From Alphaproteobacteria bacterium (GTDB taxonomy: Bacteria > Pseudomonadota > Alphaproteobacteria > CADEGL01): DNA of 59,106 nt. Positions 1-59,106 of the stretch are shown here, in pieces (within the stretch, counting starts at the first letter, position 1; each line of letters opens with the position of its first letter). Made by a program: the position numbers and the translations under genes. The stretch lies in NCBI GenBank assembly GCA_026400755.1, contig JAPLOM010000012.1:1-59106 (forward strand), read 5' to 3'. The notes under the pieces are model-generated. The model saw only the letters and a program-made list of their open reading frames with translations. It did no database searches and was not told the origin of the DNA.

Positions 1-271
1 GCGTCTGGCCGACATAGCCCGCGTTGCGCGTGCTGGCGCCATGGCCCAGGTCGTTTGCGTCCAGCACGACGACCTTGCGGCCCGCGCGCGCCAGGTCGAT
101 GGCGGCGTTGAGGCCGGTGTAACCCGAGCCCACGATGGCCACGTCCACGTTCTTGGGCGGAGCGGCGGGCACGGCAGGCGTGCGCGGCGCGGCCTCCCAC
201 CAATAGGGCGTGTCTTTGAAGCCGGGTGCGAAGATATCCGCGCTCATCGCGGGCTTCGATCCGTCGGGCAT
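1..271 (-). CDS. FAD-dependent oxidoreductase (DAO family), N-terminal part only
   Basis: Only the first 90 or so codons are inside the window; the gene runs off the left edge. The minus-strand translation begins MPDGSKPAMSADIF and reaches a Rossmann FAD-binding segment, VAIVGSGYTGLNAAIDLARAG, followed by an acidic strand end (VVVLDAND) and the GASTRNAGY motif. That combination is typical of DadA/glycine oxidase-like enzymes that oxidise amines or amino acids. The ATG at 271 was chosen because AGGAG lies 8 bases upstream; an internal ATG at 247 is less well placed. The substrate cannot be inferred from this fragment. tRNA-Gln lies 37 bases upstream on the same strand. Confidence 0.8.
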   Translation of the reverse strand, partial: MPDGSKPAMSADIFAPGFKDTPYWWEAAPRTPAVPAAPPKNVDVAIVGSGYTGLNAAIDLARAGRKVVVLDANDLGHGASTRNAGYVGQT

Positions 272-308
272 CGCCGTCGCTCCTGGAATCCGAAATCGAC
301 TACGACGG

Positions 309-382
309 TGGCTGGGGCGCCAGGATTCGAACCTGGGGTCGCGGGACCAAAACCCGCTGCCTTACCACTTGGCCACGCCCCA
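309..382 (-). tRNA. tRNA-Gln (anticodon TTG)
   Basis: The minus strand folds as a 74-nt cloverleaf. The acceptor stem is TGGGGCG/CGCCCCA, the T-arm carries the GGTTCGAATCC signature, and the anticodon stem GCGGG/CCCGC encloses a TTTTGGT loop with anticodon TTG (plus-strand 348-350). The 3' CCA is encoded at 309-311. The anticodon reads CAA (and CAG by wobble). Confidence 0.97.
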
Positions 383-468
383 ATACCGACCGTTCGTTCG
401 CGGGCGCAAATTAGGTGGTAGCGCCCGCTGCCGCAACCCGCGCGGCGGGCAGGATCTTAGTGGCTCAC

Positions 469-526
469 CCTTCGACGGGCTCAGGGTGAGGACTTTTAAT
501 AAACCTCGTCCCGAGCCCGTCGAAGG
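469..526. repeat. Imperfect inverted repeat of the TTCGACGGGCTCAGG type
   Basis: Two 23-nt arms (469-491 and 504-526) match at 20 of 23 positions after reverse complementing and flank a 12-nt AT-rich loop (acttttaataaa). The core CCTTCGACGGGCTC is identical in both arms. Similar palindromes are scattered between genes in many alphaproteobacteria. It sits 19 nt beyond the fcl stop codon, so it may also act as a transcription terminator or mRNA 3'-end stabiliser. I found no second copy in this window. Confidence 0.8.
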
Positions 527-544
527 ACGGGTGGGCGATAGACC

Positions 545-1504
545 TCAGGCCGCCTTGGCGACGTGGGCCAGATACCAGGCATAGGCATCGGCCAGGCCCT
601 GGTCGAGGCCGGTCTTGGCCTTCCAGCCCAGCGCGTTGATGCGCGAGACGTCGAGCAGCTTGCGCGGCGTGCCGTCGGGCTTCGACGCGTCGAAATCGAG
701 CCCGCCCTGGAAGCCGACCGCGCGGCAGACCTTCTCGGCCAGCTCGCGGATGGTGACGTCCTGGCCGGTGCCGACGTTGATCGTCTGCTCCTCCGAGTAG
801 TTCACCATCAGGTGGACCAGCGCGTCGGCCAGGTCGTCCACATGCAGGAACTCGCGCCGGGGCGAACCCGAGCCCCAAACCTCGATCGACTTGGCGCCCG
901 ATTGCTTCGCCACATGGGCCTTGAGGATGAGGGCCGGCACCACGTGGCTGCCGCGCAGATCGTAGGTGTCGCCGGGGCCGTAAAGGTTAGTCGGCATGGC
1001 CGAGATGAAGTCGGCGCCGTATTGCCGCCTGTAGGCCTGGCACATCATCAGGCCAGCGATCTTGGCGATGGCGTACCACTGGTTGGTCGGCTCGAGCGGG
1101 CCGGTCAGCAGATGCTCTTCCTTCATCGGCTGGGGCGCCAAGCGCGGATAGATGCAGGACGAGCCCAGGAACAGAAGCTTCTTAACACCCGCCTTCCAGG
1201 CGCCCTGCACCACGTTGGTCTCGATGGCCAGGTTGTCGTAGAGGAATTCGGCCGGGCGCGAATCGTTGGCCAGGATGCCGCCAACGGTCGCCGCGCCCAG
1301 GAAGACCGCGTCCGGCTGGGCCAACGCCAGCCATGCCTCGGCCTGGTCCTGGCGGCGCAGATCAGCCTCTTTCCGCCCGACCGTCAGGATTTCGCATTTC
1401 TCGCGCGCCAAGCGGCGTACGACGGCCGAGCCCACCATGCCTCGGTGGCCCGCGACCCAGACGCGCTTGCCCGCGAGGGCGAAGGGGCGTTCAGGCGCGC
1501 TCAT
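545..1504 (-). CDS. fcl: GDP-L-fucose synthase
   Basis: This enzyme performs the epimerase-reductase step that turns GDP-4-keto-6-deoxymannose into GDP-L-fucose with NADPH, in the cytosol, for surface polysaccharide. It is an extended short-chain dehydrogenase of 319 aa, the usual length. The N-terminal dinucleotide-binding motif is [14 protein letters not shown]. The catalytic triad is visible as the Ser in LGSSCIYP and YAIAK (YxxxK), and [14 protein letters not shown] is a strong family motif. It follows gmd with a 14-nt overlap (gmd stops at 1491), so the two are almost certainly co-translated and act in sequence. The product could also be a related deoxysugar, but the pairing with gmd makes fucose most likely. 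Confidence 0.96.
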
Positions 1505-2555
1505 TCCGCACGCCCTCGCGCCGCATCAGCTCCAGGTCCGAGGTCATCATGTCGTCGACCAAGTCCTTGAAGCTTGTCTTGGGCTTCCAACCCAGCACCT
1601 TGCGCGCCTTGCGCGCGTCGCCTTGCAGATGGTCGACCTCGGTCGGGCGGAAATAGCGCGGGTCGATCTGGATCAGCGTCTCGCCGGTCTTGGCGTCGAC
1701 GCCCTTCTCCTTCGCGTCCTTGCCCTTCCACGCGATCTTGCGGCCGACATGGGCGAAGGATTTCTCGACGAACTCGCGCACCGTGTGGCTTTCGCCCGTG
1801 GCCAGCACATAGTCGTCGGGCTTCTTCTGCTGAAGGATCAGCCACATCCCGGCCACGAAGTCGCGCGCGTGGCCCCAGTCGCGCTTGGCGTCCAAATTGC
1901 CCAGGAACAGCTTCTTCTGAAGACCCAGCTCGATCGCGGCGACCGCGCGGGTGATCTTGCGCGTGACGAAGGTCTCGCCGCGCGTCGGCCCCTCGTGGTT
2001 GAACAGGATGCCGTTCGAGGCGTGCATGCCGTAAGCCTGGCGGTAGTTCACCGTGATCCAATAGCCGTAGAGCTTGGCCACGGCGTAAGGGCTGCGCGGC
2101 ATGAAGGGCGTCTTCTCGCTCTGGGGCGCGGGCGAGTTGCCGTATAGCTCGGACGTGGACGCCTGATAGAAGCGCACCTCGTCCTCGAGCTTCAGGATGC
2201 GGATGGCTTCGAGCAGGCGCAGCGTGCCCAGCGCGTCGGCATTGGCCGTGTATTCCGGCGTCTCGAAGCTGACCTGCACATGACTTTGCGCAGCCAGGTT
2301 GTAGATCTCGGTGGGGCGCACCTCTTGCACCAGGCGGATCAGGTTGGTCGCATCGGTTAGGTCGCCGTAATGCAGGAAGAATTTCACGCTCCGCTCGTGC
2401 GGGTCGGCATAGAGGTGGTCCACCCGCCCGGTATTAAAAGAAGACGAGCGCCGCTTCACGCCATGGACGACATAGCCCTTGGCCAAGAGAAGCTCGGCCA
2501 GATAGGCGCCGTCCTGGCCGGTCACTCCGGTGATGAGCGCAACATTCCGCTTCAT
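1491..2555 (-). CDS. gmd: GDP-mannose 4,6-dehydratase
   Basis: Catalyses the NADP-dependent conversion of GDP-D-mannose to GDP-4-keto-6-deoxy-D-mannose, the first step to GDP-L-fucose and other deoxyhexoses. The protein is 354 aa. It starts [16 protein letters not shown], which contains the GxxGxxG nucleotide motif. The active site shows STSELYG and [10 protein letters not shown] (YxxxK), followed by [15 protein letters not shown], a hallmark of this family. The reading frame stays open upstream to about 2918, but the family start and an AAGGA ten bases before the ATG at 2555 place the true start here. Next gene: fcl. Confidence 0.97.
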
Positions 2556-2674
2556 GCGGGTCGAATCCTTCAGCCGTGGGGAATGCGCGCATCCGCGCGA
2601 GAACCTAGCCTTAACAGGCCCGGGGGCTGCGTATAGTATGGCCGCGTCCCACGCTTCGGAAAGCCCATAAGCGC

Positions 2675-3670
2675 ATGACTCCCGCGGATGATCCCAATAA
2701 GCCGGCCAGCGCCGGGCCCGATGGCGGCCGCCTAACCACCGAGGCCGAACAGGCCGCCGCCGATGCCGCGCGCGCGGCCAACGTGCCGATGAACGCGTGG
2801 ATCGCGCAAGCCATCCGCAAGGCCAGCGTGCAAGGCGCGCCGGGGGCGGCGCACGCAGCACCAACCGCCGCCCTTCCCAACGTGGCCGATTTGGCCCGCC
2901 GCGTGCCGATCGGCGCACTATCGCCCGGGCGCTTTCAGACCCGCGACCGCATCACGGCGGAAGAGATCGAGGAATTGGCCCAGTCGATCCGCGCCCGCGG
3001 CATCCTGCAGCCCATCCTGGTACGGCAGCGCCCGAACGCACTCGAATCCTACGAGATTTTGGCGGGTGAGCGCCGCTGGCGCGCGGCCCAGGCCTCGGGT
3101 CTGACGGAAGTGCCGGTCGTCGTGCTGGCGCTTAACGATCATGACGCGATGGAAGCGGCGCTGGTCGAGAACATGCAGCGACAGGACCTGTCGCCGCTGG
3201 AGGAGGCCGAGGGCTACCGCCGCCTGATCGAGGATTTCGCCCACACGCAGGAAGACGCCGCGCGCTTGGCGGGCAAGAGCCGCAGCCACATCGCCAACAC
3301 GCTGCGCCTGATCAACCTGCCCGACGCGGTGAAGACGCTGCTGAATGACGGCAAGCTGTCGGCCGGCCATGGCCGCGCGGTGCTCAACGCGCCGAATCCG
3401 GGCGCGATCGCCCAGGCCGTGGTGGCGCGCGGGCTGAACGTCCGCCAGACCGAGGAGATGGTCCATCGCGCGCTGCGCGACGGCACGTCCAAGGCCGTGC
3501 GGACGACGAAGGACGCCGATATCCAGGCGCTGGAAAAGGAGCTCAGCGAGCTTCTAGGCATGAAGTGCGCCATCAACTACCGCAACGACCGGGGCAGCCT
3601 GAACATCCGCTTCCAGGATCTCAGCTCCTTGGGCCAGCTGATCGCCCGGCTCCAGCGCGCGGCCCGCTGA
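2675..3670 (+). CDS. ParB/Spo0J-family CTPase-fold DNA-binding protein with an N-terminal W-motif extension
   Basis: 331 aa. The ParB core is complete: GILQPILVR (about 109-117), GERRWRAA (131-138) and ENMQRQDL (166-173) are the CTP-binding motifs. A helix-turn-helix follows at about 192-212 ([20 protein letters not shown]), and the C-terminal dimerisation region begins near [12 protein letters not shown]. Such proteins load on parS-like sites and spread as CTP-dependent clamps. Two features are unusual. The LGRGL ParA-stimulating motif near the N-terminus of chromosomal ParB is absent. In its place residues 23-51 ([17 protein letters not shown], Trp42) resemble a ribbon-helix-helix unit and recur in the next two genes. 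No parA is adjacent. It is either a ParB paralogue or a divergent housekeeping ParB; I favour a paralogue. Confidence 0.85.
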
Positions 3671-3698
3671 ATCATCCGCCTATCTCGTTGTTTCATAG

Positions 3699-3724
3699 GG
3701 CCTTTTGCTCATTCGGCAAAAGCC
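3699..3724. terminator. Hairpin after the ParB-like gene
   Basis: GGCCTTTTGC (3699-3708) pairs with GCAAAAGCC (3716-3724) with one bulged base and a 7-nt loop. It begins 28 nt after the ParB-like stop. There is no following T-run, so intrinsic termination is only possible, not shown. Confidence 0.35.
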
Positions 3725-3738
3725 TGTGGCATGGGAAT

Positions 3739-3747
3739 TGCTACAAT
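3739..3747 (+). promoter_or_regulatory. Candidate extended -10 promoter for the coiled-coil gene
   Basis: TGCTACAAT matches an extended -10 element (TGnTATAAT). No clear -35 lies at the right distance, as is common for extended -10 promoters. It is about 47 nt before the ATG at 3795 and would let this gene be transcribed apart from the ParB-like gene. Confidence 0.35.
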
Positions 3748-3794
3748 ACCGTCACATTTCGTTTTGCCCGGCCGGGGGCCGGGGATGGTTGCGT

Positions 3795-4292
3795 ATGAAC
3801 GAGCCTCTTTCGTGGGTGCTTGAAGGGGTGGAACCGGAGGCGCAGGAAGCCGCGAAGCTCGCGGCCAAGCGTGCCGGCCTCTCGCTCGGGACCTGGATCT
3901 CCCAGACGCTGATGACCGCGGCAGCCGTTGAGCTGAAGCGCGGGACAGGCGCGTCCGCGCAAACCCCCTTCACCACCACCGCGACCAGCGGCGGGCATCA
4001 GCCGCCGGCGCTCACGACCGAGATGCTGCTCGACAACATTCGACGCCTGTCCCAGCGCATCGAGACAGCCGAACAGCGCACCAATGAAGCCATCACACCA
4101 TTGAGCGAAAAGATGGCCCATTTGTCCGAGCGGGTCGAAGAGGTCAGCACGCGCGCGAACATCTCGACCGCGCCGATGGAGCGGGCGATGGCCCGCATGG
4201 CCGAGCGTCTCGAGCAGTTGGAGAACAAGGGCCGGCCCGGCCGCCTCTCCGACGATCCTCCCACACCGCGCCGGCGCTTCCGGCTCCTCTAA
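3795..4292 (+). CDS. Small coiled-coil protein with N-terminal W-motif (unknown function)
   Basis: 165 aa, no signal peptide or membrane segment, so probably cytosolic. Two blocks can be seen. Residues 14-43 (PEAQEAAKLAAKRAGLSLGT then WIS, Trp34) look like a ribbon-helix-helix type segment. Residues 78-145 are heptad-rich and likely coiled coil (LLDNIRRLSQRIETAEQ, ITPLSEKMAHLSERVEEV). Both blocks are repeated in the cytoplasmic part of the downstream Sel1 protein, so this gene looks like a soluble paralogue of that half. The tail is basic and Pro-rich (PPTPRRRFRLL). The start at 3795 (MNEPLSW) was preferred over an upstream in-frame start because it has a G-rich ribosome site and aligns with the neighbour. 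I do not recognise a named family. Confidence 0.75.
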   Translation: MNEPLSWVLEGVEPEAQEAAKLAAKRAGLSLGTWISQTLMTAAAVELKRGTGASAQTPFTTTATSGGHQPPALTTEMLLDNIRRLSQRIETAEQRTNEAITPLSEKMAHLSERVEEVSTRANISTAPMERAMARMAERLEQLENKGRPGRLSDDPPTPRRRFRLL

Positions 4293-4351
4293 CAGACCCG
4301 GCATTCCAACGCGCCGTTCGGCGCTTGTGGGTCGGCGCGCGCTGACCCATT

Positions 4352-6385
4352 ATGTCGCCGGGCGCATTCGCGGTCGAAATGGCGGACGACTCCAACAACT
4401 TCAACCTCACGGACCTCGATCCCGAAACGCGTGCGGCGGCCGAAGCCGCCGCCGCTGAAGCGGGCTTGTCCGTCGAGCAATGGATCAGCCGGGTCGTCCT
4501 GGCCAGCGCGCCGCCACCAGCCGCCGCGCCGCCACCGCCGCCCGCGCCGCCGCGTCCCGTCATCGTGCAGACACTGGTGCCCAGCCTGCACCCCGCGCTC
4601 GGACCGGCCGGCGCCGCGCCGCGCCGCGTGATCCGGCCGGCCGCGCCCCTGCGGCCCGTGCCGGCCGCGCCACCCGCTCCGCCGCCGCCACCCGAGCCGC
4701 CGCAGGCGAAAGAAGAAGAGCCGCCCAAATCCCTCGAACCGGCGACGCCGGCATCGGCAGCGCCCGGTGCGGCGCCCAACGAAGCCTTGTCCGACCAGGC
4801 GCTGATGGACGCGCTGGACGCCCTGGTCGACCGGGTCGAAACCAACGAACGCGTGATCGGCGAAATCCTGACTCCGCTCGAAAAGGCGGTGGAAAGCCTG
4901 GAGCGCCAGCTCGACGCGATCGACACGCCGCCCGGCGAGCCGGCCGCGCCCAAAGCCACCGAGGCCGTGGTCGTGGCCGTCCCGGACGAAACGACGCCGC
5001 GCTTCACTGACATCCATCCGCCCGCCAAGGACGTGCCGCCACTCCTCCCCGACATGGACGAGTTGGAGGCGCGCGCCGAGATTGAGCGGGACGACGAAGC
5101 GCTGGCGCGCGATAGCGAAATCATCGATCTCGACCAGCAGCTCGAGATTCCAGCCAAGGGTTCAGAGTCCGCGCTCGTCGACGAATCGCCGCCGCCGCCC
5201 ATCGTGCCCGGCGCGGCCATCCAAACCGCGCGCATGATTGCGCTGGGCGCCATTTTCCTGGCCTTCGTTTTGGTCGGCGCGCTGGCCTATTTCTGGTTCA
5301 GTCAGGACAAGGGTCTGCCCGTGCCGCGCCCGCCCGCGCCAGTCGCGGACACGGCGCCGGAGAAGACCCACACGCCGGGCGACGAGACGCCGCCCGCCGC
5401 GAAAGACGACAATGCCGAGACAGCGAAGGCGCCCGACGCGGAGACCGCGGCGCGCACCGACGGCGTGAAGCCGCCCGCGCAAAAGCCGCCGCCGCCCCAA
5501 GCGGCCGCGCCCGCTGCACCCACGCCAACTCCGGCGCCCGCGCCCGCGCCAACACCTTCACCCACGCCGGCCCCCGCGCCGCAAGCATCGACTCCGTCAC
5601 CCGCCGCGCCTTCTGCCACGCCGCCAAGCCAGCAACCCTTGAGCGCGCCGCCGCAGGCAAGCGCGCGTCCCGGTCCACCGGCGCCCGCCGCGCAACCGCC
5701 GCAGACGGCCGCCGCGCCGATGGCGGCACAGTCCGCCGCCGCGCGGACGATCGAGCAACTCAAGAATGCGGCCATGCGCGGCGAGGCCGCCGCCCAGCAC
5801 GACCTGGCCATTCTCTATGCCCAGGGCAACGGCGTGACCCAGGACTATCGCGAAGCCGCGCGCTGGTTCCGCGAGGCGGCGCTACAGGGTGTCGCCAACG
5901 CGCAATACAATCTGGGCGTGCTGCACGAGCGGGGCCTGGGTGTGCAGAAGGATCCGCTAGAAGCGCTGCTCTGGTATTTGAGCGCGGCCGAGCAAAACCA
6001 CACCGCCGCGCAGTACAACGTGGGCGTGGCCTACGCCGAGGGCCGCGGCATTCCGCAGAACTACACCGAAGCGCAGAAGTGGTTCCTCAAGGCCGCCGAA
6101 CGCGGCTTGGGCAAGGCCCAGTACAACCTGGGCATTCTCTACGAGGAAGGACTGGGCGGCCCGACCAACCTGATTGAGGCCTATCGCTGGTACAAAATCG
6201 CCGCCACGCAGGACGAGCCCGACGCCCAGCGACGCTTGGGCGAGATCGCGCGCAAGATGAACGCGCAGCAGATCGCCAAGGGCGACGAGCTGGCGAAGCA
6301 GGGCGTGAAGGCCAAGGCCGAGGACACCCCGGCGGGCGCGGCACCCGTTCCCGCCGCGCCACCGAAGGCGAAACCCAAGAGCTGA
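4352..6385 (+). CDS. Membrane-anchored Sel1-like repeat protein, PodJ-like architecture
   Basis: 677 aa from the ATG at 4352; the ATG at 4379 (MADDSNN) is an equally plausible start. Order of parts: W-motif segment at about 24-52 (LDPETRAAAEAAAAEAGLSV, then QWIS, Trp44); Pro/Ala-rich linker; short coiled coil at about 151-190 (LVDRVETNERVIGEILTPLE); acidic stretch; one membrane helix at about 295-316 (MIALGAIFLAFVLVGALAYF); long Pro/Ala-rich periplasmic linker; four or more Sel1/TPR-like repeats at about 470-630 (AAQHDLAILYAQGNGVTQDY, AQYNLGVLHERGLGV and others). Cytosolic N-terminus, single span and periplasmic Sel1 repeats match alphaproteobacterial polarity factors such as PodJ, although the C-terminal peptidoglycan-binding domain of PodJ is not evident. 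Role in polar organisation is inference. Confidence 0.85.
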   Translation: MSPGAFAVEMADDSNNFNLTDLDPETRAAAEAAAAEAGLSVEQWISRVVLASAPPPAAAPPPPPAPPRPVIVQTLVPSLHPALGPAGAAPRRVIRPAAPLRPVPAAPPAPPPPPEPPQAKEEEPPKSLEPATPASAAPGAAPNEALSDQALMDALDALVDRVETNERVIGEILTPLEKAVESLERQLDAIDTPPGEPAAPKATEAVVVAVPDETTPRFTDIHPPAKDVPPLLPDMDELEARAEIERDDEALARDSEIIDLDQQLEIPAKGSESALVDESPPPPIVPGAAIQTARMIALGAIFLAFVLVGALAYFWFSQDKGLPVPRPPAPVADTAPEKTHTPGDETPPAAKDDNAETAKAPDAETAARTDGVKPPAQKPPPPQAAAPAAPTPTPAPAPAPTPSPTPAPAPQASTPSPAAPSATPPSQQPLSAPPQASARPGPPAPAAQPPQTAAAPMAAQSAAARTIEQLKNAAMRGEAAAQHDLAILYAQGNGVTQDYREAARWFREAALQGVANAQYNLGVLHERGLGVQKDPLEALLWYLSAAEQNHTAAQYNVGVAYAEGRGIPQNYTEAQKWFLKAAERGLGKAQYNLGILYEEGLGGPTNLIEAYRWYKIAATQDEPDAQRRLGEIARKMNAQQIAKGDELAKQGVKAKAEDTPAGAAPVPAAPPKAKPKS

Positions 6386-6400
6386 TCCGCCGCGCCGCCC

Positions 6401-7462
6401 TCACGCGAAGCGCGGAATCACCTTCTCGCCGACGAGCTGAATCGAGCGCATCACTTGCGCGTGCGTGGTGCGGCCGGCTTGGAACATGAACAGCAGCTGG
6501 TCGAGACCGGCGTCGCGCCACTTCGCGACCTGGCGCGACACCGTGTCGGGATTGCCGCCGATGGCCAGCGCGTCCTCCACCAGTTCGTCGTCCGCGCGCC
6601 GCGAAAATTTCTCGGCCACCTGGTGCAGGGCGCTGCCGCTCGCGAAGCGGACATGGTTCAGCTCCGCATCGTTCTGGCCGAAATACCAGCGCGCGGCGTT
6701 GCAACCGACCGTGCGCCCCTCGCGGTCATCGTCGAGGCAGACGCCGACGGCGAAGGCCGCCGCATGTTCGTTGTCAACGCTGGAGAGCCGGCCCGTCCGA
6801 TCCGGATCGCGAATGGCCGCGCGGTAGGCGTCGATCGCGGGCTTGGTCTCGGCGGGCGTCGTGTGCGCGATGCCGATCGCGCCGACGCCCAACTTCCCCG
6901 CGTGTCCCCAGGTATCGAGGCTGGACGCCGCGACCCAGAGCGGCGGATGGGGCCGCTGAACCGGACGCGGCAACACATGCCGCGCGGCGAGGTCGAAATG
7001 CTTGCCCTTGTAGCCCGGGAAGAATTCGCCTTCGAACATGCGCAGGACCGCATCGAGCGACTCGTTGGCCTTCTCGCGCCCCTCGCGCGGATCGAAGCCC
7101 AAGCCTTCGACGATGTAGGGATAGGCGCCGCGTCCGCAGCCGAACTCGGCGCGTCCGCCGCTCAAGACATCCAGCGTGCCGACGCGCTCGGCCACCATGA
7201 ACGGGTTGTGGCAGGGCAGGATGATGACGGCGAAGCCCAGGCGGATGCGCGACGTGCGCTGGCTGAGCGCGGCCAGCAGCATGTCGGGGCAGGCCGAGTG
7301 GCCGATCTCGGCGCAGAAATGCTGCTCGGTCACCCAGACATAGTCGAAGCCGGCCTTCTCCGCCGCCACGGCCTGGTCGAGGAAGTTGCGATAGGCTTGC
7401 TGCTCGGCGTCCGCGCTCCACGGCCGGGGCATCTGGAGCTGGCACATCAGGCCGAATTTCAT
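6401..7462 (-). CDS. LLM-class flavin-dependent oxidoreductase (luciferase-like monooxygenase family)
   Basis: 353 aa TIM-barrel enzyme of the bacterial luciferase superfamily, which uses FMNH2 or F420 to oxygenate or oxidise small organic substrates. Family features: start MKFGLMCQLQMPRPW, AEKAGFDYVWVTEQHFC, the middle LGFAVIILPCHNPFMVAERV segment, and LSGGRAEFGCGRGAYPYI. The C-terminal GNPDTVSRQVAKWRDAGLDQ block is also typical. It is the last gene of a minus-strand run and begins 16 nt after ispE ends; the two have no obvious metabolic link. The substrate is unknown. It converges with the Sel1 gene with a 15-nt gap. Confidence 0.88.
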   Translation of the reverse strand: MKFGLMCQLQMPRPWSADAEQQAYRNFLDQAVAAEKAGFDYVWVTEQHFCAEIGHSACPDMLLAALSQRTSRIRLGFAVIILPCHNPFMVAERVGTLDVLSGGRAEFGCGRGAYPYIVEGLGFDPREGREKANESLDAVLRMFEGEFFPGYKGKHFDLAARHVLPRPVQRPHPPLWVAASSLDTWGHAGKLGVGAIGIAHTTPAETKPAIDAYRAAIRDPDRTGRLSSVDNEHAAAFAVGVCLDDDREGRTVGCNAARWYFGQNDAELNHVRFASGSALHQVAEKFSRRADDELVEDALAIGGNPDTVSRQVAKWRDAGLDQLLFMFQAGRTTHAQVMRSIQLVGEKVIPRFA

Positions 7463-7478
7463 CGCATCATCCCCGTGT

Positions 7479-8405
7479 TCAAATTTTCAGTGTGCGCGTG
7501 TCGGTCACCAGGCGCGAGGCGTCGGTCCACCAGCCTGGCTGCGCGCGCTTGATCTCGACAGCCGCTTCGGCCGCCTCGCCATCGTCCGCGAACAGACCGA
7601 AGCAGGTGGCGCCGCTGCCCGACATACGCGAAAGCAGACACCCCTTCTGACGCGCCAGCGCCGCCAGCGCATCGCCCACGACAGGCATCAGGCGGATCGC
7701 GGGCGCCTCCAGATCGTTCTTCCGTTCGCGCAACAGCGCGGCCAGCGCCACCGCGTCGGCAGGCGCCGCCGCAAAACGGCCCGCTTGCGAGAACGGCTGG
7801 TCGCGCGCACGAAAGACATCCTTGGTGGCCAGCGGCGTGTTGGGATTGACCAGGACCAGCGCCGCCGGTGGCAGCGCGGGCGCCGCATCGAGCTTTTCGC
7901 CGATGCCGCCCATGAAGGCAGCACGGCCAAAGCGGCAGACCGGCACGTCGGCGCCCAGCGAGAGCGCCAAGGCATCCATCGCATCCTCGCCAAGCGAGGT
8001 GCCCCATAGCCGCGCGAGCAAGCCAAGCGTGGCGGCCGCGTCGGCCGAGCCGCCGCCGATGCCGGCGGCAACGGGCAGGTTCTTGGTCAGCGTGATGGCG
8101 GCGTGCGGCGGCACTTGCGCGGCCTCGGCCAGCGCGCGCGCCGCGCGCAGCATGATGTTGTCGCCTTCCATCGCGGCGTGGAGCGCAGGCGCGAAGGGCC
8201 CGTCGACCACGAGCGTCAGCTCGCCGGCCGGCGCGACCGCGACCGTGTCGTGGCTTCCCGCGAAGACAGCCAGGCTATCCAGCAGGTGATAGCCGTCTTC
8301 GCGTTTGCCCGTGACGTGGAGATAGAGGTTCAGCTTCGCCGGCGCCGCGGCGCGCAGCGCCGGGCGCTCCGAGTATCCTCGCGATGCTTTCGCACCTTCA
8401 GTCAT
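7479..8405 (-). CDS. ispE: 4-diphosphocytidyl-2-C-methyl-D-erythritol kinase
   Basis: ATP-dependent kinase of the MEP isoprenoid pathway; phosphorylates the 2-hydroxyl of CDP-methylerythritol. GHMP kinase fold, 308 aa. The N-terminal APAKLNLYLHVTGKREDGYH motif carries the substrate-binding Lys and His, and PVAAGIGGGSADAAATL is the glycine-rich ATP loop. The C-terminal MSGSGATCFGLF is the third GHMP motif. The ATG at 8405 overlaps the stop of the upstream TSUP gene as ATGA; a TTG 12 nt upstream is less likely. Confidence 0.96.
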   Translation of the reverse strand: MTEGAKASRGYSERPALRAAAPAKLNLYLHVTGKREDGYHLLDSLAVFAGSHDTVAVAPAGELTLVVDGPFAPALHAAMEGDNIMLRAARALAEAAQVPPHAAITLTKNLPVAAGIGGGSADAAATLGLLARLWGTSLGEDAMDALALSLGADVPVCRFGRAAFMGGIGEKLDAAPALPPAALVLVNPNTPLATKDVFRARDQPFSQAGRFAAAPADAVALAALLRERKNDLEAPAIRLMPVVGDALAALARQKGCLLSRMSGSGATCFGLFADDGEAAEAAVEIKRAQPGWWTDASRLVTDTRTLKI

Positions 8406-9202
8406 TGATGTCGCCAAATCTTGACGGCCGAGATTACCAGGATGCCGGCCAGCGCCGGCAACAGTACCGCCTGCGGCACAACGCCCAGCAAGAGGCCGCC
8501 CACGAAAGCGCCGACCAAAGATCCAGCGGCCATAATCAATACGAAAGTCTTGTTACTGGCGAGCACAGAGAAACTTTGATCCCGGCTATAGCGCGCAAAG
8601 CCCACAAGCATCGTCGGCAGGCTCACGGCGAGCGACAAACTGCCCGCGAGCTTTATCTCCGCACCGAATAGCAAAATCAGGGTCGGGATCAGCAATTCTC
8701 CGCCCGCCACGCCCAACAGCGAGGCAACGACGCCAATCCCGAAACCAGCCACAACCCCCGCGATCATCTGGGCGGCGCCGGTCAACACAGCCGAAGCGGC
8801 GGTCGTCCCATGGGCGAATAGCAGAATTGCCGCCATCGCCACCAACAAAACGGCAATGATCCGATAGAGCGCGGCCGAACGCAGCCGAACCGCCCAACTC
8901 GCACCGACCCAAGCTCCGGCCAAGCTGCCCGCGAGCAGGTTAAGGATTATCGGCCAATGAGCCGCGATGGTGCCGAACGGAATCGTGCCACTGCGAAAGA
9001 TGAGGGCGGACGCGACAACCACCAGGCTTGTAGCTTTGTTTACAATGACCGCATCCAGGGCCGGGAAGCGAAACAGTCCGATCAGCAGCGGCAGCCGAAA
9101 CTCCGCGCCACCCAGTCCGATCAGTCCGCCAAGCGCGCCAACAAGGCCACCGCTTCCAAACGCGAGTACGCCGCGGCGCAATGTTATTGGGCCCGCACTC
9201 AC
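8402..9202 (-). CDS. TSUP-family (TauE/SafE) membrane permease
   Basis: 266 aa, about seven to eight hydrophobic helices. GGLVGALGGLIGLGGAEFRL near the N-terminus and VVASLLGVAGGELLIPTLIL in the second half are the paired internal repeats of the sulfite exporter TauE/SafE family. Family members move sulfite, sulfonates or other organic anions; the substrate here is unknown. The start is GTG at 9202, overlapping the upstream TPR stop as GTGA, and the 3' end overlaps ispE as ATGA. The gene is visibly less GC-rich and uses codons such as ATA more than its neighbours, which suggests later acquisition. Confidence 0.9.
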   Translation of the reverse strand: MSAGPITLRRGVLAFGSGGLVGALGGLIGLGGAEFRLPLLIGLFRFPALDAVIVNKATSLVVVASALIFRSGTIPFGTIAAHWPIILNLLAGSLAGAWVGASWAVRLRSAALYRIIAVLLVAMAAILLFAHGTTAASAVLTGAAQMIAGVVAGFGIGVVASLLGVAGGELLIPTLILLFGAEIKLAGSLSLAVSLPTMLVGFARYSRDQSFSVLASNKTFVLIMAAGSLVGAFVGGLLLGVVPQAVLLPALAGILVISAVKIWRHQ

Positions 9203-10959
9203 CCCTTCTTGACCGCCGCGGTCAGGCCGCGATCGAGCTTGATCTTGATGTCGTCAGAGACGTCCTTGGGCGGATCGAAGGTCATGGCGCGGTTCCACTG
9301 GAAGCCGGCCTCGTCCTTGCGCCCGACGCGCCAATAGGCGTCGCCCAGATGGTCGTTGATGACGGGATCGGCGGGGCGCAGTTCGACCGCGCGCTCCAAC
9401 TGCGTCACGGCCTGGTCGTACTCGCCCATGCGGTAGAGGAACCAGCCTAGGCTGTCGACGATATAGCCGTCGTCGGGGCGCAGCTCGACCGCACGTTTGA
9501 TCATGTCGCGCGCGCGCTCCAGATTCTCGTTCTGGTCGATCCACATGTAGGCCAGATAGTTCAGCACGAAGGGCTGGTCCGGCCGGTATTCGAGCGCGCG
9601 CATCAGGTCCTTCTCGGCGCGCTTGTATTGCTTGTCGCGCTCCAATGCCATGCCGCGCGCGTAATAGACCGACCAATATTCGGGGCCGGGATTCTTGATC
9701 CGCTCGACGGCCTGATCGTAAGCCGCGACGGCGTCCTTATAGCGTTCCTTCTCGCGGTAGAGGTTGCCCAGGCGGAACGGCGCATCGAAACGCTCGGGCT
9801 TTTCGGCGGACATGGCCTTCAGCGCGGCCACGGCCGCGTCGAACTTGTCGAGTTCGGCCAGCGTGCGCGCCGCGCGCAGCCGCGCCTCCCAGCGGAAGGG
9901 CGAGGAGGAGCCGACCGATTCATAGAGCGGCCGCACCTCGTCATAAAGTTTCAGCCCTTCCAGGATCTCGGCCACGAAGAACTTGGCCATGTCGAGATCG
10001 GGCCGCACATGCAGCGCCAGCCGCCCGAAGATCAGGGCCATGTGGGTCTCGCCCTGCTTGAACAGGCTGAGGCCGATGGACAGCAACGTCTCGGCATAGC
10101 CGTCGCGCGCATTGCGCACGAGCTGCGGATAGGGCTCGGTTTTACCAAGGCGCTCAATCACGGCTTCGACCAGCGGCGAATCGGGATTGTCGGGCTGGAA
10201 GCTGCGGAAGACATCGGCGGCGCCCGCGCGCTCGCCCTGGCGGTCGAGGAACGACGCCAGCGCCTCCAGCGTACGGAACGAGACACGCGGCCCGGCCTCG
10301 GCAGCGGCCAGGTAATTCGTGCGCGCGGCCCCATCGCGGCCGGCCAGATCGTTGATATAGGCCGCCTGCAGCCGCTCGATCGGGCGCAGCGCAGCCGTGG
10401 GACCGAACGGCTTCATCGCGGCCAGCGCCGCGTCGGGGCTTTCGTCGTACTTCGCCCACGCGATCATGGGCGGGGTGACATAGCCGGACAGCCCGTCCTT
10501 GGGCAGCGGCTCGAGCCGCGCCAGGGCCTCGGTCCGCTCGCCACGCCGCATGGCGTCGGCCGCCAGGATCAGGCTGGCCACCAGCATCGGGTCTTCGCGC
10601 GCCAGGACCGAGCCCGCATAGGGCACGGCCTCGTCGATGCGACCAGCCGTGCCGTAAAGCAGCACGAGACGGCGCTGCAGCTCCAGGTTGCTGGGATCGC
10701 GGCGCAGCGCGTCGGCCATGAAGCTGGCCGCGGTGTCGAGATCGTTGAGCGATTCCGCGTGCCGGCCGGCCAGGTACGCGCCCGACAGCGTGTCGAAGCC
10801 GCTCATCGAACCCGACCCCGTGCTCTGCACGAACACGGGCGCCGCACGCAGGCGCGACATGGTCTCGACGGCCAGGATGCCGCCGGCCACGCCGATGACG
10901 GCGCCAAGCAGAACGAAGCGGAGAAGCGGGCGGAATCTGATCATCTTAGGGTCGCTCAT
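9199..10959 (-). CDS. Tetratricopeptide repeat protein with N-terminal membrane anchor
   Basis: 586 aa from the ATG at 10959 (MSDPKMIRFRP). One hydrophobic segment (LLRFVLLGAVIGVAGGILAV) near residues 10-32 is a signal anchor or signal peptide, so the body is probably periplasmic. The rest is helical repeats; the clearest TPR units are in the last third (FRLGNLYREKERYKDAVAAY, LNYLAYMWIDQNENLERARD, VDSLGWFLYRMGEYDQAVTQ, INDHLGDAYWRVGRKDEAGF). Proteins of this size and layout commonly occur next to ispE in alphaproteobacteria. The specific function is not known; TPR arrays usually serve as protein-binding scaffolds. A TTG ten codons upstream is an alternative start. Confidence 0.88.
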   Translation of the reverse strand: MSDPKMIRFRPLLRFVLLGAVIGVAGGILAVETMSRLRAAPVFVQSTGSGSMSGFDTLSGAYLAGRHAESLNDLDTAASFMADALRRDPSNLELQRRLVLLYGTAGRIDEAVPYAGSVLAREDPMLVASLILAADAMRRGERTEALARLEPLPKDGLSGYVTPPMIAWAKYDESPDAALAAMKPFGPTAALRPIERLQAAYINDLAGRDGAARTNYLAAAEAGPRVSFRTLEALASFLDRQGERAGAADVFRSFQPDNPDSPLVEAVIERLGKTEPYPQLVRNARDGYAETLLSIGLSLFKQGETHMALIFGRLALHVRPDLDMAKFFVAEILEGLKLYDEVRPLYESVGSSSPFRWEARLRAARTLAELDKFDAAVAALKAMSAEKPERFDAPFRLGNLYREKERYKDAVAAYDQAVERIKNPGPEYWSVYYARGMALERDKQYKRAEKDLMRALEYRPDQPFVLNYLAYMWIDQNENLERARDMIKRAVELRPDDGYIVDSLGWFLYRMGEYDQAVTQLERAVELRPADPVINDHLGDAYWRVGRKDEAGFQWNRAMTFDPPKDVSDDIKIKLDRGLTAAVKKG

Positions 10960-11010
10960 GGGAGGCTTAAGTCTATGCGACGGCGGCAAGCCCGCGCCAG
11001 CCGCGGTTGC

Positions 11011-12642
11011 TCACATATTGGGGTAATTCGGCCCGCCGCCGCCTTCGGGCGTGCACCAGTCGATGTTCTGGGTCGGGTCCTTGATGTCACAGGTTTTGCA
11101 GTGGACGCAGTTCTGGGCGTTGATCTGCAAGCGCGGATTCTCGCCGCCGGCATCGCGCACGATCTCGTAGACGCCGGCCGGGCAATAGCGCTGCTCCGGC
11201 GCGTCGTACTCGGCCAGGTTGACGCGGATGGCCACGCTGGGATCGCGCAGCTTCAGGTGCGCGGGCTGGTTCTCCTCGTGGTTCGTGTTCGACAGGAACA
11301 CCGAGGAAAGGCGGTCGAAGCTGACCACCCCGTCGGGCTTGGGATAGGCGATCGGCTTGGCGTCCTTGGCCTTCTTCAGGCTCTTGTTGTCGGGCTTGTG
11401 ATGGAAGGTCCAGGGCGCCTTGCCGCGGAACAGATAGGTGTCGAGCGCCGAATAGATGAGCCCCGCCCACATGCCCTTGTGAAAAGCCGGACGCACGTTG
11501 CGCACGCGATACAGCTCGTCCCAGATCCAGGATGTCTTGATGCTCTCGGGATAGGTGTCGAGCGCCGCGTCCTCGCCGCCGGTCGCCGCCTTGAACACGG
11601 CCTCGGCGGCCAACATGCCGGACTTCATCGCGTTGTGACTGCCCTTGATCTTGGGCACGTTCAGGAAGCCCGCGGTGCAGCCGATCAGGACGCCGCCCGG
11701 GAACACGAGCTTCGGGATCGACTGGAAGCCGCCTTCGTTCAACGCGCGCGCGCCGTAAGAGATGCGCCGGCCGCCCTCGAAGATGGGCCGGATCGCGGGA
11801 TGATTCTTGAAGCGTTGGAATTCCTCGAAGGGCGAGAGGAACGGGTTCTCGTAATCGAGCCCGACCACGAAGCCGACGGCCACCTGGTTGTTCTCCAGGT
11901 GATAGAGGAACGAGCCGCCATAGGTGGACGTGTCCAAGGGCCAGCCCAGCGTGTGAATGATGCGGCCCTGGTGATGCTTGGACGGATCGACCTCCCACAG
12001 CTCCTTAATGCCCAGACCGAAGGTCTGCGGATCGGCGCCCTCGCGCAGGTTGAAACGCTCGAACAAGGTCTTGGTCAGCGAGCCGCGACAACCTTCGGCG
12101 AAGATCGTGTAGCGCGCGCGCAATTCCATGCCCGGCTGGTGATTGCCCGTCGGCTGGCCATCCTTGCCGATGCCCATGTCGCCGGTCGCGACACCGGCCA
12201 CGCGCCCCTGTTCGTCGTACAGAACCTCGGCCGCCGCGAAGCCCGGATAGATTTCGACACCAGCGGCTTCGGCCTGCTGGCCCAGCCAGCGGCAGACATT
12301 GCCCAGGCTGACGATGTAGTTGCCCTCATTGTGCATCTGGGGCGGCGTCGGCAGGCGGATGGCGCGCGTTTTGGTCAGGAACAGGAAGCGGTCTTCCTTG
12401 GCCGGGGTGTTGAGCGGCGCGCCCTTCTCTTTCCAATCCGGGATCAGCTCGTTGAGCGCGCGCGGCTCCAACACCGCGCCCGACAGGATATGCGCGCCGA
12501 CTTCGGAGCCTTTCTCCAGGACGCAGACGCTGAGTTCCGCGCCCGCTTCGGCGGCCAACTGCTTCAGCCGAATCGCGCTCGCCAGGCCGCTCGGCCCCGC
12601 GCCCACGATCACGACGTCGAATTCCATCGCTTCACGAGTCAT
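11011..12642 (-). CDS. Electron transfer flavoprotein-ubiquinone oxidoreductase
   Basis: 543 aa. Takes electrons from ETF, which collects them from acyl-CoA and amino-acid dehydrogenases, and passes them to ubiquinone at the inner membrane. The N-terminal FAD site is [20 protein letters not shown]. The ubiquinone/FAD middle region includes [19 protein letters not shown]. The C-terminal [4Fe-4S] domain has the Cys pattern [20 protein letters not shown]. The frame is open further upstream, but the FAD motif must lie near the start, so MTREAMEFD at 12642 is used. It is followed at 51 nt by the TPR gene. Confidence 0.96.
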
Positions 12643-12699
12643 CGCATTCGTCCGTTCATCGCCTTCACGACGCCCGCCGTCCCCGCCGGGCGGCCGGTA

Positions 12700-12716
12700 A
12701 CATAGCGCGTCTATGT
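12700..12716. promoter_or_regulatory. Short inverted repeat between ETF-QO and UDG genes
   Basis: ACATAG-cgcgt-CTATGT, perfect 6-nt arms in the 104-nt divergent spacer. It could be a regulator site serving either gene. No regulator can be named. Confidence 0.3.
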
Positions 12717-12746
12717 CCGAGGCACAGCGGATGTTAGGCTTCGCCG

Positions 12747-13652
12747 ATGCCCGCAATGTCCGACGCCGAGCTGTTGCGCCACCTCGCCTGGCAGGTCCAG
12801 GCCGGGGCCGACGAGGCCATCGGCGAGACACCCGTCGACCGCTATGCCGCCCGGCCTCCAGCGGCACGGCCCGCACCGGCGCCCGCGCCGGAACCGGTGC
12901 GCGCCGAAGCCCCGGCACAGCCCGCACCCGCCATCGCCACGGCACCCATCGCGCCGCAACCGGCATCACCACCCACGGCAGCCGCGCCCGCTCCGGCACC
13001 CGCGGCGCTCCGGCCGGCCGCGCAACCGCTGGCGGCCCAGTCCACCATCGCCGCCGATGCGCGAGACCGCGCCGAAGCGGCGCAATCGCTCGACGAGCTG
13101 CGCGCTTCCGTCGAAGCGTTCGACGGTTGCCCGCTGAAGCAGACGGCGACCAATACCGTGTTCGCCGACGGCAACCCCAAGGCCAAGGTGATGTTCATCG
13201 GCGAGGCGCCGGGCGAGGAAGAGGACCGGCGCGGCCTGCCCTTCGTCGGTGTCAGCGGCCAGCTGCTCGACCGGATGGCCCAGTATGTCGGCCTCGACCG
13301 CTCCTCCTTCTATATAACGAACGTCCTGTTCTGGCGGCCGCCCGGCAACCGCGCACCGACCCAGGTGGAGGTCGCCGCCTGCCTGCCCTTCCTGCGCCGT
13401 CACATCGAACTGGTCGGCCCGCGCCTTCTGGTCTTCGTCGGCGGCTCGGCGGCCTCGGCCCTCTTGGGCCGAACCGAGGGCATCGGCAAACTGCGCGGAC
13501 GCTGGATGACCTATGAGAGTCCGGGCCTCGCCCAGCCAGCCTCGGCGTTGGCCACCTATCACCCGGCCTATCTGCTGCGCTCGCCCGCGCAGAAACGGGA
13601 AGCCTGGCGCGACCTGCTGTTGCTCAAGGCCAAGATGGCCACGTTGAACTGA
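12747..13652 (+). CDS. Uracil-DNA glycosylase, family 4-like, with reduced Fe-S cysteines
   Basis: 301 aa. Removes uracil from DNA. The catalytic core starts after a Pro/Ala-rich linker (about residues 35-95). Motif 1 is [20 protein letters not shown], the middle block is [17 protein letters not shown], and motif 2 is [10 protein letters not shown]. Classical family 4 enzymes bind [4Fe-4S] through four Cys. Here only two of the expected positions are Cys ([13 protein letters not shown] and AACLPF); the Cys normally in NVxxCRPPGNR is Trp. From memory, a Trp at this position is common in alphaproteobacterial homologues. There is no KRRIH loop, so it is not UdgX. The gene is divergent from ETF-QO and nearly abuts the sigma gene (3-nt gap). 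Confidence 0.9.
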
Positions 13653-13655
13653 CGC

Positions 13656-14918
13656 TCAGCCGCCGCAGGCTTCTGCTCGTCCGAGAAGGAAGGCCTTCTC
13701 GCGCGCATTGCGGCTGAGTGACGCCGCGCGTTCGAACTGGACCCTTGCTTCAGCCAAGCGCCCCGCGCGGAACAGAAAATCCCCCTTCGCCGCCGGCAGG
13801 GGCGCGTAGTCGCGCAACGCGTCGGCGCAATCGATTCCCTCGATCAGCATCAAACCGGCTTCGGGACCGAAGGCCATGCTGTGGGCCACGGCCCGGTTCA
13901 GATCGACCACGGGCGACGGCATGACCACGCGAAGCGCGTCATACAGCGAAGCGATCCGTTTCCAATCCGTGTCCTCCGCCTTGCGCGCGTGGGCATGGCA
14001 GGCGGCCAATGCACCCTGCAGGGCATAGGGACCGTCGGCACCGCCCAAAGCCTTGGCGCGTTCCAGAGCGGCCAGACCGCGGCGGATCAAAAGCTGATCC
14101 CAGCGGGCGCGGTCCTGTTCGGTCAGGGAAATGAACGAACCGTCGGCCGCCGAGCGGGCCGACAGGCGCGAGGCTTGGATTTCCATCAGCGCGAGCAGGC
14201 CGAACACCTCGGGCTCGTCGGGCATCAGGCCGGCCAGGATGCGGCCGAGACGCTGGGCCTCGGCGCACAGGCCGGGGCGGATCAGGTCTTCACCGGCGGT
14301 GGCCGCATAGCCCTCGTTGAAGATCAGATAGACGACCTCCAGCACCGAGGCCAGGCGCTCCATTCGATCGCCGCCGCGCGGTACCTCGAACCGCAGGCCG
14401 GCGCCGGCGATCGTCTTCTTGGCGCGGACGATGCGCTGGGCGACGGCCGCTTCGTTCAAAAGGAACGCGCGCGCGATCTCGTCCGTTGTCAGCCCGCCGA
14501 TCAGGCGCAGCGTCAGGGCCGCACGCGCCTCGCGGGACAGCACCGGATGGCAGGCCGTGAAGATCAGGCCCAGCAGTTCGTCGCCCAGATCGTCGTCCAT
14601 CGCCGCCTCGATGTCCCCGACGCTGGTGTCGCGTTCGTCCTCAAGGTCACGGCCGATCTCGGCATGCTTACGCGCCAGCATCCTGTCGCGGCGGAACCCG
14701 TCGATGGCGCGGCGCTTGGCCGCGACCATCAGCCAGGCGCCGGGGTTTTGGGGCACCCCGGTCTTCGGCCATTCGGACAGGGCGACGACGAGGGCGTCCT
14801 GCGCCAGCTCCTCGGCCAGGCTGACGTCGCGCACCATGCGGGCCAGGCCCGAGAGGAGTCTGGCCCGTTCGATGCGGAAAACCGTTTCGATAGCCTGATG
14901 GGTTTCGCTGGCCGCCAC
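13656..14918 (-). CDS. ECF sigma factor of the ECF42 type with C-terminal TPR-like extension
   Basis: 420 aa. Regions sigma-2 (ARMVRDVSLAEELAQDALVV, NPGAWLMVAAKRRAIDGFRR) and sigma-4 (LTLRLIGGLTTDEIARAFLL, AAVAQRIVRAKKTI) are clear in the first 190 residues. The remaining roughly 230 residues form the long helical C-terminal domain typical of ECF42 proteins, which have no separate anti-sigma factor. It lies 52 nt downstream of a DGPF-family gene on the same strand, the known hallmark of this group. The start is GTG at 14918, preceded by a G-rich ribosome site. Likely autoregulated through the promoter at 15388-15414. Confidence 0.93.
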   Translation of the reverse strand: MAASETHQAIETVFRIERARLLSGLARMVRDVSLAEELAQDALVVALSEWPKTGVPQNPGAWLMVAAKRRAIDGFRRDRMLARKHAEIGRDLEDERDTSVGDIEAAMDDDLGDELLGLIFTACHPVLSREARAALTLRLIGGLTTDEIARAFLLNEAAVAQRIVRAKKTIAGAGLRFEVPRGGDRMERLASVLEVVYLIFNEGYAATAGEDLIRPGLCAEAQRLGRILAGLMPDEPEVFGLLALMEIQASRLSARSAADGSFISLTEQDRARWDQLLIRRGLAALERAKALGGADGPYALQGALAACHAHARKAEDTDWKRIASLYDALRVVMPSPVVDLNRAVAHSMAFGPEAGLMLIEGIDCADALRDYAPLPAAKGDFLFRAGRLAEARVQFERAASLSRNAREKAFLLGRAEACGG

Positions 14919-14970
14919 ATGCCCCCATTAGGGAAGGGCACGGGGCGGAGCAAGCGGCGTTCTCCCGGCG

Positions 14971-15336
14971 TCAGGACGACGCGAAGTCGGCGGCCTCGAA
15001 CAGCGGACGGATCTCGATCTCGCTCGGCCCCAGCATCGGGTTGGGGCAGCGCTTCACCCACTCGACCGCCTCGGCCATGTCCTTGACCTGCCAGAGCCAG
15101 AAACCGGCGACCAGTTCGCGGGTCTCGGCGAACGGCCCGTCGATGACGGTGCGGCCCGGGCCGCCAAAGGCCACCCGCTTGCCCTGGGACGACGCCTTCA
15201 GCCCGTCACCCGTCAGAAGGATACCGGCGTTGGCCAGCTGTTCGTTGAACTTGCCCATCGCCGTCAGCAGCTCCATCGACGGCATGGTGCCCGCTTCGCT
15301 GTCCTTCGTGGCCTTCACCAGAACCATGACACGCAT
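14971..15336 (-). CDS. DGPF (YCII-related) protein partnered with the ECF42 sigma factor
   Basis: 121 aa ferredoxin-like-fold protein. It contains the eponymous DGPFAETRELVAGFWLWQV motif and ends in EIEIRPLFEAADF, both typical of the DGPF family. The ATG at 15336 (MRVMVLVKATKDSEAG) has AAGGAG nine bases upstream; the frame is open further but without family similarity. DGPF proteins are regulated by ECF42 sigma factors. Their biochemical role is not settled, though the YCII fold suggests a small-molecule enzyme or sensor. Confidence 0.92.
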   Translation of the reverse strand: MRVMVLVKATKDSEAGTMPSMELLTAMGKFNEQLANAGILLTGDGLKASSQGKRVAFGGPGRTVIDGPFAETRELVAGFWLWQVKDMAEAVEWVKRCPNPMLGPSEIEIRPLFEAADFASS

Positions 15337-15387
15337 TGTCTTGATCTCCTTTATCCGTGGAGGCCCCAACGGCCTTCCTGTGCATGC

Positions 15388-15414
15388 GACGAGCGGGCAG
15401 CCGCCGGATCGACA
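15388..15414 (-). promoter_or_regulatory. Candidate ECF42-dependent promoter
   Basis: On the minus strand TGTCGA (15409-15414) is followed after 17 nt by CGTC (15388-15391). This matches the published ECF42 promoter pattern, TGTCGA at -35 and CGA/TC at -10, as I recall it. It is 52 nt upstream of the DGPF start, giving a leader of about 44 nt. Confidence 0.65.
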
Positions 15415-15425
15415 TCCTGACGAAA

Positions 15426-15487
15426 CTTTTTTGCGAAAAAAGATCGGGTACCCGATCCTTCCCCAAGGGCAAGATGGGCGCGCGCCC
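15426..15487. repeat. Cluster of three perfect palindromes upstream of the ECF42 promoter
   Basis: CTTTTTT-GCG-AAAAAAG (15426-15442), GATCGGGTACCCGATC (15442-15457, perfect 16-mer) and GGGCGCGCGCCC (15476-15487, perfect 12-mer). They lie in the DGPF/lytic transglycosylase divergent spacer and could bind regulators of either gene. Confidence 0.6.
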
Positions 15488-15547
15488 TTAGGTACCGACA
15501 CTATATTTAGTAGGGGAATGATCCTAAGCGAGTCTGTGCCCACAACC

Positions 15548-15556
15548 TGTGGATAA
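15548..15556 (-). promoter_or_regulatory. Consensus DnaA box TTATCCACA
   Basis: The plus strand reads TGTGGATAA, an exact DnaA box on the minus strand, 54 nt before the lytic transglycosylase start. It is single, so it may regulate transcription rather than mark an origin. It could be fortuitous. Confidence 0.4.
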
Positions 15557-15610
15557 GTTCCCACCCAAATAACTTGCCAAGCGAAGCCGCAGTGCGTAAG
15601 AGCGTTTCCC

Positions 15611-17344
15611 ATGTCCGGGGGCTTCCGACCGATTTTGACCCGTTTTCGAGGTTCGCGCCTCGCGTGGTTGGCCTGCGCCGCCGCGTTGGTGGCCGCCGTG
15701 CCGGCCAGCGCCGGCATGGAAACCGCGTCGCTGCCGCCCCAGCCCACGCTGGAAGCCGACGCCGTTCTGCCGCCTGTCCTCAACGCCAGCGACCTGGCCG
15801 CCTATCGCCGGGTGTTCGAGTTGCAGCAGGCGGGCAAGTGGGGTCCGGCCGATCAAGAGTTGAAGCACGTCCAGGACAAGCGGCTGATGGGACATGTCCT
15901 GGCCCAACGCTATCTGGCCAAGACCTATACCCCGCGCTACGAGCAGCTGGCCGAGTGGCTGGGTCGCTATGCCGACCATCCCGACGCGGGCTCCATCTAC
16001 AAGCTGGCGTTGAAGCGCAAGCCGAAGAACGCCAAGGCGCCGCCCGCGCCGACCGGCGCGCAAGTCATCGAGGCCGCGGCCAACGCGCCGCTGACGCGCG
16101 ACGATCCGGGCCAGACCGCGATCGACAGCGACTTCGCCGCCGAACAGCAGGATTTGGAAGAAGCGGCCAGCGCCGACGTCCCCGACGATGCGGCTGACGC
16201 GTCGCCGACCGGCCACACCAAGGATGCGTTGACTCTGGCCGAAGGCACGGGCGGACGCTCGGCCAAGAACGTGACCACCGCCCAGTGGACGGCCGGCCTC
16301 ACGGCCTGGCGCCAGGGCCAGATGGACAAGGCCGCCGGCAGCTTCGAAGCCGTGGCCGCCACACTCTCAACCTCGACCTGGAGCCGCGCCGCCGGCGCCT
16401 TCTGGGCCTCGCGCGCCCACCTGGCCGCGCGCCGCCCCGAACAGGCCAGCGCTTGGCTCAAGGTTGCCGCCAAATATCCGCGCACCTTCTATGGCCTGTT
16501 GGCCCAGCGCTCGCTCGGCATGCCCTTGCGCATCGACTGGACCGCGCCGGCCCTGACCGACGCAGGCGTCGATGGGCTCATGTCCAATCCCGGCGGGGCG
16601 CGCGCCTTGGCCCTGATCCAGGTCGGCGACCGCGTACGCGCCGAGCAGGAGTTGAAGCTTCTGCGCCCCGAGGACGCCACGGCCGCCCGCTCCCTCGTCG
16701 CCATCGCGCTCAAGGGCGAGATGCCAGCACTGGCCATGGCGCTCGGCCGCCGCGTCGAGAAACTGGACGGCCAGCGTTACGAGGCCGCGCATTATCCGAT
16801 CCCCGGCTGGGTGCCGACCCAGGGCTATATCGTCGACCGCGCGCTGGTCTATGCGCTGATGCGCCAGGAATCGGGCTTCAATGTCACGGCCAAAAGCCAC
16901 GCCGGTGCGCACGGATTGATGCAGCTGATGCCCGCCACGGCCAGTCTGATCGCCCAGGATCGTTCGCTGAAGGGCTCGGACAAGCACAAGCTGTTCGACC
17001 CAGAACTCAACATCGACCTGGCGCAGAAATACGTCTCGCATCTTCTCGACCAGAGCCACGTCAACGGCGACCTGTTCAACCTTCTGGCCGCCTACAATGC
17101 CGGTCCCGGCAACCTGATGAAGTGGCAGAAGAAGGTAGCCTACGGCGACGATCCGTTGATGTTCATCGAGTCGCTGCCTGCGCGCGAAACGCGCGCCTTC
17201 ATCCAGCACGTCTTGGCCAGCTATTGGATCTATCGCTCGCAGCTGGGCCAGGACACCCAGTCCCTCGACCTGATCGCGGCCGGCCAATGGCCGCTCTATG
17301 CCGCGCTCGACGGCGACGGCACGATCCGCAATGCCGGGAATTGA
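15611..17344 (+). CDS. Periplasmic soluble lytic transglycosylase (Slt70-type)
   Basis: 577 aa. Cleaves the glycan strands of peptidoglycan, forming 1,6-anhydromuramic ends. The N-terminus is a signal peptide ([16 protein letters not shown]). A helical superhelix follows (about 40-390; [20 protein letters not shown]). The C-terminal catalytic domain has MRQESGFN (Glu420 as catalytic acid), [12 protein letters not shown] and [15 protein letters not shown], the three family motifs. The moaB start lies inside its last codons (14-nt overlap), so the two are co-transcribed although unrelated in function. Confidence 0.95.
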
Positions 17345-17879
17345 CGAGACCAGGGCTTTCCTTCCGGTCAACATCGCGGTCCTGACCGTCTCCGACACGC
17401 GCACCGAAGCCGACGACAAATCGGGCCAGACCCTCGTGGACCGCATCGCGGGCGCCGGCCACACGCTTGCCGCGCGCACAATCGTGACCGACGACGTGGA
17501 CAAGATCGTGGCGCAACTGCGCGCCTGGATCGCCGATCCCGCGATCGACGTGGTGATCGCGACCGGCGGCACGGGCGTCACCGGGCGCGACGTCACGCCG
17601 GAAGCCTTCGAATCGGTCTACGAGAAAAAGATCGAGGGCTTCGGCGAACTGTTCCGCATGCTGAGCTACGCCAAGATCAAATCGTCCACCATCCAGTCGC
17701 GCGCGACCGGGGGCGTGGCGGGTGGCACCTACCTGTTCGCCCTGCCCGGCTCGCCCGGCGCCTGCCGCGACGGCTGGGACGACATCCTGCAGCACCAACT
17801 CGACATCCGCTTCCACCCCTGCAACTTCGTCGAACTGATGCCGCGCCTGCAGGAGCATGTGAAGAAGCGGGGCGACTAA
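17331..17879 (+). CDS. moaB: Molybdenum cofactor biosynthesis protein MoaB/MogA family
   Basis: 182 aa. MoaB-family proteins adenylylate molybdopterin or bind it during cofactor assembly. Conserved elements: [20 protein letters not shown], the [19 protein letters not shown] loop that holds molybdopterin, and [18 protein letters not shown]. The start at 17331 ([12 protein letters not shown]) overlaps the transglycosylase by 14 nt. The stop TAA shares CTAA with the stop of the opposing gene. Confidence 0.92.
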
Positions 17880-18472
17880 CGCCGCCGCCGCGCGCGCCAG
17901 CTGCGGTAGGCCTTTCCGTCATCCACGTCGTCCAGAGTTTCGAGCAACGCCACGCGATGCCGCTTGTCGAAGCAGGCGCGCGTATCGGCCAACGCGTGTT
18001 TGCTGGACCAACGCACGGGCGCGAGCACGGGCATCCGTCCGCGCCGTCGCGCCGAGGCGATCAGCCAATAGCCGCCGTCGCTGGCGGGGCCGAACACAAG
18101 ATCGTTCCGCCCGAGCGCACGGAACGCCTTCCGGATCTGCGCGGGCCCGAGCGCCGGGATGTCGCTACCAACCAGCACGACGGAGCCGCGGCCGGGTGCC
18201 GTGAAGGCGCGCCGCATGCGCGCGCCCAGATCGCCGTGCCCCTGCCCGCGGCGGTGGATGGCGCCTGCACCGAATCGGGCGGAAAGGAAACGGTCGGGTG
18301 CGAGCCAAAGCGTCGTCCGCCATTGGCGGTCACGCTGGAGAACACGCACGAGCGAACGCAGGCGTTCACGCTGGAACCGCCACGCGGCGACATCGCCGAT
18401 CTCGCGCGCCAGGCGGCGCTTCACCTGGCCCAGGCGCGGCACCTTGGCGAAGATCGCGAGCTGCCGCCTCAC
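17876..18472 (-). CDS. TIGR04282-type (DUF2064) CofC-like nucleotidyl/glycosyltransferase
   Basis: 198 aa, GT-A fold. Conserved: [18 protein letters not shown] near the N-terminus, [20 protein letters not shown] with the metal/nucleotide Asp, and [15 protein letters not shown]. The start is GTG at 18472, which overlaps the upstream GT2 stop as GTGA; a GTG at 18538 would extend the protein by 22 residues with no family match. It is paired with a TIGR04283 glycosyltransferase. The two families are often adjacent, sometimes with arsenosugar genes that are not present here. Confidence 0.88.
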
Positions 18473-19155
18473 CGCCGCCCCGCGTAGAATCGCAGCAACG
18501 CCTTCGGCGGCACGCCCGCGAAATGAAGCGAAAGACACAGAAGATTCCGCAGCGGTCGCAGGGTCCAGCCGTCGCGCCGGTAGCGCGCGGCCGACGTCGT
18601 GGCGGTCGCATCGAGCATGCGAAGCCGCGAACGGCCGATGCGGCGGATCAGATCGACATCCTCCATCAACGGCAACGGGCGATAACCGCCGAGCGATTCA
18701 TAGAACGCGCGCGCGATGAGGAGCCCCTGGTCGCCATAGGGTAGTGCAAGCACGCGGCAGCGCCAGGCCACGCACCGCTCGATACGCCGCGCGCGGGGGT
18801 CCGCGTCGCCGAGGGCGAAGCGGAAATAAGCCGCGCGCGTGGCGCTCGACGGGTCGGCCATGAAGCGTTCAACGGCTTCCAGGCCGTTCCGGTCCAAGAC
18901 CGTGTCGGCGTGGAGAAACAGCAGCCAATCGCCGCCCGCGACGGAGGCGCCCCGCGCCAATTGCACGCCGCGGCCGGGCGATCCTGCAACGACCCGTCCG
19001 TTGTTTTGCAGCGCGACCTCCGTGGATTTGTCGCTCGAACCCCCGTCGGAGACCACGATCTCCACATCCGGCCACCGTGAAAGCACAGCCAAGCACGCGG
19101 GCAACGTCTTCGCCGCGTTCAAAACCGGGATCACGACGCTCAACCGTCCGGACAT
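18469..19155 (-). CDS. TIGR04283-type family 2 glycosyltransferase
   Basis: 228 aa. Starts MSGRLSVVIPVLNAAKTLPA, the GT2 entry motif, then VEIVVSDGGSSDKS, FLHADTVL (the DxD-like metal site, HAD) and GDQGLLIARAFYESLGGYRP with MEDVDLIRRI near the acceptor site. There is no membrane segment, so it is a small cytosolic transferase. ATG at 19155. It shares a 35-nt divergent spacer with the APH-fold gene, suggesting linked regulation. The acceptor is unknown. Confidence 0.9.
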   Translation of the reverse strand: MSGRLSVVIPVLNAAKTLPACLAVLSRWPDVEIVVSDGGSSDKSTEVALQNNGRVVAGSPGRGVQLARGASVAGGDWLLFLHADTVLDRNGLEAVERFMADPSSATRAAYFRFALGDADPRARRIERCVAWRCRVLALPYGDQGLLIARAFYESLGGYRPLPLMEDVDLIRRIGRSRLRMLDATATTSAARYRRDGWTLRPLRNLLCLSLHFAGVPPKALLRFYAGRR

Positions 19156-19190
19156 GCAGCGCCTCCGCGCCGGGATGATATTCTGCCCCG

Positions 19191-20249
19191 ATGACGGACG
19201 CACCCGATCCCATTCTCGATGCCCTGCGCCGCGCCCTGTCGCGGGCGCCCGAATTTCCCGACGCCTATACCGCGTCGTTCGAGCCGTTGCCGGTCACGGG
19301 GCTGCAGCATCGCCTCTATCGCTTGGCGGGCCTCTCGCGCGGGGGCGCGGGCGTGCTTCTGCGCGTGCCGCGCGACAGCCATTGGCGCCTTTCGCCCCGC
19401 GACGCGCTGGAATATCAGGCCGAGGCGTTCCGCCGCCTCGCGGCCAGTCTTCATGTGCCCAAGCTGTTCGCCATGATCGCGCCGCAGGAAGGCTTGCCGT
19501 TCGGTGCGCTGGCGGTGGAGGAGATCATCGGCCGTCCGCCGTCCCTGCCGGACGAGCTGCCCGCGCTGGCCGATGCGCTGGCCGCGATCCACGCGCTGCA
19601 AGTCCCTGCGAAACGCGCACCGCTGATCGACCAAAGCGAGCCGTTCGGCGCGACCTTGGCGCTGGCGCGCGAGCAGGCCTCGTTCGCCGCCGAGCTGGCC
19701 GATGAGACACGCCGCGCGATCGACGAAGAACTGGCGTGGGCAGAGGCATTCGCCGCCTCTCACAAATGCGAGGCGCAGCCGCGCAGCCTGGTCCTGACCG
19801 ACACGCAACCGGGCAACTTCATCGTCGAAGAGAGCGGCCGCGCCCGCGCGGTTGATCTGGAAAAAGCGCTCTACGGATCGCCGGCCATCGACCTGGCGCA
19901 TCTCACCCTGGCGCCCTCGACCGGCTGGCATCCCTCCGCGCCGCGCATGCTGGCCCCCGCCAGCGTCGTCGCCTTCTATCGCCGCTATCTGGAACGTGTA
20001 CCGGCCGGGCTGGCCGATGCGCTGCGGCCCTGGCTCGATCCCATGCGCCGGCTGACCTGGCTTCGCACCGTGACGATCTTCGCCAAGATGACGGCCCTCG
20101 CGCGCCAGGGCGCCTGGACCGGCGGCGACCTGGATCCAGCCTTCCGCACGCATGTGATGGCCCATATCGCGGCCAGCCACGAGCCTGGCCGAGTAGCCCA
20201 GGTACGCGCGGAATGGCTCGATGGGCCGGGAATTACTTCTCAGCTTTAA
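19191..20249 (+). CDS. APH-fold phosphotransferase (aminoglycoside/choline kinase-like)
   Basis: 352 aa. The kinase-like fold shows VLTDTQPGNFIVEE, equivalent to the catalytic loop with its Asp and Asn but with Leu-Thr in place of His-Gly, and AVDLEKALYGSPAIDLAHL for the metal-binding segment. ALADALAAIHALQVP is the helix before the loop in this family. The substrate is probably a small hydroxylated compound or sugar. The gene is divergent from two sugar-transferase-like genes with only 35 nt between, so it may phosphorylate a precursor in the same unknown pathway. Confidence 0.8.
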   Translation: MTDAPDPILDALRRALSRAPEFPDAYTASFEPLPVTGLQHRLYRLAGLSRGGAGVLLRVPRDSHWRLSPRDALEYQAEAFRRLAASLHVPKLFAMIAPQEGLPFGALAVEEIIGRPPSLPDELPALADALAAIHALQVPAKRAPLIDQSEPFGATLALAREQASFAAELADETRRAIDEELAWAEAFAASHKCEAQPRSLVLTDTQPGNFIVEESGRARAVDLEKALYGSPAIDLAHLTLAPSTGWHPSAPRMLAPASVVAFYRRYLERVPAGLADALRPWLDPMRRLTWLRTVTIFAKMTALARQGAWTGGDLDPAFRTHVMAHIAASHEPGRVAQVRAEWLDGPGITSQL

Positions 20250-20257
20250 TTCCTATT

Positions 20258-20272
20258 GTTCTTGAAATGTTC
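20258..20272. promoter_or_regulatory. LexA (SOS) box, alphaproteobacterial type
   Basis: GTTC-ttgaaat-GTTC is an exact GTTC-N7-GTTC site. It overlaps a possible -35 (TTGAAA, 20263-20268) which is followed after 16 nt by CATACT (20285-20290), so LexA would block the promoter of the radical SAM gene downstream. Confidence 0.65.
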
Positions 20273-20297
20273 TTTTTCCATCCCCATACTCATGGGT

Positions 20298-20369
20298 ATG
20301 GATGAGTTGCCGCCAACCAGCGCCGGCGCCCTCAAGGGACGCGGGGCCATCACCAACGCCGTAGGCCGC
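20298..20369 (+). other. Displaced N-terminal segment of the radical SAM protein (out of frame)
   Basis: In this frame MDELPPTSAGALKGRGAITN and AVGR are encoded. GRGAxxNxxGR is, from memory, the usual opening of PA0069-family radical SAM proteins. The frame then departs from the family. The core continues in the +1 frame, which is blocked by TAG at 20362-20364 and open from 20365. Confidence 0.55.
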
Positions 20370-20394
20370 GCGCGACGACGAGGATCTGCCGCCT

Positions 20395-21342
20395 TTGCAC
20401 ACCACCGTCACGGTGGATGCGACGCGCACCATCATCGCGCGCAACGATTCGCCCGACCTTCCTTTCAACCAATCGATCAATCCCTATCGCGGCTGCGAGC
20501 ATGGCTGCGTCTACTGCTTCGCGCGGCCGACCCATGCCTATCTGGGCATGTCTCCCGGTCTCGATTTCGAAACGCGCCTGTTCGCCAAGCCCAACGCAGC
20601 GAAGCTCTTGGAGCGCGAACTGCGCGCGCCACGCTACGAATGCCGCATGATCGCCATGGGCACGAACACCGATCCCTATCAGCCGATCGAGCGAGGGATG
20701 AAGGTGACGCGCTCGATCCTGGAAGTTCTGTCGGCCTATTCGCATCCCGTCGGCATCGTCACCAAGTCGGCGCTGGTCGCGCGCGACATCGACATCCTGG
20801 CGCCCATGGCCGCGCGCGGCCTGGCCCAGGTCTTTCTGTCCGTCACGACGCTGGACCCCGAACTCGCGCGCCATATGGAGCCACGTGCCTCCGCGCCGCG
20901 GCGGCGGATCGAAACCATCAAGGCGCTGTCCGATGCAGGCATTCCCGTGGGTGTGATGACAGCGCCCATGATCCCCGCGCTCAACGACAAGGAAATGGAA
21001 ACGATCCTGGAGACGGCGGTCGCGGCTGGCGCCGAGTGGGCGGGCTATGGCGTCCTGCGTCTGCCGCTCGAGATCAAGGATCTGTTCCGCGAGTGGCTGG
21101 AGGCGCACTACCCGGACAAGGCCAAGCACGTGCTGAACCTGATCCGCGACATGCGGGACGGCAAACTAAACAATTCAGAGTTCGGCTCGCGCATGCGCGG
21201 CAACGGCGCCTATGCCGAGTTGCTCGCACGGCGCTTCGCCCTCGCGGTCAAACGCCTCAACCTCAACCGCGAGCGCTTCCGGCTGGATAAGACGCAGTTC
21301 GCGCCACCGCCGCGCGCGGGCGATCAATTGAGCCTGTTGTAG
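20395..21342 (+). CDS. PA0069-family radical SAM protein (SplB-like), probably frameshifted at its N-terminus
   Basis: 315 aa from the first non-ATG start in this frame (TTG). The radical SAM cluster motif CEHGCVYC is intact, within NQSINPYRGCEHGCVYCFAR. Other family blocks follow: PTHAYLGMSPGLDFETRLF, GTNTDPYQPIERGMKVTR and MTAPMIPALNDKEMETIL. Members are related to spore photoproduct lyase but their reaction is not established. The frame lacks an ATG before the core, and the codons just upstream (20371-20397) read DDEDLPPL, which also belongs to the family, so the true protein starts further upstream. The normal opening is in another frame at 20298-20369. An SOS box precedes the gene, which suggests a DNA damage role. 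Confidence 0.85.
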   Translation: MHTTVTVDATRTIIARNDSPDLPFNQSINPYRGCEHGCVYCFARPTHAYLGMSPGLDFETRLFAKPNAAKLLERELRAPRYECRMIAMGTNTDPYQPIERGMKVTRSILEVLSAYSHPVGIVTKSALVARDIDILAPMAARGLAQVFLSVTTLDPELARHMEPRASAPRRRIETIKALSDAGIPVGVMTAPMIPALNDKEMETILETAVAAGAEWAGYGVLRLPLEIKDLFREWLEAHYPDKAKHVLNLIRDMRDGKLNNSEFGSRMRGNGAYAELLARRFALAVKRLNLNRERFRLDKTQFAPPPRAGDQLSLL

Positions 21343-21348
21343 TGAGGC

Positions 21349-21858
21349 TTAATCCTTGGACGGCGGATCGGCCGGCGGGGATTCGTTGGTACCGAGCGCG
21401 TGGGTGATGCCGCCCACGACGAACAAGATCACCAGCGCCAGGATCAGGCTGAAGCCCGCGATCGCGTAGAAGCCGACGCCGCAGGCCGCGCCCATGGCGG
21501 CGGACAGCCAGATCGATGCGCCCGTGGTGATGCCCTGGATGTTGCCGTTGGAACGGAAGATGGTGCCGGCCGCCAGGAACGCGGCACCCGCCGTCACGGC
21601 CTCGACCACGCGAGTCGGATCGGGCGACGCCGAGCCATCCTGCTTCACCGCCAGGATCGCCATTTCGTGGGCGATCAGCGCGAAAGCGGCGGAGGCCAGC
21701 GAGACCAGCATATGGGTTCGCAAGCCGGCGGGCCGGCGGCGCCATTCGCGGTCGATGCCGACGATCATTCCGCATAAAGCAGCGACCGTGAAACGCACCG
21801 CGATCACGATGGGCGGCGTACCCGTCCAATGGATGTCCTTGGCCAGTTCCGCGAACAT
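21349..21858 (-). CDS. MgtC/SapB-family inner-membrane protein
   Basis: 169 aa with four to five hydrophobic helices. VRFTVAALCGMIVGIDREWR carries the conserved Arg/Asp after helix 1. LRTHMLVSLASAAFALIAHE and VTAGAAFLAAGTIFR then GNIQGITTGASIW are the classic MgtC signatures. Only the membrane domain is present. MgtC proteins affect magnesium adaptation and ATP synthase activity in some bacteria. The ATG at 21858 (MFAELAKD) has GGGGA six bases upstream; longer frames lack similarity. It converges with the radical SAM gene (6-nt gap). Confidence 0.9.
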   Translation of the reverse strand: MFAELAKDIHWTGTPPIVIAVRFTVAALCGMIVGIDREWRRRPAGLRTHMLVSLASAAFALIAHEMAILAVKQDGSASPDPTRVVEAVTAGAAFLAAGTIFRSNGNIQGITTGASIWLSAAMGAACGVGFYAIAGFSLILALVILFVVGGITHALGTNESPPADPPSKD

Positions 21859-21954
21859 GATTTCCCCGCCAGAATGGATGCCTTCCCGCATCAACGCGAC
21901 GCCACGCGCGCGGTTCCTGTGATCGTTCGGCATCACCCATGCTATGGTCGGCCG

Positions 21955-22593
21955 ATGCCGAATTTCGCCATCGAGGACACGTTCGAAGGACTGGTCGTCG
22001 GGATCGACGAGGCCGGGCGCGGCCCGTTGGCCGGGCCCGTCGTGGCCGCCGCCGTGATCTTCGATCGGGCGCGCGTGCCGCGCGCCCTGCGCCGCACGCT
22101 CGACGATTCCAAGGCGCTTCCGCCCGCCGTGCGCGAGGTTCTCTTCGACCAGTTGCACGAAATCCAGGACCAGGGCGTGGCGCGCATCGGTGTCGGCTCG
22201 GCCAGCGTAGCCGAGATCGATTCGATCAATATTTTGCAGGCCACGCTTCTGGCCATGGCCCGTGCGGTCGAGGCGCTGGGCGAAACTCCCGCCATCGCAC
22301 TCGTGGACGGTAACCGGCCGCCGCGCTTGTCCTGCCCCGTCCACACGGTGGTCGGCGGCGACGGACTTTCGCTCTCGATCGCGGCCGCCTCGGTTGTCGC
22401 CAAGGTCACCCGCGACCGGCAGATGACGGAGTTGGCGCGCGAGCATCCCGGCTTCGGATGGGAGCGCAATGCGGGCTACGGCACGCCCGAGCACCACGCG
22501 GCGTTGGAGCGTTTTGGCCCCACGCCGCACCATCGGCGCAGCTTCGCGCCCGTCGCGCGCTTCTTCGCCGCGACACTAGATGTAGTGGTCGTC

Positions 22594-22614
<21 letters not shown>
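21955..22614 (+). CDS. rnhB: Ribonuclease HII
   Basis: 219 aa. Cleaves RNA in RNA/DNA hybrids and at single ribonucleotides. Catalytic Asp and Glu are in VVGIDEAGRGPLAGPVVAAA, and further acidic residues are in ALVDGNRPP and ASVVAKVTRDRQM. GYGTPEHHAALERFGPTPHH is the conserved C-terminal block. The start MPNFAIEDTFEG at 21955 is used because upstream codons have no similarity. The 3' end carries two GANTC sites that belong to the ccrM control region. Confidence 0.96.
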
Positions 22615-23735
<1,121 letters not shown>

Positions 23736-23743
23736 CCGGCGCC

Positions 23744-24073
23744 GTGGGCCTGGTCTATCTCTTCATCGCGATCATCGGCGAAGTCATCGCCACCTCGGCG
23801 CTGAAGGCCGCCGCGGGCTTCACCAAGCTGGTGCCGTCGATCCTGGTCGTGGTCGGCTACGGCGTCGCATTCTATTTCCTGTCGCTCACGCTCAAGACCA
23901 TCCCCATCGGCATCGCCTATGCCATCTGGTCGGGCGTGGGCATCGTGCTGGTCTCGGTGTTCGCGTATTTCTACTACGGCCAGTCGCTGGATGCGCCCGC
24001 ACTGGCCGGCATGGCGCTGATCCTGGTGGGCGTCCTGGTGATCAACCTATTTTCTCGCTCGCTGGCGCACTAG
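23744..24073 (+). CDS. Small multidrug resistance (EmrE/SMR) transporter
   Basis: 109 aa, four membrane helices, acting as a dimeric proton antiporter for cationic drugs, polyamines or guanidinium. The essential Glu is E13 in [35 protein letters not shown] is the helix-3 signature. The start is GTG at 23744, 8 nt after the ccrM stop, so it is probably read from the same transcript. It converges with ftrD (16-nt gap). Confidence 0.92.
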
Positions 24074-24089
24074 CCGCGCGACAGGTCGT

Positions 24090-25475
24090 CTAACCCCAGA
24101 ACAGAAGCGTCCAGCTCGCATCGCCCACCAGCGCCGCGACGGCCACCGCCAAGGTCGCGCCCGCGCGCGCGACGCCATGCACCGAACGCCCGGCGATTCG
24201 CCACGCCAGCCACGTGCACCACACGGTTGCGCCGACCAGAAGCGCCCCGCGCACGGCGCCGACCCATGGCAGATCGAGGCCTTCCGCGCGCAACAACGTG
24301 ACGGTCAGCGCCGAGAGGCCCAGGAACACGCCGCAGCCGGCCAGCGGCACCAGCGACTGCGTCAAATGGTGGAAGCGCGCCCACGACCATCGCCCGGCCA
24401 TGCGCGTGGCAAGCGCGACCATCAGTGCCGCAAGGCTGCCGACGATCACGGCCGCCGTGCCGATATAGGCCAGCAATACGGCGCCATCGAGGAGCGTCAT
24501 CACGTCGTTGTTGGCGGGATAGTTGGTCAACAGCCACCACGGCGCCGCGCGCTCCAGCGGCCAGAGAATGTCGTGTTCCACCAACCATTCCGCCGCCGTC
24601 TGCTTGGCCCAGACAAACCACGGGCTGCCCGTCCAATGGAACGCACCGAAGGCGATACCCATCAGGCCGAACAGGATCAGGACGCTTTGCCACGGGTCGG
24701 GCCGGTCGCCCGCCACATTGACGATCTCGTCGTTGGGCGAGCGGCGCGACAACTCGATCGCGCCGCGGAAGCCGTCGCACCGTCCGCACATGTGGCAATC
24801 GGTGCCGCCGCGCATCGTGCGCACGGGCACCAAGGGCGCGCAGTTGAAGCTATGGGGCGCCTCGCCCGTTCCCGCCTGCGAGGCAAGCCATGCGGTCTGA
24901 TCGACGCGGAAATGGAACGGTGCGAGCTTGGACAACAGCGCGAAGACGCCGTTGACCGGGCAGAGATAGCGGCACCAGACGCGTTTGTTGCGACCGTAAA
25001 AATAACCCACAGCGATCGCGCCCAGGGTTGAGCCGCCGAGGATCACCAGCACGGGCCGTGGGTACTGGTACACGCTGACCATCTGGCCGTAGATCGTCGT
25101 GCAGGCAAAGGCCACGAACGGCCAGCCGGCCCACCTCATCCAATGGGGAATGGCGAGTCCCCGGCCACGATGGCTGACGATCTCGCTGAGCGCGCCTTCG
25201 GGACAGAACAGCCCGCACCAGGCGCGGCCGACGACGATCATGCTGAGCAGCACGAACGGCCACCAGATGCCCCAGAATACGAACTGGGCGAAGATCGTGA
25301 GATTGTTCCAGAGATGCGCCGCACGATCCGGCAACGGCAAGAACGCCGGCAGCGCGACCAGGACGACATAGGCCGCGACGATGCCCCACTGCACACGGCG
25401 GATAATCCGTTGATTCCGCTGCAGCCAATGGCCCGCGATCTGCGTCCAGCTGCCTGAAGCCGATGCGGTGCGCAT
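24090..25475 (-). CDS. ftrD: Polyferredoxin component of ferrous iron uptake, FtrD-like
   Basis: 461 aa membrane protein of the 4Fe-4S NapH/CcoG-like group. Cys clusters: WCGLFCPEGALSEI, WCRYLCPVNGVFALLSKL and CHMCGRCDGFRGAIEL. Several membrane helices surround them, with additional helices at the C-terminus. In Brucella and Bordetella FtrD accompanies FtrABC and is thought to pass electrons during iron oxidation-coupled uptake. The ATG at 25475 shares one base with the ftrC stop (TGATG). The frame is open to 25952, but that extension overlaps ftrC and is not used. Confidence 0.9.
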   Translation of the reverse strand: MRTASASGSWTQIAGHWLQRNQRIIRRVQWGIVAAYVVLVALPAFLPLPDRAAHLWNNLTIFAQFVFWGIWWPFVLLSMIVVGRAWCGLFCPEGALSEIVSHRGRGLAIPHWMRWAGWPFVAFACTTIYGQMVSVYQYPRPVLVILGGSTLGAIAVGYFYGRNKRVWCRYLCPVNGVFALLSKLAPFHFRVDQTAWLASQAGTGEAPHSFNCAPLVPVRTMRGGTDCHMCGRCDGFRGAIELSRRSPNDEIVNVAGDRPDPWQSVLILFGLMGIAFGAFHWTGSPWFVWAKQTAAEWLVEHDILWPLERAAPWWLLTNYPANNDVMTLLDGAVLLAYIGTAAVIVGSLAALMVALATRMAGRWSWARFHHLTQSLVPLAGCGVFLGLSALTVTLLRAEGLDLPWVGAVRGALLVGATVWCTWLAWRIAGRSVHGVARAGATLAVAVAALVGDASWTLLFWG

Positions 25476-26323
25476 CACGCGGCTTTCTTCGCCGTCGTGC
25501 GCCGTAGAAGAAGGATCACGAATAGCCAGTAGACGGCATAGGTGATGAGGCTGGTGAGATCGGGCCGCGCACGATAGCCAGTCAGGCCCGAGACGAAACC
25601 GCCGAACGCGCCGCCGTCCTCGAGCACACCGGACGTGTCCCACAACGGCCGCGACAGTACGGGCACGATGCCGAGCGAGATCAGATGATCGATGCCCGAC
25701 ATCACCAGGGACGCCGCCAGCAACAGCAGCATGATCTCGGTGACGCGAAAGAACAGGCGCCAGGAGAGATAGCGCCCGCCCAACTGGAGCAGCCAATAAG
25801 TGGCTACGGCCAGCACGCCGCCAAGCGCCGCCGCACCGATGGAAGATCCCGTGTCGATGTGACCACCGGCCAGGATGCCGTAGAGGAAGACAACGGTCTC
25901 GCTGCCTTCGCGCGCGACTGCCAGAAGCGCGAGGACGAAGAGGCCCCACCATCTGGCCTCAGCCATCGACCGCGCGGCGCCTTCTTCCAGCTCGCGTTTC
26001 AACGTGCGGCCGTGGCGGCGCATCCAGACCACCATCTGGACGATCAGCGCGGCAGCGACCAGGACCATAGAGGCCTGAAACAGCTCCTGCCCGTCGTCCG
26101 ACAAAAGCTCGCCAAAGAACAGCAGCATCGCGGCCAGGACCACGGCGAGGATCACACCCACCGACACGCCGGCCCACAGGAAGCGCTTGCCGCGCGCAGC
26201 CTCCGGCGTTTTGCCTTGATGGGCAAGCCAGGCGTTGAGAATGCCCACCACCAGGAGCGCCTCGACGCTTTCGCGCCAGACGACGAAGACGATCTGCCCC
26301 AATTGGCCGCTCATATCGCCCAT
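25475..26323 (-). CDS. ftrC: FTR1-family iron permease, FtrC-like
   Basis: 282 aa, about seven membrane helices. Two REXXE iron-binding motifs are present: VWRESVEALLVVGIL (17-21) and AREGSETVVFLYGILA, as expected for Ftr1-type permeases that move iron oxidised from ferrous form. It is third in a tight ftrA-B-C-D operon: 4 nt after ftrB and overlapping ftrD by one base. Acts in the inner membrane. Confidence 0.93.
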   Translation of the reverse strand: MGDMSGQLGQIVFVVWRESVEALLVVGILNAWLAHQGKTPEAARGKRFLWAGVSVGVILAVVLAAMLLFFGELLSDDGQELFQASMVLVAAALIVQMVVWMRRHGRTLKRELEEGAARSMAEARWWGLFVLALLAVAREGSETVVFLYGILAGGHIDTGSSIGAAALGGVLAVATYWLLQLGGRYLSWRLFFRVTEIMLLLLAASLVMSGIDHLISLGIVPVLSRPLWDTSGVLEDGGAFGGFVSGLTGYRARPDLTSLITYAVYWLFVILLLRRTTAKKAA

Positions 26324-26327
26324 GACC

Positions 26328-26660
26328 CTATTTCGCCACCACGGTCACTTGCGGCGCGTTCGGATGAAAATCGTCGAAGAACTTGTACTCGCCCTTCGAA
26401 ACGCGCTTGATCACCACGAAGGATACGGCCCCCGGTGCCACGACCTTTTCCTTCCGCAGCTCGAGGCTCTCGAACTCGGCCGGCGTGGTGCCCGTGTTGT
26501 GGATTTCGATCTTGAACGGCTTGTCGGCCGGGACCTCGAGCCTGAGCGGCGTGATCACGCCGTCTTTCATTCCCACCTTGAAGGTCGGCAGATCCTCCGC
26601 CCGCGCGGGCATGGTCGCGACGATGAGGCTCGCGAACGCGGCGAACAGGACAACACGCAT
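26328..26660 (-). CDS. ftrB: Periplasmic cupredoxin-like protein, FtrB-like
   Basis: 110 aa. Signal peptide MRVVLFAAFASLIVATMPAR then a small beta domain. KPFKIEIHNTGTTPAEFESL and DDFHPNAP place conserved His residues as in the FtrB/EfeO-type cupredoxin domain. A copper-dependent ferroxidase role is proposed for homologues; the Cys of classical cupredoxins is missing here. Start ATG at 26660, 14 nt after ftrA. Confidence 0.88.
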   Translation of the reverse strand: MRVVLFAAFASLIVATMPARAEDLPTFKVGMKDGVITPLRLEVPADKPFKIEIHNTGTTPAEFESLELRKEKVVAPGAVSFVVIKRVSKGEYKFFDDFHPNAPQVTVVAK

Positions 26661-26674
26661 GGCGAACCCGCGAA

Positions 26675-27223
26675 TCAATAGCCGCCTTTTTTGCCGGTGC
26701 CCGCGAAGGTGAAGTCGTAAGACGTCTCGAAGGGCTGGAACCACGGCTTCACGCCGGTTTCCTTGTCCGTATGGCGGCCGAATTGCGCGTGCGGGCTGGA
26801 GCCCGGTGCCGCGATCTGCAGCACCAGCTTGTACTTGCCCGGTCCCATCAGCTTGACGTTGTCGCCGTAGTGCGGCCCGTCGTTGGCCACCATGGGCATC
26901 ATGTCGCCTTCCACGGCCTGGTCGGAGCCGGCCTTGGTGAGGCGGTAATGGATGACCAGATAGGGCATCCAATCGCCCTCGGCGAAGCCATTGACGTTGT
27001 TCTTGGCGGCGTGGATGTCGGCCTCGAGATGAATGTCGGAATCCTTGGCGTTACGCATCATGCCCGGCGGATCCATCTCGATGGGCTGCAGGTAGGCCGC
27101 GGCGATTTCCATGCCGTTCTTGGTCACCGGTTTACCGACCGGATATTCCTTGGCGGCGGCCAGCGAGACCAAACCGAACACGGCGACGGCGGCCGCGAAG
27201 GCCGTGGAAAAACCCAAACGCAT
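26675..27223 (-). CDS. ftrA: Periplasmic iron-binding P19 protein, FtrA-like
   Basis: 182 aa. Signal peptide MRLGFSTAFAAAVAVFGLVS followed by the P19 beta-sandwich. PIEMDPPGMMRNAKDSDIHL and ADIHAAKNNVNGFAEGDWMP contain the Met, Glu and His metal ligands; further His are in NDGPHYGD and FGRHTD. It is the first gene of ftrABCD and probably delivers iron to the Ftr1 permease. The ATG at 27223 has GGAG seven bases upstream. I saw no convincing Fur, RirA or Irr site in the 245-nt spacer. Confidence 0.92.
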   Translation of the reverse strand: MRLGFSTAFAAAVAVFGLVSLAAAKEYPVGKPVTKNGMEIAAAYLQPIEMDPPGMMRNAKDSDIHLEADIHAAKNNVNGFAEGDWMPYLVIHYRLTKAGSDQAVEGDMMPMVANDGPHYGDNVKLMGPGKYKLVLQIAAPGSSPHAQFGRHTDKETGVKPWFQPFETSYDFTFAGTGKKGGY

Positions 27224-27468
27224 TACGCACTCCAAAACAGATCCACGGAATCCCGAAGCCGACAATGAGAGGCGTTCGCATCGAAATCAACGGAAGGCGC
27301 ATAAACACGGCATTACTTTTCGTTCATGGACGCCGTGAAGGACGGTAACCAAGAGGAAACCGAGTCACCCCATCCCCGCTTGCAGTGTCATGGCCGGGAC
27401 ATAGCTTGTGGGTCAGTCACCCTCCGATTTACGCCGCACACAAAGATAGAGAAAGAAAGGAACGCATC

Positions 27469-28074
27469 ATGAAGCTGTTTCTCACCCCCGGGGCCTGCTC
27501 CCTTTCGCCGCATATCGTTCTGCGCGAAGCAGGCCTGCCCTTCGACGCCGAAGTGGTCGACCTGAAAACCAAGAAGACAAAATCAGGCGCCGATTTCCGC
27601 GCGGTGAATCCCAAGGGTCAGGTTCCCACGCTGCAGATCGACGGCGGCGACATCCTGACCGAGGGCGCGGCCATCGTTCAGTACCTGGCCGATCAAAAGC
27701 CCGAGAAGAAGCTGGCGCCCGCCAACGGCACCGTCGAGCGCTACCACTTGCAGGAATGGCTGAACTTCATCGCCGCAGAAGTGCACAAGGGTTTCAGCCC
27801 GCTGTTCAACCCGAAAACGCCCGATGCCTACAAGGACATCGTGAAGGAGAACCTGGCCGCGAAATTCGACCATCTGTCGAAGGCGCTGGAAGGCCGCGAC
27901 CACCTGATGGGCAGCTTCACCGTGGTCGACGCCTATCTCTACACGATCCTGACCTGGGCCAAGCCCATGGGCATCGACATCGGCAAATGGCCGACCTTGA
28001 AGGCCTATTTCGACCGCGTCGCTGCGCGCCCCGCGGTGCGCGCGGCGCACGAGGCCGAGGCCAAGCAGGCCTAA
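27469..28074 (+). CDS. Glutathione S-transferase, bacterial beta class
   Basis: 201 aa. The N-terminal thioredoxin-like domain MKLFLTPGACSLSPHIVLRE has the beta-class Cys10 and Ser11/Ser13. VNPKGQVPTLQIDGGDILTE contains the cis-Pro and the EGAAI glutathione site. The C-terminal helical domain ends with YLYTILTWAK and FDRVAARPAVRAA. Conjugates or reduces electrophiles with glutathione. ATG at 27469 preceded by AAAGGA. Confidence 0.95.
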   Translation: MKLFLTPGACSLSPHIVLREAGLPFDAEVVDLKTKKTKSGADFRAVNPKGQVPTLQIDGGDILTEGAAIVQYLADQKPEKKLAPANGTVERYHLQEWLNFIAAEVHKGFSPLFNPKTPDAYKDIVKENLAAKFDHLSKALEGRDHLMGSFTVVDAYLYTILTWAKPMGIDIGKWPTLKAYFDRVAARPAVRAAHEAEAKQA

Positions 28075-28084
28075 CGCTTCCTCA

Positions 28085-28111
28085 GGGCGGGGGTCCCAAG
28101 GGCCCCCGCCC
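28085..28111 (+). terminator. GC-rich hairpin after the GST gene
   Basis: GGGCGGGGGTCCC (28085-28097) pairs with GGGCCCCCGCCC (28100-28111) with a single bulged T and a 2-nt loop, 11 nt after the GST stop. There is no T-run. Confidence 0.55.
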
Positions 28112-28198
28112 CAGGGCCTATCGCATGGCGAACAGGCGCGGTGACGGCGGCGGGGCAATCGGTTAAACTTTTGCCGGGTTTTACCGAGGAGTAACGCT

Positions 28199-28801
28199 GT
28201 GACCGTCCGCACCGCGACCATCGCCGATATCGTCTGGCCGAGCCGACCGCAGGCCCGCATCGTCCGCGCCGCCGCGTTGATGCTTCTCGGCGCGTGCCTC
28301 TTGACCCTCTCGGCCAAGATCCAGATTCCATTCTGGCCCGTCCCGATGACGATGCAGACGCTCGTCGTGCTGGTGATCGGCATGGCCTATGGCTGGCGCC
28401 TGGGCGCCGCCCCCGTGCTGGCCTATCTCGTGGCTGGTGTGGCGGGGTTGCCGGTGTTCGCGGGCACGCCCGCGCGTGGCATCGGCGTGGCTTATATGAT
28501 GGGGCCGACCGGAGGGTACCTGCTTGGCTTCCTGGTCTCCGCCGCCGCCGTCGGCTTCCTCGGCGAGCGCGGCTGGGACCGCTCGCTCCCGCGCACCGCG
28601 GTTGCCATGGTGTTGGGCCAGGCCATCATCGCCCTGGCCGGCGTGGCGTGGCTCGCAATCCTGTTCAATCTGCCCAAGGCCATCGAGGTGGGCTTCAAGC
28701 CGTTCCTGGCCGCCAGCCTGCTCAAGGTCGCGCTGGGCATCGTGCTGATGCCCACGATCTGGAAGCTGTTGGACCGCAACCCCGCGAAACGCGCGAACTA
28801 A
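28199..28801 (+). CDS. bioY: Biotin transporter substrate-binding subunit
   Basis: 200 aa with about six helices. BioY is the S-component of an ECF biotin transporter and can act alone in some alphaproteobacteria; no bioM or bioN is next to it. Signatures: AKIQIPFWPVPMTMQTLVVL, PVFAGTPARGIGVAYMMGPT and GGYLLGF. GTG start at 28199 supported by GAGGAG eight bases upstream. I did not find a BioR palindrome in the leader. Confidence 0.95.
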   Translation: MTVRTATIADIVWPSRPQARIVRAAALMLLGACLLTLSAKIQIPFWPVPMTMQTLVVLVIGMAYGWRLGAAPVLAYLVAGVAGLPVFAGTPARGIGVAYMMGPTGGYLLGFLVSAAAVGFLGERGWDRSLPRTAVAMVLGQAIIALAGVAWLAILFNLPKAIEVGFKPFLAASLLKVALGIVLMPTIWKLLDRNPAKRAN

Positions 28802-28805
28802 GCGT

Positions 28806-30044
28806 CTACTCCGCCGACGACGGCGGTTTCGGCGGCTCCAGGATTTCGCCGATTCCGCGGCGATAGAGGACGAGGCTGGCCAGGATGCCGGCCGTGGACG
28901 CGATCAGGCCGGCTTCGATACCGGCATGCTGCGCGACATGGCCCCAAAGCCAGCTTCCCAGCGCCAGCCCCGAGAAGATCGCCACGTAATAGGCAGAGAC
29001 CGCGCGGCCCAGATAGGCGCGATCGGCCGCCATCTGCACCACCACGTTGAAGGTGGACATCAGCATCATCCAGCCCAGCCCGCCGATCGCCAGAATGGGC
29101 AGCAGAATGGCCTGCGAATGCACGAGAGCCAGCGCCACCGGTGACCCGGCGAAGCAGAGCGCGGAGAAGCCGCACAACTTGCGCAAGCCGAAGGTGCGCC
29201 GGGCCCAGGTCAACGCGGGCGCGCCAATCAAGGCGCCGACACCCAAGGCCCCCAGCATGATGCCGTAAAGCGATGGGCCGCCTCCGGTGGCCTGTTTGGC
29301 CACCAGCGGCAGGAGCGACCACAGCGCGCTCGCGAACAGGGTGAAGATGAAGCAGCGCAGCAAGGCCGCGCGGATGGCCGGCGTCGCGTGCACATGACTG
29401 AGCCCGCCGCGCATCTCGGCCATGATGCTGCCCTTCTGCGACACCTTCTGGATTCCCGCGCGCCGGCGCCAACGGAAGAGAACCGCGATGATGGGCAGGT
29501 TGAAGAGAGCGTTGGCGATGAAGGCCGACTGCACGCCGAAGCTCGCGATCAGCAGGCCGCCCAACGCCGGGCCCACGGAACGGGCGATGTTCCAGCCGAT
29601 GCTCGACAACACGAGCGCATGAGGGATGTCCTCGCGCGGCAGAAGCTTGTTCACCGTCGCCTGGTACGCCGGATAGCGGATGGCCGAGCCGCTATCGAGC
29701 GCGAAGGTGAGGATCAACAGAAGCCACGGTGTGATGATGCCGAAATAGTCGAAGGCGCCGATGGCCAGCGCCATCGACAAGATCGCGATCTGCGAAAACA
29801 AGAGGATCAAGCGCTGGTCGAAACGGTCGGCCATCACGCCGCCGAAGACCGTGAAAAGGATCGGCGGGATCGCGTTCGCCGCCTGCACCCAGGCCACGAA
29901 GTCGACCGTCGGCGCGATCGTCGTCATCAGCCATGCGGCGCCCACCGACTGAATCCATACGCCGAAATAAGACAGCAACATCGCGCACCAGACGGCGCGA
30001 TAGAGATCGTTGCGCAGAGGAGACAGAAGCGGGGGGAGCGTCAT
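28806..30044 (-). CDS. MFS transporter, EntS-like subfamily
   Basis: 412 aa with twelve predicted helices. VFGGVMADRFDQRLILLFSQ is the loop 2-3 motif A region. DSGSAIRYPAYQATVNKLLP and SVGPALGGLLIASFGVQSAF are typical of the MFS_3/EntS group that exports siderophores or drugs. The start ATG at 30044 fits family length. A GTG at 30065 with a GGGGA ribosome site is a real alternative. No substrate evidence in the context; mutY is upstream, bioY convergent (4-nt gap). Confidence 0.88.
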   Translation of the reverse strand: MTLPPLLSPLRNDLYRAVWCAMLLSYFGVWIQSVGAAWLMTTIAPTVDFVAWVQAANAIPPILFTVFGGVMADRFDQRLILLFSQIAILSMALAIGAFDYFGIITPWLLLILTFALDSGSAIRYPAYQATVNKLLPREDIPHALVLSSIGWNIARSVGPALGGLLIASFGVQSAFIANALFNLPIIAVLFRWRRRAGIQKVSQKGSIMAEMRGGLSHVHATPAIRAALLRCFIFTLFASALWSLLPLVAKQATGGGPSLYGIMLGALGVGALIGAPALTWARRTFGLRKLCGFSALCFAGSPVALALVHSQAILLPILAIGGLGWMMLMSTFNVVVQMAADRAYLGRAVSAYYVAIFSGLALGSWLWGHVAQHAGIEAGLIASTAGILASLVLYRRGIGEILEPPKPPSSAE

Positions 30045-30113
30045 GGTCGTCGGTTGTCGCGGCACATGGTCACATCCCCGAGCGGCAAACTAGCATGCGG
30101 TCTACCGGACAGG

Positions 30114-31262
30114 TCATCGCTTCGCACGGGGTCCCATGCGCGCCACGCGGGCTTCGCCCCGGGCATGGGCCACGACTTTCTTGGTCAGGGTCGGCAAAGC
30201 CTGTTCGGAGATACGGTCAAGCGGCCACCAGAACGCGCCGCCCTCCGGCATCGCATCCATCGCAACGCGGGCTTCCATCACTTCCAGCTCCAGATCCAGA
30301 TGGGTGAAACCGTGCAGCACCGCCCCCGCCAATGTGCGCCAGCGGGCTTGGACCGGCGCCGCGCGCAAGGCCTCCGCGCGCGGCCACGCGGCCTCGCGCC
30401 ATTCCGTCGACGGCACTTCGATCATGCCGCCCAGCAGGCCGGATTCGGGGCGGCGGCGCAGAAGCACGGCGCCATCCTCGCGCACGGCCCAGAAAACCAC
30501 GCCGCGCTTGGCCGCGCGCGCGGCCTTGGGCGATTTCGCGGGCAAGGATTCAGCGATGCCCTGCGCGCGCGCGACGCATGCATCCGACCACGGGCATAAC
30601 GCGCACGCCGGACGCTTCGGACTGCACAGCGTCGCGCCCAAATCCATCAGCGCCTGAATGTAATCGCCGGGCCGCTTTGCGGGTGTGAGTCGTTGAGCAT
30701 GGGCATAGATCTCGGGCTTCGCCTTCGGCAGCGGCGTCGTAATGCCGCACAGGCGTGCGATCACCCGCTCCACATTCGCGTCCACCGGCGTGGCCTGGCG
30801 ATCGAAGGCGATAGAAGCGATGGCAGCCGCGGTGTAAGCGCCGACGCCGGGCAAGGCGCGCAGCCCTTCCTCGGTGTCCGGAAACCGGCCGCCATGATCC
30901 TCGGCCACGAGCTTCGCCGCGCGATGGAGGTTGCGCGCGCGCGCGTAGTAGCCGAGGCCTTGCCACGCATGCAGCACGTCGTCGAGCGGCGCCGTGGCCA
31001 GCGCGCCGACCGTCGGCCAGCGGCGCAGGAACGCCTCGAAATAGGATTTCACCGCCGCGACAGTGGTCTGCTGCAGCATGATCTCGCTGAGCCAGACATG
31101 GTACGGATCGGCAACCTGTCCGGGCAACGCGCGCCACGGCATGCGCCGCCGGTGGCGGTCGTACCAGGCCAACAAGCGGCGCGCGAGGACGCGCGCCTGA
31201 TTCGGATCAGCGGTTGGATCGTCCTGGCCGGCCGATGGCGGTCGACGCCGGGCTTTCGTCAT
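30114..31262 (-). CDS. mutY: A/G-specific adenine DNA glycosylase
   Basis: 382 aa. Removes adenine mispaired with 8-oxoguanine. SEIMLQQTTVAAV holds the catalytic Glu, LPGVGAYTAAAIASIAF the helix-hairpin-helix, VDANVERVIAR the catalytic Asp. CSPKRPACALCPWSDAC is the C-x6-C-x2-C-x5-C iron-sulfur motif. The C-terminal NUDIX-like domain recognises 8-oxoG (GAVLLRRRPESGLLGGMIEV). Divergent from dciA with 40 nt between. Confidence 0.97.
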   Translation of the reverse strand: MTKARRRPPSAGQDDPTADPNQARVLARRLLAWYDRHRRRMPWRALPGQVADPYHVWLSEIMLQQTTVAAVKSYFEAFLRRWPTVGALATAPLDDVLHAWQGLGYYARARNLHRAAKLVAEDHGGRFPDTEEGLRALPGVGAYTAAAIASIAFDRQATPVDANVERVIARLCGITTPLPKAKPEIYAHAQRLTPAKRPGDYIQALMDLGATLCSPKRPACALCPWSDACVARAQGIAESLPAKSPKAARAAKRGVVFWAVREDGAVLLRRRPESGLLGGMIEVPSTEWREAAWPRAEALRAAPVQARWRTLAGAVLHGFTHLDLELEVMEARVAMDAMPEGGAFWWPLDRISEQALPTLTKKVVAHARGEARVARMGPRAKR

Positions 31263-31302
31263 GGCGTGAAGGTCATACCGAGTGTCCCATCCGGACTATA
31301 GA

Positions 31303-31815
31303 ATGACTCCCATGCCCAAGAAGCCAGAACCAGCCGCGCCTCGCCGGCCTACCCGCCGCGCTTCCGGCCCGCGCGCGCTCAGCACGCTGTTGCCCGCGGT
31401 GGCGAAGACCGCGTTCAAGCGCGGCGGCCAGGCCCTGGCGACGCTGGCCGCCGATTGGGACGCCATCGTCGGGCCCGAGCTGGGCCGCCAGACCTTGCCG
31501 GTGAAGCTGGCCTTCGCGCCCGGCGAGCGCGCGGGCGGCACCCTTCACATCGCCGCATCCGGCGCCCTGGCGCTCGAGCTTCAGCACCAGGAGCCCCAGG
31601 TGCTGGAGCGCATCAACGGCCATTTCGGTTATCGCGCGGTGGAACGCATCCGCCTGGTCCAGGACGTGGCGCGGATCGAGGCGCGTCTGCGCCGCCGCAC
31701 GCCCGCGCCGAAGACAAACGCGAACGCCCCCGCGCCGCCCGTGGACGGGGTCGACGATCCGGATCTGCGCGCGGCGCTTTCGCGGCTCGGCCAAGCGCTG
31801 GCGCGACGCTCCTGA
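31303..31815 (+). CDS. DciA-family (DUF721) replicative helicase-loading protein
   Basis: 170 aa. The N-terminal KH-like domain shows KTAFKRGGQALATLAADWDA and IVGPELGRQTLPVKLAFAPG, the DUF721 signature. DciA proteins assist DnaB loading in bacteria lacking DnaC. The tail is Pro/Arg rich and disordered. Start ATG at 31303 (MTPMPKKPEP); 31312 or a GTG at 31282 are alternatives. The order mutY-dciA-dsbA-smc is common in alphaproteobacteria. Confidence 0.88.
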   Translation: MTPMPKKPEPAAPRRPTRRASGPRALSTLLPAVAKTAFKRGGQALATLAADWDAIVGPELGRQTLPVKLAFAPGERAGGTLHIAASGALALELQHQEPQVLERINGHFGYRAVERIRLVQDVARIEARLRRRTPAPKTNANAPAPPVDGVDDPDLRAALSRLGQALARRS

Positions 31816-31856
31816 CATCCGCAATTCCGCCATGGTTGGCGGCTTCCCTGGTGTTC

Positions 31857-31885
31857 TTGTGGACTCGGGAGGTGGCTTCTATACT
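31857..31885 (+). promoter_or_regulatory. Candidate sigma-70 promoter for dsbA-smc
   Basis: TTGTGG (31857-31862) and TATACT (31880-31885) with a 17-nt spacer. The -10 is a 5 of 6 match and the -35 is weak. Transcription would start near 31892, 18 nt before the dsbA ATG. Confidence 0.5.
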
Positions 31886-31909
31886 CCCGCAACATCTAGT
31901 GGGTGGGGC

Positions 31910-32524
31910 ATGAACCTACACAAGTTCTCGTTGGCGTCGGCCGCCGTTATCGTCTTGATCTGGTTGGGTCTTGCGCCGGTTTCGGCCGCGCCCGCGACGG
32001 TTCAAGAGGCCATGTCCGAGCGCGTCCTGGGCACGGCCGATGCGCCGGTCACGATCATCGAATTCGCCTCGCTGACCTGCCCCCATTGCAAGGATTTCGA
32101 GGTCAACGTCCTGCCCAAGTTGAAGACCGCCTATATCGACACGGGCAAGGTGAAGTTGGTCTATCGCGACTTCCCCCTCGATGGCCGCGCGCTGCTGGCC
32201 GCCATGACCGCACGCTGCGCGCCTAAGGATCGCTATTTCGCGTTTCTCGACGCTCTATTCCGTGGCCAGGACAGCTGGGCACGGGCGCAAGATACGACCC
32301 AGGCGCTGGGCCAAGTGGCGAGACTTGGCGGCATGTCCCAGGCGGATTTCGACGCCTGCATCAAGAACCAAGCCCTGTTCGAGGCGATCAAGAAGGACGC
32401 CACGGACGCCCAGCAGCAGTACAAGATCGAATCCACGCCGACCTTCATCATCAACGGCAAGAAGATGGACGGCGCCCACACCTTCGAATCCTTCGAAGCT
32501 GCCCTCAAGCCGCTCCTGAAATAG
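31910..32524 (+). CDS. DsbA-family thiol:disulfide oxidoreductase (periplasmic)
   Basis: 204 aa. Signal peptide at residues 1-27. The thioredoxin fold has the active site CPHC (Cys57, Cys60) in EFASLTCPHCKDF, and the cis-Pro loop is ESTPTFIINGKKM. This layout matches single-domain DsbA/BdbD-like proteins found upstream of smc in many alphaproteobacteria. It oxidises or isomerises secreted protein thiols. ATG at 31910 with GGGTGGGG before it; smc follows after 19 nt. Confidence 0.93.
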   Translation: MNLHKFSLASAAVIVLIWLGLAPVSAAPATVQEAMSERVLGTADAPVTIIEFASLTCPHCKDFEVNVLPKLKTAYIDTGKVKLVYRDFPLDGRALLAAMTARCAPKDRYFAFLDALFRGQDSWARAQDTTQALGQVARLGGMSQADFDACIKNQALFEAIKKDATDAQQQYKIESTPTFIINGKKMDGAHTFESFEAALKPLLK

Positions 32525-32543
32525 CCCGTTCGGAACCCCGCCC

Positions 32544-35500
32544 TTGGTCCAGTTTTCCAAACTCCGCCTCACCGGTTTCAAATCCTTCGTTGAACCCTCC
32601 GAGCTTTCGATCGAGTCCGGCATGACCGGCGTGGTCGGGCCGAACGGTTGCGGCAAATCGAATCTTGTCGACGCCCTGCGCTGGGTGATGGCCGAAACCT
32701 CGGCCAAGGAGATGCGCGGCGCGGAGATGGACGACGTCATCTTTGGCGGCACGGCGGAGAAGCCCGCGCGCAACATCGCGGAAGTGACGCTGGTGCTGGA
32801 CAATTCCGACCGCACCGCGCCGGCCGCGTTCAACGACACCGACACGCTGGAGGTCACGCGGCGCATCCAGCGCGGCGAGGGCTCGATCTACAAGGTCAAC
32901 GGCCGCGACGTGCGCGCCCGCGACGTGGCGCTCCTGTTCGCCGACGCGGCCAGCGGCGCACGCTCGACCGCCATCGTCAGTCAAGGTCGTGTCGGCTCGC
33001 TGGTCGCCGCCCGCCCGACCGACCGGCGCGCGCTTTTGGAAGAAGCCGCCGGCATCACCGGCCTGCACAACCGCCGGCATGAGGCCGAACTGCGCCTGCG
33101 CGCCGCCGAAACCAATATGCAGCGCTTGGAAGACGTGCTGATCACCCTCGACAGCCAGCTCGAAGCGCTGAAGAAGCAGGCGCGCCAAGCCAACCGCTAC
33201 CGCAATCTGAGCGACCACATCCGCAAGGCCGAAGCCATGCTGCTGCACCGGCGCTGGCGTGACGCCTGCGCCGCGCTGGATGCCGCGCGCGCGCGCCACA
33301 CCGAGGCCGAGGCGCGGGTCGCGCAGCTGACGGGCGATGCCGCCCACGCCGCGATCGCCCAGGCTAATGCCGCAACCCTGTTGCCCGGCCTGCGCCACGC
33401 CGAGGCCGAAGTGGCCGCCGCGCTGCACCGCTTGGCCGTCGAGCGCGACGGATTGGCCGCCGAGGAAGCCCGCGTGGCCCAGGCCCAGCGCGAGCTGACG
33501 GCGCGCCGCACGCAACTCGAAGCCGACATGGAGCGCGAGCGCGCGCTGGAAGCCGACGCCAGCGCGGCGCGCGAGCGCCTGACCGCCGAACGCACCGCGC
33601 TGGAAGGCGCGCGCGACACCGAAACGGCCGCGCGCGAGGAGACCAAGACCGCGGTCGAAAGCGCGACGACGGAAACGCACGGGCTCGAAACCCAGGTCAA
33701 TGAACTGACCGCCGAGATCGCGGCGACGGAAGCGCGCCACGCCGATTTGTCGCGCCGCCAGGCCGAGGCACGCGATCGCGCCGGCCGCTTGGCCGCCCGC
33801 GCGTCGGAGCTTGCCGCCGAAATCGACACGCTGCGGGCCCAGGCACTGCCGGATCACGCATTGCAGGATGCCGAACGCGTGCGCGACGAAGCGCAGGCCG
33901 ACCTGGAGACCGCGCAGGCCCGCGTGGCCGAACTCGACAACGCCCGCGCTGCGGCCGCCGACGCCACCGAGATGGCGCGTGAGGCGCTACAGGCCATCGA
34001 AGGCCAGCGCGCCCGCATCCGCGCCGAGCAGCATGCGCTCGAAGATATTTTGAAGGCCGGCGAGCAGGATATGTGGCCGCCGCTGATCGACCAGATCACG
34101 GTCGATCCCGGCTTCGAGGCCGCGCTGGGCGCGGCACTCGGCGACGACTTGATCGCGCCTGCCGACGAGGGCGCGCCGGTCCACTGGCGTACGCTGCCGC
34201 CGCTATCGAATGCCTTGGCGTTGCCGGCCGGTATCGAGCCCTTGTCCACCCATGTACGCGGTCCCGCGGCGCTGCTGCGGCGCCTGTCGCAGATCGGCAT
34301 GGTCGCGAATTCGTCCGAAGGCGGTGCCCTGTCCGCCTCCTTGGCCCAGGGCCAACGTCTGGTTGCCCGTGACGGCGCCCTGTGGCGCTGGGACGGTTTC
34401 ACCGTCAAGGCCGGCGCGCGCACGACCGCCGCCACGCGCTTGGCACAGCGGAACCGTCTGACCAGCCTGGTGACAGAACTGGCCGCGATCGACGCGCAGC
34501 TCGAAACCGCGCGGCGCGACGCCGCCGCGGCGCGCGAAGCCAGCCAGACCGCCGCCGCCGCCGCCAAGACCGTCCAGGACACGCAGCGCGATGCCATCGC
34601 GGCGCTGGAACGCGCCCGTCAGGACCATGCCCGGCTAGCACAGAAGGCGGCAGCCGACGCCTCGCGCCTCGCGGCGCTCGACGAGACCGTGGCCCGCGTG
34701 CGCGCCGATCTGAACGAGGCCGAGACGGCGCAATCCGAAGCCACGCGCGAAGCGGCGGCACTGACCGACGTCACGACACACCGCGCGCGGCTCGACACGA
34801 TCCGCGCCGATCTGGCCGAGGCGCGCACGCGTCTTTTGGAGCACCAGAGCCGGCTCGACCGACAGACCCGCGAAGGTCAGGCCCGCGACCGGCGCTTGGC
34901 CGAGATCGAGACCGAGGACCGCTCTTGGGGCGAGCGCGCGAACGCCGCCGCCCAGCACCGCGCGGATCTGCAGACCCGCGCCGAGGCCGCCGCTGCCGAA
35001 TTGGAGCGCCTGGCCCATCGTCCCGCCGAGATCGAAGCCCAGCGTCTGGCACTGGCGGATCAGATCGAGCGCACCGAATCCGAGCGCTCGCTGGCCGCCG
35101 ACGCACTGGCCACCGCGGAAACGGATTTAGCCACTAAGGACAAGGCGCTGAAGGCCGCCGAGGCCGCATTGTCGACCGCGCGCGAGGACCGCGTACGCGC
35201 GGAAGCCGCCGTCGAGCAGGCCGAGATGGCCAACACCGCCGTGGCCGACCGCATCACCGAGCGCTTGAATTGCACGCCCGAGCAGGCATTGGGCATCGCG
35301 GGCATCGAAGACGAATCGACCCTGCCCGAGCTCGCCAACCTGGAAGGCCGCTTGGACCGTCTGCAGCGCGAGCGCGACAACATGGGCGCGGTCAACCTGC
35401 GCGCCGAGCAGGAAGCCGACGAGTTGGGCGAGAAGATCGAAACCATGCGCAAGGAGCGCGACGATCTGATGGCCGCCATCGCACGTCTGCGCGAGGGTAT

Positions 35501-36008
35501 CGCCGAGCTGAACCGCGAAGGACGCGAGCGGCTTTTGGCCTCCTTTGAGACCGTCAACGGCCATTTCCAGACCCTGTTCACCCGCCTGTTCAACGGCGGC
35601 CGCGCGCGGCTGATGCTGACGGACCTGGAGAACCCGCTGGAGGCCGGCCTCGAGATCATGGCCAGCCCGCCGGGCAAGAAGCTTCAGATCCTGACCCTCT
35701 TGTCGGGCGGCGAGCGGGCCCTGACGGCCCTGGCCCTCCTGTTCGCGGTGTTCCTGAGCAACCCGGCGCCCGTCTGCGTGCTGGACGAAGTGGACGCACC
35801 GCTGGACGACGCCAACGTCGACCGGATTTGCAGCCTGCTGGAGGAAATCGCGCACAGTTCCTCGACCCGCTTCCTGGTCATCACCCATCATCGGATGACC
35901 ATGGCGCGCATGGATCGGCTGTTCGGCGTGACCATGACGGACCCCGGCATGTCGCAACTCGTCTCGGTTGACCTGGAGCGCGCTGAAACGATCCGCCAGA
36001 CCGCCTGA
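32544..36008 (+). CDS. smc: Chromosome partition protein SMC
   Basis: 1154 aa, the usual length. The N-terminal head is VQFSKLRLTGFKSFVEPSEL then the Walker A GPNGCGKSN. Long coiled-coil arms (about 170-500 and 650-960) flank a hinge region near 510-610. The C-terminal head has LLSGGERALTALALLFAVFL (ABC signature) and VCVLDEVDAPLDDANVDR (Walker B). It organises and segregates the chromosome with ScpAB. The start is TTG at 32544; no ATG or GTG lies between the dsbA stop and the conserved N-terminus, and GGAA is placed nine bases before it. Confidence 0.97.
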   Translation: MVQFSKLRLTGFKSFVEPSELSIESGMTGVVGPNGCGKSNLVDALRWVMAETSAKEMRGAEMDDVIFGGTAEKPARNIAEVTLVLDNSDRTAPAAFNDTDTLEVTRRIQRGEGSIYKVNGRDVRARDVALLFADAASGARSTAIVSQGRVGSLVAARPTDRRALLEEAAGITGLHNRRHEAELRLRAAETNMQRLEDVLITLDSQLEALKKQARQANRYRNLSDHIRKAEAMLLHRRWRDACAALDAARARHTEAEARVAQLTGDAAHAAIAQANAATLLPGLRHAEAEVAAALHRLAVERDGLAAEEARVAQAQRELTARRTQLEADMERERALEADASAARERLTAERTALEGARDTETAAREETKTAVESATTETHGLETQVNELTAEIAATEARHADLSRRQAEARDRAGRLAARASELAAEIDTLRAQALPDHALQDAERVRDEAQADLETAQARVAELDNARAAAADATEMAREALQAIEGQRARIRAEQHALEDILKAGEQDMWPPLIDQITVDPGFEAALGAALGDDLIAPADEGAPVHWRTLPPLSNALALPAGIEPLSTHVRGPAALLRRLSQIGMVANSSEGGALSASLAQGQRLVARDGALWRWDGFTVKAGARTTAATRLAQRNRLTSLVTELAAIDAQLETARRDAAAAREASQTAAAAAKTVQDTQRDAIAALERARQDHARLAQKAAADASRLAALDETVARVRADLNEAETAQSEATREAAALTDVTTHRARLDTIRADLAEARTRLLEHQSRLDRQTREGQARDRRLAEIETEDRSWGERANAAAQHRADLQTRAEAAAAELERLAHRPAEIEAQRLALADQIERTESERSLAADALATAETDLATKDKALKAAEAALSTAREDRVRAEAAVEQAEMANTAVADRITERLNCTPEQALGIAGIEDESTLPELANLEGRLDRLQRERDNMGAVNLRAEQEADELGEKIETMRKERDDLMAAIARLREGIAELNREGRERLLASFETVNGHFQTLFTRLFNGGRARLMLTDLENPLEAGLEIMASPPGKKLQILTLLSGGERALTALALLFAVFLSNPAPVCVLDEVDAPLDDANVDRICSLLEEIAHSSSTRFLVITHHRMTMARMDRLFGVTMTDPGMSQLVSVDLERAETIRQTA

Positions 36009-36071
36009 AAACTCCACTGCATCAAGGCTTTAAATGGGGTCGGCGGGGAGCCGGAAAGCGGCCTTGCGCGC

Positions 36072-36100
36072 TTGACAGCCTATCCCCCAATCCGTAAGTT
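36072..36100 (+). promoter_or_regulatory. Candidate sigma-70 promoter of the atp F0 operon
   Basis: TTGACA (36072-36077, perfect -35), 17-nt spacer, TAAGTT (36095-36100). It is about 65 nt before atpI. Confidence 0.6.
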
Positions 36101-36164
36101 CCGGCCCGACTTGGCTCGGTTTTAGCGCTCGTAAACAAGGGTTTCAGCGGGCGCCAGGCATCGG

Positions 36165-36503
36165 ATGGAGCGCAATCCCCCACCGCCACTTCGCGACCTC
36201 GACAAGCGCCTCCGCGAGGCGCAGGCGAGAAAGCCGCGCGACACCGGTAAGGTCGCGTCGACAGGGATGGGATTGGCGTTCCGTATTGGCACCGAACTGG
36301 TCGCGGGGCTTGTCGTCGGCGTCGCCATCGGATGGCTGCTCGATGACTGGCTCGGCACGAAACCCTGGTTGATGGTTTTGTTCTTCTTCCTCGGCGCGGG
36401 GGCCGGGATTCTCAACGTCTATCGCACCGTGAGCGGTTACGGCCTGGCGGTCGGTTACCGGAAGCCAGAGGCGAAAGACGACAACGAAGGCGGGGATACG
36501 TAG
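36165..36503 (+). CDS. atpI: ATP synthase protein I
   Basis: 112 aa. Two membrane helices (ELVAGLVVGVAIGWLLDDWL and PWLMVLFFFLGAGAGILNVY) after a charged N-terminus. AtpI assists assembly of the c-ring and is the usual first gene of the alphaproteobacterial F0 operon. ATG at 36165; atpB begins 4 nt after the stop. Confidence 0.93.
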   Translation: MERNPPPPLRDLDKRLREAQARKPRDTGKVASTGMGLAFRIGTELVAGLVVGVAIGWLLDDWLGTKPWLMVLFFFLGAGAGILNVYRTVSGYGLAVGYRKPEAKDDNEGGDT

Positions 36504-36507
36504 CAGG

Positions 36508-37260
36508 ATGGCGGAAGACCACGGACATAGTCCGCTCCACCAGTTCGAAATCGCGAAGATCATCGACGTCAGGATCGGCGGCGCCGACGTGTCGTTCACG
36601 AACTCGTCCGTCGTGATGACGATCGCGGTCATCGCGATCATCGCGTTCCTGACGCTGGGTATGCGGCGCCGCGCGCTGGTTCCCGGCCGCTGGCAGTCCT
36701 TGGCCGAATTGTCCTACGAGTTCGTCGGCAACATGATCCGCGACAACGTGGGCAAGGAAGGGCTGAAGTACTTCCCCCTCATTTTCACGCTCTTCATGTT
36801 CGTGCTGTTCGGCAACCTTCTCGGCCTGGTTCCCTACAGCTTCACCTACACCAGCCACATCGCGGTGACCGCGGCCCTAGCTCTTTTTGTGATCACAGTC
36901 GTTACCGGCATCGGCATTGCGATGCACGGCCTCCATTTCTTCAGTTTCTTCGTGCCCAAGGGCGTTCCGGCGGTGATGCTGCCGCTCATGGTGCCGATCG
37001 AGATCATCTCGTATCTCTCGCGCCCCGTGAGCTTGGCCATCCGACTGTTCGCCAACATGATGGCCGGACACACGATGATGAAGGTGTTCGCCGGTTTCGT
37101 GATCACGCTGGGCGCCGCGACGTTCGGTGTCGGCGCGATCGCGCCCTTGGCCATGAATGTGGCGCTGACCGGGTTCGAGCTTCTGGTCGCGTTCCTGCAG
37201 GCCTACGTGTTCACCGTTTTGACCTGCCTCTATCTCAACGACGCCATCCACCTGCATTGA
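36508..37260 (+). CDS. atpB: ATP synthase F0 subunit a
   Basis: 250 aa, about six helices. Forms the proton half-channels against the c-ring. The essential Arg is in SLAIRLFANMMAGHT. NMIRDNVGKEGLKYFPLIFT and LLVAFLQAYVFTVLTCLYLN are conserved helices. It is in the F0 operon between atpI and atpE, with 59 nt before atpE. Confidence 0.97.
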   Translation: MAEDHGHSPLHQFEIAKIIDVRIGGADVSFTNSSVVMTIAVIAIIAFLTLGMRRRALVPGRWQSLAELSYEFVGNMIRDNVGKEGLKYFPLIFTLFMFVLFGNLLGLVPYSFTYTSHIAVTAALALFVITVVTGIGIAMHGLHFFSFFVPKGVPAVMLPLMVPIEIISYLSRPVSLAIRLFANMMAGHTMMKVFAGFVITLGAATFGVGAIAPLAMNVALTGFELLVAFLQAYVFTVLTCLYLNDAIHLH

Positions 37261-37319
37261 GCAGGCGGCGCCGCTGATATCCACAACCATCCAGACATCA
37301 AAGAAGGGGTACTCGTACG

Positions 37320-37544
37320 ATGGAAACTGAAGCCGCAAAGATGATCGGTGCCGGTCTTGCCGTGATCGGCCTTTCGGGCGTCGGCGCCGGTATCGGCAGC
37401 ATCTTCGCCTCGTTGATCGCGTCGATCGCGCGCAACCCGGCGGCCCGCCCACAGGTCTTCCCGTTGGGCATGTTGGGCTTCGCCCTCGTCGAGGCCGTCG
37501 CGCTCTACGCGCTGCTGATCTCGTTCCTGATCCTGTTCACCTGA
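37320..37544 (+). CDS. atpE: ATP synthase F0 subunit c
   Basis: 74 aa hairpin of two helices that forms the rotating ring. The Gly-rich first helix is GLSGVGAGIGSIFASLIAS, the polar loop is ARNPAARP, and the proton-carrying acid is Glu58 in GFALVEAVALYALL. ATG at 37320 with AAGAAGGGG upstream, in keeping with the high expression needed for this subunit. Confidence 0.97.
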   Translation: METEAAKMIGAGLAVIGLSGVGAGIGSIFASLIASIARNPAARPQVFPLGMLGFALVEAVALYALLISFLILFT

Positions 37545-37602
37545 GCGGAGTCGCGCACGGGCCGACCTGATCGCCGGCACCGCGCGAAACGGGCACCACA
37601 CA

Positions 37603-38097
37603 ATGCCTCAGCTCAATCCAGACTTCTTCCTGACCCAGATCGTCTGGCTGACGATCTCGTTCACCGTGCTCTACCTCATCCTGTGGCGCGTGGCCCTGCC
37701 CCGCGTCGCCGAGGTGCTGGAGACGCGGCAGGACAAGATCGACGACGACCTGGAGAAGGCCGCGCGTCTGAAAGCCGAAGCCGAAGCCGCGCTGGCGACC
37801 TACGAGAAAACCCTGTCCGACGCCCGCTCCGAGGCCCAGTCGGCGCTGCGCCAAGCGGTCGCCGAACTGACCAACGAAGCGGCCAAGCGGAACGCCGAGC
37901 TGACCGAGCGGCTGAACCGCGAGATCAAGGCCGGCGAGGATCGTATCGCGGCGGCCAAGAAGCAGGCCGTGAGCAGCATCGCCTCGATCGCCGCCGACGC
38001 GGCAACGCGGGCGACCGAACGCCTCGTGGGCCGCGCGCCCGATGCCAAGGCCGTGGAGACCGCGGTCGCGGCCTCCCTCAAGAGCGAGGAGAAATAG
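37603..38097 (+). CDS. atpF': ATP synthase F0 subunit b' (second b-type stalk subunit)
   Basis: 164 aa. One N-terminal helix (FFLTQIVWLTISFTVLYLIL) and a long charged coiled coil. The presence of two different b subunits, b' then b, is typical of photosynthetic bacteria and alphaproteobacteria and gives a heterodimeric peripheral stalk. Some annotations call it atpG or atpX. atpF starts 4 nt after its stop. Confidence 0.95.
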   Translation: MPQLNPDFFLTQIVWLTISFTVLYLILWRVALPRVAEVLETRQDKIDDDLEKAARLKAEAEAALATYEKTLSDARSEAQSALRQAVAELTNEAAKRNAELTERLNREIKAGEDRIAAAKKQAVSSIASIAADAATRATERLVGRAPDAKAVETAVAASLKSEEK

Positions 38098-38101
38098 GCC
38101 G

Positions 38102-38581
38102 GTGTTCTCCGATCCGACATTCTGGGTTGCCGTCTCGTTCGCGATCTTCGTCGCCTTGATGGTGAAGCCGTCGAGGAAGATCCTGGCCGCCCTCGACGCC
38201 CGTGCGGGCCGCATCAAGGCCCAGATCGAAGAGGCTCAGAAGCTGCGCGAGGACGCCCAGCATCTGTTGGCCGAGTACCAGCGCAAGCAACGCCAGGCCA
38301 TCGAGGAAGCGGGGCAGATCCTGGCCCATGCGCGCGCCGAGGCCGCCCGTCACCGGGAGCAGACGGCCCAGGCCCTGGAGCTCTCGATGAAGCGGCGTGA
38401 GCGTCAGGCGCTGGACCGCATCGCCCAGGCCGAGGTGCAGGCCGTGGAAGAGGTGCGTCAGGTCGCGGCCGATGTCGCCATCGCCGCCACCCGCCGTCTC
38501 CTGGAATCGGGCCTGGATCAGGCCAAGCGTTCCGAGATGATCGACGCCGCGATCAAGGAACTGCCGCAGAAAATCCACTGA
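38102..38581 (+). CDS. atpF: ATP synthase F0 subunit b
   Basis: 159 aa. Short N-terminal membrane helix (FWVAVSFAIFVALMV) and an extended coiled coil with RKILAALDARAGRIKAQIEE at its start. The start is GTG at 38102 with AGGAG upstream inside the end of atpF'; an upstream frame opening to 38042 is only read-through of the overlapping gene. It is the last gene of the F0 operon; F1 genes are not in the window. Confidence 0.95.
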   Translation: MFSDPTFWVAVSFAIFVALMVKPSRKILAALDARAGRIKAQIEEAQKLREDAQHLLAEYQRKQRQAIEEAGQILAHARAEAARHREQTAQALELSMKRRERQALDRIAQAEVQAVEEVRQVAADVAIAATRRLLESGLDQAKRSEMIDAAIKELPQKIH

Positions 38582-38608
38582 CGCCGCCGCAAACGGCCGG
38601 CCGAAACA

Positions 38609-38640
38609 CGAAGGCCCCGGACTTGCGTCCGGGGCCTTCG
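38609..38640. terminator. Bidirectional hairpin terminator between atpF and gcvP
   Basis: A perfect 14-bp stem CGAAGGCCCCGGAC/GTCCGGGGCCTTCG (38609-38622, 38627-38640) with TTGC loop lies 27 nt after atpF and 22 nt after the end of convergent gcvP. Confidence 0.85.
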
Positions 38641-38662
38641 CCGTTTCAGGGGTCGTGGCTGC

Positions 38663-41548
<2,886 letters not shown>

Positions 41549-41575
41549 CTCTGCCTCCCTGGCCTGTCCGTGATC

Positions 41576-41950
41576 TCAGAGACCGTCGACGAAGGTCTTG
41601 TAGGCCGCTTCGTCCATCAGCCCCGACAGCTCGCCCTTGTTCGACAGCTTGATCTTGAAGAACCAGCCCGCGCCGGCAGGGTCGGAGTTCACCAGCGCCG
41701 GGTTGTCGGCCAGGGCGCCGTTAGCCTCGACCACCTCGCCCGTCAGCGGCGCATAGACCTCGCTGGCCGCCTTGACCGATTCGACGACCGCCGCCTGGCC
41801 CATCTGGGTCACTTGCTTTCCGGCGGCGGGCAGCTCGACATAGACCACATCGCCCAACTGACCTTGGGCATAGTCGGTGATGCCCACGGTGGCGACGTCG
41901 CCGTCGACCATGATCCATTCATGCTCTTTCGTGTATTTGCGCTCGGCCAT
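41576..41950 (-). CDS. gcvH: Glycine cleavage system H protein
   Basis: 124 aa. Carries the lipoyl arm that shuttles between P, T and L proteins. The lipoylated Lys is Lys60 in [38 protein letters not shown] is the conserved start. ATG at 41950. The L protein (lpd) is not in the window. Confidence 0.98.
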
Positions 41951-41985
41951 CGGAACCTCTCCTGTGATTTCGTTTCGTGGCGGCG

Positions 41986-43101
41986 TTAGCCGCGATAATA
42001 GCGTTGGGGAACGAACGGCATGGGCGCCACCTTGGCCGGGCGCGGCGTACCGCGCACGACCAGTTGCAGCGGTGTGCCCGCGGCGGCCTGCGCCGTCGTG
42101 ACATAGCCCATGGCAATCGGCGCGCCCAAGGTCGGGCCGAAGCCGCCGCTGGTGATCGCGCCGGCCGGCTTGCCCGTGGCGTCGGTGATCTCGGTATGCT
42201 CACGCGCAGGCGCGCGGCCTTCGGGCAGGATGCCCACGCGCTTGCGCGCGGGCCCTTCCGCGATCTGGCGCTTCACCACATCGGCGCCGGGGAAGCCTCC
42301 TTCCTCGCGCCGCCGCTTCTGGATGCTCCAGAGCAGCCCCGCTTCGGCCGGCGTGGTGGTTTCGTCGATATCATGGCCGTAAAGGCAAAGACCTGCTTCG
42401 AGGCGTAGCGAATCGCGCGCGCCGAGGCCGATGGGTTCCACCTCGGCCTCGTCCAGCAAACGCTTCGCGACCAACATGGCCTTGTCGCCGGCCATGGAGA
42501 TTTCGTAACCGTCCTCGCCAGTGTAGCCCGAGCGCGTCAGATAACAAGGCACGCCCACGACGTCGGCGGCCAGACCGCTCATGAACGGCATGGTCTTGCA
42601 GGCGGGGGCGAAGCGGCCCAGCACCTCGGCCGCCATCGGCCCTTGCAGGGCCAACAGCGCGCGCTCGGCATGGACCTCGAGCCGGCAGCGTTTGCCGATG
42701 CGGTCGCGCAGATGGGCAATGTCCGCATCCTTGCAGCCCGCGTTGACCACCAGCAGCAGATCGACGCTGCGGTTGGTGACCATCAGATCGTCGAGGATGC
42801 CGCCCTTGTCGTTGGTGAACTGGGTATAGCGCTGGCGCGAGGCCTGGAGAGCGCGAATGTCGGCGGGCACCAGGGTTTCCAGCGCGGCGACGGCATCGCC
42901 TCCCGAAAGGGTCACCTGGCCCATATGCGAGACGTCGAACAGGCCCGCCTTGGTGCGGGTCTGCACGTGTTCGGCCATGATTCCCTTGGGATACTGGACC
43001 GGCATTTCGTAGCCAGAGAACGGCACGATCTTGGCGCCCAGCGCCACATGCAGATCGTAGAGCGGCGTGCGCTTCAGGGATTGGGGCGCGGGATCGGCCA
43101 C
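41986..43101 (-). CDS. gcvT: Aminomethyltransferase, T-protein of glycine cleavage
   Basis: 371 aa. Releases ammonia and passes the one-carbon unit to tetrahydrofolate. Conserved: [46 protein letters not shown] and [20 protein letters not shown] with the folate-binding Asp and Arg. The start is GTG at 43101 with GGAGGA five bases upstream. It is the first gene after the glycine riboswitch. Confidence 0.97.
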
Positions 43102-43151
43102 GGGGGTCCTCCGACAGAATGGGCGACCGCGCGACGGTTATGTCACGCGGA

Positions 43152-43358
43152 CTGCCCCCTCTGTCTCGGAACCTGAAAGATTGGCCGGCGGCACGAAACC
43201 ACCGGTTTTCCTCTTCGGTGAGACACTGGCAGTCGGCCAGTGTCCGCTTTCCAGAGTGTAGCCGTGCCCTGCGGTCCTTTTGCCTGAGAGTTTCCGGGGC
43301 GGTTGCTCCTTCGGCGCCGGCGCGACGTCGCGAACGACACGGCCGACCTCTCCCACAG
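43152..43358 (-). promoter_or_regulatory. Tandem glycine riboswitch (gcvT RNA)
   Basis: The minus-strand leader of gcvT contains two gcvT-type aptamers. The first runs from GGGAGAGG (43347-43354) through GCGCCGAAGGAGCAA to CTCTCAGGCAAAAGGACCG (43272-43290). The second runs from CTCTGGAAAGCGGA through CACCGAAGAGGAAAA to TCTTTCAGGTTCCGAGACAG and AGGGGG near 43155. Both have the expected glycine-pocket core. It ends about 50 nt before the gcvT start, so it probably controls translation or termination there and turns the operon on with glycine. Confidence 0.93.
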
Positions 43359-43366
43359 GGACGCGA

Positions 43367-43395
43367 AGCCTAGTCGGTCATCCCGGATTCTTCAA
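43367..43395 (-). promoter_or_regulatory. Candidate promoter of the gcv operon
   Basis: On the minus strand TTGAAG (43390-43395), 17-nt spacer, TAGGCT (43367-43372). Transcription would start near 43360, exactly at the 5' edge of the riboswitch. Confidence 0.5.
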
Positions 43396-43414
43396 CAGCG
43401 GCCCAAAAAGTCGA

Positions 43415-43990
43415 TTAGCCGCCGCCGATCAGGCTTTTGTTGAATTCGAGCTGGCCCTCATCCAGCACGAAGCCGGTATAGATGCGGTAAGCCGAGCCCG
43501 ACTTGTCGGCGACCTTAAACAGCATCCAGGCCTCTTCCTCGGTCGCGAGGACTTGCCCGCCAGCACCCAGTTTGAGCTGCACCGGAAACTCGCCCCGGTT
43601 GATGATGTTGTCGCGCAGATCGGTGACCGCGACGAGATACCTGGCGGAAACCGTCTGTCCCTGCGCAAGCGGCCCGCGCTGGGTCGAGAATTTGATCTTG
43701 AGCTGGACTTCCATCGTCTCACGGCCCGTCGGCGTGGATCTGACGGTGCTGTACTTGGCGTCGGAATACTCGCAAGCCGACGCCACGTTGACGATGCGCG
43801 ACTGGAAAACGACGTTGGTGGCGTCGCGCGTCTGTCCGCTGCCGAATTGCGTCACCTGGGCCAGGAGCGTCGGGATCTTCACGAAGGGGCATGGCCCCTT
43901 CTGCGCCTCGGTCAGCGAATTGCAGCCGGAAAGCCCGAGGACCGCCAGCACGATAGCGCCGGCCAGGGCGGGTACGCGCGCGCGCTTCAT
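43415..43990 (-). CDS. Putative lipoprotein of unknown function
   Basis: 191 aa. The N-terminus MKRARVPALAGAIVLAVLGL and LSGC lipobox (Cys about 23) mark a lipid-anchored periplasmic protein. The rest appears as beta strands (TMEVQLKIKFSTQRG, VSARYLVAVTDLRDNIINRG, YRIYTGFVLDEGQLEF). I do not recognise the family. It lies between the CDGSH gene and the riboswitch on the same strand, with 57 nt to the riboswitch. ATG at 43990. Confidence 0.8.
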   Translation of the reverse strand: MKRARVPALAGAIVLAVLGLSGCNSLTEAQKGPCPFVKIPTLLAQVTQFGSGQTRDATNVVFQSRIVNVASACEYSDAKYSTVRSTPTGRETMEVQLKIKFSTQRGPLAQGQTVSARYLVAVTDLRDNIINRGEFPVQLKLGAGGQVLATEEEAWMLFKVADKSGSAYRIYTGFVLDEGQLEFNKSLIGGG

Positions 43991-44012
43991 AGGGCGAGAC
44001 GGCCCGGCACGT

Positions 44013-44252
44013 TCAGAGACGGCCGTGGGTGCCGTCGCAGAACGGCTTCTTCACCGTGGACTTGCAACCGCACAGATAAACCTTGCCGGTCTTTTCCGCC
44101 GTGTAGAGAAGCGGCGTTAACCCGGTGTCCTTGTGGGACCCGTCGCAATAAGGCTGCTTTTGGCTTCGTCCGCAGGAACACCACCAGTATTTCTTCCCGG
44201 CCTCGACTTCGACCGCGTAAGGAGATTTTTGAGCGACGACGGGTTCTGCCAT
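44013..44252 (-). CDS. Dual CDGSH iron-sulfur domain protein
   Basis: 79 aa. Two [2Fe-2S] CDGSH motifs: CSCGRSQKQPYCDGSH and CGCKSTVKKPFCDGTH, each with three Cys and one His ligands. Such small proteins are redox or cluster-transfer proteins. The start ATG at 44252 (MAEPVVAQKSP) is chosen; the longer frame begins in the spacer. The lipoprotein gene begins 22 nt after its stop. Confidence 0.93.
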   Translation of the reverse strand: MAEPVVAQKSPYAVEVEAGKKYWWCSCGRSQKQPYCDGSHKDTGLTPLLYTAEKTGKVYLCGCKSTVKKPFCDGTHGRL

Positions 44253-44442
44253 GGGATGGACCTGCCGTTCCGCGGAAGCGTCCGCGCAATGCCGACGCCG
44301 CCCGGACTTTAGGAGAAGCAGCAGGCGTTGCACAAGGGCCGCCAATCGGCCATATCTCTGCGTCCGACATGCAAAAAATGGCCATAATCATCGCCTTGCG
44401 GCCCCCGGCCGCGCGTCTTGGGCGCCCCGCGCGGGGGCGCTG

Positions 44443-45405
44443 ATGGCCGTCTACACCGAAGTCGCCGACGACGAGCTGCGCAGCTTCCTGACGGCCTATG
44501 ATCTGGGCGCCGTGCTGTCCTTCAAGGGCATCGCCGAGGGCGTCGAGAACTCCAATTACATGCTGCAGACCGAGCGTGGGACTTACATCCTGACGCTTTA
44601 CGAAAAGCGCGTGGCGCGTGGCGACCTGCCCTTTTTCCTGGGGTTGATGGATCATCTGGCGGCGGGCGGCTTCCCCTGCCCCACCCCAGTGCACGGGAAG
44701 GACGGCACGGTCCTGCGCGAACTGGCTGGCCAGCCCGCCGCGATCGTCACCTTCCTATCCGGCCTCTGGCCGCGCCGCATCCTGCCGGTCCATTGCAAGG
44801 GGTTGGGCGCGGCCATGGCGCGCATGCACCTGGCCAGCGCTTCCTTCAAGCTGAAGCGCGAAAACAGCCTGTCCCATGACGGCTGGCGCGCCATCTACGA
44901 AGGCTGCCGCGGCCGCGCGGACACCGTGCAGGCTGGCCTGGAAAAGGTGATTGCCGCCGAACTGGAGTTCGTGGACGAGCACTGGCCGGAGAACCTGCCG
45001 ACCGGTGTGATCCATGCCGACCTGTTCCCCGACAACATCTTCTTCCTGAACGAAACGCTGTCCGGCGTGATCGACTACTACTTTGCCTGCAACGATTTCT
45101 ACGCCTACGAGCTGGCCATCTGCCTGAACGCCTGGTGCTTCGAGCCCGACGGCAGCTTCAACGTGACCAAGGCGCGCAACATGCTGCAGGCCTATCGCGG
45201 CCTGCGCCCTTTCTCGGCGGAGGAACTGGAGTTCATGCCCGTGCTCGCGCGCGGCGCGGCCCTGCGCTTCCTGCTGACCCGCCTCTACGACCTGATCCAC
45301 CATCCCGAGGGCGCTTTGGTGAAGCCGAAGGATCCGCTGGAGTATCTGCGCAAGCTGAAGTTCCACCAGCACGTGAAGGGGCCGAGCGCCTATGGCCTCC
45401 GCTGA
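44443..45405 (+). CDS. thrB: Homoserine kinase (APH-fold ThrB)
   Basis: 320 aa. Phosphorylates L-homoserine for threonine synthesis. It belongs to the aminoglycoside-kinase-like type used by alphaproteobacteria, not the GHMP type. Conserved: [47 protein letters not shown] (catalytic loop) and [22 protein letters not shown] at 44443. thrC lies at 49.4-50.8 kb in this window. rnhA overlaps its end by 14 nt. Confidence 0.96.
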
Positions 45406-45865
45406 AGACGCGCCGCGCGAGGCCGCGGCGGTCCATGCCTTCACCGACGGCGCCTGTAGCGGCAACCCCGGCCCGGGCGGCTGGGGGGCGATCCTGCGCT
45501 ACAACGGCACCGAGCGCGAACTGTGCGGCGGCGAAGCGCAGACCACCAACAACCGTATGGAACTGATGGCCGCGATCCAGGCGCTGGAATCCCTCAAGCG
45601 CGCCGTCGAGATCCACATCCACACCGACAGCACGTACGTGAAGGACGGCATCACCCAGTGGATCCACGCCTGGAAGAAGCGAGGCTGGAAGACCGCCGAC
45701 AAGAAGCCGGTGAAGAACGTCGATCTGTGGCAGCGGCTCGAAAAGGCGCTGGGTGAACACCGCATCCAATGGCATTGGGTGAAGGGCCATGCCGGCCACC
45801 CGGAGAACGAGCGGGCCGACGCGCTGGCGCGCGAGGGCATGGCGCCGTTCCTGCCCCAAAAATAA
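45392..45865 (+). CDS. rnhA: Ribonuclease HI
   Basis: 157 aa. Degrades RNA in RNA/DNA hybrids. Catalytic acids: Asp19 ([16 protein letters not shown]), Glu57 (NRMELMAAI), Asp79 ([11 protein letters not shown]) and Asp143 (NERADALA). [12 protein letters not shown] is the conserved His loop. It is translationally coupled to thrB. The window therefore holds both RNase HI and HII. Confidence 0.97.
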
Positions 45866-45887
45866 CAAGGGGGCCGAAGCCCCCTTG
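45866..45887. terminator. Hairpin between convergent rnhA and the peroxiredoxin gene
   Basis: CAAGGGGGC (45866-45874) pairs perfectly with GCCCCCTTG (45879-45887) around a CGAA tetraloop, immediately after the rnhA stop. Probably a two-way terminator. Confidence 0.8.
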
Positions 45888-45913
45888 CCATTCGTCGCGC
45901 GTCGAGGCGGCGA

Positions 45914-46396
45914 TCAGATCTGCTTCAGCATCGTGTCGGCGTCACTGACCTTGAAGGCGCCAGGCTCTTCGAGGTTGAGCTGCTTCACGACGCCGTTGTC
46001 GACCAGCATCGAATAACGCTTCGCACGGGTACCCAAGCCCATGGCGTTGAGGTCGAGCTCCACGCCCAGCGCCTTGGCAAAGGAGCCGCTGCCGTCGGCC
46101 AGCATCATCACCTTGTCGCCGACGTTCTGGGCTTTGCCCCAGGCGTCCATGACAAAGGCGTCGTTGACCGAGATGCAGGCGATCGTGCTGACGCCCTTCT
46201 GCTTCATCTCGGCCGCCTTCTCGACATAGCCGGGCAGGTGCTTGGCCGAGCAGGTCGGGGTGAAGGCGCCGGGGACGGAAAAGAGCGCCACCTTCTTGCC
46301 CGAGAAGATCTCGTCCGTGGAGATCTCGGCCGGGCCGCTGGCCGTCATGTGCTTGAGTTTCATGGACGGAATCTTGTCGCCGACCTTGATCGTCAT
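45914..46396 (-). CDS. Peroxiredoxin of the Prx5 type
   Basis: 160 aa. Reduces hydrogen peroxide and alkyl hydroperoxides. The peroxidatic Cys is Cys49 in FSVPGAFTPTCSAKHLPGY. VSTIACISVNDAFVMDAWGK and GLGTRAKRYSMLVDNGVV are typical of the Prx5 group. There is no fused glutaredoxin domain. ATG at 46396. Confidence 0.95.
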   Translation of the reverse strand: MTIKVGDKIPSMKLKHMTASGPAEISTDEIFSGKKVALFSVPGAFTPTCSAKHLPGYVEKAAEMKQKGVSTIACISVNDAFVMDAWGKAQNVGDKVMMLADGSGSFAKALGVELDLNAMGLGTRAKRYSMLVDNGVVKQLNLEEPGAFKVSDADTMLKQI

Positions 46397-46537
46397 AGGC
46401 TCTCTCCCTTGGTTTTCTGTCGATTGCCCGCACCGCGGATAGGCGCGGGCGGCGTCTCCGGGATATTAGTTTGCGCGCCCGGGGGCGGCAACCGGCCCCG
46501 CTTGCCTCGATCTTCCGAGCGGCGTTAGATTCAAGCC

Positions 46538-47107
46538 ATGTCGGAGAAAGCCCAGGGGTTTATACCGGGCCAGCTGCTCATCGCCATGCCAGCGATGACC
46601 GATCCCCGCTTCGAGCGATCGGTCATCTACATGTGCGCGCACACCACGGACGGCGCGATGGGCCTGGTGCTCAACCGCCTGGTGGACTCGGTCACCTTTC
46701 CCGACCTTCTGGAACAATTGGGCATCAAACCCGCCAGGCTGGATGATGAGATTCGCGTCCATTTCGGCGGGCCGGTGGAATCGGGCCGCGGCTTCCTACT
46801 CCATTCGGCCGAGTTCGTGCTTGACGGCACGCTGGTGGTCGATCAGGCCATTGCGCTGACAGCTTCGATCGACATCTTGAAGGTCATCGCCGAGGGCGGT
46901 GGGCCGCGCCAGAGGTTTCTGGCGCTGGGCTATGCCGGCTGGGGACCCGGCCAGCTGGAACAGGAAATCCAGGCCAACGGCTGGCTCCACGCCACGGCCG
47001 ATCCCGGGATCATTTTCGACGATCAGTTGGACACGAAATGGACCCGCGCCATGGCCAAGCTGGGCATCAATCCCGCCAGCCTATCCAATCAGGCCGGCCG
47101 CGCGTGA
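46538..47107 (+). CDS. YqgE/AlgH family protein
   Basis: 189 aa. Family features: GQLLIAMPAMTDPRFERSVI, MGLVLNRLVD, VHFGGPVESGRGFLLHS and LGYAGWGPGQLEQEIQANGW. The family is widespread and structurally defined, but its biochemical function is unresolved; AlgH was linked to alginate regulation. ATG at 46538. The next gene starts 13 nt later. Confidence 0.95.
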   Translation: MSEKAQGFIPGQLLIAMPAMTDPRFERSVIYMCAHTTDGAMGLVLNRLVDSVTFPDLLEQLGIKPARLDDEIRVHFGGPVESGRGFLLHSAEFVLDGTLVVDQAIALTASIDILKVIAEGGGPRQRFLALGYAGWGPGQLEQEIQANGWLHATADPGIIFDDQLDTKWTRAMAKLGINPASLSNQAGRA

Positions 47108-47120
47108 CAGGAGAACCATC

Positions 47121-47525
47121 ATGAACAGGCAATTGCGGGATCTGAGCCTGGCCTTCGCGGCCGGCGCGGCAGGCGCGCTCGTCAATAGCATCTTCGTGTG
47201 GCTAGCGGGCGATCACGGCCTGACCGCCGCGCTCGGCCTCAAGGTCGCGCCCCAGCTCACCGCGGCGTGGCTCTATCCCCGCTTGGTTTGGGGTGGCATG
47301 TGGGGTTTCCTCCTGGTCCTGCCGATCCTGGAGCGCGCGTGGTTCCTGCGTGGCCTCCTGTTCGGCCTGGCGCCCTCGGCGTTCCTGCTTTTCTATTTTT
47401 TCCCCGAGCGCACACCGGCCGGAATGATGGGTATGAATTTGGGCACACTGATGCCGCTGTTCGTGCTCATGTCCAACTCGATCTGGGGCGTAGCGGCGGC
47501 CGGCTGGTACCGGATCGTGCGCTAG
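47121..47525 (+). CDS. Small integral membrane protein of unknown function
   Basis: 134 aa, about four hydrophobic helices (LSLAFAAGAAGALVNSIFVW, VWGGMWGFLLVLPIL, LLFGLAPSAFLLFYFF and PLFVLMSNSIWGVAAAGWY). ATG at 47121 follows AGGAG at good spacing and lies 13 nt after yqgE, so the pair is likely co-expressed. I do not recognise the family. Its stop shares CTAG with the stop of the opposing GNAT gene. Confidence 0.8.
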   Translation: MNRQLRDLSLAFAAGAAGALVNSIFVWLAGDHGLTAALGLKVAPQLTAAWLYPRLVWGGMWGFLLVLPILERAWFLRGLLFGLAPSAFLLFYFFPERTPAGMMGMNLGTLMPLFVLMSNSIWGVAAAGWYRIVR

Positions 47526-48136
47526 CGCCGCCCGCGTTCGCGGCGCCAATCCTCGGCCAACTGTCCGAACAACAGATGGTCGTGCCAAGTACCGGCGATG
47601 CGCAGGTATTCGAGCGCATAGCCTTCCTGCTGAAACCCGCTTTTGAGGAGCACGCGCCGGCTGGCCTCGTTGGCGGGCAGGCACGCGGCCTCCAGACGGT
47701 GGAGCTTCAGGCGCTCGAAGGCGAACTCCGACACGGCGCCGATGGCCTCGGTCATCATGCCCTGGCGCGCGAAGGGCAAACCGACCCAGTAGCCGAGCGT
47801 AGCGCTTTGCGCGATGCCCCGGCGCACATGGGCCATGGTGATGCCGCCAACCAGCCGGTCGTCGCCCCGGGTGAAGATATGGAACGCGTAGCCGACCTCC
47901 TGACGCAATTCCTCCAGCGCCAGGTTGAGACGCCGCCGGTACATGGCGCGGGTCAACGCGTCGGACGGCCAGGTCGGCTCCCACGGCTCAAGGAACATGC
48001 GTGAATGGGCGCGAAGCTCGGCCCATTCACGCCAATCTTTTTCGTGCATGGGGCGCAGGTAAAGCCGCTGCGCCTCAAGGCGCAGGTTGACGGCCGGATG
48101 GGCAAGCGCGCGAAAAAGCCGGATCACGCCGCCCAT
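47522..48136 (-). CDS. GNAT acetyltransferase, RimJ/RimL-like
   Basis: 204 aa. The N-terminus RLYLRPMHEKDWREWAELRA is typical of RimJ/RimL N-terminal protein acetyltransferases, and the acetyl-CoA loop region is YWVGLPFARQGMMTEAI with EAACLPANEASRRVLLKSGF downstream. The start ATG at 48136 lies 7 nt after the M16 peptidase stop; a GTG at 48178 would overlap that gene. It is the last gene of the long cox-thrC run. Confidence 0.9.
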   Translation of the reverse strand: MGGVIRLFRALAHPAVNLRLEAQRLYLRPMHEKDWREWAELRAHSRMFLEPWEPTWPSDALTRAMYRRRLNLALEELRQEVGYAFHIFTRGDDRLVGGITMAHVRRGIAQSATLGYWVGLPFARQGMMTEAIGAVSEFAFERLKLHRLEAACLPANEASRRVLLKSGFQQEGYALEYLRIAGTWHDHLLFGQLAEDWRRERGRR

Positions 48137-48143
48137 CTTCCAG

Positions 48144-49400
48144 TCACTGGAAGGTGGATGCAATCGCCCCGTAATCACCGAGCTGGCTGAGTGGCCCGAC
48201 GGCGGCCACCGTGGGCGCCGAGGTCAACAGCCGCGCCGCCACCCGCTCGACCGACGCTTCGTCGATCGCGTCGATCTTGGTCACGATCTCCTCGACCGGT
48301 ACGATCCGGCCATAGACCATCAGATTCTGTGCCAGCCGCTCGCAGCGCGCGCCGGTGCTTTCCAGCGCCATCAACGTGCTGGCCTTGAGTTGCGCCCGCG
48401 CGCGCGCCAATTCGGCCGTCGTAACCTTGCCGGCGACGGCGCGCATCTCGCCCGCGATCACGCTTACCAGCTCCTTGGCGTCGTTCTCGCTGGTGCCCGC
48501 GTAGACGCCGAAGATACCGGCATCGGAATAGGACGCGCCAAACGCATAGATGCTGTAGGCCAGGCCGCGCTTCTCTCGCACCTCCTGGAACAGGCGCGAG
48601 GACATGCCGCCGCCGAGCAGCGTGGACAACGCCGAGGACGGATAGAAATCGGGATCGTCCAGCGCGATACCCTTGAAGCCCAGCACGATATGGAGCTGCT
48701 CCAGGTCGCGCTCCTCGCGCATGTCGCCGCCCTTGTAGAGCGCGGGCTCCAGTCGCGTCGCGTCGTTGCCGCGTAGGTTGCCAAACGCACGCTGGGCCAA
48801 TTCGACGATCGCGTCGTGATCGAGTCGCCCGGCGGCGGCCAGAATCATGCGCCCCGCGCCATACTCGGCGCCCAAATAGTCGAACAGAGCCGGCCGCTTC
48901 AGATGCCGGATGATGTCCGCCGTGCCCAGGACGGCGCGGCCCATGGGCTGATCCGGGAACGCGGCTGCTTGGAAATGGTCGAAGATAATATCGTCCGGTG
49001 TGTCCTTGGCCTGGCCGATCTCCTGCAGGATGACCGTGCGCTCGCGCTCCAGTTCAGCCGGCTCGAAGGTCGAGTTCTGCAAGATGTCGCCCAGGATATC
49101 GACGGCCAACGGCGTATCGCCCGCCAGAACCTTGACGTAATAGGCCGTCTGCTCGCGCGAGGTGTAGGCGTTGATCTGGCCGCCCACGGCCTCGATCTCT
49201 TCGGCGATGGCTTGCGCGCTGCGCCGCGCGGTGCCCTTGAAGGCCATATGCTCCAGCATATGCGCGATGCCGTTGACCTCGGGCCGCTCGTTGCGCGTGC
49301 CCGCGCCGACCCAGACACCCAGCGAGACGGTTTCGACCGCCTCCATCCGGTCGGTCGCGACCAGGAGTCCGTTGGACAGCCGCGTGATATTCACCGTCAT
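48144..49400 (-). CDS. M16-family zinc peptidase (processing peptidase-like)
   Basis: 418 aa. The inverted zinc motif HxxEH is at 47-51 (GIAHMLEHMAFKGT) with the distal Glu in the following helix region. The two-lobed M16 fold is complete, with a C-terminal lobe from about 180 (MILAAAGRLDHDAIVELAQR). Bacterial members resemble mitochondrial processing peptidase and degrade peptides. The ATG at 49400 overlaps the thrC stop as ATGA. Confidence 0.95.
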   Translation of the reverse strand: MTVNITRLSNGLLVATDRMEAVETVSLGVWVGAGTRNERPEVNGIAHMLEHMAFKGTARRSAQAIAEEIEAVGGQINAYTSREQTAYYVKVLAGDTPLAVDILGDILQNSTFEPAELERERTVILQEIGQAKDTPDDIIFDHFQAAAFPDQPMGRAVLGTADIIRHLKRPALFDYLGAEYGAGRMILAAAGRLDHDAIVELAQRAFGNLRGNDATRLEPALYKGGDMREERDLEQLHIVLGFKGIALDDPDFYPSSALSTLLGGGMSSRLFQEVREKRGLAYSIYAFGASYSDAGIFGVYAGTSENDAKELVSVIAGEMRAVAGKVTTAELARARAQLKASTLMALESTGARCERLAQNLMVYGRIVPVEEIVTKIDAIDEASVERVAARLLTSAPTVAAVGPLSQLGDYGAIASTFQ

Positions 49401-50803
49401 GCCGCCCCCTTGAGCGAGGCGCGCCCGCGTACGAAATTCTTCAACGCCTCAAGATCGTTGGGTAGCAGGATCACACGTTCCTCGCGGTGGTAAAGATCGG
49501 CCAGGTTGGGCGGCAGGACGGGCCGCACGCCCACGGCCTGTTCCACGGCGTCGGGGAACTTGGCCGGATGCGCGGTCGCCAGCGCGACCATGGGCACGGC
49601 GGGGTCGCGGCGCAGGGCGCGCGCGGCGGCCACGCCGACGGCGCCGTGCGGGTCGATCACCAGTCCGGTTTCGCGATGAACCGCGCGCATGGTCTCGATG
49701 GTGGACGGATCGTCGAGCCTGTGCCCGTCAAAGAGCTTGCGCACCTCGCGCAAGGCTGCCTCGTCCACCGTCAGACGCCCTTCGGCGCGGAACCGGGTCA
49801 TGGCGTCGGTCACCTTGGCGCCGTCACGGCCCAGAAGGTCGAATAACAGCCGCTCGAAATTGCTGGAGACTTGGATGTCCATGCTGGGCGATAGCGACGG
49901 CTCGACCGTGCGGATCTCCTGCACGCCCGTCTTGAAGAAACGGGTCAGGATGTCGTTTCGGTTGGAGCCCACGGCCAACTGCGCGATAGGCAGGCCCATG
50001 GCGCGCGCGCCATAGCCGGAATAGACGTTGCCGAAATTGCCGGTCGGCACGGCGAAGCCGACGGACCGCTGCGGCGCGCCGAGCGAGACGGCCGCGGCGA
50101 AGTAATAGACGATCTGCGCCATCACGCGTGCCCAGTTGATCGAGTTCACCGCCGAGAGCTTCAGCTGCTCGCGCAAGGCGCGGTCGGCGAACATCGCCTT
50201 CACCAGATCCTGGCAATCGTCGAAGCTGCCCTCGATGGCCACGTTGTGGACGTTGGGTTCAGCGACCGAGGTCATCAGCCGCCGCTGAACCTCCGAGACG
50301 CGGCCGTGCGGGTGGAGGATGAAGATCTCGATCCGCTCGCGTCCGCGGCACGCCTCGATCGCGGCCGAGCCGGTGTCGCCCGAGGTGGCGCCGACGATCG
50401 TCACGCGCTGGCCGTGCTTGGCCAAGACATGATCGAACAAGCGCCCGACCAGCTGCAGCGCGTAATCCTTGAAAGCCAGCGTCGGGCCGTGAAAAAGCTC
50501 CATCAGCCACAGATTGCGCTCGAGCTGGACCATCGGCGCCGTCGCGGTGTGGTTGAAACCGCGATACGCGTCTTCAGCCATCGCGGCGATAGCGGACGGC
50601 TCAATCCGCCCGCCCAGGAACGGCGTGATCACCCGCACAGCGAGCTGGGCATAGGACAGCCCAGCCATCGACGCGATCTCGTCCGGCGAGAAGTGCGGCC
50701 AGGTTTCGGGCACGTAAAGCCCGCCGTCGTCGGCCAGGCCGGCGAGCAAAACGTCGTCGAAAGCCAGCGCCGGGGCACGGCCTCTGGTGCTGATGTAGCG
50801 CAC
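49397..50803 (-). CDS. thrC: Threonine synthase
   Basis: 468 aa. PLP enzyme converting O-phosphohomoserine to threonine; it uses the product of ThrB. The PLP Lys is Lys112 in FHGPTLAFKDYALQLVG. IVGATSGDTGSAAIEACRGR is the phosphate-binding loop. MRYISTRG is the classic family start, encoded with GTG at 50803 and GGAG ten bases upstream. The M16 gene follows with ATGA overlap. Confidence 0.97.
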   Translation of the reverse strand: MRYISTRGRAPALAFDDVLLAGLADDGGLYVPETWPHFSPDEIASMAGLSYAQLAVRVITPFLGGRIEPSAIAAMAEDAYRGFNHTATAPMVQLERNLWLMELFHGPTLAFKDYALQLVGRLFDHVLAKHGQRVTIVGATSGDTGSAAIEACRGRERIEIFILHPHGRVSEVQRRLMTSVAEPNVHNVAIEGSFDDCQDLVKAMFADRALREQLKLSAVNSINWARVMAQIVYYFAAAVSLGAPQRSVGFAVPTGNFGNVYSGYGARAMGLPIAQLAVGSNRNDILTRFFKTGVQEIRTVEPSLSPSMDIQVSSNFERLLFDLLGRDGAKVTDAMTRFRAEGRLTVDEAALREVRKLFDGHRLDDPSTIETMRAVHRETGLVIDPHGAVGVAAARALRRDPAVPMVALATAHPAKFPDAVEQAVGVRPVLPPNLADLYHREERVILLPNDLEALKNFVRGRASLKGAA

Positions 50804-50878
50804 GCCGAACAGGCTCCGTTGGATGGGGCGGGCTAAGACTAGCCGGAGGGGACGCGCCCGGCAAACCGCCGAAAATCC

Positions 50879-52375
50879 TTATAAATCAGAGATATATCTG
50901 CGTTCTAAATGCGCCTTGAAGACCGCCGGATCAAGGGGCCGGCTAGTCGCCGCGGTCAAAAGATCGTCTGTTTCGAGAAGCGAGGCACGGCCATGAACCT
51001 CGCGCCGCAGCCACCCCAGCAGCGGCGCGAAGTCGCCCCGGCGGATGGCGGACGGAAGCTCCGGCACGGCGCGCGAGGTGGCGTCGAACAACTGCGCCGC
51101 CGTCATCGCCCCCATCGTGTAGGTGGGGAAATAGCCCCAAGCGCCGTCGTACCAGTGGATGTCCTGCAGACAGCCGCGCCGGTCGTCGGGCGGCGTCACG
51201 CCCAGCAGCGCCTTCATGCCGTCGTTCCACGCGCCAGGCAGATCGGCGATGGCCAGATCGCCCGCGATCAGCGCGCGCTCCAACCGGTAGCGCAGGATGA
51301 CGTGGGCGGGATAAGTCACCTCGTCGGCATCGACACGGATGAAGCTGCGCTCCACGCGGATCGCGCGGCGGTGAAGATTCTCGGCGCTCCACGCCGGCCC
51401 GTCCTGGCCGAACGCGGCGCGGAAGAGCGGCGTGGCGAACTCGAGAAACGGGCGGCCACGGCAAACCTGCATCTCGATCAGGAGCGACTGGCTCTCATGC
51501 ACGCTCATGCCGCGCGCCGAGCCCACTGGCTGGCGCCGCCACGCGGTGGGCAGGCCGCGCTCATAGAGAGCGTGACCCGTCTCGTGCAGCACGCCCATCA
51601 GCGTCCGGCTGAAATCGGCCTCGTCGTAACGCGTCGTGATGCGGACATCGTCCGGCACACCGCCGCAGAAGGGGTGAAGGCTTGTGTCGAGACGGCCATG
51701 GTCGAATTCGAAGCCGAGCGCTTGCATGAGGCGAAGCGCGAGTTCGCGTTGGGTCGCGACCGGGAATGGTCCATCGAGTGGCAAGGGCGCCGGACGCGCT
51801 GCCTGGCTCTCCAACGCGCGGGCAATGAAGCCAGGCAAGAACGCGGCCAGATCGTCGAACACGGGATCAATCCGCGCGGCGCGTCCACCGGGCTCGTACT
51901 CGTCGAGCAGTGCGTCGTAGGGCGAGCAGCCAAGATGCTCGCCCTTGGCCTGGCCCGCCTCGCGCACCAGGCCGAGGACGGCTTCCAGATGGGGCTTCAC
52001 CGCAGCGAAGTCGCTGGCCGGACGCGCGGCGCGCCACGCCATCTCCGATGCGGCGCAGGTGCGGACCATGGCCTCAACCAGCCCACCATCCAACGCCGTG
52101 GCATGCACCCAAGCACGGCGCATCTCGCGCAGGTTCGCGGCCTGCCACTCGTCGAGCGCCGTCCCCTCGCCCGCCGCCGCGATCAAGTCGGCGGTCTCGG
52201 GCGCGGTGAGAATATCGTGGCAAACGCGCTTGAGCGCCGCCAATTGCTCGGCGCGCGCATCGGAGCCGCCGGCGGGCATCATGGTCGACATGTCCCAGTG
52301 GAGCATCGACGCGGCCTCGCCGATGGCGGCGTGGCGCGCGAAGCGCGCTTCCAGCTCGCGGTAAGCGGTCGTCAT
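50879..52375 (-). CDS. M32-family metallocarboxypeptidase (Taq carboxypeptidase type)
   Basis: 498 aa. Removes C-terminal residues. The HETGH zinc motif is near residue 263 (GVLHETGHALYERG), with HPFCGG, DVRITTRY and GMSVHESQSLL as further M32 signatures. It sits between surf1 and thrC; the start ATG at 52375 overlaps the surf1 stop as ATGA, and 75 nt separate its end from thrC. It has no evident role in oxidase assembly. Confidence 0.95.
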   Translation of the reverse strand: MTTAYRELEARFARHAAIGEAASMLHWDMSTMMPAGGSDARAEQLAALKRVCHDILTAPETADLIAAAGEGTALDEWQAANLREMRRAWVHATALDGGLVEAMVRTCAASEMAWRAARPASDFAAVKPHLEAVLGLVREAGQAKGEHLGCSPYDALLDEYEPGGRAARIDPVFDDLAAFLPGFIARALESQAARPAPLPLDGPFPVATQRELALRLMQALGFEFDHGRLDTSLHPFCGGVPDDVRITTRYDEADFSRTLMGVLHETGHALYERGLPTAWRRQPVGSARGMSVHESQSLLIEMQVCRGRPFLEFATPLFRAAFGQDGPAWSAENLHRRAIRVERSFIRVDADEVTYPAHVILRYRLERALIAGDLAIADLPGAWNDGMKALLGVTPPDDRRGCLQDIHWYDGAWGYFPTYTMGAMTAAQLFDATSRAVPELPSAIRRGDFAPLLGWLRREVHGRASLLETDDLLTAATSRPLDPAVFKAHLERRYISDL

Positions 52376-53082
52376 GTCTTGGGCTTCCGGAACACGAAGA
52401 TGAGATAGATCACGATCAACGCCACGGCCAGCCCATACCAGGTCAGAGCGTATTGCAGGTGGTTATTGGTCACCAAAACACCCGCGGGCCCGTCGGCGAT
52501 GGGAAACCCGCCCGGCGCTGCGCCTGTCGTCGCCACGATATAGAAAGGCACCACGTCAAACCCGGCTTGCGCGCCCATCGCGCGCGTGTCCATGCGGTAC
52601 CATTGGTTGGCATCGGGGCGATTGTCGGGCGTGAACGGCCCCGGCTCGTGATCCAGGCGGATGACTCCTTCGACGACGACCGGCCCCTCGACCTGTCCTT
52701 CGGGGCGCGTTTCCGGATCGCCTTTCTCCGGTGGGACCCAGCCGCGATTCACCAGCACCGTGCCGCGTTCGCCCAGCACCAGGGGCGTTATCACATGGAG
52801 CCCAGCGGCGCCGTTCCGCACCCGGCTTTGCAGGTACATTTCCTTGTCGTGACTGAAACTGCCCGTGACCCGGATACGCCGGTGTTCGATCGCCTCGGGA
52901 TCGCCGCCGAAGGGCACGCTCTCTAGCGGAGGCTCGGCGCCGCGCGCCTCCATGGAGGCGATCAGGGTCTCTTTCCAGTCCAAGCGATGGATCTGCCAGG
53001 TGCCGAGCCCCACCAGCACGGCCACGCCCGCCACGGCGATCAATGTCGGCCAGAACAATCGCCGGCCTGAAGGCTCCGCCAT
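52372..53082 (-). CDS. surf1: SURF1 cytochrome oxidase assembly protein
   Basis: 236 aa. Two helices, one at each end (TLIAVAGVAVLVGLGTWQ and YALTWYGLAVALIVIYLIF), with a periplasmic domain. GTWQIHRLDWKETLI and HNHL-like TNNHLQYALTWYGLA are family motifs. Helps insert heme a into CoxA. ATG at 53082, 3 nt after the DUF983 stop. Confidence 0.95.
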   Translation of the reverse strand: MAEPSGRRLFWPTLIAVAGVAVLVGLGTWQIHRLDWKETLIASMEARGAEPPLESVPFGGDPEAIEHRRIRVTGSFSHDKEMYLQSRVRNGAAGLHVITPLVLGERGTVLVNRGWVPPEKGDPETRPEGQVEGPVVVEGVIRLDHEPGPFTPDNRPDANQWYRMDTRAMGAQAGFDVVPFYIVATTGAAPGGFPIADGPAGVLVTNNHLQYALTWYGLAVALIVIYLIFVFRKPKT

Positions 53083-53085
53083 CGG

Positions 53086-53493
53086 CTAGCCCTGGCTATC
53101 GAAGGTGTGGCTGCGGTGCCGGTACTGGAGGGCGACCAGAATGCCCTTGAAGGGCCGCAGCATCAGGAGCGCACCGCCAAGGATGAAGGGTGGCCACAGC
53201 ACGGCATGGACCCAGAATGGCGGCTCGAACGTGATCTCGGTCCACAGCGCCAGGCCCACAACGATGAAGCCGAGGATCAGGATGATGAAGACGGCCGGAC
53301 CATCACCCGAATCCTGTGCGGACAGGTCCAGATCACACACGGAACAGCGCGGCGCGACGGTCAGGAAGCCCGCGTAAAGCCTGCCGCGTCCACAACGGGG
53401 ACAACGGCAGGCCAAGCCCGCGCGGAACGGCGAGATGGGTGGGTAGTACCCGCCCGCGACGCCACTCAGTGGACGATCGCTCCCTTGCCCCAC
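53086..53493 (-). CDS. DUF983 membrane protein of the cox operon
   Basis: 127-135 aa depending on the start. Two helices (VFIILILGFIVVGLALWTEI and FWVHAVLWPPFILGGALLML) follow a zinc-ribbon-like pair RCPRCGRG and CSVCDLDL. The nearest standard start is GTG at 53493, inside coxC and without a ribosome site. A CTG at 53469 overlaps the coxC stop as CTGA, has GGGAG ten bases upstream and gives the expected N-terminus (SGVAGGYYPPISPFRAGL), so CTG is probably the real start. Function unknown, but conserved in alphaproteobacterial oxidase operons. Confidence 0.88.
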   Translation of the reverse strand: MGQGSDRPLSGVAGGYYPPISPFRAGLACRCPRCGRGRLYAGFLTVAPRCSVCDLDLSAQDSGDGPAVFIILILGFIVVGLALWTEITFEPPFWVHAVLWPPFILGGALLMLRPFKGILVALQYRHRSHTFDSQG

Positions 53494-54281
53494 CAGTAGA
53501 TGCAGATGAAGAGGAAGAGCCACACCACGTCGACGAAGTGCCAATACCAGGCCGCTGCCTCGAAGCCGAAGTGATGGTCCGGCTTGAAGTGACCCGCGAG
53601 CGCGCGGAAGAAGCACACAATCAGGAAAACCGTTCCGATGATGACGTGGAAGCCGTGGAAGCCCGTGGCCATGAAGAAGACCGAGCCGAAGATGCCGCCG
53701 CGGAAGGAGAACGGCGCCTCGGTGTACTCATAGGCCTGGACGGCCGTGAAGCAAAGGCCGAGCGCGATGGTGAGGGCCAAACCCTGAATGACGGCCTTGC
53801 GCTCGTTTTCGCGCATCGCGTGGTGCGCCCAGGTGACCGTGGCGCCCGAGGTCAGCAGGATCAGCGTGTTGAGGAACGGTAGGTTCCAGGGATCGAAAGT
53901 GATGACGCCAGACGGCGGCCAATGGCCGCCGATGACCTCGGTCGGGAACAGGCTGGCGTTGAAGTAGGCCCAGAACCAAGCCACGAAGAACATCACCTCC
54001 GAGGCGATGAACAGCGCCATACCGAAGCGCAGGCCGATCTGGACCGCGTTCGTGTGATGCCCCCCGAACTCGCCCTCGCGGATCACGTCGCGCCACCAGA
54101 AGAACATAGTGGCGAGCGCCAGCAGGAAGCCCGCCGCCGCGATCAGCCAAGTGTGGCCATGCATGAAGAGGACGCCGCCCACCGTAAGCACCAGGCCCGA
54201 GATCGCACCCATCACGGGCCACGGGCTCGGGTCGACGAGATGCCACGGGTGCTTTTGGTGCGAGGCGTGCGTGCTGGCCAT
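53466..54281 (-). CDS. coxC: Cytochrome c oxidase subunit III
   Basis: 271 aa, seven helices. HPWHLVDPSPWPVMGAISGL is the family opening, followed by WWRDVIREGEFGGHHT, EVMFFVAWFWAYFNASL and GFHGFHVIIGTVFLIVCFF. AWYWHFVDVVWLFLFICIYW is the C-terminal signature. Part of the aa3 oxidase in the inner membrane. ATG at 54281. Confidence 0.97.
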   Translation of the reverse strand: MASTHASHQKHPWHLVDPSPWPVMGAISGLVLTVGGVLFMHGHTWLIAAAGFLLALATMFFWWRDVIREGEFGGHHTNAVQIGLRFGMALFIASEVMFFVAWFWAYFNASLFPTEVIGGHWPPSGVITFDPWNLPFLNTLILLTSGATVTWAHHAMRENERKAVIQGLALTIALGLCFTAVQAYEYTEAPFSFRGGIFGSVFFMATGFHGFHVIIGTVFLIVCFFRALAGHFKPDHHFGFEAAAWYWHFVDVVWLFLFICIYWWGKGAIVH

Positions 54282-54302
54282 GTGCGTTCCCCTTAGGAAA
54301 TT

Positions 54303-54896
54303 CTAATTAGTCGATGCTTTGCGCGGCGCGGCGCTGACTTGCTCGGCGCCAGCGCCATCCTTCGCGCGGTAAAAGGTGTAGGACAGCGTGATCGTCACGT
54401 TGTCCATCTCGCGATCCTTCACGACCTCGGGATCGATGAAGAACGAGACCGGCATCTCGACCGTCTCGCCCGGCTGGAGCGTCTGTTCGGTGAAGCAAAA
54501 GCAGGCGATCTTATCGAAATAGGCGCCCGCGATGGGCGGTGAGACGTTGAACGCCGCCGTGCCGATGATCGGCTTGTCAGAGAGATTTTTGGCGCGATAG
54601 AAGGCCAGCGTCTGCTCACCCACCTTGACCGTGACTTCGCGCTGGGCGGGCTCGAACGACCAGGGAAGCTGGGAGTTCACGTTACCATCGAACTGCACGG
54701 TCACGAGCCGGTCCCTGGCATCGGCCGGAATATCGGTCGGCGCGGCCTTGGAAACCTGAGTGGTGCCGCCGAACCCGGTAACCTGACAAAACAAGCGGTA
54801 AAGCGGCACGGAAGCATAGGTCGCCGCGACCATCGCGCCCACGAAGCCAACCAGCACGAACGCCAAAACCCTGTCGCGGCGAGATGAACCGTTCAT
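54303..54896 (-). CDS. ctaG: Cytochrome c oxidase copper chaperone CtaG (Cox11)
   Basis: 197 aa. One N-terminal helix (VLAFVLVGFVGAMVAATYAS) and a periplasmic immunoglobulin-like domain. The copper motif CFCF is at 132-135 (FDKIACFCFTEQ). VPLYRLFCQVTGFGG is the conserved segment after the helix. Delivers copper to the CuB site of CoxA. ATG at 54896. Confidence 0.97.
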   Translation of the reverse strand: MNGSSRRDRVLAFVLVGFVGAMVAATYASVPLYRLFCQVTGFGGTTQVSKAAPTDIPADARDRLVTVQFDGNVNSQLPWSFEPAQREVTVKVGEQTLAFYRAKNLSDKPIIGTAAFNVSPPIAGAYFDKIACFCFTEQTLQPGETVEMPVSFFIDPEVVKDREMDNVTITLSYTFYRAKDGAGAEQVSAAPRKASTN

Positions 54897-54899
54897 CGG

Positions 54900-55031
54900 T
54901 CAGCTCCCGCCCATGCGGACGATGCTGATGACGTAAAACAACGCGACCAAGACGCCCAGCACGATGGCCAGCGCCAGGTTCTTGCTCCGCCGTCTGCGCC
55001 GCAATTCCGCACCACTGGTGGGCTTCTCCAT
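54900..55031 (-). CDS. Very small membrane protein of the cox operon (CoxF-like position)
   Basis: 43 aa: a basic N-terminus (MEKPTSGAELRRRRRS) and one helix (LALAIVLGVLVALFYVISIV). It starts 1 nt after the ctaB stop and ends 3 nt before ctaG. Short single-span ORFs in this place are common between ctaB and ctaG in alphaproteobacteria. The function is unproven; a role in assembly is inference from position. Confidence 0.8.
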   Translation of the reverse strand: MEKPTSGAELRRRRRSKNLALAIVLGVLVALFYVISIVRMGGS

Positions 55032-55032
55032 C

Positions 55033-55938
55033 TCACGCGGCCAGGCCCGCAGCCCGGTCGACGAGCAACAAGGCGAACAGGAGGAACAGATAAAGGATCG
55101 AATAGCCGAACATGCGCTTGGCGCTGCGATCCGTCTTGTCGAACCAGACAAGGATTGCGGCCAACACGAACACAGCACCCAGCACGGAAGCGGCGGCCGC
55201 ATACACCAGGCCCACGACGCCGAGGAAATAGGGCGTCAACGTCACCGGCAGCAGCAGCACGGCATAGACGATCATCTGCTTCTTCGTCTCGCGCGCGCCG
55301 GCGACCACCGGCATCATCGGCACACCCGCTTTAGCGTAGTCGCCGGAGCGATAGAGCGCCAACGCCCAGAAATGGGGCGGCGTCCACATGAAGATGATGG
55401 CGAACAGCGCGACCGAGGCCAGCGTGATATCACCACTTACGGCGGCCCAACCGACCATGGGCGGGAAGGCGCCGGCCGCACCACCGATCACGATGTTCTG
55501 CGGCGTACGGCGCTTGAGCCACATCGTGTAAACGAAGACGTAGAAGGCGATGGTGAGGGCGAGCAACGCGGCCGCGACCCAATTGACCGCAAGCCCCATG
55601 ACCGCGACGGAACCCACGGCCAGCACGACGCCAAAGCCCAACGCCTCGCCGGGTGCCATGCGCCCCGCGGGAATGGGACGATCCTTGGTCCGCGCCATGA
55701 CCGCATCGATGTCGCGGTCGTACCACATGTTGATGGCGCCCGATGCACCCGCGCCGACGGCGATACACAGGATCGCGACCGCGGCCAGAACGGGATGGAG
55801 ATGGCCCGGCGCCAACGCCAAGCCCACGAAACCCGTGAAGACGACAAGCGACATCACGCGCGGCTTCATCAGACGCACATAATCGCCGACGGCGCCTTCC
55901 ACGAAAGCGGTCGGCGCGAGCGCGGGCCTGATTTCCAT
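55033..55938 (-). CDS. ctaB: Protoheme IX farnesyltransferase (heme O synthase)
   Basis: 301 aa, about eight or nine helices, UbiA superfamily. Adds a farnesyl chain to heme b to make heme o, the precursor of heme a in CoxA. The Asp-rich motifs are [20 protein letters not shown] and [17 protein letters not shown] with [15 protein letters not shown] at 55938; coxA ends 70 nt upstream. Confidence 0.96.
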
Positions 55939-56008
55939 CGAATCGTCGGTCAGCGAACTCTCCGCATCCCCAAGCGCGACGGGACGCCCATAGGGCGCCC
56001 CTGCCGGC

Positions 56009-58490
<2,482 letters not shown>

Positions 58491-58652
58491 CACGTGCAAT
58501 CCGGATCCTCTGGACGGCGACGCGGCCGGCGCCGTCACGTTGAAGAAGAAAACCTAAATTTATCAACCAAGCCGCCCGGTTCCACGGCGGAACATACACC
58601 ACCGTCCGCGGCTTTAACAACACGGACAACACGGGTATCGGTTGGTAATATC

Positions 58653-58666
58653 ATGATGATTATCAA
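58653..58666. promoter_or_regulatory. FNR/FixK-like box upstream of coxB and tldD
   Basis: On the minus strand TTGAT-AATC-ATCAT matches the FNR/FixK pattern TTGAT-N4-ATCAA at 9 of 10 positions. It is 163 nt before coxB and 61 nt before tldD in their divergent spacer. It may make the oxidase operon respond to oxygen. Confidence 0.45.
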
Positions 58667-58726
58667 TCTTAATTCCGCGGTATCCGGTCTTCCGTCCGGG
58701 TCCCTGGCGGCACCGAGGGCAAGGCC

Positions 58727-59106
58727 ATGACCGACACCGGCGAGACGCTGTTCTTCACCCAGGCGGGGCTCGACCGCCGCCGTCTCCAGACCGTGGTGGA
58801 CGACGCTCTGGGGCAGGCCGACGACGGCGAGTTGTTTCTGGAATACCGCCAGTCCGAAAGCCTGGTCTTCGACGACGGGCAGCTCAAGAGCGCATCCTTC
58901 GATACCGCGCAAGGTTTCGGCCTGCGCGCCGTCGCCGGCGAGGCCACGGGATATGCCCATTCCTCCGACCTGTCCGAGGCCGCCGTCCGGCGCGCCGCCG
59001 GCACGGTCAAGGCCGTCACTCACGGCCATGCGGGCATCCTGGCCGCGCCACCCGCGGGGACCAACCGTATCCTCTACCCAGCCGACAATCCGCTTGGCGA
59101 ATCGGA
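58727..59106 (+). CDS. tldD: Metalloprotease TldD, N-terminal part only
   Basis: The first 126 codons are present and the gene runs off the right edge. DDGELFLEYRQSESLVFDDG, FGLRAVAGEATGYAHSSDLS and NPLGES follow the known TldD N-terminal pattern. TldD with TldE (PmbA) forms a zinc protease acting on modified peptides and unfolded peptides. The catalytic HExxxH region lies outside the window. ATG at 58727 with GAGGGCAAGG before it. Confidence 0.93.
   Translation, partial: MTDTGETLFFTQAGLDRRRLQTVVDDALGQADDGELFLEYRQSESLVFDDGQLKSASFDTAQGFGLRAVAGEATGYAHSSDLSEAAVRRAAGTVKAVTHGHAGILAAPPAGTNRILYPADNPLGES

Follow-up and report, generated by a model that had tools for sequence, protein, structure and literature searches.

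A ribbon-helix-helix-like module common to a ParB paralog and its PodJ-like neighbors suggests a possible centromere-envelope tether in Alphaproteobacteria

How might a chromosome-segregation protein come to carry the same N-terminal segment as two neighboring genes, one of which encodes a membrane protein? The question is raised by three ORFs, all on the plus strand, at positions 2675-6385 of the window (the whole 59,106-nucleotide stretch analyzed here), which encode a ParB-like protein, a small protein and a Sel1 protein and lie where a preliminary description had placed them. The features of the locus are as follows:

2611..2639, plus strand: sigma-70-like promoter match TTAACA-N17-TAGTAT, a possible operon promoter (consensus match only, 36 bp before ParB begins)
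2675..3670, plus strand: RHH-ParB, a second ParB paralog with an N-terminal ribbon-helix-helix (RHH)-like module and without the ParA-binding LG[R/K]GL motif
2741..2827, plus strand: RHH-like module in ParB (residues 23-51), two helices with an absent or degenerate ribbon
2897..3178, plus strand: ParB_N (CTPase fold), GERRxR and ENxQR intact (Pfam PF02195, 2.5e-30; residue check)
3182..3472, plus strand: ParB HTH, parS-contact residues intact (PF17762, 4.6e-31; residue check)
3509..3655, plus strand: ParB_C dimerization domain (PF23552, 1.4e-11)
3795..4292, plus strand: small protein of 165 aa, module plus coiled coil (ORF, homologues, predicted helices)
3813..3935, plus strand: RHH-like module in the small protein (residues 7-47; profile match 3.1e-17)
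4352..6385, plus strand: Sel1 protein with module, Pro/Ala-rich linkers, one transmembrane (TM) segment and Sel1 repeats, PodJ-like architecture (alternative start ATG 4379)
4400..4522, plus strand: RHH-like module in the Sel1 protein (residues 17-57; profile match 1.9e-15)
5237..5293, plus strand: predicted TM segment of the Sel1 protein, residues 296-314 (hydropathy peak 2.5)
5747..6301, plus strand: Sel1 repeats, range approximate, presumed periplasmic (PF08238, 3.3e-41, four stretches)

Promoter-type matches number two, against 0.2 expected in shuffles. The true start of the small protein is most likely the ATG at 3795, and its predicted helices span residues 75-121 and 126-145.

The preliminary description had aligned ParB residues 23-51, small-protein residues 15-43 and Sel1-protein residues 25-52 without gaps, and the alignment is borne out, more strongly than first stated. 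Within the first 70 residues, the best triple of 28-mers scores 161 (BLOSUM62), compared with 43 +/- 11 and a maximum of 73 in shuffles (n=200). The profile search suggested at the time recovers all three window proteins even when the profile is built from sequences outside the window's family (small protein 6.5e-15, Sel1 protein 6.7e-11, ParB 2.8e-4; Z=10000). Together with the confinement of the module to this locus, these results rule out chance or a generic Ala-rich helix as the source of the motif. The originally noted 28-residue block captures the two helices but overlooks a preceding ribbon segment, W-[ST]-V-K-G-V; the full domain comprises 41 residues and is common to all three genes. 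The window ParB carries the most divergent copy, with the ribbon missing or degenerate, as it is in the ParB modules of the window family and of G018. Because it lacks a clear ribbon, the window ParB module may be unable to pair as RHH domains normally do.

The early suggestion of an RHH resemblance agrees with two kinds of tentative evidence. Weak Pfam matches are mostly to RHH families—PSK_trans_fac (3.8e-4), FitA-like_RHH (6.5e-4), HicB (1.1e-3, below its cut-off), NikA-like and TacA1—and the predicted module aligns structurally with CopG, Arc, TacA, MatP, AmrZ and PutA. The monomer model (pTM 0.48) contains helices at 14-27 and 31-49 and no strand; its top structural matches are mostly RHH proteins, with TM scores of about 0.6-0.7, Z of 5-6.5 (<8) and a best Foldseek E of 0.58. 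Sequence and predicted structure both suggest an RHH-type fold. Modules are also repeated within single chains: at least three occur in the G003 ParB, two in the G053 ParB, and two each in the second small protein of G018 and the Sel1 protein of G010.

The module is not spread through the genome. A profile search of the window genome returned three clear matches, exactly the trio; the only other was a borderline match of 16 residues (E 0.017). Among 289 alphaproteobacterial genomes, 74 contain the module, and wherever a genome has at least two matches (26 of 26) they lie on one contig within 3.3 kb. A common array, which recurs in many families, consists of a module-only gene (X), a small coiled-coil protein and a membrane Sel1 protein, and in many loci it lies between fcl/gmd and ispE. 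This set—X, the small module-plus-coiled-coil protein and the module-TM-Sel1 protein—is probably ancestral. In several single-copy genomes (L049, L054, L126, L139 and L142), the module instead opens one chain of PodJ architecture, and Caulobacter PodJ itself presumably starts with it.

ParB is not a general member of the set and is missing from most genomes that have the array. In the window's order, a fusion of the module to ParB stands in for X, clearly in four genomes and in a fifth that is cut by a contig end; the window lineage has no module-only X but retains the small and Sel1 modules. Fusions occupy the X slot in four other sampled families as well. The fused gene adjoins a Sel1/PodJ-like gene in the window lineage (f1), G010 and G068, heads an array ending in such a gene in G018, and adjoins ispE in the same slot in G053. 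The trio is thus conserved in part: the module and the small-Sel1 pair recur together at one locus, with a predicted fold for the module, while ParB fusions are uncommon and have diverged further outside the window's lineage, which makes the trio as first described one lineage's form of a wider array.

Is the fused protein a working ParB? Its ParB_N, HTH_ParB and ParB_C domains all exceed Pfam cut-offs. Relative to Caulobacter ParB, every CTP residue checked is kept, GERRR/ENQR is identical, and the parS contacts Q162, G170, K171, S172, R173, N178, T179, G201 and R204 (Caulobacter numbering; residue roles from PMC7383237) are identical, the sole difference among contacts checked being at variable position 184. 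We predict that it is a ParB-family clamp, as the preliminary description had it, and competent for CTP and parS. In the fusions of G000, G001, G002 and G018, every CTP residue is retained and the parS contacts differ at variable positions only. A parS clamp is not common to every fusion, however, since CTP and parS residues are degraded in G010, G053 and G068. The LG[R/K]GL motif is absent from all eight fusions but present in 23 of 24 canonical ParBs, and no ParA was seen on reading the ORFs neighboring the fused gene.

The window genome also encodes PopZ and a separate, canonical ParB that lies close to exact parS sites; canonical-sequence parS sites cluster near parAB, and none occurs within the window, including near the trio, at up to three mismatches. 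A recent duplication of the genome's own canonical ParB is not supported, as the two are 52% identical and lie on separate branches; the f1 fusions occupy long-separated branches apart from their own canonical ParBs. A full tree unites the fusions, although the branches leading to G010, G053 and G068 are very long, and a core-only tree leaves a single origin undecided (42/77). In G018, the fusion is apparently the sole ParB and an exact parS follows mnmE; we do not claim that a canonical ParB is absent, because the parAB region there was not located. The idea that a second anchor makes up for missing PopZ is ruled out, since all five genomes of the window's order encode PopZ.

We propose, with somewhat better than even confidence, that the locus specifies a PodJ-type envelope scaffold divided among several proteins and assembled through a dedicated RHH-fold docking module, and that a parS-loaded ParB clamp is tethered to the envelope through that module. 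In the window lineage, the ParB paralog fills the X slot, and the module stands where canonical ParBs have their ParA-binding N-terminus. The clamp would load at the origin-proximal parS cluster beside canonical parB, close with CTP and then slide, while its paired N-terminal modules would dimerize with those of the small and/or Sel1 proteins. Centromere DNA would thereby be anchored on the membrane-bound scaffold, probably at a cell pole, in a Noc-like manner with a protein adaptor replacing the amphipathic helix. The broader claim—that this is an undescribed system in which a one-locus RHH docking tag assembles a split PodJ-type scaffold and was grafted in several lineages onto a ParB paralog as a CTP-gated parS-envelope tether—falls slightly short of an even chance in our estimation. 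No description of such a system was found in the literature searched on PodJ, RHH proteins, ParB and its fusions.

Other readings account for some of the same observations. Most RHH domains bind DNA, and the structural matches include CopG, Arc, PutA and MatP; the module could accordingly bind DNA, with X as an autoregulator and further copies adding DNA affinity, making the locus a nucleoid-envelope tether or an autoregulated operon. Family ribbons often carry S/T at position 2 and have K/R at position 4 in 72 of 94 cases, residues that could face DNA. However, these positions are V and E in the window's small protein and N and T in its Sel1 protein, the window-family and G018 ParB modules have a missing or degenerate ribbon, and the other two modules persist in the window lineage despite the absence of module-only X; we consider this reading unlikely. 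The fused ParB might instead be a lineage-specific accident or decaying paralog: a ParB copy would have arrived beside X, become fused and taken on a task, for instance regulation of nearby genes, that has nothing to do with parS or the scaffold. That would suit the rarity of fusions among sampled families, the residue decay in three of five fusion lineages and the failure of the core-only tree to unite fusions securely, but retention of CTP and parS residues in the long-separated f1 fusions and G018, and of slot and module in five families, leaves it with a low probability.

Resemblance to Noc raises a further reading, in which the module brings RHH-ParB to the membrane as a nucleoid-occlusion-type division regulator that blocks the Z-ring over origin DNA instead of anchoring a centromere. 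A ParB paralog with an altered N-terminus and a membrane partner follows Noc-like logic (PMC8429893), and nucleoid_noc is the top NCBIfam match of the window ParB, although its 207 bits fall short of the cut-off, 315. The specificity residues are of the ParB type (R, T, N, G) rather than the QKKR of Noc (Q173, K179, K184, R201), and the canonical parS sites cluster near parAB, unlike scattered Noc sites, so that we regard such a role as distinctly improbable.

If the clamp is indeed tethered to a split PodJ-type scaffold, the locus bears on where Alphaproteobacteria place their origins. The N-terminus of PodJ, which lies within the region needed for polar accumulation, could then be assigned a fold and would likely serve as a tag for assembly. 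PodJ affects origin position indirectly through PopZ in Caulobacter and by an unknown route in Agrobacterium (PMC10127582, PMC9239152); in the latter it is required for old-pole origin placement yet shows little ChIP enrichment there (PMC9239152). A natural ParB bearing the scaffold's own N-terminal module suggests, on sequence grounds, a direct and testable physical link between centromere and envelope. It would also provide a second route for ParB paralogs to the membrane, with docking through a protein module as an alternative to the lipid-binding helix of Noc.

Among known systems, PodJ of Caulobacter and Agrobacterium likewise combines a cytoplasmic N-terminal part containing coiled coils, one TM segment and Sel1/TPR-like repeats, and the predicted PodJ architecture of the membrane protein holds from module to TM segment to Sel1 repeats. 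Relative to PodJ, the window splits these functions over separate genes, places the predicted coiled coil on the small protein, includes ParB and, by Pfam search, has no C-terminal peptidoglycan-binding domain (PG_binding_1) in its Sel1 protein, a domain common among that protein's relatives. Noc of Bacillales is likewise a second ParB paralog with CTPase fold, HTH, a replaced N-terminus and a proposed DNA-to-membrane role; the window ParB differs in its RHH module, parS-type rather than NBS-type specificity residues and adjacent membrane-partner gene, and by eye its acidic, Pro/Gly-rich N-terminus has no amphipathic membrane-targeting helix. Canonical chromosomal ParB shares ParB_N, HTH_ParB, ParB_C, GERRxR and the parS contacts, whereas the fusion has the extra N-terminal module in addition to lacking LG[R/K]GL. 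Domain fusions that reuse the ParB-CTPase fold have been described (PMC12704722, whose main text does not contain the terms ribbon-helix-helix, RHH or PodJ), but here the fused module is common to neighboring scaffold genes. Finally, MatP, a structural match to the module, is an RHH-domain protein linking ter DNA and the divisome; in MatP the RHH reads DNA, whereas the window system would leave DNA reading to the ParB HTH.

Three consecutive genes of the window encode proteins that share an N-terminal tryptophan motif, as the preliminary description had claimed:

2675-3670, + strand, ParB-like gene (Pfam ParB_N, HTH_ParB, ParB_C)
3795-4292, + strand, small coiled-coil protein gene (best start, ATG 3795)
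4352 (or 4379)-6385, + strand, Sel1 membrane protein gene (Pfam Sel1 repeats)

The motif is borne out: the best ungapped 28-residue triple scored 161, whereas 200 shuffles gave 43 ± 11 and at most 73; all three proteins were also recovered by a profile built from other families only. Each also gave a sub-threshold Pfam match to HicB, a ribbon-helix-helix (RHH) family, on the common block. A tRNA-Gln(ttg) gene lies near the left end of the window (309-382, minus strand). Two further genes, named by inspection, break up the order seen in locus L040: an LLM-like gene (6401-7462) that separates the Sel1 gene from ispE, and, past ispE, a gene for a TSUP-like permease (8402-9202). In L040 nothing intervenes between Sel1, ispE and the two genes that follow.

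Collected relatives define a 41-residue module, W-S-V-K-G-V-x-P-E-A-R-E-A-A-K-x-A-A-R-K-A-G-L-x-L-G-x-W-L-S-x-x-I. It is probably of the RHH type, a reading that rests on agreement among three lines of evidence, each of modest score: the members' weak Pfam matches are mostly to RHH families; the predicted structure, a monomer of a fold whose ribbon forms only in the dimer, has two helices (14-27 and 31-49); and its top PDB matches are the RHH proteins CopG, Arc, TacA, MazE, AmrZ, PutA, and MatP. The ribbon is absent or degenerate in the ParB modules of the window's family and G018, and the would-be DNA-facing positions are non-basic in the window's small and Sel1 proteins; together, we infer, these features favor protein docking over DNA binding.

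The module occurs in 74 of 289 alphaproteobacterial genomes, sampled at one per species and including many fragmented assemblies. In all 26 genomes with at least two matches, these are confined to 3.3 kb of a single contig. A profile search of the window's genome returned the trio, one borderline 16-residue match, and nothing else; all matches likewise fall at one locus each in G002 (3), G018 (5), G075 (3), and G100 (3). A recurrent array comprises X (a module-only or nearly module-only protein of about 56-170 aa), the small coiled coil, and the Sel1 protein, with one module each (L041, L042, L043, L045, L047, L056, L111, L112, L113), and is flanked in many loci by fcl/gmd and ispE plus two further genes. 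Apparent frameshifts split the Sel1 gene in L046 (5512-7070) and the small gene in L055 (7917-8565), which could be assembly errors or real. In G119:C2, G201:C1, and G095:C60, canonical parB lies only about 15-20 kb from the array. Proteins of ~340-510 aa with one N-terminal module (L129, 4969-6297; L130, 4985-6274; L131, 5304-6599; L132, 5041-6303; L134, 4956-6488; L135, 2576-4090; L136, 4456-5697; L137, 4240-5265) matched neither ParB nor Sel1 proteins by BLAST and presumably carry further fusion partners of the module. In several single-match genomes, the module stands at the start of a protein of 860-1230 residues that has TM and Sel1 parts and, in those checked, a peptidoglycan-binding part, matching the published PodJ architecture (PMC9684454).

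A module-ParB fusion replaces X in G000, G001, G002, and G003 of the window's order; in G004 a contig end truncates the corresponding multi-module protein after its first part. Elsewhere the fusion adjoins a Sel1/PodJ-like gene (G010, G068), heads an array ending in one (G018), or adjoins ispE (G053). Modules repeat within ParB chains (at least three in G003; N- and C-terminal copies in G053) and within other proteins (two each in G018's second small protein and G010's Sel1 protein). The module-ParBs at L040 1037-2641 (G003) and L109 1-465 (G004) start with several tandem modules, possibly an array of docking units ahead of the clamp. The proposal that the trio hetero-associates to link chromosome sites to the envelope, possibly at a pole, is supported in part: a PodJ-type array built on the RHH module is the general entity, on which the ParB fusion is an elaboration, rare and recurrent, rather than a general part.

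The window ParB is the second of its genome; the canonical copy, on another contig, is 52% identical and has two exact parS and one near match within about 3.5 kb, the genome's only matches at ≤2 mismatches. Every checked CTP residue and parS contact (roles from PMC7383237) is kept in the window ParB, bar variable position 184, and the fusion in this lineage looks, from its sequence, fully clamp-competent. These residues are degraded in the fusions of G010, G053, and G068. The G018 fusion (L044 8126-9100) ends in a Lys/Arg/Pro-rich tail and does not align to the ParB_C region. The window ParB lacks LG[R/K]GL, the N-terminal ParA-binding motif (PMC12704722); none of 8 fusions carries it, versus 23 of 24 canonical ParBs. 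In a rooted core tree, fusions fall within alphaproteobacterial ParBs, apart from their own canonical copies, compatible with one origin or several.

Most likely, the RHH-ParB would load at the canonical ParB's own parS cluster, uncoupled from ParA, and its module would dock with the small protein and the Sel1 protein, so that centromere DNA would be tethered to a scaffold of the envelope. For the trio products we infer here the docking, the binding of parS, the topology in the membrane, and the polar location. In PodJ, the first 250 residues (CC1-3) are required for polar accumulation (PMC8980812). Origin placement at the old pole needs PodJ in Agrobacterium, with no marked PodJ ChIP enrichment at origins (PMC9239152), and Caulobacter PodJ acts on ParB via PopZ (PMC10127582); a direct link from a PodJ-type protein to ParB would thus be new. 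Since all five genomes of the window's order have PopZ, the tether would be an additional link. Its logic would be that of Noc, with a protein adaptor.
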